Both the position numbers and the translations under genes were made by a program. DNA of 38,374 nucleotides. Origin: an uncultured Flavobacteriaceae bacterium (lineage in GTDB: Bacteria > Bacteroidota > Bacteroidia > Flavobacteriales > Flavobacteriaceae). The notes under the pieces were generated by a model, which was not told the DNA's origin, did not search any database, and saw only the letters and a list, made by a program, of their open reading frames with translations. Below, one piece after another: positions 1-38,374 of this stretch (position 1 is its first letter; every line of letters begins with the position of its first letter). Where the stretch lies: positions 1-38,374 of the forward strand of contig CAJQMN010000084.1 of assembly GCA_905479435.1 (NCBI GenBank). Direction: 5' to 3'.

Positions 1-392
1 AAGATTAAAATTAAAAATCCTTTTAAAGACATAGCTATCTCATCGCTAAAGATTTCATCTGGAAAATACGACTTTGCTGGATTTGAAAAACCTAGCTCTG
101 TTAATTCTTGAATTGTTGTAGGATTTAGATCTATTGCTTGATCGGGTATTAAATAATTTGATGAAATAAATCCACCTACAATTAATCCTAGTACAAAAAG
201 TAACGCAAAATCTCTTTCTTTCCAATCTTTTTTAAAATAGTTTGACACCCTACCTGCACCAGCAATTGTACATAAGGTTTCAAAATTGGTTGATGCTCCA
301 AAATTTTTACCAAAGTAAAAATATAAAAACAACGTGAGTGCAATGAGAGGGCCTCCAACAAACCATGGCCAAGGGTGTAAAATAGTTTCCAT
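1..392 (-). CDS. YeeE/YedE-family membrane transporter (3' part missing)
   Basis: The start codon is at 392 on the minus strand and the gene runs off the left edge, leaving about 130 N-terminal residues. The start reads METILHPWPW, then a hydrophobic segment, a GKNFG motif, a cysteine in a TLCTIAGAG segment, a second hydrophobic segment (LLFVLGLIVGGFI) and the beginning of a third. This matches my recollection of the flavobacterial YeeE/YedE (DUF395) proteins, inner-membrane channels linked to thiosulfate or other sulfur-compound uptake. Only two bases separate it from the upstream waaA stop, so the two are probably co-transcribed. The family call is from pattern memory. The substrate is not known. 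Confidence 0.72.
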   Translation of the reverse strand, partial: METILHPWPWFVGGPLIALTLFLYFYFGKNFGASTNFETLCTIAGAGRVSNYFKKDWKERDFALLFVLGLIVGGFISSNYLIPDQAIDLNPTTIQELTELGFSNPAKSYFPDEIFSDEIAMSLKGFLILI

Positions 393-394
393 AT

Positions 395-1630
395 TTATGA
401 ACTTATTTGATTGTTAATATAATGCATAATCTGAGCTGTAGCTCCAATATTTTTTTTTATATACGTTTTATTTACTTTACCCATTTCCTTTCTGTAGTTT
501 AAGTCATTTTTTAACATCCTAAAAGTACTTGAAAATGTTGATTGATTTTGAACAGAAATACAGCCTTTCAAGCTAACTAAGTCTATTGCTTCTTTAAACT
601 TATAATATTCTGAACCAATAACAATAGGAATACCAAATGTGGCTGGTTCTAATATATTATGCAACCCTGTTCTAAATCCTCCTCCTACATATGCAGTATC
701 TGCATAAGAATATATTTTAGTCAATAAGCCTATGGTATCTATAATTAACACAGTGTACTCTGAGAGATTCTTCCCCTCTTTCTCAGAATATAAAATGGTT
801 TCTTTTTTTAGTGATTCTTTTAATTTCAAAATAGAATTAGAATTAATAGTGTGGGGTGCTATAATAAATTTTTCATCCTTAGAATTATTAATATAGTTTA
901 CCAAGAAATCTTCTCCTTCATTCCAAGTACTACCAGCAACAACAGTATATTGATTGTTTTTAAATTCTGACATAAATGGTAATGTGTTGTCTTGATCTAA
1001 AATCTTTGAAACACGATCAAAACGCGTATCTCCTGTTATGGAAATAGTAGAAAAGTTTATGGATTCTAATAGATCCATTGAGGAACTATCTTGAACAAAA
1101 ATATGATGAAATGCAGTCAAAGACTTACGCATCCATTGCCCTGTAGATTTAAAAAAAATCTGATTTTTTCTAAAAATACCTGAAACCAAAATTGTTGGTA
1201 TAGATTGTTTTTTTAGCTGCCTGAGTAAATTAGGCCAAAATTCGTATTTAACAATGATGGCAATTTCTGGATGAACTAGCTCCACAAACCTCTTCATATT
1301 TGATTTGGTGTCAAACGGCAAGTAGCAAATAACATCTGCTAACTTAGAATTCTTTCTAATTTCATATCCAGAAGGTGAAAAAAAAGTAACTATGATTTTA
1401 TGATCTTGCCAACTCTCTTTTGTGGATTCTATTATTGGAATAGCTTGTTCAAATTCACCTAACGAAGCTACATGAAACCAAATTGTTCGATCTTCTTTTT
1501 TAATTGAAGAAAGATGATGAAAAGTTTCTGCTCTGCCACTTACAAATAATTTCATTTTTTTATTAAAAACCGCATAGATTCTTAAAAAGAAATAGGTAAG
1601 ATGTGTTATGAAGTTGTAGAGAAATGTCAT
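395..1630 (-). CDS. waaA: 3-deoxy-D-manno-octulosonic acid (Kdo) transferase
   Basis: WaaA (KdtA, GT30) transfers Kdo from CMP-Kdo to lipid IVA at the inner face of the cytoplasmic membrane, the first step of the LPS inner core. The protein has an N-terminal hydrophobic anchor (FLYNFITHLTYFFLRIY). It then has the family's WFHVASLGEFEQ segment with the expected glutamate, a VKYEFWPN segment, and a C-terminal GGGFRTGLHNILEPATFGIP segment typical of the nucleotide-binding lobe. An in-frame ATG at 1654 would add eight residues. I prefer the ATG at 1630 because it begins directly with the anchor, as in other Bacteroidota homologues. That start gives 411 residues, a normal length. A terminator separates the gene from rpmA upstream. 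Confidence 0.93.
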   Translation of the reverse strand: MTFLYNFITHLTYFFLRIYAVFNKKMKLFVSGRAETFHHLSSIKKEDRTIWFHVASLGEFEQAIPIIESTKESWQDHKIIVTFFSPSGYEIRKNSKLADVICYLPFDTKSNMKRFVELVHPEIAIIVKYEFWPNLLRQLKKQSIPTILVSGIFRKNQIFFKSTGQWMRKSLTAFHHIFVQDSSSMDLLESINFSTISITGDTRFDRVSKILDQDNTLPFMSEFKNNQYTVVAGSTWNEGEDFLVNYINNSKDEKFIIAPHTINSNSILKLKESLKKETILYSEKEGKNLSEYTVLIIDTIGLLTKIYSYADTAYVGGGFRTGLHNILEPATFGIPIVIGSEYYKFKEAIDLVSLKGCISVQNQSTFSSTFRMLKNDLNYRKEMGKVNKTYIKKNIGATAQIMHYINNQISS

Positions 1631-1661
1631 TCGTGTAAATGTACAAAATAGCATATAAAAA

Positions 1662-1688
1662 AAACGCCCAAACTTTGTTTAGGCGTTT
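1662..1688 (-). terminator. Rho-independent terminator after rpmA
   Basis: A 7-bp stem (AAACGCC with GGCGTTT) is followed on the minus strand by a run of eight T. It lies just past the rpmA stop and before the waaA start, so it should end the rplU-rpmA transcript. Confidence 0.85.
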
Positions 1689-1709
1689 AATATTTTAAAG
1701 TGCTATTGA

Positions 1710-1970
1710 CTATGCCTCGAAAGGAACAACAGAAACGTATGATCTGTTATCTTTTTTCTTTCTGAAAGCAACAACTCCATCAACTTTTGCATGTAATGTA
1801 TGGTCTTTACCCATATATACATTTTCGCCTGGATTGTGAGTAGTCCCTCTTTGACGAACTATGATATTACCAGCAATTGCTGCTTGTCCTCCAAAAATTT
1901 TAACTCCTAGTCGTTTCGATTCTGATTCTCTACCATTCTTCGAACTACCTACTCCTTTTTTATGTGCCAT
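1710..1970 (-). CDS. rpmA: 50S ribosomal protein bL27
   Basis: This is a ribosomal large-subunit protein whose N-terminal tail reaches towards the peptidyl transferase centre. At 86 residues it has the usual length. It begins [21 protein letters not shown] and continues with GVKIFGGQ and the [21 protein letters not shown] core of the family. The N-terminus starts at the conserved AHKKG, so there is no cleaved leader of the Firmicutes type. It lies 27 bases downstream of rplU and shares its promoter, the usual bacterial rplU-rpmA pairing, with a strong terminator after the gene. Confidence 0.98.
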
Positions 1971-1997
1971 GATGCTATGGTTTTAAAATTGAAATTT

Positions 1998-2519
1998 TTA
2001 TTTACTTAATACCTCTATTAATTCTGCTTTCTTTAAAGAAGTATATCCAGAGATTCCTTTTTCTTTAGCTAAAGCTTTTAATTGAGCTACAGTCATAGAA
2101 CTTACATCAGTAGATGCTGTTTCCTTTACTTCAGCTTTTGGCGCTTTAACTGCTTTTTCTTCCTTTTTAGGAGCAGCTGCTTTTTTTGCTGGAGCTTTCT
2201 TTGCACCTGATGCAGCGATACTCTCAATTTGAATTTCGCTTAAATACTGACGGTGTCCATTTTTCTTTTTGTAACCTTTTCTCCTTTTCTTTTTGAAAAC
2301 GATTACTTTATCACCTTTAAGATGACCTAAAATTTTGGCCTTTACTTCGGCTCCTTCTATAGCTGGGGCGCCAATAGTTACATTTTTACCATCTTCTAAA
2401 AGCATTACTTTATTGAAAGTCACTTTCGAACCTTCTGCTTCTTTTAAACGATGAACGTATACTTTTTGGTCTTTTGCTACTTTAAACTGCTGCCCTGCTA
2501 TCTCTACAATTGCGTACAT
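1998..2519 (-). CDS. rplU: 50S ribosomal protein bL21 with C-terminal extension
   Basis: Residues 1-104 are a standard bL21 (MYAIVEIAGQQFKV start, FKKKRRKGYKKKNGHRQ rRNA-binding segment, YLSEIQIESI end). About 70 further residues follow. First comes an Ala/Lys/Pro-rich linker (about 106-134). A compact helical module at 142-173 then contains MTVAQLKALAKEKG and LKKAELIEVLSK, which resembles the Rho N-terminal/SAP-like helix-extended-loop-helix fold found in nucleic-acid-binding proteins. Most bL21 proteins are only about 100-105 residues long. I recall similar tails in other Bacteroidota, so it is probably lineage-specific. The role of the tail is inferred, not known. Confidence 0.97.
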   Translation of the reverse strand: MYAIVEIAGQQFKVAKDQKVYVHRLKEAEGSKVTFNKVMLLEDGKNVTIGAPAIEGAEVKAKILGHLKGDKVIVFKKKRRKGYKKKNGHRQYLSEIQIESIAASGAKKAPAKKAAAPKKEEKAVKAPKAEVKETASTDVSSMTVAQLKALAKEKGISGYTSLKKAELIEVLSK

Positions 2520-2581
2520 ACTATTAAGTTTGTTATTAGCTTTAATTAAATTTTACATTTCAAAAACTGAAAATGCGGGTG

Positions 2582-2589
2582 CAAATATA
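2582..2589 (-). promoter_or_regulatory. Bacteroidota promoter for rplU-rpmA
   Basis: On the minus strand this is TATATTTG, a perfect match to the TAnnTTTG -7 element. A TTG lies 20 bases further upstream (2610-2612), the spacing expected for the -33 element. The predicted transcript start gives rplU a leader of roughly 55-60 nt. Of all promoters proposed in this window it is the best supported, as it has both elements. Confidence 0.75.
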
Positions 2590-2633
2590 CTTTTATTTTT
2601 AAGATAAAGCAATAGCAAATTATCAAAAAAAAT

Positions 2634-2657
2634 AGCTACAGTTAATAAACTGTGGCT
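2634..2657 (-). terminator. Terminator after the EamA transporter gene
   Basis: A 10-bp stem (AGCTACAGTT with AACTGTGGCT, one wobble pair) has a 4-nt loop and, on the minus strand, a downstream T-rich tract of about eight T. The plus strand also has a T run, so it could work in both directions. Confidence 0.82.
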
Positions 2658-2660
2658 TTT

Positions 2661-3533
2661 TTATTTAACTCTATTTACAATATAAATTCCTGTAAGTATT
2701 ATTATCCCAGATAATAATTGTAGGTAACTCACTTTTTCTCCATCAATAAAACCCCAAATAATTGCAACTATTGGAATTAAATATGCAACTGAAGTAGAAA
2801 AAACAGGTGTAGATATTTGTATTAATTTATTAAACATAATTTTTGCTAAACCCGTACCAACTACCGAGAGCACTATTAAATACATAATGGAAGTATTTGT
2901 TTCAGGAGTAAATTCTACTGATGAGAAAAATCCTGAAAACACCAATATTAAAAACACAGGAATTATTAATAAAATAAAATGACCTGCGGTAATACTCATC
3001 GCAGGAATATCTGATAAATATTTTTTTATGATATTCACATTAAAAGCATATCCTAAAGAAGCTGTAAGTACAAAAATGGCATACCAATAATTCTGGTTGG
3101 GATTTAAAGAGGAGCTTTCTAAAATTAACATAATTGTACCTGCCAAACCAATAAGAACTCCAACCAACTGAACTCTTTTAAAGACAACTCCAAAAAATAA
3201 TGTAGCTACAATTAGCGCATTTAATGAAGTTAAAGAGTTTAGTATTGATGCTACAGAGCTATCTATACCTGTGATTGCAAAAGCAAAAAAGAATGCAGGA
3301 AATAAAGTGCCTAATAAGGAACTAACTACAACATACTTCCATTGTTGTTTTTTTATTTTTCTCAAGCTTCTAAACCCAATTAAAAGCACAAATACTCCAG
3401 CAATAAATGTTCTCAAGGCTCCTAATTGTATAGGGCTTAAACCAACTAAAGATTTTTTTATTAAGATAAAAGAGCTTCCCCAAATAATTGCTAAAACTAT
3501 TAGATAAATCCACTTTTTATAATCGTTACTCAT
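2661..3533 (-). CDS. EamA/DMT-superfamily permease
   Basis: The 290-residue protein is almost entirely hydrophobic, with about ten predicted membrane segments arranged as two EamA repeats. The first repeat starts near WIYLIVLAIIWGSSFILIKKSL and the second near NYWYAIFVLTASLGYAFNV. The IWGSSF motif and the C-terminal VAYLIPIVAIIWGFIDGE segment are typical of drug/metabolite transporters. Members export or import small metabolites or amino acids, and the substrate cannot be read from the sequence. It is a single-gene unit ended by its own terminator and divergent from the metal-domain lipoprotein gene. Confidence 0.9.
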   Translation of the reverse strand: MSNDYKKWIYLIVLAIIWGSSFILIKKSLVGLSPIQLGALRTFIAGVFVLLIGFRSLRKIKKQQWKYVVVSSLLGTLFPAFFFAFAITGIDSSVASILNSLTSLNALIVATLFFGVVFKRVQLVGVLIGLAGTIMLILESSSLNPNQNYWYAIFVLTASLGYAFNVNIIKKYLSDIPAMSITAGHFILLIIPVFLILVFSGFFSSVEFTPETNTSIMYLIVLSVVGTGLAKIMFNKLIQISTPVFSTSVAYLIPIVAIIWGFIDGEKVSYLQLLSGIIILTGIYIVNRVK

Positions 3534-3595
3534 TATCTACTTTTTAGTGACCTACAAAAATGAAATAAATCTTAAGATATACGTCAATAAATGTA

Positions 3596-3603
3596 TAAAT
3601 TTG
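3596..3603 (+). promoter_or_regulatory. -7 element upstream of the HMA lipoprotein gene
   Basis: TAAATTTG matches TAnnTTTG and lies 28 bases before the ATG at 3632. I see no convincing -33 TTG. Confidence 0.5.
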
Positions 3604-3631
3604 TATGATAAAACAATCATAAAAAGTAATC

Positions 3632-4000
3632 ATGAATACTAAATCGGTTTTTTTATCACTTATACTTAGCTGTCTTTTGATTTGGTCTTGTTCAGATGAA
3701 CCAAAAAAACTAAAAAGTAAAAATGTAAAGAGTGGCGTTCTGCAAATGGCTAAAATACAAACTGTATCCTTTGCTGTTTCAGGCATGACTTGTGAAATTG
3801 GTTGTGCTAAAACAATTCAATCTAAGCTTTCAAAAAAAGAGGGTGTCACAGATGCTATAGTAGTTTTCTCTGACAGTACTGCTACTGTATCATTTGATAG
3901 TAGTAAAACCTCTACAACAGACATAAGCTCTTTTATAAGTGGTATTGCAGGAGGTGATGCATATACCGCATCTGAATTAAAACCTAAAAAATCTTTATAA
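3632..4000 (+). CDS. Lipoprotein with heavy-metal-associated (HMA) domain
   Basis: The 122-residue protein begins with a lipoprotein signal peptide. The likely lipidated residue is Cys20 (IWSC followed by S-D), although Cys14 is also preceded by LILS. After a lysine-rich linker, residues 42-115 form an HMA-like ferredoxin fold with the metal loop GMTCEIGCA. The two cysteines (C54, C58) are spaced CxxxC rather than the usual CxxC. HMA domains carry Cu(I) or similar soft metals, so the product could be an envelope metal carrier. The next gene downstream is ctaA, which fits copper/heme supply to cytochrome oxidase, but co-function is an inference. A separate promoter element precedes ctaA. Confidence 0.82.
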   Translation: MNTKSVFLSLILSCLLIWSCSDEPKKLKSKNVKSGVLQMAKIQTVSFAVSGMTCEIGCAKTIQSKLSKKEGVTDAIVVFSDSTATVSFDSSKTSTTDISSFISGIAGGDAYTASELKPKKSL

Positions 4001-4062
4001 TTTAAATTCATTATAAAGAAAAGCCTTCTAGAAATAGAAATTTATTTTGGCTGTTTTTAATT

Positions 4063-4070
4063 TACCTTTG
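4063..4070 (+). promoter_or_regulatory. -7 element upstream of ctaA
   Basis: TACCTTTG is a perfect TAnnTTTG match 18 bases before the ctaA ATG. This implies a very short leader. No well-spaced TTG is visible. Confidence 0.55.
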
Positions 4071-4088
4071 TGAAAAATATTCATTCAG

Positions 4089-5105
4089 ATGAAAAATCGA
4101 TTTCCTACGATTGTTAAAGTTACTTTAGCAAGTCTTTATTTAATATTTTTAGCCGGTTCAATTGTTAGAATGACTGGTTCCGGAATGGGTTGCCCTGATT
4201 GGCCAAAATGTTTTGGTTATTATATCCCTCCAACATCTGAAGAACAAATTACGTGGCAACCAAATACAACATATAAAGAAGGAATTATTATCATTAAAGA
4301 TGAGGCTCTTTATGTAGCTGAAAAAAAAGTAAGCACTTCATTAATATTTAATGAAACAAATTGGAAAGAATACACTAAACACGAATATGCAACCTTTAAT
4401 AAATATCATACCTGGGTTGAATACATCAATAGATTAATAACTGTATTATCTGGTTTTATTTTTCTATTTCTACTGGCTGGTTCACTAAAATTTAGAAAGG
4501 AAAATAAATGGATTCCAATAATTTCATTTATTGCCTTTTTCTTCATGTTAGTTGAGGCTTTTTTAGGAAAAATGGTGGTTGATAGTAACTTAAAGCCCAC
4601 AATGATTACCATTCATATGGTAATTGGTTTGTTAATTATTGGCCTAATACTTCGTCTTTTATTTATCATAAGAAAGGAAAAAGTAGTCTTCAAATATCAT
4701 TCATTATTTAATAAACTCCTGATACTCTCAATTATTTTTTCTTTGATTCAAATAGCAATGGGAACTCAGGTTCGTCAATTTATTGACGAGCAGGTTAAAT
4801 TATTTGGTTTTGAAAACAAAGAATATAGTTTAATGAACCCTAGCTTTAAATTTTATTTTCATCGATCATTTACCATTGCAATTATCCTTGTGAATTTTGG
4901 ATTATTTTATCTAAACCAAATTCATAAGTTAGGTTATAAATTAGTGAAATGGATTTTAGTTTTGCTCTTTTTAGAGACCATTACCGGAATTTTAATGTAT
5001 TACGCAGAATTCCCTTTAGGGACCCAAGCAATTCATTTACTTTCCGGGGCGCTATTATTTGGAGTTCAGTTTTACCTTTGGCTACAAAGTAGAAAAACAG
5101 AATAA
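4089..5105 (+). CDS. ctaA: Heme A synthase (COX15/CtaA)
   Basis: CtaA oxidises the C8 methyl group of heme O to a formyl group, producing heme A for aa3-type cytochrome oxidases in the cytoplasmic membrane. The 338-residue protein has about eight hydrophobic segments. Near the N-terminus it has the family signature AGSIVRMTGSGMGCPDWPKCFG with the paired cysteines C35 and C41. The heme-ligand histidine segments are YHTWVEYINR, TIHMVIG, FHRSF and AIHLLSG. An extra soluble loop at about residues 45-95, after the cysteine pair, is as I remember it in Bacteroidota homologues. An SCO copper-chaperone gene elsewhere in the window supports oxidase assembly as a shared theme. Confidence 0.94.
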   Translation: MKNRFPTIVKVTLASLYLIFLAGSIVRMTGSGMGCPDWPKCFGYYIPPTSEEQITWQPNTTYKEGIIIIKDEALYVAEKKVSTSLIFNETNWKEYTKHEYATFNKYHTWVEYINRLITVLSGFIFLFLLAGSLKFRKENKWIPIISFIAFFFMLVEAFLGKMVVDSNLKPTMITIHMVIGLLIIGLILRLLFIIRKEKVVFKYHSLFNKLLILSIIFSLIQIAMGTQVRQFIDEQVKLFGFENKEYSLMNPSFKFYFHRSFTIAIILVNFGLFYLNQIHKLGYKLVKWILVLLFLETITGILMYYAEFPLGTQAIHLLSGALLFGVQFYLWLQSRKTE

Positions 5106-5132
5106 ATACTTTTATAGCTAGTAGTAATTAAA

Positions 5133-5684
5133 TTACTCTTCCCATTTAAAAGTCTCCATCAAATGAAGAATATCTTTTTTGATGTAGTTTACTGCTGGAA
5201 GCAATGAGTCATAATTGGGTTTAACCTTAAAATATAAAGCCCCTTTTATAAAATGATTTGTGCTGTCTGTGATATGAAATTGAATATGAGAGGCTGCATT
5301 TCCAGTAATGTCGTATAACGAACCATATACTCTTTCCTTATCCTTTACATACCCTTTTGAAGAAATTTGTTCTGCTCTTGAAGTATGCTTAAAAACTAAT
5401 TTTTCTGACTCTACCAATAGCTCTCGTAGATTTCCATCTATTTTTCTGTAAGTGATATCTATAGATGCCTTTAATCTTGGGTATTCTAACTTAAGCCAAT
5501 TGTTGGGGCTATCATTTATTTTTACACTTTCAGAAAACTCAAATGTATAGGGTCTTTTCAAAAGTAATTCTTGATAGGTGGACTTTTTATATTCTAAATT
5601 TAAAAATGCTTTTGGTTTAGGTAAGGTTTCTTCAGAGCAAGAGATGAAAGAAATTAAAATAATACTAAAAAAGATTTTACTCAT
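5133..5684 (-). CDS. gldD: Gliding-motility lipoprotein GldD
   Basis: GldD is an envelope lipoprotein required for gliding in Flavobacterium johnsoniae. The protein has a short signal peptide ending in FISC (lipidated Cys16). Its body contains the family segments LKLEYPRLKASI, ITYRKIDGNLREL, VYGSLYDITGNAASH, FIKGALYFKVKPNYDSL and the C-terminal KKDILHLMETFKWEE. I recognise the protein as GldD from this pattern and from the location after gldE and ssb. The start codon lies inside the end of gldE (8-base overlap), so translation is probably coupled. Length 183 residues is normal. The molecular role of GldD is not established. Confidence 0.93.
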   Translation of the reverse strand: MSKIFFSIILISFISCSEETLPKPKAFLNLEYKKSTYQELLLKRPYTFEFSESVKINDSPNNWLKLEYPRLKASIDITYRKIDGNLRELLVESEKLVFKHTSRAEQISSKGYVKDKERVYGSLYDITGNAASHIQFHITDSTNHFIKGALYFKVKPNYDSLLPAVNYIKKDILHLMETFKWEE

Positions 5685-7017
5685 GATGTCTTGTTACCTT
5701 TAATTGTTTAATCCTCTTTCTGTCTAGCGCTTCAATAGTAAAAACATATCTATCAAAATTTATTTTTTCACCAATTTTTGGAAACTTCCCAGATATTTCT
5801 AATATAAAACCTGCTATAGTCTCAGATTCACCCTTATATTCCTCAAATTTTTCTTCATTAGGTTCTTCTAAAACCTTACAAAAATCTTTAATCGTAATTT
5901 TACCATCAAAAATATAATTATTGGCATCGATTTTTGAATATGAAAGGTCATCTGTATCAAACTCATCATTAATTTCACCTACAATCTCTTCAATGACATC
6001 CTCCAGGGTAACAATACCACTAGTTCCACCATATTCATCAACAACGATAGCTAAATGATTTTTTCTTTCTCTAAATTCAACTAAAAGGTCATCTAATTTT
6101 TTATTTTCTGGCACAAAAAATGGCTCTCTCAATAATTCTTGCCAATTGAAATCTTTATTATCAAGAAAACCTAGTAAGTCTTTTGCATACAAAACACCAA
6201 TAATATTGTCGATAGAATTCTTGTAAACTGGATTTCTAGAATAACCGTGTTTTAAAATTTTAGTGAGTACATCATCATAAGTTTCATCATGAGACAGCGC
6301 AAAAATATCAATTCTTGGTTTCATAATCTGAACTGTTTCGGTATTACCAAAACTGACAATTCCTTCTAAAATTTTTTTCTCCTCTTTAGTTGTAGATCCT
6401 TCAGAGGTAAGTTCTAATGCCTTCGATAAAATTTCTACTGAAAAATTTGAGTTTTTGCTTCCTAACTTTTTTTCAATAACATTGGTTAAATTTATTAATG
6501 GAAAACTTAAAGGAGTTAAAAAAAATGTTAGGAATTGAAGAGGTCTAGACATCAAATTACAAAATTTAAGCGCTCTTCTAGAGGCATAAACCTTAGGCAA
6601 TACTTCTCCAAAAAGAAGAATAAAGAAAGTAACTAATAGTACTTCTATTGAAAACTTGACGAGGCTTGAAGGAAGTATAAAACCTAATATTGTGAGTGAT
6701 AAATTTTGATCTTTTAAAAAAACTTCTCCAAGTGATGCAAAAATTAATACTAATAAAATATTTATAAAATTATTAGTAATTAAAATTGTAGCTAATAGTT
6801 TACTGGGGTTTTGTAAAAGAAGTACAACAGGGTTTTGCCCTTTAGTTTCATCTGAAATTTTAATAATATCTGTTTTTGACAGAGAGAAAAAAGCAACTTC
6901 AGTTCCAGATATTAAAGCAGAGCAAAGAAGCAATACAAAAAAAGAAATGATTGCAAGTAATGACATGACATCCAATTGAGCCGTGTATTGTAATAAAATT
7001 TCAGGGTCTAAGATCAA
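5677..7017 (-). CDS. gldE: Gliding-motility-associated GldE (CNNM/CorC-HlyC family)
   Basis: The 446-residue protein has an N-terminal DUF21/CNNM membrane domain (about residues 15-190, around four hydrophobic segments, with SGTEVAFFSLS). A CBS-domain pair follows (about 215-345, containing MKPRIDIFALS and VDEYGGTSGIVTLEDVIEEIVGEI), then a C-terminal CorC/HlyC transporter-associated domain. Family members are linked to Mg or cobalt efflux. The flavobacterial paralogue directly upstream of gldD is called GldE. It follows ssb by 20 bases and overlaps gldD by 8, so ssb-gldE-gldD forms one unit. Assignment to GldE rather than another CorC paralogue rests mainly on the neighbours. Confidence 0.9.
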   Translation of the reverse strand: MILDPEILLQYTAQLDVMSLLAIISFFVLLLCSALISGTEVAFFSLSKTDIIKISDETKGQNPVVLLLQNPSKLLATILITNNFINILLVLIFASLGEVFLKDQNLSLTILGFILPSSLVKFSIEVLLVTFFILLFGEVLPKVYASRRALKFCNLMSRPLQFLTFFLTPLSFPLINLTNVIEKKLGSKNSNFSVEILSKALELTSEGSTTKEEKKILEGIVSFGNTETVQIMKPRIDIFALSHDETYDDVLTKILKHGYSRNPVYKNSIDNIIGVLYAKDLLGFLDNKDFNWQELLREPFFVPENKKLDDLLVEFRERKNHLAIVVDEYGGTSGIVTLEDVIEEIVGEINDEFDTDDLSYSKIDANNYIFDGKITIKDFCKVLEEPNEEKFEEYKGESETIAGFILEISGKFPKIGEKINFDRYVFTIEALDRKRIKQLKVTRHHE

Positions 7018-7037
7018 ATAGTAAAATTTTATAGTTT

Positions 7038-7469
7038 TTAAAATGGAAAATCGTCTTCTGTAGTTGTGTTTTTTTCTTGAGAAGGTGATATTGAGGATTT
7101 ATCATCACTAGATAAAGCTGAGCCTCCAGTTTCTTTTTTAGTTGATAAAAAAGTCATATTGGCTACATGTATTTCTGTGGTGTAACGTTTTTGCCCTTCT
7201 TGTAACCACTGACGTGTCTTGATTCTTCCTTCACAATAAACCTTATCACCTTTGGTTAAGTATTTTTCACAAATTTCTGCAAGTTTATTTCTAACTACTA
7301 TAGCATGCCATTCTGTATTTATAACTTTTTGCCCAGTTTGCTTATTAGTATAACTTTCATTAGTTGCTATGGGGAAACGCCCTATTGAGTTTCCACCCTC
7401 AAAATAATTCATCTTTACTTCATCACCTAAATGACCTATTAATATTACTTTATTTATTGTTCCAGACAT
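7038..7469 (-). CDS. ssb: Single-stranded DNA-binding protein
   Basis: SSB coats single-stranded DNA during replication, recombination and repair. Residues 1-105 form the OB fold, recognisable from MSGTINKVILIGHLGDEV, TNTEWHAIVVRNKLAEICEKYL-like segments and GDKVYCEGRIKTRQW. The tail is short and polar (about 106-137). The protein ends with the acidic tip DDFPF, used in other bacteria to recruit partner proteins. Length 143 is a little short but normal for Bacteroidota. The gene lies between mutY and gldE with its own -7 element. Confidence 0.97.
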   Translation of the reverse strand: MSGTINKVILIGHLGDEVKMNYFEGGNSIGRFPIATNESYTNKQTGQKVINTEWHAIVVRNKLAEICEKYLTKGDKVYCEGRIKTRQWLQEGQKRYTTEIHVANMTFLSTKKETGGSALSSDDKSSISPSQEKNTTTEDDFPF

Positions 7470-7491
7470 TGATAATTATTGATTACTATAC

Positions 7492-7499
7492 CAAAAGTA
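7492..7499 (-). promoter_or_regulatory. -7 element for ssb-gldE-gldD
   Basis: On the minus strand this reads TACTTTTG (TAnnTTTG), 23 bases upstream of the ssb ATG and touching the mutY stop codon at 7500. It would let ssb-gldE-gldD be transcribed independently of mutY. Confidence 0.5.
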
Positions 7500-8555
7500 C
7501 TAAAAATTTTGATTCAGTTTTAAGTTGTATTCCTTTATAAAATTGGCAATCAAAACCGAAGTAGGTAATAGGTCTAATGTATCCCAATTGCTTGTTGCTT
7601 TCTTGTGTTTGTCAGTTTTTATAATCCAAAATTTTGTAAATAAATGTTGGTGAGATAGCTTGTGTATTATTGAGTTTTCATTAAATAATTGAATTACTGC
7701 ATTCGAAGGAACAAGTGCTTGAAAATCTGGTATAGCATCTAAATCTTCTAAATGAACTTCATTGCTCGTTTCAATTAATGGAAATTGATACAAACCTTGC
7801 CAAATACCTTTTCCTTTTCGCTCTTCAAAAATTGTTTTATGTTCCTTAGTTACAAACACAAAAAAATTAAAATATTTCTTTTTAATTTTCAACTTCTTCT
7901 CTTTAACAGGCAACTTTTTTACCAACTTATTCTCAAATGCAATACAATTTGAACTCATTGGACATTCATAGCAATTTGGGCTTTTAGGCTTACATTGTAG
8001 TGCCCCAAAATCCATAATGGCTTGATTATATACCCCTGGCTTTTTAACATCTAATAACGATTGTGCTAAATTTTTAAACTCTTTAATTCCTTTTGTACTA
8101 TTTATAGGGGTTTCTATTTTAAAAAATCTAGCTAATACTCTGTACACATTGCCATCAACAACTGCTGCAGGTTCATCAAAACATATTGAAGAAATAGCTG
8201 AAGCTGTGTAATCTCCTATTCCTTTCAATTTAATAAGCTCTTTGTAACTTGTTGGAAATTTACCACTTAGTTCATTTGAAACATATTTAGCTGTAAAATG
8301 AAGATTTCTAGCTCTAGAATAATAACCTAATCCTTGCCACATTTTTAGGACTTTGCTTTCTTCTGCATTTGCAAGATCTTCGACTGTTGGAAAAACAGTA
8401 GAAAAAGTTAAGTAATAACTCATTCCTTGAGATACTCTTGTTTGCTGAAGGATGATTTCAGATAGCCAAACAAGATAAGGGTCTCGAGTTTTACGCCAAG
8501 GCAAATCTCTTTTTGTTTGTAAATACCAGTAAATTAATGTGTTAGAAAAATTCAT
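7500..8555 (-). CDS. mutY: A/G-specific adenine DNA glycosylase MutY
   Basis: MutY removes adenine mispaired with 8-oxoguanine. Residues 1-210 form the HhH-GPD glycosylase, with the catalytic glutamate E33 in LSEIILQQTR, the hairpin LKGIGDYTA and the catalytic aspartate D134 in VVDGNVYRV. The four iron-sulfur-cluster cysteines C188, C195, C198 and C204 follow the family spacing x6-x2-x5. Residues from about 225 to 345 form the NUDIX-like recognition domain (KGKGIWQGLYQFPLIE). The 351-residue length is normal. It sits upstream of ssb with a 30-base gap, the order known from flavobacterial gld loci. Confidence 0.96.
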   Translation of the reverse strand: MNFSNTLIYWYLQTKRDLPWRKTRDPYLVWLSEIILQQTRVSQGMSYYLTFSTVFPTVEDLANAEESKVLKMWQGLGYYSRARNLHFTAKYVSNELSGKFPTSYKELIKLKGIGDYTASAISSICFDEPAAVVDGNVYRVLARFFKIETPINSTKGIKEFKNLAQSLLDVKKPGVYNQAIMDFGALQCKPKSPNCYECPMSSNCIAFENKLVKKLPVKEKKLKIKKKYFNFFVFVTKEHKTIFEERKGKGIWQGLYQFPLIETSNEVHLEDLDAIPDFQALVPSNAVIQLFNENSIIHKLSHQHLFTKFWIIKTDKHKKATSNWDTLDLLPTSVLIANFIKEYNLKLNQNF

Positions 8556-8638
8556 TGAAAATGATTACGCATACAATATTACGTCTTAAAATTGACATAT
8601 TTTTATCTGTTTATTTTTATGGAATAGATTAATTATCA

Positions 8639-8646
8639 TATATTTG
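8639..8646 (+). promoter_or_regulatory. -7 element upstream of the HU gene
   Basis: TATATTTG matches TAnnTTTG and lies 37 bases before the HU ATG, giving an A-rich leader of about 30 nt. The region between mutY (minus) and HU (plus) is divergent. Confidence 0.55.
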
Positions 8647-8683
8647 CCAGCAAATTTTTAGGGAAAAATATAAATTATAGAAC

Positions 8684-8974
8684 ATGACGAAAGCAGATAT
8701 TGTGTCGAGAATTTCGGACAAATCAGGAATTGAAAAAGCAGATGTACTAGCTACAGTAGAAGCATTTATGACAGAAGTGAAAAGCGCCTTAGAACAAGGA
8801 GATAATGTTTACTTAAGAGGTTTTGGAAGCTTTATTATTAAAACCAGAGCAGAAAAAACTGGAAGAAATATTTCTAAGAACACTACTATCAAAATTCCAG
8901 CTCATAATATTCCAGCTTTTAAACCAGCTAAAACTTTTACTGAAGGAGTAAAAAGTAAAGTGGTAGTAAAGTAA
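8684..8974 (+). CDS. HU/IHF-family DNA-bending protein
   Basis: The 96-residue nucleoid protein shows the full HU/IHF fold. It begins MTKADIVSRISDKSGI, has the GDNVYLRGFGSFIIKTRAEKTGRN strand-turn region, and has the DNA-wrapping arm ending in IPAHNIPAFKPAKTF. HU proteins bend DNA and compact the nucleoid, and IHF-type members bind specific sites. I cannot tell which behaviour applies, so no symbol is given. It is followed by a 29-residue basic protein gene and then an RNase E/G gene. I recall this order in other flavobacteria. Confidence 0.93.
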   Translation: MTKADIVSRISDKSGIEKADVLATVEAFMTEVKSALEQGDNVYLRGFGSFIIKTRAEKTGRNISKNTTIKIPAHNIPAFKPAKTFTEGVKSKVVVK

Positions 8975-9016
8975 TTATACAAATCTAAATCGAAAGATTT
9001 ACAAAATTAGACAATT

Positions 9017-9106
9017 ATGCCAAGTGGAAAAAAAAGAAAGAGATCAAAGATCTCAACACACAAACGCAAGAAGAGAGCTAGAGCAAACAGACACAAGAAA
9101 AAGTAA
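9017..9106 (+). CDS. 29-residue highly basic protein
   Basis: The short reading frame starts ATG CCA AGT GGA and encodes 29 residues, of which 16 are Lys or Arg and two are His (starts MPSGKKRKR, ends ANRHKKK). It begins 42 bases after the HU stop and ends inside the stem of a strong terminator, so its 3' end is well defined. Composition and size are those of a small ribosomal or other RNA-binding protein. I recall near-identical short proteins between HU and the RNase gene in other flavobacteria. It may correspond to a small Bacteroidota ribosomal protein reported from the F. johnsoniae ribosome (bL38), but I cannot confirm that identity here. Confidence 0.75.
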   Translation: MPSGKKRKRSKISTHKRKKRARANRHKKK

Positions 9107-9121
9107 GGTCTAACCTTACTT
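9101..9121 (+). terminator. Terminator after the 29-residue gene
   Basis: A 9-bp perfect stem (AAGTAAGGT with ACCTTACTT) and a 3-nt loop are followed by TTTTCC. The left arm includes the stop codon of the short gene. It should end most HU transcripts before the RNase gene. Confidence 0.8.
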
Positions 9122-9159
9122 TTTCCTTATTGCTTTAAAACAAAACGTTCATTGAAATA

Positions 9160-9212
9160 GAGGTATTTATTCTGCATAAAGCAGAAGCCTCGTATGGTAT
9201 TAAAAAAATACC
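9160..9212 (+). other. Potential structured leader upstream of the RNase E/G gene
   Basis: The hairpin TTCTGC-ATAAA-GCAGAA at 9170-9186 is enclosed by GAGG/CCTC (9160-9163 with 9188-9191). A second hairpin GGTATT/AATACC follows (9196-9201 with 9207-9212). The first strand also holds a GGTATTT (9162-9168) that could pair with the same AAATACC (9206-9212), so two folds are mutually exclusive. I see no T-tract or ribosome-binding site inside it. Function is unknown. A regulatory leader is only a suggestion. Confidence 0.4.
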
Positions 9213-9270
9213 TGTTTAAAATTAATCCATTATTTGTCAGTATTGACATTTAGTATAAAACCATTTCAGT

Positions 9271-10800
9271 ATGAAAACAGAATTAATAATTCGTTCAAAT
9301 TCATCTGATATTGATTTTGCCTTATTAAAAGATGGAAAACTTATAGAATTAAATAAAGAAACAACTGATAATAAATTTTCTGTTGGCGACATTTTTTTAG
9401 CCAAAATTGGAAAAGTATTAACAGGGCTTAATGCATCCTTTGTTAATGTAGGATATCCTAAAGACGGATTTTTACACTATCACGATTTAGGAGCAAAAGT
9501 TCAATCTTTAAATAATTTTATTAAGAAAGTAAGCACAGGTAAGTATAAAGAATTCACTTTAAAGAATTTTCGCTTTGAGAAAGACATTCACAAAGACGGA
9601 AGTATTAACGACGTAATAAAATCAGGTCAAAATTTATTAGTACAAATTGTAAAAGAACCAATATCTACAAAAGGTCCTAGATTAAGCTCAGAGCTTTCTA
9701 TTGCTGGTAGATTTTTGGTATTAGTTCCTTTTTCTGACAGAATCTCTGTTTCACAAAAAATAGAAGATTCAAAAGAAAAAGAGCGATTAAAAAGATTAGT
9801 AAAAAGCATTAAACCGAAAGGTTTTGGTGTGATTTTAAGAACTGTTGCTGAAGGTAAAAAGGTAGCAGAATTAGATAAAGATTTACAAAATTCATTAGAT
9901 CGTTGGAAAACCATGTGTAAGCGAATTGCGAACACTAATACACCAACAAAAGTATTAAGCGAATTAAATAGAGCTTCTTCAATTTTAAGAGATTTAATGA
10001 ATGATTCTTTTACAAATATTGTAACCAATGATGAAACTCTTAAGTTAGAAATTAAAGAGTATCTTCAAGAAATCTATCCTGAAAAGGAAAAGATTGTAAA
10101 ACTTCATAAGTCATCTACACCAATTTTTGAAAAGTATGGGATAGAACGCCAAATAAAAACATCTTTTGGTAAAACTGTTTCTATGAGTAGAGGAGCTTAT
10201 TTAGTTATTGAACACACTGAAGCATTACATGTAATTGATGTAAACAGTGGAAACCGTTCTAACAAAGCTGGTTCTCAAGAAGAAACTGCATTAGAAGTAA
10301 ATTTAATTGCTGCCACTGAAATTGCAAGACAATTGCAATTAAGGGATATGGGAGGAATTATTGTAATAGACTTCATAGACATGCATCGTGCAGAAAATAG
10401 AAATAAGCTATTTCAGCATCTAAAAGAGCACATGTCTTTAGATAGAACAAAGCATAAAATTTTACCGCCAAGTAAATTTGGATTAATACAAATTACAAGG
10501 CAAAGAGTTCGACCTGAACTCAGTATTAAAACAACAGAACCAAACCCTAATAAAAATGGAGAAGTCGAAGCTCCTATTGTTTTATTAGACAAAATTGAAG
10601 CAGATTTGGAACGTGTTATTTCAAATCCTAAAAATAAAAATGTGGTGTTGAACGTTCACCCTTTTATAGCTTCTTATTTGACTAAAGGAATATCATCGAT
10701 ACGTTTTCGGTGGTATCTAAAACATAAAAAGTGGATTACAATTATACCTAGAGATGCTTACAACTATTTACAGTACAAATTTAAAATTGTACGTAAGTAA
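9271..10800 (+). CDS. rng: Ribonuclease E/G family endoribonuclease
   Basis: This enzyme cleaves single-stranded AU-rich RNA in rRNA maturation and mRNA decay. The 509-residue protein has an S1-type domain (about 36-128). The catalytic DNase I-like domain carries the metal-binding aspartates D323 (HVIDVNSGNRS) and D367 (GGIIVIDFIDMHRAENR) and the GLIQITRQRVRPELS segment. The C-terminal end has NVVLNVHPFIASYLTKG. The CPxC-type zinc-link cysteines that follow TRQR in many relatives are absent: this stretch reads PNPNKNGEVEAP. No long disordered RNase E scaffold is present, so the size fits RNase G. No clear TAnnTTTG lies directly in front, so transcription may partly come from readthrough. Confidence 0.95.
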   Translation: MKTELIIRSNSSDIDFALLKDGKLIELNKETTDNKFSVGDIFLAKIGKVLTGLNASFVNVGYPKDGFLHYHDLGAKVQSLNNFIKKVSTGKYKEFTLKNFRFEKDIHKDGSINDVIKSGQNLLVQIVKEPISTKGPRLSSELSIAGRFLVLVPFSDRISVSQKIEDSKEKERLKRLVKSIKPKGFGVILRTVAEGKKVAELDKDLQNSLDRWKTMCKRIANTNTPTKVLSELNRASSILRDLMNDSFTNIVTNDETLKLEIKEYLQEIYPEKEKIVKLHKSSTPIFEKYGIERQIKTSFGKTVSMSRGAYLVIEHTEALHVIDVNSGNRSNKAGSQEETALEVNLIAATEIARQLQLRDMGGIIVIDFIDMHRAENRNKLFQHLKEHMSLDRTKHKILPPSKFGLIQITRQRVRPELSIKTTEPNPNKNGEVEAPIVLLDKIEADLERVISNPKNKNVVLNVHPFIASYLTKGISSIRFRWYLKHKKWITIIPRDAYNYLQYKFKIVRK

Positions 10801-10817
10801 GGCACATATATATCAAC

Positions 10818-10850
10818 AAAAACCCACATTGTTATTCAATGTGGGTTTTT
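10818..10850 (+). terminator. Terminator after the RNase E/G gene
   Basis: A 14-bp stem (arms 10818-10831 and 10837-10850, core ACCCACATTG/CAATGTGGGT) has a 5-nt loop and nine or more T. It lies 17 bases past the rng stop. Confidence 0.93.
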
Positions 10851-10873
10851 TTTTGAGAATATTTTTACAAAAA

Positions 10874-10901
10874 AAACTCGCATATGTTTATATGCGAGTT
10901 T
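10874..10901 (-). terminator. Terminator after the MORN-type gene
   Basis: A 12-bp stem (AAACTCGCATAT with ATATGCGAGTTT) has a 4-nt loop, a T run on both strands, and sits 20 bases beyond the minus-strand stop at 10921. With the preceding hairpin it forms a back-to-back pair separating convergent genes. Confidence 0.9.
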
Positions 10902-10920
10902 TTTTATATTTTTTGGAATA

Positions 10921-11268
10921 TTAATTTGTGGCTAAACTTGTTTCCTCTTTCCAAGAATTAACCGAAGTTACCACATTGTTTTTATAATTAATTTGACGAA
11001 GTTTGTTATTATTCCATTGGAACCAGGTGCCAGATTTGTTTCCATCTTTATAAAAACCTGTAGCAACTTTATTCCCTTTTTTATCAAACTCTGTCCACAT
11101 TCCAGTCAATTTTTTATTTTTAAAAAATCCTTGTTTGTGAACTGATCCATCATTAAAATAATAGGTTGCTTTAACCCTGTCACCATCTACTTCATATGTG
11201 GGCTCAATTTCTTGTGCTTGTATTACTGAAAAAGAAAATATGAACATCAATGTTAAAAAAAATTTCAT
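10921..11268 (-). CDS. Secreted MORN-repeat-variant protein
   Basis: The 115-residue protein has a classical signal peptide (MKFFLTLMFIFSFSVIQAQ, cleavage after AQA/Q around residue 19). Short repeated motifs follow of the form YYFNDGSVHKQGFFKNKKLTG, GNKVATGFYKDGNKSGTW and NNKLRQINYKNN. These are MORN-like variant repeats as found in the toxin-antitoxin YwqK/MORN_2 type. Flavobacterial homologues are sometimes labelled nicotinic acid mononucleotide adenylyltransferase, which nothing in this sequence supports. It is a single-gene unit with a -7 element, 11-bp direct repeats upstream and its own terminator. The function is unknown. It is probably periplasmic. Confidence 0.85.
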   Translation of the reverse strand: MKFFLTLMFIFSFSVIQAQEIEPTYEVDGDRVKATYYFNDGSVHKQGFFKNKKLTGMWTEFDKKGNKVATGFYKDGNKSGTWFQWNNNKLRQINYKNNVVTSVNSWKEETSLATN

Positions 11269-11290
11269 AGTAATAAGTTTTTTGATTAAT

Positions 11291-11298
11291 CAAATTTA
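11291..11298 (-). promoter_or_regulatory. -7 element for the MORN-type gene
   Basis: On the minus strand this is TAAATTTG (TAnnTTTG), 23 bases upstream of the ATG at 11268. The direct repeats at 11321-11347 lie about 23 bases further upstream, a position suited to an activator or repressor site. Confidence 0.55.
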
Positions 11299-11320
11299 TA
11301 AAATTTATTACAATAAAAAA

Positions 11321-11347
11321 ACATTTAGTTAACATTAAGTTAACATT
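11321..11347. repeat. 11-bp tandem repeat (about 2.4 copies) containing GTTAAC
   Basis: The unit ACATTWAGTTA is repeated with an exact 11-base period, placing the palindromic hexamer GTTAAC at 11328-11333 and 11339-11344. One helical turn between copies suggests that two subunits of a regulator could bind on the same face. No such regulator is identified in the window. Confidence 0.6.
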
Positions 11348-11375
11348 GAATGGTGCTATTTTTTTTCAACCTCAT

Positions 11376-13169
11376 CTACTCGTCTTTTTTAAAATATTGA
11401 TAGATTGTTTTTGCCCTAGAATCACCTACAATTTCTTGTAACTCTTTTAAAGAAGCTTTTTGAACACGTTTTGCAGATTTAAATTTTCGCAATAAAGAGG
11501 TAATTGTTTGTTTTCCAATAGTTGGAATTTGTTCTAATTCTGATTGAATAGCACTTTTACTTCTTTTATTCCTATGCAAAGTTATTCCAAATCTATGGGC
11601 TTCATTTCTTAAAAATTGAATAATTTTTAATGTTTCTGATCGTTTATCTAAATACATAGGAATTGAATCTCCTGGATAATAAATCTCCTCTAATCTTTTT
11701 GCAATTCCAATAATAGCTATTTTACCTCTTAACCCAAGTAAATCAAGACTTTTTAAAGCTGATGACAGTTGCCCTTTACCCCCATCGATAACAATCAACT
11801 GAGGTAACGACTGCCCTTCAGACAAAAGCCTCTTGTAGCGCCTAAACACTACCTCTTCCATAGAGGCAAAATCGTCTGGACCATCTACTGTTTTAATATT
11901 ATAGTGACGGTATTCTTTTTTAGTTGGTTTTCCATCTTTAAAAACAACACAAGCGGCTACAGGGTGAGTTCCTTGTATATTTGAATTATCAAAACATTCA
12001 ATATGTCTCGGCTCCTCAGACAATCTTAAATCTTTTTGCATTTGAGTCATAATTCTTTTTACATGACGATCCGGATCTGCAATTTTTATTTGTTTGAATT
12101 GTTCTTGTCTGTAGTATTTTGCATTGCGTTCTGATAGTTCTATAATCCGTTTTTTATCCCCTACTTTTGGAACGGTAACCTTTATGGAGGTTCCTAAATC
12201 AATTTTAAAAGGAACATATACTTCTTTTGACGTAGAGTTAAAACGTTGTCTAATTTCTACAGCGGCCAACTCTAAGATTCTTTTGTCTGTTTCGTCTAAT
12301 TTTTTTTTGACTTCTGTAGTGTGAGATTGAATAATTGAACCATTTGCAATCTTAAAAAAATTGACATAGCCGTAGCTTTCGTCAGAGATGATTGAAAATA
12401 CATCAACATTATTTATGCTAGGATTTACAATGGTAGACTTAGATTGATAGTTTGATAATAAATTTAATTTTTCCTTTACTTTTTGTGCCTCCTCAAATTC
12501 CATCTTCTCTGCTAATAATTGCATTATTTCCTGAAACTTATCTACACTTTCTTTGAAATTCCCTTTTATTATATTTCTTATTGCTTTGATCGTTTCCTTA
12601 TAACTTTCCTCCTCTTGAAAGTCTTGACATGGGCCATTGCAATTTCCTAAATGATATTCTAGACAGACCTTGTATTTTTTAGCTATTATTTTTTCTCTAG
12701 ACAAATCATAATTACAAGTTCTTAACGGGTATAGTTCTCTTATTAAGTCTAATAAAACCTTTACTGTTCTAACATTTGTATAAGGTCCAAAATACTCTGA
12801 ACCGTCTTTGACAACTCTCCGAGTCATAAAAACTCGAGGAAAACGCTCCTTTTTTATACAAATCCAAGGATACGTTTTGTCATCTTTTAACATGATATTA
12901 TACCTTGGTTGGTATTTTTTAATAAGATTATTTTCTAATAATAATGCGTCTGTTTCAGTTTCTACAACAATGTGTTTTATACTGACAATTTTATTTACAA
13001 GGATTCTAGTTTTAGCATTCTCATGATTTTTAGTAAAATATGATGCAACTCTTTTTTTTAAATTCTTTGCTTTTCCTACATACAAAATGATGTCTTCTTT
13101 ATCATAGTATTGGTAAACTCCAGGAGAATTTGGGAGAGTTTTTAGCTGAATTTCAAGTGAAGTTGGCAT
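11376..13169 (-). CDS. uvrC: UvrABC excision nuclease subunit C
   Basis: UvrC makes both incisions in nucleotide excision repair. The 597-residue protein has an N-terminal GIY-YIG nuclease domain (about 12-95, GVYQYYDK and ILYVGKAKNLKKRV). A CxxC-type cysteine region follows (CNYDLS, CLEYHLGNCNGPC). The UvrB-binding UVR motif is around 200-235 (EKMEFEEAQKVKEKLNLL). The RNase H-like nuclease domain contains HIECFDNSNIQGTHPVA and VIDGGKGQLSSA. The protein ends in a double helix-hairpin-helix (LEQIPTIGKQTITSLL, SLKELQEIVG). It is complete, of normal length, and separated from its neighbours by more than 100 bases on both sides. Confidence 0.97.
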   Translation of the reverse strand: MPTSLEIQLKTLPNSPGVYQYYDKEDIILYVGKAKNLKKRVASYFTKNHENAKTRILVNKIVSIKHIVVETETDALLLENNLIKKYQPRYNIMLKDDKTYPWICIKKERFPRVFMTRRVVKDGSEYFGPYTNVRTVKVLLDLIRELYPLRTCNYDLSREKIIAKKYKVCLEYHLGNCNGPCQDFQEEESYKETIKAIRNIIKGNFKESVDKFQEIMQLLAEKMEFEEAQKVKEKLNLLSNYQSKSTIVNPSINNVDVFSIISDESYGYVNFFKIANGSIIQSHTTEVKKKLDETDKRILELAAVEIRQRFNSTSKEVYVPFKIDLGTSIKVTVPKVGDKKRIIELSERNAKYYRQEQFKQIKIADPDRHVKRIMTQMQKDLRLSEEPRHIECFDNSNIQGTHPVAACVVFKDGKPTKKEYRHYNIKTVDGPDDFASMEEVVFRRYKRLLSEGQSLPQLIVIDGGKGQLSSALKSLDLLGLRGKIAIIGIAKRLEEIYYPGDSIPMYLDKRSETLKIIQFLRNEAHRFGITLHRNKRSKSAIQSELEQIPTIGKQTITSLLRKFKSAKRVQKASLKELQEIVGDSRAKTIYQYFKKDE

Positions 13170-13296
13170 AGAACGAAAATACTATTTTATTTTTTCTTAT
13201 TAAATTGTTAAGAAGATTGAACTCAGTGAAGACAAGGTCAAAGTTCATTTAAAACAAGTTCTATTGATTGGTCCTTGTTGCTTATGTAAGTAAATA

Positions 13297-13911
13297 CTAT
13301 TTTTCTGTTCTTTCCTTCGGGAATGCAGTTTTACTAAAGAAAAAAAGTAGAACTACTCCAGTAGTTATATAGGCGTCTGCAGGATTAAAAATATAATTAA
13401 AAAATCTAAAAAAATCTCCACCAATAAAAGGAATCCAATCTGGTAAAACACCTTCCCAAATAGGAAAATAAAACATATCTACAACCTTTCCATAAAAGAA
13501 ATCTCCATAGGGTTCAGCAGAAAATAAAGTTGCTATATTATTGCCAGAGGGAGTGTTAAAAATAACACCATAAAAAACAGAATCTATAATATTACCAACA
13601 GCTCCAGAAAAGATTAATGAAATTGCTAGGATTACTGCAGTGTGAGTCCCTTTTCTGATGTGTTCAACCAACCAATAAATAATGGCAGAAACAGCAACCA
13701 TTCGAAATAAAGTAAGAAATAATTTTCCTGCTTTTCCTCCAAACTCAAAACCCATAGCCATCCCATTATTTTCAACAAAATGAATTCTAAACCAATTAAA
13801 TACTTTAACCTCTTCTCCTAAAAAAAAGTTTGTTTTGATATAAATCTTAACAATTTGATCTATAAATATTGCTAAGATTACAGTGAGTAAAGCAATGTTT
13901 TTTTTAGACAT
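13297..13911 (-). CDS. lspA: Lipoprotein signal peptidase (signal peptidase II)
   Basis: LspA is the aspartyl protease in the cytoplasmic membrane that removes the signal peptide of lipidated prolipoproteins. The 204-residue protein has four main hydrophobic segments and the family motifs FIDQIVKIYI, HFVENNGMAMGF, SGAVGNIIDSVFYG, GKVVDMFYF (catalytic D145) and FNPADAYITTG (catalytic D179). Loops between GNIID and VVD (about 116-140) and between VVD and FNPAD make it about 40 residues longer than E. coli LspA. Such expansions are usual in Bacteroidota. A terminator divides it from the dksA-like gene upstream, so it probably has its own promoter. Confidence 0.96.
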   Translation of the reverse strand: MSKKNIALLTVILAIFIDQIVKIYIKTNFFLGEEVKVFNWFRIHFVENNGMAMGFEFGGKAGKLFLTLFRMVAVSAIIYWLVEHIRKGTHTAVILAISLIFSGAVGNIIDSVFYGVIFNTPSGNNIATLFSAEPYGDFFYGKVVDMFYFPIWEGVLPDWIPFIGGDFFRFFNYIFNPADAYITTGVVLLFFFSKTAFPKERTEK

Positions 13912-14013
13912 ATTTCTAGGATTATTGGAGTAAAAATAACTGTATAATTGTATTTATGATCTATTTGTTACAAAAGTTTAGAACTTTACGTTTTAAAAAG
14001 GGGAAAATTTAAA

Positions 14014-14036
14014 AAGCTTCCTAATCCAGGAAGCTT
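14014..14036 (-). terminator. Terminator after the DksA-like gene
   Basis: A 9-bp perfect stem (AAGCTTCCT with AGGAAGCTT) has a 5-nt loop followed on the minus strand by TTTAAATTTT. It lies just beyond the stop at 14042. Confidence 0.75.
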
Positions 14037-14041
14037 ATATT

Positions 14042-14419
14042 TTATTGTCTTCTTTTTGCTTCAATGCTTAAAGTGGCATGAGGAACTAACTTTAAACGTT
14101 CTTTCTGTATAAGCTTTCCAGTAACTCTACATACTCCATACGTTTTATTCTCAATTCTTATTAGTGCGTTATTTAAATCTCTTATAAATTTCTCTTGACG
14201 AATTGCCAACTGAACATTAGCTTCCTTACTCATTGTTTCTGAACCTTCTTCAAAAGATTTAAACTGCGGGGAGGTGTCGTCTGTTCCGTTATTTAACCCA
14301 TTTTTATAAGAGCTTTGTAATAGCGCAAGATCTTCTTTAGCTCTTTCTATTTTCTTTAGAATAATTTCTTTAAACTCTTGTAAATCTTCATCAGAATATT
14401 TTGTACTTGTATTCGACAT
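14042..14419 (-). CDS. DksA/TraR-family protein with a degenerate zinc finger
   Basis: The 125-residue protein has a long N-terminal coiled-coil region (about 8-60), an acidic EEGSETMSKEAN segment and a C-terminal domain of the DksA/TraR fold (ALIRIENKTYGVCRVTGKLIQKERL, then VPHATLSIEAK). DksA-type proteins bind the secondary channel of RNA polymerase and tune initiation. The canonical four-cysteine zinc site is reduced to one Cys (in YGVC), and the other positions are Gly/Lys/His-like. It follows ileS by only five bases, so the two are probably co-translated. I recall the same degenerate form next to ileS in other flavobacteria. Confidence 0.88.
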   Translation of the reverse strand: MSNTSTKYSDEDLQEFKEIILKKIERAKEDLALLQSSYKNGLNNGTDDTSPQFKSFEEGSETMSKEANVQLAIRQEKFIRDLNNALIRIENKTYGVCRVTGKLIQKERLKLVPHATLSIEAKRRQ

Positions 14420-14424
14420 GATTC

Positions 14425-17400
14425 TTACATTTTATAAATTAATATTTTACTTTTGATGGTGTCAAACTCAATCGCTGTACCATCTATTAATTGATCAACA
14501 AAAACTAACTCATCAGTTAATGTTTCACTTTTAATATACTCTTTATTTTCAATAATGGATTCCTCTAAATCCTCAGATTTTAAAACCGTTAATTTAATTC
14601 TATCTGTTACCTCAAGACCACTATCTTTTCTTGCATTTTGAATTCTATTAATCAACTCTCTAGCGATTCCTTCTTTTCTTAATTCTTCAGAAATGGTTAC
14701 GTCTAATGCTACAGTAATTGAGCCTTCATTTGCTACCAACCACCCTTCAATATCTTTAGATGATATTTCTACATCCGAAAGCTCTAAGTTAATCATTTTT
14801 CCATCAAGTTCGATAGGCATTTTTCCTTCTAACTCTATCTTCAAAATGTCTTCTTTTGTAAAGTTTCGAATACAATTAGCGATTAACTTCATTTCTTTCC
14901 CAAACTTAGGCCCCAAGGTTTTAAAGTTTGGTTTAATTTGTTTCACTAAAATATCTGAGGCGTCCTCTAACAAAACAATCTCTTTGATATTTACTTCGTG
15001 TTTTATGAGATTGGCTACAGCTAAAATTGATGACTTTTGTTCTGCATTTTCAACAGGAATCATTATCTTTTGTAAAGGCTGGCGAACTTTTATTTTTTCT
15101 TTTGCTCTTAATGACAGAACTAAAGAAGAAATAGTCTGTGCATCTTCCATTTTACGCTCTAATGATTTATCTATATATGATGCATCAAATACAGGAAAAT
15201 CAGCTAAATGAATGCTTTCAAAATTTTCTTTTTGAGAAACAGCATTCAAATCTAAATACAACTTATCCATAAAAAAAGGAGCAATTGGAGCTGCTAATTT
15301 TGAAATTGTAACCATACACGTATATAAAGTTTGGTAGGCTGAAATCTTATCTTGTTGATAATCTCCCTTCCAAAACCTTCTTCTACTTAAACGAACATAC
15401 CAATTACTTAAATAGTCTTGAGTAAAATCTGAAATAGCCCGAGCAGCTCTAGTTGGCTCATACTCTTCATAGAACTTGTCTACTTTTTGAATTAGTGAAT
15501 GTAATTCTGATAAAATCCATCGATCTAATTCCGGTCTTTCATTAAGTTGGATATCATCTTCAGAATAAGAGAATCCATCAATATTTGTATACAATGTGAA
15601 AAATGAATAGGTATTGTAAAGTGTTCCAAAGAACTTACGTTTTACTTCTTCAATGCCGTCTTTATCAAATTTTAAATTATCCCAAGGGTTAGCATTAGAA
15701 ATCATATACCATCGCGTAGCATCTGCACCATAGGTATCTAGAGTTTCAAAAGGATCTGCTGCATTCCCTAGACGTTTAGACATTTTTTGCCCATTTTTAT
15801 CTAAAACCAATCCGTTAGAAACAACATTTTTATAAGCTACAGAATCAAAAACCATCGTCCCTATAGCATGTAATGTGTAAAACCAACCACGTGTCTGGTC
15901 TACACCCTCCGCTATAAAGTCTGCTGGATATGATGTGTTAGTATCAATTAACTCTTTGTTTTCGAAAGGATAATGCCATTGAGCATAGGGCATTGAACCA
16001 GAATCAAACCAAACATCTATCAAATCACTTTCTCGCTCCATCGGTTTTCCAGATGGTGAAACCAGAATAATTTGGTCAACAATATTTTTATGAAGATCTA
16101 AAGTAGCATAGTTTTCATCAGACATATTTCCTACTTCAAAGTCAGCAAAAATATCTTCTTTGAGTATCCCTGCATCCATAGACTTCTTAATTTCAACTTT
16201 TAATTCAGCTACAGATCCTATACAAATTTCTTCTTTCTTATCTTCTGTTCTCCAAATAGGTAATGGAATACCCCAATAACGAGAACGTGATAAATTCCAG
16301 TCATTTGCATTTGCTAACCAATTTCCAAAACGCCCTTCTCCTGTTGAGGCTGGTTTCCAGTTAATTGTTTCATTGAGCTCATGCATACGCTCTTTTACAT
16401 CGGTGACTTTTATAAACCAAGAATCTAATGGATAATATAAAATAGGCTTATCTGTTCTCCAACAGTTAGGGTAACTATGCTTGTATTTTTCAACCTTAAA
16501 AGCTTTGTTCTCCTCTTTTAATTTAATGGCAAGCTCAACATCTATTGATTTTTCTGGTGCTTCACCATCTTTATAATATTCGTTCTTTACATACTTTCCT
16601 CCAAACTCACCAAGTTCTTTTACAAATTTTCCTTGTAAATCTACTAATGGAACTAAATTATCGTTCTCATCTTTAATTAACATTGGTGGAATTTCAGGTG
16701 AAGCTTGTTTTGCAACTAGGGCATCATCTGCTCCAAAAGTAGGAGAGGTGTGAACAATTCCTGTTCCATCTTCTGTAGTTACAAAGTCTCCAGAAATTAC
16801 TCTAAATGCGTCTTGAGGATTATCATTAGGTAAAACATATGGTAATAATTGCTCATATTTAATCCCTACTAAATCTTTTCCAACAAATTCTTTACCTACA
16901 AAAAACGGAATGTTTTTATCTCCCGGAGTATACTCAAGTAGCTCATCTTCATTCTCGACTTCAATATTGTTCTTCGCTCCAAATTGTTTGCCAACTAAAT
17001 TCTTAGCTAAAATTACTTTTATAGGTTCAAAGGTGTATTGATTAAAGGTATTAACTAAAACATAATCAATCTTAGAACCAACAGTTAGTGCTGTATTACT
17101 TGGTAATGTCCATGGAGTAGTAGTCCAAGCCAAGAAGTAAATACTGCCTTCATTTTGTAAAAAATCTGGAAGTGTTTTTTCTAAAGCCTTAAATTGAGCA
17201 GTTACGGTTGTGTCTGTTACGTCTTGGTAGGTTCCCGGTTGATTTAATTCGTGTGAACTTAATCCAGTACCTGCTTTTGGAGAATAGGGCTGAATTGTAT
17301 ACCCTTTATACATTAAATTCTTTTCATATATCTCCTTTAACAACCACCAAACACTTTCCATATATTTTGGCTCATAGGTGATATAGGGATCATCCATATT

Positions 17401-17832
17401 TACCCAATACCCCATTTTTTGAGTGAGATGGTTCCAGATGTCTGTATAACGCATAACTGCTTTTCTACATGCAGCGTTATACTCTTCTACAGAAATAGTT
17501 TTTCCAATGTCTTCTTTTGTAATTCCAAGTTCTTTTTCAACACCCAATTCAATAGGTAAACCGTGAGTATCCCATCCTGCTTTCCTTTTTACTTGAAACC
17601 CCTTCATGGTTTTATAACGTGGAAAAATATCTTTAATCGCTCTAGCTAAAACGTGATGAACTCCGGGTAATCCATTTGCCGAAGGTGGACCTTCAAAAAA
17701 TACAAATGGCTTGCTTCCTTCCCGTGAGGTCACACTTTTTTCGAAGATGTTATTATCTTCCCAATATTTGAGCATTTCTTTTGCTACATTCGGTAAGTTA
17801 AGCCCTTTATATTCAGGAAACTTTGTACTCAT
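14425..17832 (-). CDS. ileS: Isoleucyl-tRNA synthetase
   Basis: IleRS charges tRNA-Ile and edits mischarged valine. The 1135-residue protein has the class I signature GVHHVLAR (HIGH equivalent, about residues 57-64). The editing domain has WTTTPWTLPSN (236-246) and GTGIVHTSPTFGADD. The second signature KMSKR is at 683-687, followed by an anticodon-binding helical domain and a long C-terminal domain. The HxxH-type signature and C-terminal end match the eukaryote-like type, which in other bacteria is associated with low mupirocin sensitivity (inference only). It is the first gene of a short unit with the dksA-like gene. A CGAAAATA-type weak promoter lies just upstream of the ATG. Confidence 0.97.
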   Translation of the reverse strand: MSTKFPEYKGLNLPNVAKEMLKYWEDNNIFEKSVTSREGSKPFVFFEGPPSANGLPGVHHVLARAIKDIFPRYKTMKGFQVKRKAGWDTHGLPIELGVEKELGITKEDIGKTISVEEYNAACRKAVMRYTDIWNHLTQKMGYWVNMDDPYITYEPKYMESVWWLLKEIYEKNLMYKGYTIQPYSPKAGTGLSSHELNQPGTYQDVTDTTVTAQFKALEKTLPDFLQNEGSIYFLAWTTTPWTLPSNTALTVGSKIDYVLVNTFNQYTFEPIKVILAKNLVGKQFGAKNNIEVENEDELLEYTPGDKNIPFFVGKEFVGKDLVGIKYEQLLPYVLPNDNPQDAFRVISGDFVTTEDGTGIVHTSPTFGADDALVAKQASPEIPPMLIKDENDNLVPLVDLQGKFVKELGEFGGKYVKNEYYKDGEAPEKSIDVELAIKLKEENKAFKVEKYKHSYPNCWRTDKPILYYPLDSWFIKVTDVKERMHELNETINWKPASTGEGRFGNWLANANDWNLSRSRYWGIPLPIWRTEDKKEEICIGSVAELKVEIKKSMDAGILKEDIFADFEVGNMSDENYATLDLHKNIVDQIILVSPSGKPMERESDLIDVWFDSGSMPYAQWHYPFENKELIDTNTSYPADFIAEGVDQTRGWFYTLHAIGTMVFDSVAYKNVVSNGLVLDKNGQKMSKRLGNAADPFETLDTYGADATRWYMISNANPWDNLKFDKDGIEEVKRKFFGTLYNTYSFFTLYTNIDGFSYSEDDIQLNERPELDRWILSELHSLIQKVDKFYEEYEPTRAARAISDFTQDYLSNWYVRLSRRRFWKGDYQQDKISAYQTLYTCMVTISKLAAPIAPFFMDKLYLDLNAVSQKENFESIHLADFPVFDASYIDKSLERKMEDAQTISSLVLSLRAKEKIKVRQPLQKIMIPVENAEQKSSILAVANLIKHEVNIKEIVLLEDASDILVKQIKPNFKTLGPKFGKEMKLIANCIRNFTKEDILKIELEGKMPIELDGKMINLELSDVEISSKDIEGWLVANEGSITVALDVTISEELRKEGIARELINRIQNARKDSGLEVTDRIKLTVLKSEDLEESIIENKEYIKSETLTDELVFVDQLIDGTAIEFDTIKSKILIYKM

Positions 17833-17980
17833 AAATAACTATTTCTAATAAGAATGCGAAAATACATATTTTCCAGTAATTCCATATCCTTGTTTTATAA
17901 AAGAATTGTAGTAGAACTTAGTTCTTCACTAAGATTGAATACTATAATATAATTTTAAAAAGATGAACTCTTTAAGCTAA

Positions 17981-18736
17981 TTAGCTAATCCCACGCTCTT
18001 TTTTTATGGCTTCATAAGCCTCTTGTATTCTTTGGAACTTCTCTTTAGCTCCTTTTAGATGTTCATCACCTAAACCAATTAATTTATCTGGATGGTATTT
18101 TTTTACCATTTTCCTGTAAGCGGTTTTTAATTCTGAGTCAGTTACTGATGTTTCTACTTCTAAAATTTTATAAGCACTGTCTGAAGACTTGTAGAACATC
18201 GCTTTAATAGATTCAAAATCGTATTGATTAACATATAAATACCCTGCTATCTTTCTTATTTCATCTACCTCTATGTCAGAAACATACTCATCTGCTTTCG
18301 CTATTCCGAATAAAAAGTGAATTAGCTGAAGTCTTGAAGAATGAGGCATATGTTGGCGGATTTGAATACAAACCTGCCTTGATGATACTTGCTTCTTCAT
18401 CATCCCTTTAAATAATTGAAAAGCTTTGTTTGCTCTATCTTTACCATACATACCAACAAACTGACTTCTAACAAAATTTAATTCTCTTTCATCTACTTTT
18501 CCATCAGCTTTGATAACTACAGAAGCAAGTATTAATAAACTAATTTCAAAATCACCACTTAAAGTTTGTGCTCTTTTTTGTTGAAAGTCTTTCTGATATT
18601 TTTGCTGTTCTTTTACAAAATCTTCATTGGTAAATTTATCTACTACTGTTGCCGCAACAAAACCTAAAATAGCCCCAATAGGTCCTCCAAATGTAAATCC
18701 AATACCAGCTCCAAGCCATTTAGAAAAATTACTCAT
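17981..18736 (-). CDS. TerB-like and DnaJ-domain protein (DjlA type)
   Basis: The 251-residue protein starts with a glycine-rich hydrophobic segment (about 8-33, GAGIGFTFGGPIGAILGFVAA), probably a membrane anchor. A TerB-like helical domain follows at about 61-175, with paired acidic helices (KADGKVDERE, KADEYVSDIEVDE). The C-terminal J-domain at about 187-250 carries the HPD motif at 215-217 (KKYHPDKL). J-domains stimulate the ATPase of DnaK/Hsp70. This arrangement resembles DjlA of proteobacteria, a membrane co-chaperone, so a similar role is likely. It is divergent from the bacilliredoxin gene, with a promoter on each side. Confidence 0.9.
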   Translation of the reverse strand: MSNFSKWLGAGIGFTFGGPIGAILGFVAATVVDKFTNEDFVKEQQKYQKDFQQKRAQTLSGDFEISLLILASVVIKADGKVDERELNFVRSQFVGMYGKDRANKAFQLFKGMMKKQVSSRQVCIQIRQHMPHSSRLQLIHFLFGIAKADEYVSDIEVDEIRKIAGYLYVNQYDFESIKAMFYKSSDSAYKILEVETSVTDSELKTAYRKMVKKYHPDKLIGLGDEHLKGAKEKFQRIQEAYEAIKKERGIS

Positions 18737-18757
18737 CTTTTGTCATTTTTTGATCCT

Positions 18758-18765
18758 CAAATATA
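18758..18765 (-). promoter_or_regulatory. -7 element for the TerB-DnaJ gene
   Basis: On the minus strand this is TATATTTG, 22 bases upstream of the ATG at 18736. It lies back to back with the bacilliredoxin promoter 25 bases away. Confidence 0.55.
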
Positions 18766-18789
18766 CTATTTTGATTATGTTATATTCCT

Positions 18790-18797
18790 TATATTTG
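18790..18797 (+). promoter_or_regulatory. -7 element for the bacilliredoxin gene
   Basis: TATATTTG (TAnnTTTG) lies 21 bases before the ATG at 18819, within an 82-base divergent spacer. Confidence 0.55.
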
Positions 18798-18818
18798 TAA
18801 TCTAAATTTTAAAAAAAT

Positions 18819-19229
18819 ATGTATCCAGAAGAATTAGTAAAACCGATGCGAGAAGAGCTCACAAAGAACGGTTTTTTAGCTTTATATTCATCAGAAGATG
18901 TAGATGTTGCAATTGCAAAAAAAGGAACAACTCTAGTGATGGTAAATTCTGTTTGTGGTTGTGCTGCAGGAACAGCTAGACCAGGAGCAATTGCCTCATT
19001 ACAATTTGATAAAAAACCAGATAACCTTACCACTGTTTTTGCAGGAGTTGATAAAGAATCTACACAAAAAGCAAGAGAACATATGGTTCCTTTTCCTCCA
19101 TCATCACCTGCTGTAGCTTTATTTAAAGACGGTGAATTGGTTCATATGCTAGAGCGTCATCATATTGAAGGTAGATCAGCTCAAATGATCGCTGAAAACT
19201 TAGTTTCAGCTTACAATGAATTTTGTTAA
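18819..19229 (+). CDS. BrxA/BrxB-family bacilliredoxin
   Basis: The 136-residue protein belongs to the YphP/YqiW (DUF1094) family, which has a thioredoxin fold. It begins MYPEELVKPMREEL and carries the NSVCGCAAGTARPG motif with the unusual CGC active site (C46, C48). Bacilliredoxins remove bacillithiol from protein thiols after oxidative stress, so the organism may make bacillithiol, as several Bacteroidota do. It is a single-gene unit with its own promoter and a terminator. Whether it corresponds to BrxA or BrxB of Bacillus cannot be decided, so no symbol is given. Confidence 0.92.
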   Translation: MYPEELVKPMREELTKNGFLALYSSEDVDVAIAKKGTTLVMVNSVCGCAAGTARPGAIASLQFDKKPDNLTTVFAGVDKESTQKAREHMVPFPPSSPAVALFKDGELVHMLERHHIEGRSAQMIAENLVSAYNEFC

Positions 19230-19262
19230 GATTATAGTTTAAAATTATAATCGATTACACAT

Positions 19263-19287
19263 AACCCACCTATAGCCTTGGTGGGTT
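19263..19287 (+). terminator. Terminator after the bacilliredoxin gene
   Basis: An 8-bp stem (AACCCACC with GGTGGGTT) and a 9-nt loop precede a T run. It is 33 bases past the stop and directly before the HD hydrolase start. Confidence 0.85.
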
Positions 19288-19302
19288 TTTTATTTTTTCA
19301 CC

Positions 19303-19959
19303 ATGAATAAGAGTCAAATAATTCAAAACACAATTCAATTTGTTAAAGAAACCCTTGAAGGGGCTGAGGGAGGGCATGATTGGTTTCATATTGAGCGAGT
19401 TTATAAAAACGCACTTTTAATCTCAGAAAATGAGAAGGTTGACTCCTTTATTGTTCAATTAGGAGCGCTTTTACATGATATTGCTGATGCAAAATTTTAC
19501 GATGGAGATGAGTCTATAGGGCCCAAAAAAGCGAGAGCGTTTTTAAAAAGTCAACTTGTTGAAGAAGATGTTATTACACATGTAGAAAATATTATTTTAT
19601 TTAGCTCTTACAAATCCTCTTTTGACCACAATTCACATTTTAGCTCACCTGAACTTAATGTGATTCAAGATGCCGATAGATTAGACGCTATTGGAGCAAT
19701 TGGGATTGCAAGATGCTTTAATTATGGTGGTTATAAAAATAGGCCATTATACGACCCAAAAATTCCTCCTAATTTAAATATGAATAAAGAAGAATATAAA
19801 AAATCTAGTGCACCATCCATCAACCATTTTTATGAGAAGTTATTGCTGTTAAAAGACAAAATGAATACAAAAACAGGAAAAAGTTTAGCAACAAAAAGAC
19901 ATTTGTATATGGAGCAATTTTTAACTACGTTCTATGACGAATGGAAGGGCTTAATATAA
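19303..19959 (+). CDS. HD-domain phosphohydrolase
   Basis: The 218-residue soluble protein has the HD metal-binding pattern: GGHDWFHIERV (H25, H29), LLHDIAD (H58-D59) and VIQDADRLDAIGAIG. These match the YedJ/YpgQ-like subgroup that hydrolyses nucleotides or related phosphates. The exact substrate is not evident. It starts only 16 bases after the preceding terminator stem, and I see no clear TAnnTTTG, so its transcription start is uncertain. Some readthrough from the bacilliredoxin gene is possible. Length and motifs are intact. Confidence 0.87.
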   Translation: MNKSQIIQNTIQFVKETLEGAEGGHDWFHIERVYKNALLISENEKVDSFIVQLGALLHDIADAKFYDGDESIGPKKARAFLKSQLVEEDVITHVENIILFSSYKSSFDHNSHFSSPELNVIQDADRLDAIGAIGIARCFNYGGYKNRPLYDPKIPPNLNMNKEEYKKSSAPSINHFYEKLLLLKDKMNTKTGKSLATKRHLYMEQFLTTFYDEWKGLI

Positions 19960-19974
19960 TAAATGAATGAAGTA

Positions 19975-20148
19975 TTAACTTTCTTTAGCAACCTCTAGAG
20001 CGGTTAATTTATATTCTAATATTGATAACTCTTCAGCGCATTGTATAATTTCCTCAGCGGTTAATTGATGATTTGAGTTTATATATTCAATAACCTCTTT
20101 ACTTTTTATTGTGTAATACTCTATGGCCTTTTCAATTTTATCGTTCAT
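19975..20148 (-). CDS. Small helical acidic protein, 57 residues
   Basis: The frame starts MNDKIEKAIEYY and ends ALEVAKES. It has no signal peptide, cysteine pair or known motif. The composition (many Glu, Ile, Leu, Tyr) suggests two or three amphipathic helices. The start lies 12 bases after the stop of the AraC-type regulator on the same strand, so it is probably the second gene of that unit. The stop falls 15 bases from the convergent HD hydrolase stop. I do not recognise a family. It could be a coding gene or a chance frame, but its tight spacing favours a gene. Confidence 0.6.
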   Translation of the reverse strand: MNDKIEKAIEYYTIKSKEVIEYINSNHQLTAEEIIQCAEELSILEYKLTALEVAKES

Positions 20149-20160
20149 TTCTTTTTTGTA

Positions 20161-21033
20161 TTATTGAATTAAATCTTTCATTTCTTTTCTGTAGCCAGAG
20201 GCATTTTTACCTGTAATTTCTTTGAATAGCTTATTAAAATGTGAAAAGTTATTAAACCCACATTCATAAGAAATATCAGTGATGCTCATCATACTTTCTG
20301 ATAATAACTTAGTTGCATGAACTACTCTATATTCATTAACTAACTTGGTAAAGGTTTTTCCTGTTACTTTTTTAAAATATCTACAAAAAGCTGGAACTGT
20401 CATGTTGGCTACATTCGCAATTTGGTCTAAGCTAATATGCTCTTTAAAATTAGTATTTATATGTTTATAAATTATATCTAGTTTAGAACTGTCTTGTAAT
20501 TCTGTTTCTACAGCATAACCGTCTACATTTAGAATCGTATAATCTGATGTTTTAGATAGTATATTTAAAATTTCTAAAAAAACGAGTAGTTTTTTAAAGC
20601 CTTTTTTTTCAACTAGTTTTTCAATTTTATAGCCAACTTTAATTTTAGTTTCTGAACCAAAGAGAATCCCTTTTTTAGAGCGTTCAAATAATTCCTTGAT
20701 TTTTTTCATTTCTGGGATTTCAAAAAAATCTTTTCCTAGAAAATCCTCTTTAAACTGAATTAGAGTTTCAAAACCATTGGTAGTTAGACGATCTGTAAAA
20801 CCATTATGAGGAAGATTTGGCCCAATTAATAACAATTGACTGTTATTAAAATACGATAAATGATTCCCTATATGTCTTTTGCCTTGTCCTTTATTTACAT
20901 AAACCAATTCTAACTCTGGATGAAAATGCCAAGAGGCTTTATTTGTCTTTAAAAACTCTGTATGTTTTTTAACCAAAACAGAACTTCCAAAACCCGGATA
21001 TACTTTTTCTAAAAATGGTTTCTTTTTATTCAT
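20161..21033 (-). CDS. AraC-family transcriptional regulator
   Basis: The 290-residue regulator has an N-terminal cupin-like sensor domain (SWHFHPELELVYVNKGQG at about 35-52, with the HxH and E pattern, and GPNLPHNGF). Two helix-turn-helix motifs lie in the C-terminal AraC domain, about 190-288. They include LDQIANVANMTVPAFCRYFKKVTG and the signature ITDISYECGFNNFSHFNKLFKEITG. It is divergent from a secreted-protein gene, which may be a target. The ligand is unknown. A perfect -7 element lies at 21040-21047, and another at 21074-21081 overlaps a palindrome. Confidence 0.93.
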   Translation of the reverse strand: MNKKKPFLEKVYPGFGSSVLVKKHTEFLKTNKASWHFHPELELVYVNKGQGKRHIGNHLSYFNNSQLLLIGPNLPHNGFTDRLTTNGFETLIQFKEDFLGKDFFEIPEMKKIKELFERSKKGILFGSETKIKVGYKIEKLVEKKGFKKLLVFLEILNILSKTSDYTILNVDGYAVETELQDSSKLDIIYKHINTNFKEHISLDQIANVANMTVPAFCRYFKKVTGKTFTKLVNEYRVVHATKLLSESMMSITDISYECGFNNFSHFNKLFKEITGKNASGYRKEMKDLIQ

Positions 21034-21070
21034 CTATTACAAATTTACAGCTCTGAATATGTAAACATCT

Positions 21071-21093
21071 ATACAAAATTATCCATTTTGTAT
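21071..21093. promoter_or_regulatory. Palindromic candidate operator in the AraC/secreted-protein spacer
   Basis: Perfect 9-bp arms (ATACAAAAT and ATTTTGTAT) are separated by five bases. On the minus strand the left arm contains TAATTTTG (21074-21081), a TAnnTTTG element that would serve the AraC gene, so a protein bound here could block that promoter. The binding protein is unknown. Confidence 0.5.
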
Positions 21094-21134
21094 TCAATAT
21101 TACCATTTTATAATGCTTAAATAGTAATATCGGT

Positions 21135-21142
21135 TAATTTTG
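21135..21142 (+). promoter_or_regulatory. -7 element for the secreted-protein gene
   Basis: TAATTTTG fits TAnnTTTG, with a leader of about 78 nt to the ATG at 21227. An upstream in-frame ATG at 21140 overlaps this element and is therefore unlikely to be the start. Confidence 0.5.
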
Positions 21143-21226
21143 AATATAAATATAGCAATATTGATGTTTTTCAAATGGGAAAATCATCACATCTTTGCAG
21201 TGTTATTATTATTAAAATACATAATT

Positions 21227-21772
21227 ATGAAAAAAGTTATTACAAAAAATATATTAGCAGTGTTACTATTTGGAATGCTAACTAGTTCTGTTGTTGGAAA
21301 CAACTTTGAAAATATGAATAGAGAAATTCCATTAATATTTATAAAAAATAATACTGGGAAAATTATCTATGAAAAACCTGGAAATATTTACAGTAACAAG
21401 ATTGAAGATATTGATTTTAGCCACTTTAAAAATGGATACTATACCTTAGAAATAAATAAAGATTTCCAAATTGAAATAAAACCATTTACTATAATTTCAG
21501 GAGAAGTAATCTTCCATAAAACAGGAGAAAAAACCATATTCAAACCCGTAATTAGAGCAAAGAAAAATAAAATCTTAATTTCTAAATTAAATTTTGAGGC
21601 TTTTACAATGAAAGTTGATATCTATTATGAGGATGAATTAATTCTATCAGATAATATAAAAGGTGAAAAATTAATTGAAAAAACTTATTCTCTTCAAAAG
21701 GAGAAAAAAGGTAATTATAAAGTAATTACAACAGTAAACGATCGTAGATATACTAAGGAGTTCTCGCTCTAA
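21227..21772 (+). CDS. Secreted protein of unknown function, 181 residues
   Basis: I chose the ATG at 21227 because it opens a signal peptide (MKKVITKNILAVLLFGMLTSSVVG, cleavage near residue 24). Starts further upstream lie in the promoter. The mature part is lysine-rich and predicted to be mostly beta strand (IPLIFIKNNTGKIIYEKPG, GYYTLEINKDFQIEIKPFTI, KVITTVNDRRYTKEFSL). It resembles the small flavobacterial secreted proteins that precede a T9SS-like tail but has no obvious C-terminal sorting domain. The divergent AraC gene is a plausible regulator. Homology to DUF3244-like proteins is possible but not secure. Confidence 0.75.
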   Translation: MKKVITKNILAVLLFGMLTSSVVGNNFENMNREIPLIFIKNNTGKIIYEKPGNIYSNKIEDIDFSHFKNGYYTLEINKDFQIEIKPFTIISGEVIFHKTGEKTIFKPVIRAKKNKILISKLNFEAFTMKVDIYYEDELILSDNIKGEKLIEKTYSLQKEKKGNYKVITTVNDRRYTKEFSL

Positions 21773-21802
21773 AGTTTGCGGACGTAATTTTGATTTGTTT
21801 AG

Positions 21803-21824
21803 GCGAGCTTGTCATGGGGCTCGC
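21803..21824 (+). terminator. Terminator after the secreted-protein gene
   Basis: GCGAGC and GCTCGC form a GC-rich 6-bp stem with a 10-nt loop, followed by seven T. It stands in the spacer between convergent genes. Confidence 0.75.
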
Positions 21825-21829
21825 TTTTT

Positions 21830-22612
21830 TTATTTCCCTGGAAAATTAGCTTTTCTTTTTTCTAGAAAAGCAGAGGTTCCCTCTTTAAAATCCTCTGTGC
21901 CAAAACAATTTCCAAACTCATGTATTTCTATATCATAGCCATTAATACCGTCCTTAAAATTAGCATTAATTGCTTTTATTGCAGCCCCTATAGCCACTGA
22001 TGAATTTCTCATTATTTTATTAGCTAATTTTTCTACTAATGGCATTAGTTCTTCTAGAGAACTAACGTAATTTACCAACCCTAAAGCCAATGCTTTATCT
22101 GCGGTTATCATTCCTGCTGTCATGATTAACTCCATAGCCTTCCCTTTACCTACCAACTGAGGTAAGCGTTGGGTTCCTCCATAACCTGGAATTACACCCA
22201 AAGACACTTCGGGTAACCCCATTTTTGCATTATCAGATGCAACTCTGAAATGACAAGCCATGGCAAGTTCTAAACCACCTCCTAATGCAAAACCATTAAT
22301 TGCAGCAATAACAGGTTTAGAAAAATTTTCAATTAAATCAAATAATAACTCTTGCCCTTTAGCGGCTAATTTTCCTCCATTATCAACCGTAAAATTTGCA
22401 AATTCAGAAATGTCTGCTCCAGCTACAAATGCCTTTTCTCCACTTCCAGTTATTGCAATTACTTTTACAGAAATGTCATCTTCTAAATTAATGAAAGCCT
22501 CATGTAACTCTTCAATAGTTTGTTTATTTAGAGCATTTAACTTTTTAGGTCTGTTTATTGTAATTATTGCCAACCCTTCTTTCCTTGCGCATAGAATATT
22601 TTCAAAATTCAT
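21830..22612 (-). CDS. Enoyl-CoA hydratase/isomerase (crotonase) family protein
   Basis: The 260-residue protein shows crotonase features: TINRPKKLNAL, the oxyanion-hole segments FVAGADISEF and FALGGGLELAMACHFRVAS, and MGLPEVSLGVIPGYGGTQRL. Both glutamates needed for hydration are present, E115 in GGGLELA and E135 in LPEVSLG, so enoyl-CoA hydration in fatty-acid or amino-acid breakdown is the most likely reaction. The acyl-chain preference is not predictable. The start is seven bases after the stop of the histidine kinase gene on the same strand, so the two are co-transcribed. Length is normal. Confidence 0.92.
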   Translation of the reverse strand: MNFENILCARKEGLAIITINRPKKLNALNKQTIEELHEAFINLEDDISVKVIAITGSGEKAFVAGADISEFANFTVDNGGKLAAKGQELLFDLIENFSKPVIAAINGFALGGGLELAMACHFRVASDNAKMGLPEVSLGVIPGYGGTQRLPQLVGKGKAMELIMTAGMITADKALALGLVNYVSSLEELMPLVEKLANKIMRNSSVAIGAAIKAINANFKDGINGYDIEIHEFGNCFGTEDFKEGTSAFLEKRKANFPGK

Positions 22613-22619
22613 CTTTTAA

Positions 22620-24083
22620 TTAATTTAATTTATTGGGTAAAGTTACGGTAAATACTGTTCCTTCTCCTGCTACAGAGGTGAAGTTAATTGAACCCTCATA
22701 GGCTTCAATAATATTTTTGATCATAGGAAGCCCGAGTCCCATTCCACTTGTTTTTGTTGTAAATTTAGGTTCAAAAATTAAGTGCTCAACTTCTAGTTCA
22801 ATCCCTTTTCCATTATCTGAAACTTCTATAAATATTTTTTTATTTTTTATAAAAACTTTGACAACAATTTTAGGATTCCTTACCCCTTCAACTGCTTGCT
22901 TTGCATTTTTGACTAGATTTGTTACTATCCGAATCAGCTGAGTTTTATCCAAGTTTGCAAACACCTCTTCTTTTTCAGGTAGATATTCAACATAGTCCTC
23001 ACTAAATATATCAAGAGCCATTTTTACAACTTCTATTATCTCAATTTTTTCTTTACGCTGTTTTGGCATTTTTGCAAAATCAGAAAAGGCCTCTGCAATT
23101 GAGCTCATAACATCTATTTGTTGTATTAATGTATTACTGTATTCTTTTAATTTTACTTTAATATTTGGGTCATTAATATCGAACCTTCTTTCAAAACTTT
23201 GAACAGAAAGCCTCATTGGCGTAAGTGGATTTTTAATTTCATGAGCAACTTGTTTTGCCATCTCCCTCCAGGCTTGTTCACGCTCACTTGTTGCTAATTT
23301 GACTGCACTTTCTTCTAACTCATCGATCATATTGTTATAGCCCTCTACCAGAATTCCAATTTCTGCACTTGCTGAACTTAATACAATTTTTTCATTCCTC
23401 TCATTTAGCCTAGTGCGTTTCATTTTATCTGTAATATTCTTAATAGACCTTGTAATATAACTCGATAAAAAATAGGCTAACATTATTGCTATTAAAAGCA
23501 TAAATAGGTATACAAGAATTAAACGCGTTAAAAAAACCTTTAGCTCAGATTCTTGGATGGTATTGTCTTGATTAAATTCTAACTTTAGAATACCAATTCT
23601 ATTAGAAATTGAGTCAAGAATATAGGTATATGATGTTTCAATTTTAATTTTATTATTTTCTTCAACTTCAAAAACTCTGTCTTCTTTACTAGATTTTAAT
23701 TGAGAAACTTTTGAAATAGACAAGTTGGGAGGTATTGAGTCTTTTAAGCCAAAAGGAACGGAAGTTCTTAACATTGCACCACCCAAATCATACATTGTGA
23801 TTTCTAAATTGTGAACGTATGCAATCTCATATATAGCATTTTGAAATATTGTTTTAAGGTTTTCAGTTGTGACAGCGATATTTGAACGTTGATATAATTG
23901 TATGTCTAATTCTTTTTTTAAGGTTTCCTCCTTTCTCCCAAATCGGCTAACGTTATAATCTATGGTTTGTTTATTATATTGATATATAGTTACCCCTATA
24001 ATTAATATTGTTGCCAAAAAAATTAGCAAAATCATTACAATAAAGATTCTAATTCTTAATGATATGTTGTTAAATTTTTTCAA
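22620..24083 (-). CDS. Membrane sensor histidine kinase (HAMP)
   Basis: The 487-residue kinase has a first membrane helix (about 12-34) and a periplasmic sensor region of about 150 residues. A second helix (about 185-207) leads to a HAMP linker. The HisKA dimerisation domain has the phospho-accepting His281 in EMAKQVAHEIKNPLTPMRLS. The HATPase domain holds N-box NLVKNAKQAV, G1 DNGKGIE and G2 GMGLGLPM. The H-box HEIKNPL resembles the NtrY-like group. No response regulator is adjacent, so it is an orphan kinase. It is cotranscribed with a crotonase gene. The signal is unknown. Confidence 0.93.
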   Translation of the reverse strand: MKKFNNISLRIRIFIVMILLIFLATILIIGVTIYQYNKQTIDYNVSRFGRKEETLKKELDIQLYQRSNIAVTTENLKTIFQNAIYEIAYVHNLEITMYDLGGAMLRTSVPFGLKDSIPPNLSISKVSQLKSSKEDRVFEVEENNKIKIETSYTYILDSISNRIGILKLEFNQDNTIQESELKVFLTRLILVYLFMLLIAIMLAYFLSSYITRSIKNITDKMKRTRLNERNEKIVLSSASAEIGILVEGYNNMIDELEESAVKLATSEREQAWREMAKQVAHEIKNPLTPMRLSVQSFERRFDINDPNIKVKLKEYSNTLIQQIDVMSSIAEAFSDFAKMPKQRKEKIEIIEVVKMALDIFSEDYVEYLPEKEEVFANLDKTQLIRIVTNLVKNAKQAVEGVRNPKIVVKVFIKNKKIFIEVSDNGKGIELEVEHLIFEPKFTTKTSGMGLGLPMIKNIIEAYEGSINFTSVAGEGTVFTVTLPNKLN

Positions 24084-24204
24084 TGTTTTTAGTAGATCAG
24101 TATCGATTTATATTTCTTAAAAAAGCTTTCTAATAACAATTTCAATTCCTAAAAAATTAAAATTAATAAGTGACAAACAAGATACATAAAGAAAATCAAA
24201 AAAA

Positions 24205-24231
24205 AGCTGATGTAAATAAATTACACCAGCT
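24205..24231 (-). terminator. Terminator after leuS
   Basis: An 11-bp stem (arms 24205-24215 and 24221-24231, one G-U wobble) has a 5-nt loop. On the minus strand a run of eight T follows. It lies 27 bases beyond the leuS stop. Confidence 0.85.
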
Positions 24232-24257
24232 ATACCTAAATTTGTTTCTTGTTTAAA

Positions 24258-27200
24258 CTACCCGACAATATTTATTATTTTTCCAGGAACAATAATAATT
24301 TTTTTAGGAGTTCTTCCTGCCAATTGGGCCTGAGTTTTTTCTTGTGCCATAACAGTTTTTTCTATGTCCTCTTTGGACATATCTAAAGGCAATTCTAGTG
24401 TAAACCTCATTTTCCCATTAAAAGAAACTGGATAGTTCTTAGAGCTTTCTACTAAATATTTGGCTTCAAAAATTGGAAAATCTTCTGTTGAAATAGATAC
24501 TTCATGCCCTAATTTACTCCATAATTCTTCAGCAATATGGGGTGCATAAGGTGAGATTAGCAATAGTAACGGTTCTAAAATATCTCGTTTATTACATTTA
24601 TGCGCAGTTAACTCATTAACAGCGATCATAAAAGTAGAGACAGATGTGTTAAATGAAAAGTTCTCAATATCTTCTTCTACTTTTTTGATCGTTTTATGCA
24701 AGGTCTTTAATTCTTCTGGGGTTGGCTCAGCATCTGAAATAGAGAATTCTTCACCGTTATAAAACAACTTCCATAATTTCTTTAAGAAAGAATGTACTCC
24801 AGAGATACCTGATGTTTTCCAGGGTTTGGCTTGTTCTAATGGCCCCAAAAACATTTCAAATAAACGCAGACTATCTGCTCCATATTCTGCACAAATATTG
24901 TCTGGGTTTACAACATTGTATTTTGATTTAGACATCTTCTCTACTTCTCTAGAGACTTTAAAAGTCCCGTCTTCTTCAACAATAAATTCTGCATCTTTAA
25001 ACTCCTCTCTCCAACTTTTGAAGGCCTCAATATCTAGTTCATCTGATGAATTCACAAAAGAAACGTCTGTATGAATAGGTTGAACTTTTTTATCTTGGAT
25101 TAATCCTTTTGAATAAAACTTACGAGTACCCTCTTCCCTAAAAACAAAAGCACTTGTCCCTAGAATCATTCCTTGATTGATAAGTTTTTTTGCAAACTCA
25201 TCTACAGGAACTAACCCTTTGTCAAATAGAAATTTTTGCCAAAAACGTGCATATAATAAATGTCCTGTTGCATGTTCTGACCCACCGATATATAGATCTA
25301 CCTCTTTCCAATATTCTAAAGATGCTTTGGAAGCAAACTCATCTTTATTGTTTGGATCCATATAGCGGTTAAAGTAATATGAACTTCCTGCCCAACCCGG
25401 CATGGTATTTAATTCTAGAGGATATACCGTTTTATTTTTTAATTTTTCATTCGAAACTACTTTCTTAGCACGAGAATCCCAAGCCCATTCTGTCGCATTC
25501 CCTAACGGTGGTTTTCCATCCTCAGTAGGTAGATATTTTTCTACCTCTGGAAGAACAATTGGTAAATATTTTGCAGCAATCATTTGAGGCATTCCATCCT
25601 TATAATAAACTGGGAAAGGTTCTCCCCAATAGCGTTGCCTGCTAAAAACAGCATCACGTAAACGATAATTTACTTTGCCATAACCAATTTTTTGTTTCTC
25701 TAATTCAAAAATAGATAGTTTTAAAGCTTTCTTATAAGATAAATCACTCAGAAAATCAGAATTTGAAATTGTAGTTCCCTCTTTATTTGTATGCGCTTCT
25801 TCGTCGATATTTACATCTTTAAAAATATTCGGTATTGGAATTTTAAAATGTTTTGCAAAATCATAATCTCTTTGATCTCCGCAAGGAACAGCCATTACAG
25901 CACCTGTTCCATATCCAGCCAAAACATAGTCTCCAATCCAAATCTGAACCTTTTCTCCTGAAAATGGGTGAATTGCATAAGCCCCTGTAAAAGCACCTGA
26001 AATGGTTTTTACATCCGCCATTCTATCTCTCTCAGATCTTTTAGCTGTAGCCTTTATATAATTTTCAACTTCAGTTTTTTGAGCAGCAGTTGTTATTTTA
26101 GAAACCAATTCATGCTCTGGAGCTAAAGTCATAAAACTAACTCCAAAAATAGTATCAGGTCTTGTTGTAAAAACAGAAATTTCATATGCTGTTTGTTTAG
26201 AGGAAATGTTTTCTTTTGTTGTTTTTGGAATTTCTGTCGAAAATTGAATGGCATTATTTATTTTAGAAATAACTTCCTCAACATTTTTCTCTACCTCTTC
26301 ATTAGTAACATAAAGAACATTAAATCCTTCTTCATTGAAATATGCTTTTCTAATTTTTTCATCTTCTTTCCCTGAAAATTCTACAATAATATTTTTTGAT
26401 AAACAAACATAATCTGCCAATAAAGAACCAATAGTGTATTTTTTTCTAAACTTTATAGCCCCTTTTTTTACTTTTAATTTATTCCAAAGAACAGATTCTG
26501 ATGTTGTTAAATTTGATCTGACTTCTTTGAGTTCCTCTAGGGCTTTATAAGATAATTTTGTCTCTGTATTCTCTGTTAATATTGAAGCATCAACTTTAAA
26601 GGTTACCATAGCTCCCTGCGATCGACCAATCCAATTGGTTTGTGAGTCTTTTAATGGCTGAGGCCAATCTATAGTATCTAGGCCATCCAGCAAACGTTGT
26701 GCGTAAGCAGAAATACGCATAGACCACTGGGTCATTTTTTTTCTAACCACAGGATGTCCTCCACGCTCTGAAACGCCATTGATAATTTCATCGTTTGCCA
26801 ACACTGTTCCTAATGCTGGACACCAATTTACTTCTGTATCAGATAAAAATGTTAATCGATATTTTAATAAGATTTGTTCTTGTTTTACTTTTTCAAAAGC
26901 TTTCCATTCATCAGCAGTGAACACCTCAATTTCATCGTCAGCCGCTGCATTTATACTCAAATTCCCTTCTTTTTTAAATATGGAAATTAATGAAGAAATA
27001 TCCTCTGCTTTATCAGAATCTTTATTGTACCAGGAGTCAAATAATTGAGTAAAAATCCATTGAGTCCATTTATAATATTCAGGGTTTGATGTTCGTACTT
27101 CTCGAGACCAATCAAAAGAAAATCCAATTTGATCCAATTGACGGCGGTAGGTTTTAATATTTTCTTCAGTTGTTTTTGCTGGATGTTGACCCGTTTGTAT

Positions 27201-27467
27201 GGCATATTGTTCAGCGGGTAATCCAAAAGAATCATAACCTTGTGGGTGCAATACATTGTAGCCTTTATGACGTTTGTAACGCGCATAAATATCTGATGCA
27301 ATATATCCTAAAGGATGTCCAACATGTAAACCCGCCCCTGATGGGTAAGGAAACATGTCTAAAACATAATATTTTGGTTTTTCAGAATCATTACTAGCTT
27401 TAAATGTTTGATTTTTAGCCCAATGATTTTGCCACTTTTCCTCTATTTCTTTAAAATTATAGTGCAT
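24258..27467 (-). CDS. leuS: Leucyl-tRNA synthetase with a DUF559-like insertion
   Basis: LeuRS charges tRNA-Leu. Class I signatures are GLHVGHPLGY (HIGH equivalent, about 46-55) and KMSKS at 844-848. The CP1 editing domain retains FTTRPDTIFG (433-442) and GTGAVMAVPCGDQRD (520-534, with the conserved aspartate D531). A Bacteroidota-type insert around 150-200 (NKDSDKAEDISSLISIF) is expected. The oddity is about 135 extra residues (293-427) between VTFKV and EISVF in the first CP1 loop, which bring the total to 1069 residues. The frame is open throughout and no stop or frameshift interrupts it. Both termini and all signatures are intact, so the enzyme should be functional. The insert is listed separately. 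Confidence 0.96.
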   Translation of the reverse strand: MHYNFKEIEEKWQNHWAKNQTFKASNDSEKPKYYVLDMFPYPSGAGLHVGHPLGYIASDIYARYKRHKGYNVLHPQGYDSFGLPAEQYAIQTGQHPAKTTEENIKTYRRQLDQIGFSFDWSREVRTSNPEYYKWTQWIFTQLFDSWYNKDSDKAEDISSLISIFKKEGNLSINAAADDEIEVFTADEWKAFEKVKQEQILLKYRLTFLSDTEVNWCPALGTVLANDEIINGVSERGGHPVVRKKMTQWSMRISAYAQRLLDGLDTIDWPQPLKDSQTNWIGRSQGAMVTFKVDASILTENTETKLSYKALEELKEVRSNLTTSESVLWNKLKVKKGAIKFRKKYTIGSLLADYVCLSKNIIVEFSGKEDEKIRKAYFNEEGFNVLYVTNEEVEKNVEEVISKINNAIQFSTEIPKTTKENISSKQTAYEISVFTTRPDTIFGVSFMTLAPEHELVSKITTAAQKTEVENYIKATAKRSERDRMADVKTISGAFTGAYAIHPFSGEKVQIWIGDYVLAGYGTGAVMAVPCGDQRDYDFAKHFKIPIPNIFKDVNIDEEAHTNKEGTTISNSDFLSDLSYKKALKLSIFELEKQKIGYGKVNYRLRDAVFSRQRYWGEPFPVYYKDGMPQMIAAKYLPIVLPEVEKYLPTEDGKPPLGNATEWAWDSRAKKVVSNEKLKNKTVYPLELNTMPGWAGSSYYFNRYMDPNNKDEFASKASLEYWKEVDLYIGGSEHATGHLLYARFWQKFLFDKGLVPVDEFAKKLINQGMILGTSAFVFREEGTRKFYSKGLIQDKKVQPIHTDVSFVNSSDELDIEAFKSWREEFKDAEFIVEEDGTFKVSREVEKMSKSKYNVVNPDNICAEYGADSLRLFEMFLGPLEQAKPWKTSGISGVHSFLKKLWKLFYNGEEFSISDAEPTPEELKTLHKTIKKVEEDIENFSFNTSVSTFMIAVNELTAHKCNKRDILEPLLLLISPYAPHIAEELWSKLGHEVSISTEDFPIFEAKYLVESSKNYPVSFNGKMRFTLELPLDMSKEDIEKTVMAQEKTQAQLAGRTPKKIIIVPGKIINIVG
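26187..26591 (-). other. DUF559 (Vsr/REase-like) domain inserted in LeuRS
   Basis: LeuRS residues 293-427 do not belong to the normal synthetase. Residues about 315-402 (26262-26525) follow the DUF559 pattern: LTTSESVLWNKLK, then KFRKKYTIGSLLADYVC, NIIVEFSG, a helix, GFNVLYVTNEEV and a final helix. DUF559 domains share the Vsr/PD-(D/E)xK-like endonuclease fold. The usual E-x-D of the active site appears as E363-F-S365, and the histidine after the glycine is missing, so nuclease activity is doubtful. Flanking linkers are lysine/threonine-rich. No intein splice motif is visible. The identification rests on remembered family features rather than a search. Confidence 0.82.
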
Positions 27468-27490
27468 GAAATTTTCTTCTTAAAAGTGCT

Positions 27491-27498
27491 CAAATTTA
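27491..27498 (-). promoter_or_regulatory. -7 element upstream of leuS
   Basis: On the minus strand this is TAAATTTG (TAnnTTTG), 24 bases before the ATG at 27467. Confidence 0.5.
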
Positions 27499-27598
27499 CA
27501 CTTATTCTTGCAAAGTATAAAGTCTATCTAATAATAATGGGATTCTTAAAACATCAAAAAGTATTTTAAACTACTAAAATGTTAACTAAAAAATAAAA

Positions 27599-27637
27599 CC
27601 CATAAAAAAGACAAAATAAAATTCATCTTTTTATGGG
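27599..27637 (-). terminator. Terminator after the DUF2911 gene
   Basis: A 10-bp stem (CCCATAAAAA with TTTTTATGGG) has a 19-nt loop. On the minus strand it is followed by TTTTATTTTTT. It lies 26 bases beyond the stop. Confidence 0.7.
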
Positions 27638-27662
27638 CCTAAACTATTAAAAGTTAAAGGTT

Positions 27663-28193
27663 TTATTTCACTGGTATACTTAAGATAACATCTCCCCATC
27701 CCATGTGAATTGTCATGTCTTTATCAATTATAATTGAAAATAGGTCAATAATTTTCTCTGACTTTTTAACAGGTATACTAACCTTGGCCACATCATTTTC
27801 ATCTTTATGAAAATAAACCCCCCATACGTTTACCTGACTACTTAACACTACTGTCCATGAAGTTTCTCCTGGAATTGTATACATTGTATACGTACCTGAC
27901 TTTACTTCAGTACCACCAAAATTAACATCTTTGTAAAATGTAATTTCTGTTGCTTCATTAGCTCCTGTTCTCCACTTTTTCCCAAACTTAGCTAAGTTTG
28001 TTATAGACCTCCCTTTTAACTGAGGTCTGCTGTAGATGATTTTTATCACTTTATCTGAAATTCTGTAATTATCTGGATAAGATGCCAAATCCATAGGACT
28101 TTTATCTAATCCTTTGAAGTCTTGTGCTATCGCTTGATTTAAAAAAATTCCGCTAAAAAAAAGTATCGTAACTACTAAAAATGTTTTTTTCAT
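27663..28193 (-). CDS. DUF2911 family secreted protein
   Basis: The 176-residue protein has a signal peptide (MKKTFLVVTILFFSGIFLNQAIAQ, cleavage near 24). It contains the DUF2911 core: IKIIYSRPQLKGRSI, KKWRTGANEATEITFYKDVNFGG, TYTMYTIPGETSWTVVLSSQ and a C-terminal GWGDVILSIPV. The family is common in Bacteroidota, is predicted to be periplasmic, and has no established biochemical role. It stands alone between leuS and the feo operon, with a terminator at its 3' end. Confidence 0.9.
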   Translation of the reverse strand: MKKTFLVVTILFFSGIFLNQAIAQDFKGLDKSPMDLASYPDNYRISDKVIKIIYSRPQLKGRSITNLAKFGKKWRTGANEATEITFYKDVNFGGTEVKSGTYTMYTIPGETSWTVVLSSQVNVWGVYFHKDENDVAKVSIPVKKSEKIIDLFSIIIDKDMTIHMGWGDVILSIPVK

Positions 28194-28269
28194 GATATAA
28201 AATATTTAAGGTTTAAATTTTTTGTCTGTTACATCTGGTTTTAAAAAAAGGTTTTTTTACTGTAAAATT

Positions 28270-28380
28270 TTAGCAATCACAATCTTTATTGCATCCAGAC
28301 GTCGTCTTCTTGAAGAAGAATTTTTTAACTAAGAAAAAAACTGCTACTCCAACTGCACTATATACTATAATTTCTTGCAT
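28270..28380 (-). CDS. FeoB-associated Cys-rich membrane protein
   Basis: The 36-residue protein begins MQEIIVYSAVGVAVFFLVKKFFFKK, one membrane helix, and ends in a short cytosolic tail with three cysteines (TSGCNKDCDC). This is the FeoB_associated family found after feoB in many Bacteroidota, comparable in position to FeoC. The ATG shares one base with the feoB stop (TAATG), a strong sign of translational coupling. A longer in-frame start further upstream lies inside feoB and is not needed. The cysteine tail may bind iron, but this is not shown. Confidence 0.88.
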   Translation of the reverse strand: MQEIIVYSAVGVAVFFLVKKFFFKKTTSGCNKDCDC

Positions 28381-30500
28381 TAGCTTAGTATTTGAAATAC
28401 AATAAAGGAGCAAATATAGGCCAAAACACCCATACCTACGAATTGAACTAAAGGCCATTTCCAACTTTTAGTTTCTCGTTTTACAATAGCCAAAGTTGCC
28501 ATACACTGCATAGCAAATGCATAAAAAACCAGTAAAGACATGCCTACTGGAAAATTAAATCTTTTAGTATTGGTTTCAGGATTAATTTCTGAGGCCATTC
28601 GTTGCTTTATTGTTGTAATATCATCATCATCACTTTCTACCGAATAAATGGTTGCTAAAGTTCCTACAAAAACCTCTCTTGCAGCAAAAGAACTAATTAA
28701 AGCTATACCTATTTTCCAATCATAGCCCAATGGTTTAATTAAAGGTTCTATACTTTTTCCCATGATGCCAATGTATGAGTTTTCTAATTTGGCAGAGGCA
28801 ATCATTTGATTAAGTTTTACTTCAGTAATTTCTTGGCTTACTGTTTTTTCAATAATATTTTTTTCAACATCAGTATAAGCTTGTGGACCATTAGAAGCTA
28901 AAAACCAGAGCACTATTGAGATTGATAAAATTATTTTTCCAGCACCAAAAATAAAAGCCTTTGTTTTTTCAATTACATCAAAAAATACATTTTTCAATGA
29001 TGGTAATTTATAATCTGGCATTTCTACCACAAAAAATGAAGTGTTTTTTATTTTTAGTGTTTTATGAAGGATTATTGCAGCTATAATAGCGGTTATAAAA
29101 CCCAGGATATATAAACTAAGTAGAGTTAACCCTTGTAAATTTAAAATTCCAAAAATCTTTTTGTCAGGAATAATTAATGCAATAATAATTGCATAAACCG
29201 GCAAACGTGCAGAACAGGTTGTAAACGGTGTTACCAGTATAGTGATTAGGCGTTCTTTCCACCCTGAAATATTACGAGTAGCCATAACAGCAGGAATAGC
29301 ACAAGCTGTTCCTGAAATTAATGGAATAACACTTTTCCCACTCATTCCAAAACGTCTCATGATTTTATCCATTAGAAAAACAACCCTACTCATGTACCCT
29401 GTTTCTTCAAGTAGAGAAATAAATAAGAATAATATTGCAATTTGTGGAATAAAAATAATAATTCCTCCAATTCCAGGAATGATTCCCTCTGAAATTAAGT
29501 TATTTAAAACTCCAGCAGGCATCGTTTGGTTTACATAAGAACTGAGGTTTGCAAATACAGTGTCTATAAGATCCATAGGAAGACTTGCCCAGTCAAAAAT
29601 AGATTGAAAAATTAATAGCAACACAGTGAAAAATAGGATATATCCAAAAATTTTGTGTGTAAAAACCTTATCTAGCTTAGCTCTTAAATCTGTTGCTTTA
29701 GAACGATCTGCAAGGTATGTTTTTTTTAATATTTCATTAATTTTTTGATACCTATAAATGGTTTCTTTATGCTGGTATTTCTTTAAATTTTTGGAGTCGT
29801 TTTTAAAAGTTAAAAGCGCTTTTTTTTCATCTTCTGAAATCTTGTCAGGAAAACTATTTTGAGTAATCATTAACCATAATTCATATATAGAATATTTTGG
29901 ATTAATTTCTTTTAATCTGTCAAAATAAGCAGGATCAATTCTGTTATTAACATTACATAATGGAAATGCTTTTGCTGAATTATACGTTTTTAATATTGCT
30001 TTTTTTACCTCTTCAACTCCTATATCAGGATCTTTTCTAACACTTAATAAAACTACTTCGTTACTTAATTCTTTTTTTAATAATTTTAAATCTATTGTTA
30101 TCCCTTTTCGTTTCATTTGATCTGCCATATTAATAGCTAAAACCGTAGGTATTTCTAGGTCTTTAACCTGAGAAAAGAGTAATAGATTTCTTTTTAAGTT
30201 TTCAACATCTGCAACAACAACAATAACGTCTGGAGTTTTTTCTGATTTAGAATTTAAAAGTGTTTTTAAAACAATTGTTTCATCTAAAGATGTTGGATTA
30301 ATGCTATATGTGCCAGGTAAATCTGTAATAATTGCTTTTAAATTGCTTTGTAGCTTGCTGTGCCCTTCTTTTTTGTCTACAGTAACCCCAGGGTAATTCC
30401 CAACTTTCTGATTTAAACCCGTTAGCTCGTTAAACAAGGACGTTTTACCTGTATTAGGATTTCCTATTAAAGCTACATTAATAGTTTTTTTGTGACTCAT
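28380..30500 (-). CDS. feoB: Ferrous iron transporter FeoB
   Basis: FeoB is the GTPase-linked Fe(II) importer of the cytoplasmic membrane. The 706-residue protein has an N-terminal G domain with G1 GNPNTGKT (13-20), G3 DLPGTYS and G4 NMAD. A spacer helical domain follows. The membrane part has two Gate repeats (GGIIIFIPQIAILFLFISLLEETGYMSR, ATRNISGWKERLITILVTPF) and the C-terminal repeat (ALISSFAAREVFVGTLATIYSVE). The start overlaps the feoA stop by one base, and the stop overlaps the small FeoB-associated gene, so feoA-feoB-small protein is one translationally coupled operon. Confidence 0.98.
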   Translation of the reverse strand: MSHKKTINVALIGNPNTGKTSLFNELTGLNQKVGNYPGVTVDKKEGHSKLQSNLKAIITDLPGTYSINPTSLDETIVLKTLLNSKSEKTPDVIVVVADVENLKRNLLLFSQVKDLEIPTVLAINMADQMKRKGITIDLKLLKKELSNEVVLLSVRKDPDIGVEEVKKAILKTYNSAKAFPLCNVNNRIDPAYFDRLKEINPKYSIYELWLMITQNSFPDKISEDEKKALLTFKNDSKNLKKYQHKETIYRYQKINEILKKTYLADRSKATDLRAKLDKVFTHKIFGYILFFTVLLLIFQSIFDWASLPMDLIDTVFANLSSYVNQTMPAGVLNNLISEGIIPGIGGIIIFIPQIAILFLFISLLEETGYMSRVVFLMDKIMRRFGMSGKSVIPLISGTACAIPAVMATRNISGWKERLITILVTPFTTCSARLPVYAIIIALIIPDKKIFGILNLQGLTLLSLYILGFITAIIAAIILHKTLKIKNTSFFVVEMPDYKLPSLKNVFFDVIEKTKAFIFGAGKIILSISIVLWFLASNGPQAYTDVEKNIIEKTVSQEITEVKLNQMIASAKLENSYIGIMGKSIEPLIKPLGYDWKIGIALISSFAAREVFVGTLATIYSVESDDDDITTIKQRMASEINPETNTKRFNFPVGMSLLVFYAFAMQCMATLAIVKRETKSWKWPLVQFVGMGVLAYICSFIVFQILS

Positions 30501-30727
30501 TATTGGGCTTTAATGATTTGAATTTTTGAAGCAGTTTCTTTTCTAATGGCCAAGTGACTTCCATTTACACAGATATACAATGGGTCGTTTAACGGTGCCA
30601 ATTGAATGAGCTCTACTTCAGCTCCGGGAAGGCAGCCCATCTCTAGCAACTTAAGAGGGATCTCATTTAGAGATTCTTCCGATATATAAGCCAACTCACC
30701 AATATGTAAAGATGCTATTGTAGTCAT
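30500..30727 (-). CDS. feoA: Ferrous iron transport protein FeoA
   Basis: The 75-residue cytosolic protein has an SH3-like FeoA fold (LKLLEMGCLPGAEVELIQLAPLNDPLYICVNG, IRKETASKIQI). FeoA works with FeoB in ferrous iron uptake, probably by contacting its G domain. It starts the feo operon: the gene overlaps feoB by one base and is preceded by a -7 element and a leader with a palindrome. The size and motifs are normal. Fur-type regulation is expected for such an operon, but I cannot point to a Fur box. Confidence 0.96.
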   Translation of the reverse strand: MTTIASLHIGELAYISEESLNEIPLKLLEMGCLPGAEVELIQLAPLNDPLYICVNGSHLAIRKETASKIQIIKAQ

Positions 30728-30736
30728 TAAATATAG

Positions 30737-30756
30737 ATTCCCGCTTATGCGGGAAT
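30737..30756. repeat. Perfect palindrome in the feoA leader (ATTCCCGC-TTAT-GCGGGAAT)
   Basis: Eight-bp GC-rich arms with a 4-nt loop form a stable hairpin ten bases before the feoA ATG, within the predicted leader. The GC content is much higher than in the surroundings. The sequence resembles the dispersed ATTCCCGC...GCGGGAATGA hairpin repeats known in many bacterial genomes. I see no other copy in the window. Confidence 0.7.
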
Positions 30757-30767
30757 GAAATTAGTTA

Positions 30768-30775
30768 CAAAGATA
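30768..30775 (-). promoter_or_regulatory. -7 element for the feo operon
   Basis: On the minus strand this is TATCTTTG (TAnnTTTG), 41 bases upstream of the feoA ATG. The transcript would start about six bases downstream, placing the palindrome in the 5' leader. Confidence 0.55.
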
Positions 30776-30805
30776 CTAAACTAGAATGATTCTAAACAGT
30801 TAATT

Positions 30806-31480
30806 TTAATTGTATTCTCTTTTTAAAATTGTAATGTCTTTTATTATTTTATTTATATCTTCTTTTTCAGTACCGTCGTAAAAACCTCTTATACGTCTTT
30901 CTTTATCAATTAAAACAAATTGTTCTGTGTGAATAAAGTCATTTTCATCACCACTCCCTTCATCTAGAACTGCAAAATAATTTTTGCGTGCTAGATCATA
31001 AATATGTGCTTTTGAACCTGTTGTTATATTCCATTTTCCATCAATCACTCCTTTTTTTATTGCATAATCTTTCAAAATAGAAACACTATCTATAATTGGT
31101 GTTACAGAATGTGATAAAAACATAATATCCTCGTCATTAATATAATGTTTTTGTAATTCACTCATATTATAGGCCATAGAAATACATATGTTTTGACATC
31201 GAGTAAAGAAGAAGTCTGCAAGATAAATTTTCCCTTCATAGGTTTTGTTCGTGATTTTTTCTCCATTTTGATTGGTAAGCTCAAAATCTGCAATGGTGTG
31301 GTTTTTTTTTAAATTCTTAACTGAAATGTCAACTAATCTGGGATTAATATCTATAGGGTTGTAAATTTTAAGACGTTCTTCTTGAGACATTAATTGATAA
31401 AAAACAGTGATACCAACTATAGAAAATACAATCAAAAAACGAAGTGTGGGGATTGATTTTTTAAAAAAGCCTAAATCCAT
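30806..31480 (-). CDS. SCO1/SenC-family copper chaperone
   Basis: The 224-residue protein has an N-terminal membrane anchor (SIPTLRFLIVFSIVGITVFY). The thioredoxin-fold domain carries the Cu-binding CxxxC at C95-C99 (FFTRCQNICISM) and the third ligand H184 (DFIHTEQFVLID). SCO proteins deliver copper to the CuA site of cytochrome oxidase. I chose the ATG at 31480 because an in-frame ATG at 31510 lies beside a -7 element at 31497-31504. The usual P after the first Cys (CP..CP) is replaced by Q and I. The short gap to feoA (78 bases) suggests a separate unit. Confidence 0.92.
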   Translation of the reverse strand: MDLGFFKKSIPTLRFLIVFSIVGITVFYQLMSQEERLKIYNPIDINPRLVDISVKNLKKNHTIADFELTNQNGEKITNKTYEGKIYLADFFFTRCQNICISMAYNMSELQKHYINDEDIMFLSHSVTPIIDSVSILKDYAIKKGVIDGKWNITTGSKAHIYDLARKNYFAVLDEGSGDENDFIHTEQFVLIDKERRIRGFYDGTEKEDINKIIKDITILKREYN

Positions 31481-31496
31481 AACTATAAATATTATA

Positions 31497-31504
31497 CAAA
31501 TATA
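31497..31504 (-). promoter_or_regulatory. -7 element for the SCO gene
   Basis: On the minus strand this is TATATTTG, 17 bases upstream of the chosen ATG at 31480. Its place inside a longer in-frame extension argues for the shorter start. Confidence 0.5.
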
Positions 31505-31600
31505 ATACACAACAACAATTTAATGTCTAATACCCTATAAATGTTTGTTAAATTAAAATAGCATCTTAAAAACAATTTTTTTCACCTCTAATGAAAAGTG

Positions 31601-31608
31601 TACATTTG
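31601..31608 (+). promoter_or_regulatory. -7 element for rseP
   Basis: TACATTTG is a TAnnTTTG match, 29 bases before the rseP ATG. Confidence 0.55.
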
Positions 31609-31637
31609 TGCCTTTAAAAACTGAAGACCTAAACTAG

Positions 31638-32984
31638 ATGGAAATATTAATAAAAGCTTCACAATTTATATTAAGCTTATCGTTGTTAATTGTATTGCAT
31701 GAATTAGGGCATTTTATCCCTGCTAAATTATTCAAAACAAGAGTAGAAAAATTTTATTTATTTTTTGATTATAAATTCTCTATTTTCAAAAAGAAGATAG
31801 GAGAAACTGTTTATGGTATCGGGTGGATTCCTTTAGGAGGTTATGTGAAAATATCTGGAATGATTGATGAAAGCATGGACACAGAACAACTCCAAGAAGA
31901 ACCTAAGCCATGGGAGTTTAGATCTAAACCAGCCTGGCAACGCTTAATTATCATGTTGGGTGGAGTTTTTGTGAATTTTATATTAGGTATTTTTATTTAC
32001 ATCATGTTAATGTATTCTTATGGTGAAAAATACCTTCCCAATGAAAACGTAACTGACGGTGTGTGGGTTCAAGACTCATTAGCGGTAAGTCTAGGTTTAC
32101 AAAATGGAGATAAAATTTTAAGTGTTGATGGGGAAGAAATAAAAAAATTCTCAGACATTACTATTGAATTTATAAATGGTAATACTTATACCATAGAAAG
32201 AAATGGTCTTGTCATTGAAAAAGAATTACCTGTAGATTTTATTGATAAATTAATAAGCAGAGGTAAAAATGCAGGAATGATTGTTAGACCTAGAAGTCCT
32301 TTTATTTTTAATAAATTTCAAGAAAATTCACCAAATGCAAATTCAGAATTAATAGATAAGGATATTGTCACAGCAATTAATGGCCAGCCCTTAAAATACC
32401 AGGATGAAGTTGAGAGCTTACTGAATGAAAACAAAGGGAAAGAGATTTCGATGACAGTTAAGAGAGGTGAAGAAGATAAAACACTTAATGTAGCAGTAGA
32501 TAATAATGGAAAGTTAGGGATAGTGATTTACGGTATGAGTTTAGCTGACTTAGAAAAACTAGGGTTCTATGATTTAGCTGATATTAATTATTCTTTCGCT
32601 GATGCAATTCCAGCAGGTATTAATAAATCATACGAAACGCTTGCAAATTATGTAAAACAGCTTAAAAAAATCTTTAATCCTAGTACAGGAGCATACAAAG
32701 GTCTGGGTGGATTTATTTCTATTGGAAGTATTTTTCCATCTACATGGAGCGCTGAAAGTTTTTGGAATATTACTGCTTTTCTTTCCATTATGTTAGGTTT
32801 TATGAATCTGCTACCCATTCCTGCATTAGATGGAGGGCATGTAGTATTTACCTTATGGGAAATGATTACAGGGAAAAAACCTAGTGATAAATTTTTAGAA
32901 TATGCTCAAGTAACTGGTTTTATATTATTAATCGCCTTATTACTTTTTGCAAACGGGAATGATGTTTTTAGACTTTTTCAATAA
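31638..32984 (+). CDS. rseP: Site-2 (RIP) zinc metalloprotease RseP
   Basis: RseP is an intramembrane zinc protease of the cytoplasmic membrane that cleaves anti-sigma factors and leftover signal peptides. The 448-residue protein carries HELGH at 21-25 in the first membrane segment and GWIPLGGYVKISGM. A second hydrophobic segment follows (LIIMLGGVFVNFILGIFIYI). Two PDZ-like domains come next (about 125-285, with GLQNGDKILSVDGEEI and DIVTAINGQPL). The C-terminal NLLPIPALDGGHVVF contains the third zinc ligand. All catalytic parts are intact. It sits convergent to the TonB-receptor gene, with only ten bases between the stops. Confidence 0.97.
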   Translation: MEILIKASQFILSLSLLIVLHELGHFIPAKLFKTRVEKFYLFFDYKFSIFKKKIGETVYGIGWIPLGGYVKISGMIDESMDTEQLQEEPKPWEFRSKPAWQRLIIMLGGVFVNFILGIFIYIMLMYSYGEKYLPNENVTDGVWVQDSLAVSLGLQNGDKILSVDGEEIKKFSDITIEFINGNTYTIERNGLVIEKELPVDFIDKLISRGKNAGMIVRPRSPFIFNKFQENSPNANSELIDKDIVTAINGQPLKYQDEVESLLNENKGKEISMTVKRGEEDKTLNVAVDNNGKLGIVIYGMSLADLEKLGFYDLADINYSFADAIPAGINKSYETLANYVKQLKKIFNPSTGAYKGLGGFISIGSIFPSTWSAESFWNITAFLSIMLGFMNLLPIPALDGGHVVFTLWEMITGKKPSDKFLEYAQVTGFILLIALLLFANGNDVFRLFQ

Positions 32985-32994
32985 AAATTTAACT

Positions 32995-34806
32995 TTAAAA
33001 ACCATAACGTAAACCTAGTAAAACATTACTATTTGGCATTGGCACGAATCCAGATTCTATATACTCAGCGTTAAAAATATTGTTAGCAGTCAAAGTAAAC
33101 GTAAACTTATTAACATCTACAAGTAAAGAAGCATCCCAAACATTATAGCTTGTTCCAACTGTTCTCTCTGCATGTTTAAAAATAATATTTTGACGTACAT
33201 TATTAAACCATTGAGATGTAAAACGAGAAATAAATTGATGTTTTAAGGTATTTAAAGAATAACGAGACAAGTCTTTATTTTGATCTAAAATATCATCATT
33301 TAGATACGTATACCCAAAAGTTATGGTTTGATTGTAGTTACTCATTTTAAATTTGTAGGAACTTTCAAACTCAATCCCTTGAGTACTTACTTCAGCAATA
33401 TTGGCTGCTGTAAAAATACTAGCGTCAGTATTTGGTCTTACATAATCTATTAAATCTTCTGAATCTCTGTTAAAAATAGCTAGAGCTCCTGAAAATTTAT
33501 CATCACTATACTTTACTCCTATTTCTTGAGCAAGTGCTGTTTCTGGTTCTAAGTTTGGATTTCCTGAAGTTGCAGGATCACTGTAATATAAATCGGTAAA
33601 AGTTGGTGCTCTAAAGGTATACCCAATATTTCCATATATTCTTACTTCATCAGTAACCTGAACCCCAAGATCTAAACCTGGAAAAGCATTAAATTTAAAA
33701 TCTGAAAAATACGTTGCAGCTACACCTGGAGTAATATCAAAAGAACCCCATTTAAAGCGGTGCTCTATAAATAAGTTTGCCATAGTTCTAGCTCTATCTC
33801 CTAAATTATTACTTTGTATGGAAAATCTTGAGAGATCAACTCCAAAACCAGTAATTCCAAGATCTGACGTATATGAAGCGTTCGTTTCAACCCCTATTTT
33901 ATTTGTAATATGGAAGTTTCTATAAAACCCTGGATCATCTCTTCTTAAAAGGAACATGTCTTGTCCTCTTCTCCAATAGATTCTCGGTGTTACTTTAAAT
34001 TTATTGGATTTAAAATTAGTAGAAACTCCTAGTAAGCTGTTTTGGGTTTCCTCATACTCATTAAAAGTTACATTAGTTGTGTAAAAGTTTTCTGCTCCAA
34101 ACTTCTTATCAAAAAAAGTAGCAATAACTTCTATGGGTTGCTTCTTTTTATTAAAGATCGCCTTTAAAAAATAATTTTGATTATTATAATCAGAATTATT
34201 ACGATATCCGTTAGATGAAAGCGCACCAAGATGAGCGATAATTGAAGTGTTTTCAGTCTCTTTCCCTAAAGTTACAGAACCGTTTAATTGTCCAAAAGAT
34301 CCAGCTTCTACGTGTATAGAAGCTTTATTTTTCAATCTCTTTTTAGTAACGATATTAATAGCTCCAGTAAATGCATTTTGTCCAAAAATTCTTGCCGCAG
34401 GTCCTTTAATAATCTCAATTCTTTCAATTACTTCAATTGGCAAAGCGGCATTCATGGTATGATGTCCAGTTTGTGCATCGTCCATTTTAATTCCATCGAT
34501 GAGAAGTAAAGTTTGATCAAATCCTCCTCCTCTTATGTATAAGTCAGATTGTCCTCCTCCGGTGCCTCTTCTTCTAATATCTACTCCTGTAACTTGTTGC
34601 AATAGATCTGCAACATTAGTTGCTGCACTATTTTTAATGTCTTTGGCTTTTATAATAGTTATCGTACGAGAATTTTTCTTGAATGGTAAACTAATTCTGG
34701 AGGAGTTAATTACAATAGAATCTAATTCTTGAACTTTATCTTGTGAAAAAGATTGTATTGAAATACATAAAACTAAAATAAAATTAATCTTCTTACTTAA
34801 ACTCAT
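32995..34806 (-). CDS. TonB-dependent outer-membrane receptor
   Basis: The start at 34806 gives a signal peptide (MSLSKKINFILVLCISIQSFSQ). A plug domain follows (KAKDIKNSAATNVADLLQQVTGVDIRRRG, then GQSDLYIRGGGFDQTLLLIDGIKMDDAQTGHH and ERIEIIKGPAARIFG). A 22-strand-type barrel continues to the C-terminal end LLGLRYGF, whose last residue is the expected aromatic. It lacks the N-terminal carboxypeptidase-like extension of SusC-type receptors. It thus resembles BtuB/FepA-type receptors for vitamin B12, siderophores or metals. No SusD or transporter partner is next to it, so the ligand remains open. Total 603 residues. Confidence 0.93.
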   Translation of the reverse strand: MSLSKKINFILVLCISIQSFSQDKVQELDSIVINSSRISLPFKKNSRTITIIKAKDIKNSAATNVADLLQQVTGVDIRRRGTGGGQSDLYIRGGGFDQTLLLIDGIKMDDAQTGHHTMNAALPIEVIERIEIIKGPAARIFGQNAFTGAINIVTKKRLKNKASIHVEAGSFGQLNGSVTLGKETENTSIIAHLGALSSNGYRNNSDYNNQNYFLKAIFNKKKQPIEVIATFFDKKFGAENFYTTNVTFNEYEETQNSLLGVSTNFKSNKFKVTPRIYWRRGQDMFLLRRDDPGFYRNFHITNKIGVETNASYTSDLGITGFGVDLSRFSIQSNNLGDRARTMANLFIEHRFKWGSFDITPGVAATYFSDFKFNAFPGLDLGVQVTDEVRIYGNIGYTFRAPTFTDLYYSDPATSGNPNLEPETALAQEIGVKYSDDKFSGALAIFNRDSEDLIDYVRPNTDASIFTAANIAEVSTQGIEFESSYKFKMSNYNQTITFGYTYLNDDILDQNKDLSRYSLNTLKHQFISRFTSQWFNNVRQNIIFKHAERTVGTSYNVWDASLLVDVNKFTFTLTANNIFNAEYIESGFVPMPNSNVLLGLRYGF

Positions 34807-34825
34807 GGTTGTTAATTTAAGCTTG

Positions 34826-34833
34826 CAAATATA
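34826..34833 (-). promoter_or_regulatory. -7 element for the TonB-receptor gene
   Basis: On the minus strand this is TATATTTG, 20 bases upstream of the ATG at 34806. An upstream in-frame ATG at 34872 is beyond this promoter and was rejected. Confidence 0.55.
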
Positions 34834-34914
34834 GAGAAACCTAAAAGATAATACGATACAATATAATAGCATTAGTTCAATAAAAATACCTTAAAGAATT
34901 AATATATTTACACT

Positions 34915-35283
34915 ATGAAAATAACACAAAACAATGCTACAAGTTTAAAAGATAAGTGGGATTATTTGGTTAAAAAGTTAACTCAACAGTTTTCTGAGGG
35001 AGATGTTTTAAATCTTGACGGCATCATCTATTTAATTGGTGTTCAAGAATTAGGGCAAGGAAAAAGGCAATTCAAAAAAGATGAAAAAGTGAACCTAATG
35101 CACATTGCAATTTGCAAATTACTAGAGCCCTATGGGTATTATGAATTCGATTATTTTGATAAAGATGGCTGGCCTCACTATAGAATACTCACAGATTTAC
35201 CAAACTTAAAGCCAGGTGAACAAACCGTTTTAATGAAAGAAGCTTTAATAAATTATTTTGAAACTTTAGATTTTTTTAAGTAA
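34915..35283 (+). CDS. Conserved hypothetical protein, 122 residues
   Basis: The protein is soluble, without signal peptide or membrane segment. It starts MKITQNNATSLKDKWDYLVKKL and includes LNLDGIIYLIGVQELGQGKR, VNLMHIAICKLLEPYGYYEFDYFDKDGWPHY and a C-terminal helix NYFETLDFF. The pattern of conserved-looking motifs is familiar to me from other flavobacteria. I know of no functional domain. Its 3' end overlaps the convergent SDR gene by eight bases. The leader is A/T-rich, with only a weak TATATTTA element in front. Confidence 0.78.
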   Translation: MKITQNNATSLKDKWDYLVKKLTQQFSEGDVLNLDGIIYLIGVQELGQGKRQFKKDEKVNLMHIAICKLLEPYGYYEFDYFDKDGWPHYRILTDLPNLKPGEQTVLMKEALINYFETLDFFK

Positions 35284-36070
35284 CACTAAGTTTTCTTATC
35301 ATAACGGAGAACACCTTTGGAAACCATCTTTTTACATAGACTCCTAATTTTTCTTTAAATCCAGCAATATAGGCTTCTTCCTTTTTGTTGTGAATTGCTT
35401 TAGCCATTAATTTTGCAAACCGCTCTGGTAAAATACCATTAGCTGTGGCCGTATCCATTTTTTGCTGTGCGGTGCCATCCCCTGTTAAAGCGTTCATAGA
35501 AATATTTGTTGAAACAAAACCTGGGCAAATTAATGTTACTGCAATATTAGCATCATAAACCTCTGCTCGTAAGCTATCAAAAAACCCATGCAAAGCATGC
35601 TTTGATGCTGCGTAACTAGATCTTAAAGGCGTTCCTATTAAACCAACAATACTTGTGGTTACAACGATCTGTCCTTGTTGATTTTCTATAAAATAAGGCA
35701 ATACAGCTTTTGTTAACGCTACTGTTCCTGTATAGTTAACTTCCATTATTTTTTGATCAATAGTTACTAAAGTGTCTTTTGCCAATGATCGCTGACTGAT
35801 ACCACCATTATTTACAAGAATATCAATTCGACCATATATCTGCATTGCTTTTGCTGCTATCTGAACAAATGATGAATGTAGTGCTAAATCTAGTGGTAAA
35901 ACCCAAACATTATTTGGGTTTTTACAGCTTTTTTTCACAGTTTCTAAAAATGCTTTATTTCTAGCTGAAATAATTAGTAAAGCATCTTGGTTTGATAGCT
36001 CTAAGGCTAGAGCTCTTCCAATTCCTGAGGAGGCGCCTGTAATCCAAACAACTTTATTTTGAAAATTCAT
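35276..36070 (-). CDS. Short-chain dehydrogenase/reductase (SDR)
   Basis: The 264-residue classical SDR has the cofactor motif TGASSGIG (11-18), NNGG (87-90) and the catalytic residues Ser140, Tyr153 and Lys157 in SSYAASK, with VTLICPGFVSTNI afterwards. Such enzymes use NAD(P)H to oxidise or reduce hydroxyls, ketones or lipid substrates. The substrate is unknown. It resembles the flavobacterial DHRS7B-like SDRs but I cannot be certain. Its 3' end overlaps the convergent small gene. Confidence 0.9.
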   Translation of the reverse strand: MNFQNKVVWITGASSGIGRALALELSNQDALLIISARNKAFLETVKKSCKNPNNVWVLPLDLALHSSFVQIAAKAMQIYGRIDILVNNGGISQRSLAKDTLVTIDQKIMEVNYTGTVALTKAVLPYFIENQQGQIVVTTSIVGLIGTPLRSSYAASKHALHGFFDSLRAEVYDANIAVTLICPGFVSTNISMNALTGDGTAQQKMDTATANGILPERFAKLMAKAIHNKKEEAYIAGFKEKLGVYVKRWFPKVFSVMIRKLSVT

Positions 36071-36116
36071 ATCTAATTTATTTAGGTCTAAAGTACAGAA
36101 TTTAAGGAAGAAACTG

Positions 36117-36124
36117 TAATTTTG
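36117..36124 (+). promoter_or_regulatory. -7 element for the thioredoxin-like gene
   Basis: TAATTTTG (TAnnTTTG) lies 35 bases before the ATG at 36160. Confidence 0.5.
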
Positions 36125-36159
36125 AATTTGTTTAAAAATTTGAATTAAACCTGTTTATT

Positions 36160-37503
36160 ATGAAAAAAATTATTGTTTTCTTTTTGTTGATAAGCTCACT
36201 ATCGTACTCCCAATTTAATATAAGAGGAACAATGAGCCCAACAGAAAATTCTTCATGGGTACTATTGTATAAAATTGAGGGTACAAAACAAATTTTTGTA
36301 AAAAACACACAAGTAAAAAAAGAAGCTGAAAAAGGGTTTTTTGAATTTTCATTACCAAATGAGGCAAAACCTGGTACTTACCGTATTAAATATAGTATGA
36401 AAAGAAACGGATTCATCGACTTTTTCTTTAATAAAGAAGATGTCATATTTGAATTCAACCCAAAAGATTCAAACAACACGGTTATTTTTAAAGAATCAAT
36501 AGAAAATCAACTTTATTCCTCTTTTACTAAAAAAATATACAAAGCACAATTTACCTTAGATTCTTTACAAAGTGAATATTTTAGAAATCCCTCTGCATTA
36601 ATTAAAGAAGCTTACAAGAAGAGTTTAGCAAAAGTCAAAAAGGTAGAAAAAGACTATATCCTTAACTCTAAAGGAAAACTAGTCAATCATTTTATAAAGG
36701 CATCTTTGAGATATAATTCTCCTGAGATTTTTGAGAGGCCCTTAAATTATATCAACAGTTCAATCGCTCATTTTTTTGATGATGTAGACTTTTCAAATAA
36801 AACACTTAATAATTCTACTTTCTTATTTGATAAAATTTCAGAATATGTATTGGCCCTAAACTTTGCTGTAGACCCAGTGCAAAAAGAGGAAACCTACAAA
36901 AAATCTTGTAATGTAGCGATTACTAAAGCAAAAACCACTTCTTTTAAAGCCGACATAATAAATTATCTTATTTCACAATTTTCTGAAATTAAAAATGCAA
37001 CCTTAGTAGATCATTTATTTGCTAATTATTTCAATAAACTTCCAAAAGAAAACCAAAATATTAGATTCAAAAATAAAATATTAACTCAATTAAGAATTGC
37101 TATAGGTAGAGTAGCTCCTGAGATTATATGGTATGAAAACGATAAAGAGTTAAGGCTATCCTCACTAAAAGATGGATTGAATTATGTACTTATTTTTTAT
37201 AGCACAGGATGTTCCCATTGCTTGAGAGAAGTTCCAGAAATTTACGAATACATGAAAGGAAAAACCAATACAAAAGTAATTGCTTTTGCAATGGAAACCT
37301 CAGATGATGTATGGTCAAATTATCGACTTAAAATGCCAGGATGGCATCATGTTCTGGGGTTAGGAAAGTGGGAAAACCCAACTGCAAAAACATATCAAAT
37401 TAATTCTACTCCAAGTTATTTTGTGTTAGGAATGGATAAGCAGATTATTGCTATTCCAAGAAGTATAGATGATTTAAAATTTATTCTAGATGAATTGAAT
37501 TAA
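36160..37503 (+). CDS. Secreted thioredoxin-like (TlpA-type) protein
   Basis: The 447-residue protein has a signal peptide (MKKIIVFFLLISSLSYSQ, cleavage near 18). A beta-rich DUF4369-like region covers about 19-110 and a helical middle region runs to about 315. The C-terminal TlpA-type thioredoxin domain has C351-S-H-C354 in FYSTGCSHCLREVPE and the cis-proline segment NSTPSYFVL (P418). TlpA-like proteins reduce periplasmic thiols, for example in cytochrome maturation or protein-disulfide control. The role here is unclear. It is the first gene of a short plus-strand unit, and its stop overlaps the convergent YraN gene by four bases. Confidence 0.88.
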   Translation: MKKIIVFFLLISSLSYSQFNIRGTMSPTENSSWVLLYKIEGTKQIFVKNTQVKKEAEKGFFEFSLPNEAKPGTYRIKYSMKRNGFIDFFFNKEDVIFEFNPKDSNNTVIFKESIENQLYSSFTKKIYKAQFTLDSLQSEYFRNPSALIKEAYKKSLAKVKKVEKDYILNSKGKLVNHFIKASLRYNSPEIFERPLNYINSSIAHFFDDVDFSNKTLNNSTFLFDKISEYVLALNFAVDPVQKEETYKKSCNVAITKAKTTSFKADIINYLISQFSEIKNATLVDHLFANYFNKLPKENQNIRFKNKILTQLRIAIGRVAPEIIWYENDKELRLSSLKDGLNYVLIFYSTGCSHCLREVPEIYEYMKGKTNTKVIAFAMETSDDVWSNYRLKMPGWHHVLGLGKWENPTAKTYQINSTPSYFVLGMDKQIIAIPRSIDDLKFILDELN

Positions 37504-37859
37504 AAATACAAAAAAGCAGCTTTAAAATGTTCAATATCAAAACTTGATTTATCTTTAGTAATGGCGATAATATCAAACCTAAGCTCAATATCTAAATCTT
37601 TATTCAGAATATATTCATTCATTGCTAATACCATTAACTTAATTTTTTTTGGGTTTACAAAATCTTGTGGATTTCCGAAGTTTTTGGTCGATCTTGTTTT
37701 TACTTCAACAGAAATGAGCGTCTCTGCTTTTCTTGCTATAATATCTATTTCTGCTTTCTGAAACCTCCAATTTCTTTCTACAATTTTATACCCCTTGCCA
37801 ATTAAATAATTTACGGCCAATTGTTCTCCTGTTTTTCCTAATTCATAATGTTCTGCCAT
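37500..37859 (-). CDS. YraN family (UPF0102) nuclease-fold protein
   Basis: The 119-residue protein starts MAEHYELGKTGEQLAVNYL. It holds the YraN pattern GYKIVERNWRFQKAEIDIIA and ISVEVKTRS, which matches the PD-(D/E)xK endonuclease-like motif (E-x-D ... E-V-K). UPF0102 members are widespread and proposed to act in DNA repair or recombination, but their function is unproven. An in-frame ATG at 37880 would add seven residues and lies close to the divergent gene. The start at 37859 matches other members better. Its stop overlaps the convergent gene by four bases. Confidence 0.88.
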   Translation of the reverse strand: MAEHYELGKTGEQLAVNYLIGKGYKIVERNWRFQKAEIDIIARKAETLISVEVKTRSTKNFGNPQDFVNPKKIKLMVLAMNEYILNKDLDIELRFDIIAITKDKSSFDIEHFKAAFLYF

Positions 37860-37888
37860 TTTACTAAAATACAAAACCATTATTTACT

Positions 37889-37896
37889 TAATTTTG
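37889..37896 (+). promoter_or_regulatory. -7 element for the CrtA-like gene
   Basis: TAATTTTG (TAnnTTTG) is 15 bases before the ATG at 37912, giving a near-leaderless transcript. Confidence 0.45.
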
Positions 37897-37911
37897 TAAA
37901 AACACCATTTA

Positions 37912-38374
37912 ATGTCTCAAACAACTTTAATTTCTTTTTTTCAATATGCCGGAATAAAAAACAAATGGCATGCTTTTACGAGAATGGGTCGATCTCCAAT
38001 TTTACAAAAGAAAATAAATGGTCTTACTTTTTTTAAACCACTTGGAACTGGAAGTGGAAATGGTTTTTCCATAAAGCCAGATTTTTCAACATTTGGATTC
38101 TTAGCTGTTTTTAAATCTGAAGAATTAGCGAAAGAATTTTTAGGAACCGATGTTGTGAAAGAATATACTAAAACAACTGTAAGTTATAGTCATGTCTTAA
38201 TGCGCACAGTAAAAAGTCATGGGGAATGGAGCAAGCTGAATCCGTTCGAAAGTTCTGTTGAATATGACAAAACAAAACCATTAGCTGTGATTACAAGAGC
38301 AACAATTAAACCTAAATTGGCATACCAATTCTGGAAAAATGTTCCTGCTGTTTCTAAATCAATGGACAAGTATG
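37912..38374 (+). CDS. Spheroidene monooxygenase (CrtA)-like protein, 3' end missing
   Basis: The frame starts at the ATG at 37912 and runs off the right edge with 154 residues visible. It has MSQTTLISFFQYAG at the start, LTFFKPLGTGSGNGFSIKPDF, FLAVFKSEELAKEFL, VKSHGEWSKLNPFE and AVITRATIKPKLAYQFWKNVP. This is the pattern I associate with the flavobacterial proteins annotated as spheroidene monooxygenase or DUF3291. The family name comes from carotenoid keto-group introduction in phototrophs. No carotenoid genes are seen here, so another role is possible. Confidence 0.72.
   Translation, partial: MSQTTLISFFQYAGIKNKWHAFTRMGRSPILQKKINGLTFFKPLGTGSGNGFSIKPDFSTFGFLAVFKSEELAKEFLGTDVVKEYTKTTVSYSHVLMRTVKSHGEWSKLNPFESSVEYDKTKPLAVITRATIKPKLAYQFWKNVPAVSKSMDKY

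Follow-up and report, generated by a model that had tools for sequence, protein, structure and literature searches.

VsrA of Caulobacter is a DUF559 protein (PMC12907096), and in Legionella pneumophila a repeated segment carrying a transposase together with DUF559 has been reported to be a mutation hotspot, a finding on which the authors themselves are cautious (PMC12308824). In FASTKD4, whose domain has a Vsr-like cavity, mutations suggested that there is no nuclease activity (PMC11879112). It is likewise already known that REPs occur inside genes, those for tRNA synthetases included, and that Rickettsia palindromic elements (RPEs) do so as well (PMC3733652, PMC10969869). A DUF559 domain in a leucyl-tRNA synthetase (LeuRS), or DUF559 as the enzyme of a REP element, was not found described in the open-licence literature searched.

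Here we consider a 38,374-nucleotide stretch of DNA from an uncultured Flavobacteriaceae bacterium (contig CAJQMN010000084.1), referred to in its full length as the window, in which the LeuRS gene contains a DUF559 domain in frame. The reading that we favour, with a probability of roughly 0.6, is that a REP-bounded nuclease element landed in frame in this gene, lost its mobility and probably its catalysis, and was retained by LeuRS, perhaps for RNA binding.

A DUF559 domain within leucyl-tRNA synthetase

The insert apart, the protein encoded in the window is a normal LeuRS (Table 1): it scores 891.7 bits against TIGR00396, the NCBIfam equivalog model for bacterial LeuRS (cut-off 548.4), it is matched by the Pfam synthetase, LeuRS editing and anticodon-binding families, and it is the only LeuRS match at E 1e-50 or better in a genome that is 71.7% complete. 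As a preliminary description made from the letters had stated, the synthetase signatures are retained, namely HVGH (the HIGH signature), the KMSKS signature and TTRPDT of the CP1 editing domain. The same description had placed about 135 extra residues in frame at the entrance of CP1, with a strand on either side, and alignment agrees, the span from NWIG to TTRPDT being 162 residues here and 31 in many relatives. In intact relatives the left hairpin and a Y.T[AG] lead occupy the position of the N-terminal linker, and the right hairpin that of the C-terminal linker. Searches against Rfam (24000-28500) and for tRNAs gave no matches.

Table 1. Features of the leuS gene and its insert in the window.
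Feature	Position	Strand	Basis and remarks
leuS, leucyl-tRNA synthetase, 1069 aa	24258..27467	-	ORF; TIGR00396 above cut-off; Pfam families
Insert, residues 293-427, in frame	26187..26591	-	alignment to LeuRS without insert
DUF559 domain, residues 312-407	26247..26534	-	PF04480 match; predicted fold like 3HRL
N-terminal linker, residues 293-311	26535..26591	-	alignment; pair dN/dS 0.192 in relatives
C-terminal linker, residues 408-427	26187..26246	-	alignment; pair dN/dS 0.416 in relatives
Changed active-site stretch EFSGKEDE, residues 363-370	26358..26381	-	alignment, conservation; EVDG..H in intact relatives
Asp352	26412..26414	-	conservation: 75/75 distinct inactive-type domain sequences
Residues 334-341 (KKGAIKFR)	26445..26468	-	K334, K335, G336, K339, F340, R341 conserved 75/75
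HVGH, residues 48-51	27315..27326	-	sequence
KMSKS, residues 844-848	24924..24938	-	sequence
TTRPDT, residues 434-439	26151..26168	-	sequence

The identity of the insert as a DUF559 nuclease-fold domain, also claimed in the preliminary description, is borne out by sequence and by fold. PF04480 matches residues 312-407 of the full protein at 3.7e-16 and the 135-residue insert alone at 1.2e-17, with 64.2 bits against a cut-off of 20.6, and this is the sole DUF559 match up to E 10 in the window genome at its 71.7% completeness. The structure predicted for the insert alone has a core pLDDT above 90 and a REase-like fold; Foldseek ranks 3HRL, an endonuclease-like protein, first (E 5.8e-5, TM score 0.83 by target length), this being the only solved structure to match the model at E 0.001 or better, and phmmer relates the insert to 3HRL at 5e-8. 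There follow chains of the Toxoplasma mitoribosome and the homing endonuclease I-Bth0305I, at E 1.6e-3 to 1.1e-2 (I-Bth0305I at 4.9e-3), and Vsr itself stands far down, at E 1.3. We take the mitoribosome chains ranked 2 and 4 to be RAP proteins. The claim that the insert follows the DUF559 layout stands in part: the family match covers the domain, but the EVDG..H stretch of relatives is absent.

The full-length model of LeuRS is poor (mean pLDDT 62.5, pTM 0.36); it sets the domain between strands 280-292 and 429-434 with low-confidence linkers, and at this quality it gives no firm position for the insert with respect to the tRNA. An intein reading was rejected, no splicing (Hint) family appearing among the Pfam matches to LeuRS up to E 1. 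A second variable stretch of the protein lies at residues 763-848 (24924-25181, from INQGM to EKMSKS), where relatives have about 85 to 165 residues in clearly distinct versions that do not simply track close kinship.

The insert among relatives and its derived lineage

Of 249 same-family genomes, 123 match PF04480 at E 0.01; LeuRS is matched in 243 of the family's genomes, and no fewer than 20 of these carry DUF559 in LeuRS at the window's place. Within the genus, 57 of 58 genomes have a LeuRS match, and the 54 of these that were read (three were left out) comprise 28 with the window's type of insert (the inactive type), 4 with the intact type and 22 without DUF559. A universal LeuRS feature is rejected by these family and genus counts. 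The preliminary description had asked whether the insert is clade-wide or patchy, and there is something of both: it is patchy in the family and belongs mostly to one clade in the genus. Among the best 80 of 246 loci, named records with the window's type come from Polaribacter, Tenacibaculum and Lutibacter, and those with intact inserts from Capnocytophaga, Cellulophaga, Dokdonia, Gillisia and Winogradskyella. In LeuRS without an insert, loop residues such as DGHDAKI are common to several genera, and because they recur in this way we read this loop as the ancestral state.

In other relatives the LeuRS loop holds short repeat-coded peptides, for example VIASETKQS, TERSRS, VQHD and ISSEVEKS; such peptides occur at the LeuRS site itself (L094, L100, L106, L111, L116) and at the end of inactive-type inserts (L200, L210, L215, L220), as though more than one family of palindromic repeats used this loop to land in. 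Two same-class genomes (L160, L164) have DUF559 in LeuRS at another place, just before TMPGWAGSSW.

In a LeuRS tree built with the insert removed, 27 of the 30 inactive-type rows fall in one clade of 31 (support 100), which also holds three intact rows and one empty row; the remaining three lie elsewhere in the genus. When the 30 inactive-type inserts were aligned with 20 intact LeuRS inserts, EVDG..H was absent from every one of the 30, and the QH motif of intact relatives had become KY. Across 75 distinct inactive-type sequences, 29 of 97 domain positions are at least 95% conserved, and these include new residues that have become fixed at sites which never vary among the 20 intact inserts: H344 to Y, D370 to E and L377 to F. 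Asp352 (100%) and Glu363 (97%) are kept, so that the window's copy may retain some activity, and Lys367 is present in all 75. Residues 334-341 are, from their sequence, a candidate nucleic-acid face. For ten close pairs, chosen by eye from the LeuRS tree, dN/dS is 0.112 in the domain, 0.192 and 0.416 in the linkers and 0.064 in the LeuRS core; over 398 pairs the medians are 0.175 for the domain and 0.088 for the core. The dN/dS set had 89 rows, with some alleles counted twice, against 75 that are distinct. Given the low dN/dS and the conserved new residues, the inactive-type domain is under purifying selection and is not simply decaying.

The main rival to a role in contacting RNA is that the insert is a tolerated passenger, functionless in LeuRS and conserved only since misfolding would harm an essential enzyme. 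The domain does have a higher dN/dS than the core (0.112 against 0.064), the loop does hold other short repeat-coded peptides in relatives, and LeuRS lacking the insert is common in the genus; however, that the domain is more constrained than its linkers, and that three new residues have become fixed, suggests more than folding. We regard the passenger explanation as somewhat unlikely and prefer a copy retained for use, most likely one that touches RNA.

Other hosts and the ancestry of the copies

The preliminary description had taken DUF559 proteins to be normally free-standing, which is not the case in this phylum, where the domain often resides in frame in other proteins. Among ten chosen hosts, Pfam places DUF559 inside LeuRS, MetH, RecG, a Type ISP enzyme and a class Ia synthetase that carries DUF5915 and is read as IleRS; in HisD the domain comes last, and in the HemD and PLP-dependent enzyme cases it precedes the host. 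Across the phylum, PF04480 at 1e-10 is found in 126 of 296 genomes, often in long open frames. Judged by eye from the flanks, likely hosts there are MetH, restriction enzymes (some HsdR-like), HisF, a helicase and, at its second place, LeuRS. The loci read in family and phylum were those that scored best among the matches listed, together with others chosen for their long open frames, and the shares of in-frame copies are therefore no estimates. A one-off fusion was rejected, given the many hosts. DUF559 stands ahead of HemD in eight genomes (L006, L014, L016, L021, L029, L031, L050, L051; HemD was identified by Pfam in L006 only), and these copies lie close together on a branch of their own (support 99), apart from the main group of in-frame copies.

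A tree of 104 domains, in which 46 of 101 inner forks have support under 80, contains one clade of 52 (SH-aLRT 96) that unites copies from unrelated hosts: all 20 intact LeuRS copies, 11 from MetH, 4 from RecG, those in HisD, in the IleRS-like enzyme and at the second place in LeuRS, 6 in other hosts, and all 6 inactive-type rows, the window's among them. Only 1 of 25 free-standing copies belongs to it, and 8 HemD, 5 HsdR and 9 restriction-enzyme copies lie outside. The nearest neighbours of the window's copy are LeuRS-resident domains (support 81) and not the free-standing ones about which the preliminary description had asked; of the earlier proposal of a captured mobile endonuclease gene, the mobile-looking endonuclease origin is upheld, but not a one-off capture of a free-standing gene. 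The copies group by host gene, with a few exceptions (L155 beside L082, and L166 among the MetH copies). A Y.T[AG] lead before the domain, a motif defined after inspection of the sequences, is present in 18 of 20 intact LeuRS, 11 of 11 MetH and 4 of 4 RecG copies and in none of the 25 free-standing ones.

A possible sign of movement is that one genome (G215) has two DUF559 copies at two places in a single MetH; from outer repeat to outer repeat they agree at 345 of 418 bases, and they are sisters in the domain tree (support 91). In a related MetH (L008) the first of these places is occupied by a copy and the second by a lone in-frame hairpin. Domain identity exceeds host identity in 6 of 36 MetH pairs, 5 of 6 HsdR pairs, the one restriction-enzyme pair and 24 of 28 HemD pairs, of which the last says little because HemD evolves fast. 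At LeuRS the domain is more alike than the core in no more than 6 of the 190 pairs of intact copies and 2 of the 435 of inactive type, and for RecG in 0 of 6, so that neither host gives a sign of recent transfer; the LeuRS copies, with so few such pairs, look like old residents. Nor, among 20 LeuRS elements, does similarity of the left end follow that of the nuclease (partial r 0.12, with 677 of 5000 permutations as high).

These observations could be taken to mean that a single ancient insertion into LeuRS was inherited vertically and lost in most lineages, with mobility unneeded. The rarity of domain identities above core identities is in keeping with this, as is the fact that on the DUF559 tree 3 changes suffice to account for the LeuRS copies. 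On the LeuRS tree, however, intact status needs 11 changes, at least 8 of them forced by starred branches in a chosen sample; the DGHDAKI-like residues shared across genera would be hard to restore by deletion; the same LeuRS place has differing hairpin types; and related domains reside in other hosts. We consider such descent unlikely and favour arrival by a mobile element.

Hairpin ends, REPs and a proposed origin

The flanks of in-frame and free-standing DUF559 copies carry hairpins in inverted orientation, as at one locus (L032), whose left flank has TTCCCCCTAGCCCCCAAAGGGGGAA and whose right flank has TTCCCCCTTCGGGGGTTAGGGGGAT. The two flanks of a copy are more complementary to each other than are control windows from the same loci (p 2e-22 for 97 domains and 970 windows), and this is so both for frames above 220 aa (p 4e-13, n=73) and for shorter ones (p 9e-14, n=24). 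The 99th percentile of the control is passed by 36 of 97 copies only, and one control window scored 270, far beyond the rest of its distribution. The test was run on 98 domains, one being dropped for short flanks, and excluded the window's inactive type (weak scores), L004 (the same place as L033) and L048. When the best hairpin of each flank is taken, both arms exceed the control 95th percentile in 45 of 98 copies and at least one does in 81 of 98 (319 control windows). Several hairpin types can be seen by eye among copies at the same LeuRS place; beside the window's insert, inspection by eye revealed neither inverted hairpins nor a palindrome.

One such REP pattern, allowing at most 2 mismatches, occurs in 44 of 249 same-family genomes, the reversed control appearing at most twice in any listed genome. 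DUF559 (91 genomes with best PF04480 E under 1e-9) is present in 28 of 31 genomes with at least 2 REP matches and 63 of 218 others (p 4.5e-11), and in 18 of 20 with at least 4 (p 4e-7), genome kinship being ignored in both; at low REP counts the link is partly built in because one element brings two REPs of its own. An alternative is that the REPs are moved by RAYT/Y1 transposases and that DUF559 is only cargo between them. A Y1 match is indeed present in 24 of the 31 genomes with at least 2 REPs (odds ratio 7.0; the search covered a broad family at E 0.001, in which not every match is a RAYT), but the link between REPs and DUF559 persists among Y1-negative genomes (odds ratio 24, p 6e-4) as well as Y1-positive ones (p 9e-5), and that between REPs and Y1 is weak within DUF559 strata (p 0.16 and 0.035). 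Y1 transposases as the sole explanation of the REPs were rejected on these figures. Also against the cargo explanation is a genome (G023) with 37 REP matches that lacks any Y1 match and whose single match to DUF559 lies in LeuRS; its REPs are of a TTCGGG variant, the same as at the end of its own LeuRS element. We judge it quite unlikely that DUF559 is a mere cargo, and suggest instead that the DUF559 nuclease moves the element. In the window genome, at 71.7% completeness, PF01797 (Y1 tyrosine transposase) has no match.

The lone REPs of the 37-match genome, 15 of them at 14 fetched places, lie outside stop-free frames of 180 aa or more in 14 cases and at the very start of such a frame in the other; they are thus intergenic or nearly so, and the in-frame habit is not seen in them. 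Seven (L250, L252, L255, L256, L258-L260) resemble one another over more of their flanks, as though they belonged to a bigger repeat lying between genes.

That the kept Asp352 (75/75) and Glu363 (97%), with the gained Lys367 (75/75), make the window's domain a nuclease of another kind, acting for instance on tRNA, is very improbable, the second acid and the histidine of EVDG..H being gone, QH having become KY, and FASTKD4, with the same fold, having been suggested to have no nuclease activity (PMC11879112).

The origin that we favour would run as follows. The ancestor of the insert would have been a small mobile element, a DUF559 reading frame (Vsr-like, of the PD-(D/E)XK fold) between two inverted REP-like hairpins, and, being open from end to end, such an element could sit in a protein loop without splicing. 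Elements of this kind would occupy a few tolerant places in essential Bacteroidota proteins, among them the LeuRS loop where CP1 begins, and their persistence in essential genes would follow from their open frame and from the tolerance of these loops. Intact copies would spread by their own nuclease. In the lineage of the window the hairpins, EVDG..H and QH would have been lost and the active-site motif rebuilt; with these losses the copy is probably immobile and no longer a DNA nuclease, its lack of catalysis being suggested by the sequence, and it would have been kept as a folded part of LeuRS. It may now serve the synthetase, in which case contact with RNA is the likeliest way, RAP domains being an example of this fold so used. 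A tRNA-contacting role is our preferred guess because RNA binding is a known non-nuclease use of the Vsr-like fold, and a part in editing or tRNA binding is plausible; no observation made here bears on the phage sensing that the preliminary description also named. Since intact-type, inactive-type and insert-free LeuRS exist within one genus, the function is open to comparative testing.

More broadly, and more tentatively, at somewhat less than an even chance, these elements may be a distinct class, in which REP-bounded Vsr-like nucleases enter conserved genes in frame and persist unspliced, lone REPs are dependent derivatives, and LeuRS of one flavobacterial lineage has gained from such an element a new working domain whose active-site region is rebuilt. 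If this is right, some REPs gain a candidate enzyme other than RAYT, selfish DNA can inhabit essential genes without splicing, and the passage of a domain from parasite to component of a tRNA synthetase can be traced. The finding would bring together three subjects that are usually treated separately: palindromic repeats of no known mover, the DUF559 nucleases, which are widespread but poorly understood, and insertions in essential enzymes for which there is no explanation.

Set beside known systems, the insert shares sequence family and fold with the DUF559/Vsr-like nucleases (PF04480, 3HRL), but the window's copy is inside LeuRS and has lost the EVDG..H stretch. With RPEs and intragenic REPs it has in common that in-frame palindromic repeats lie within working genes (PMC10969869, PMC3733652). 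An RPE is about 150 bp and encodes a short peptide, whereas here a whole nuclease domain lies between two hairpins in relatives, and the window's own insert is a 135-residue folded domain with no palindrome seen. REPtrons have a RAYT gene between REPs and lone REPs elsewhere in the genome (PMC3733652), and the DUF559 elements do likewise, but with DUF559 in place of a Y1 tyrosine transposase and in frame inside essential proteins. Like homing endonucleases and inteins, DUF559 copies cluster by host gene and reside in conserved genes, and the fold of the insert is near that of I-Bth0305I; the likeness is one of fold and host clustering alone. Inteins splice out, whereas the DUF559 domain stays in LeuRS, where no splicing family was found. 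RAP domains such as that of FASTKD4 use the Vsr-like fold with RNA, with nuclease activity doubted (PMC11879112); they are eukaryotic and stand outside synthetases, and what the LeuRS insert shares with them is the fold only.
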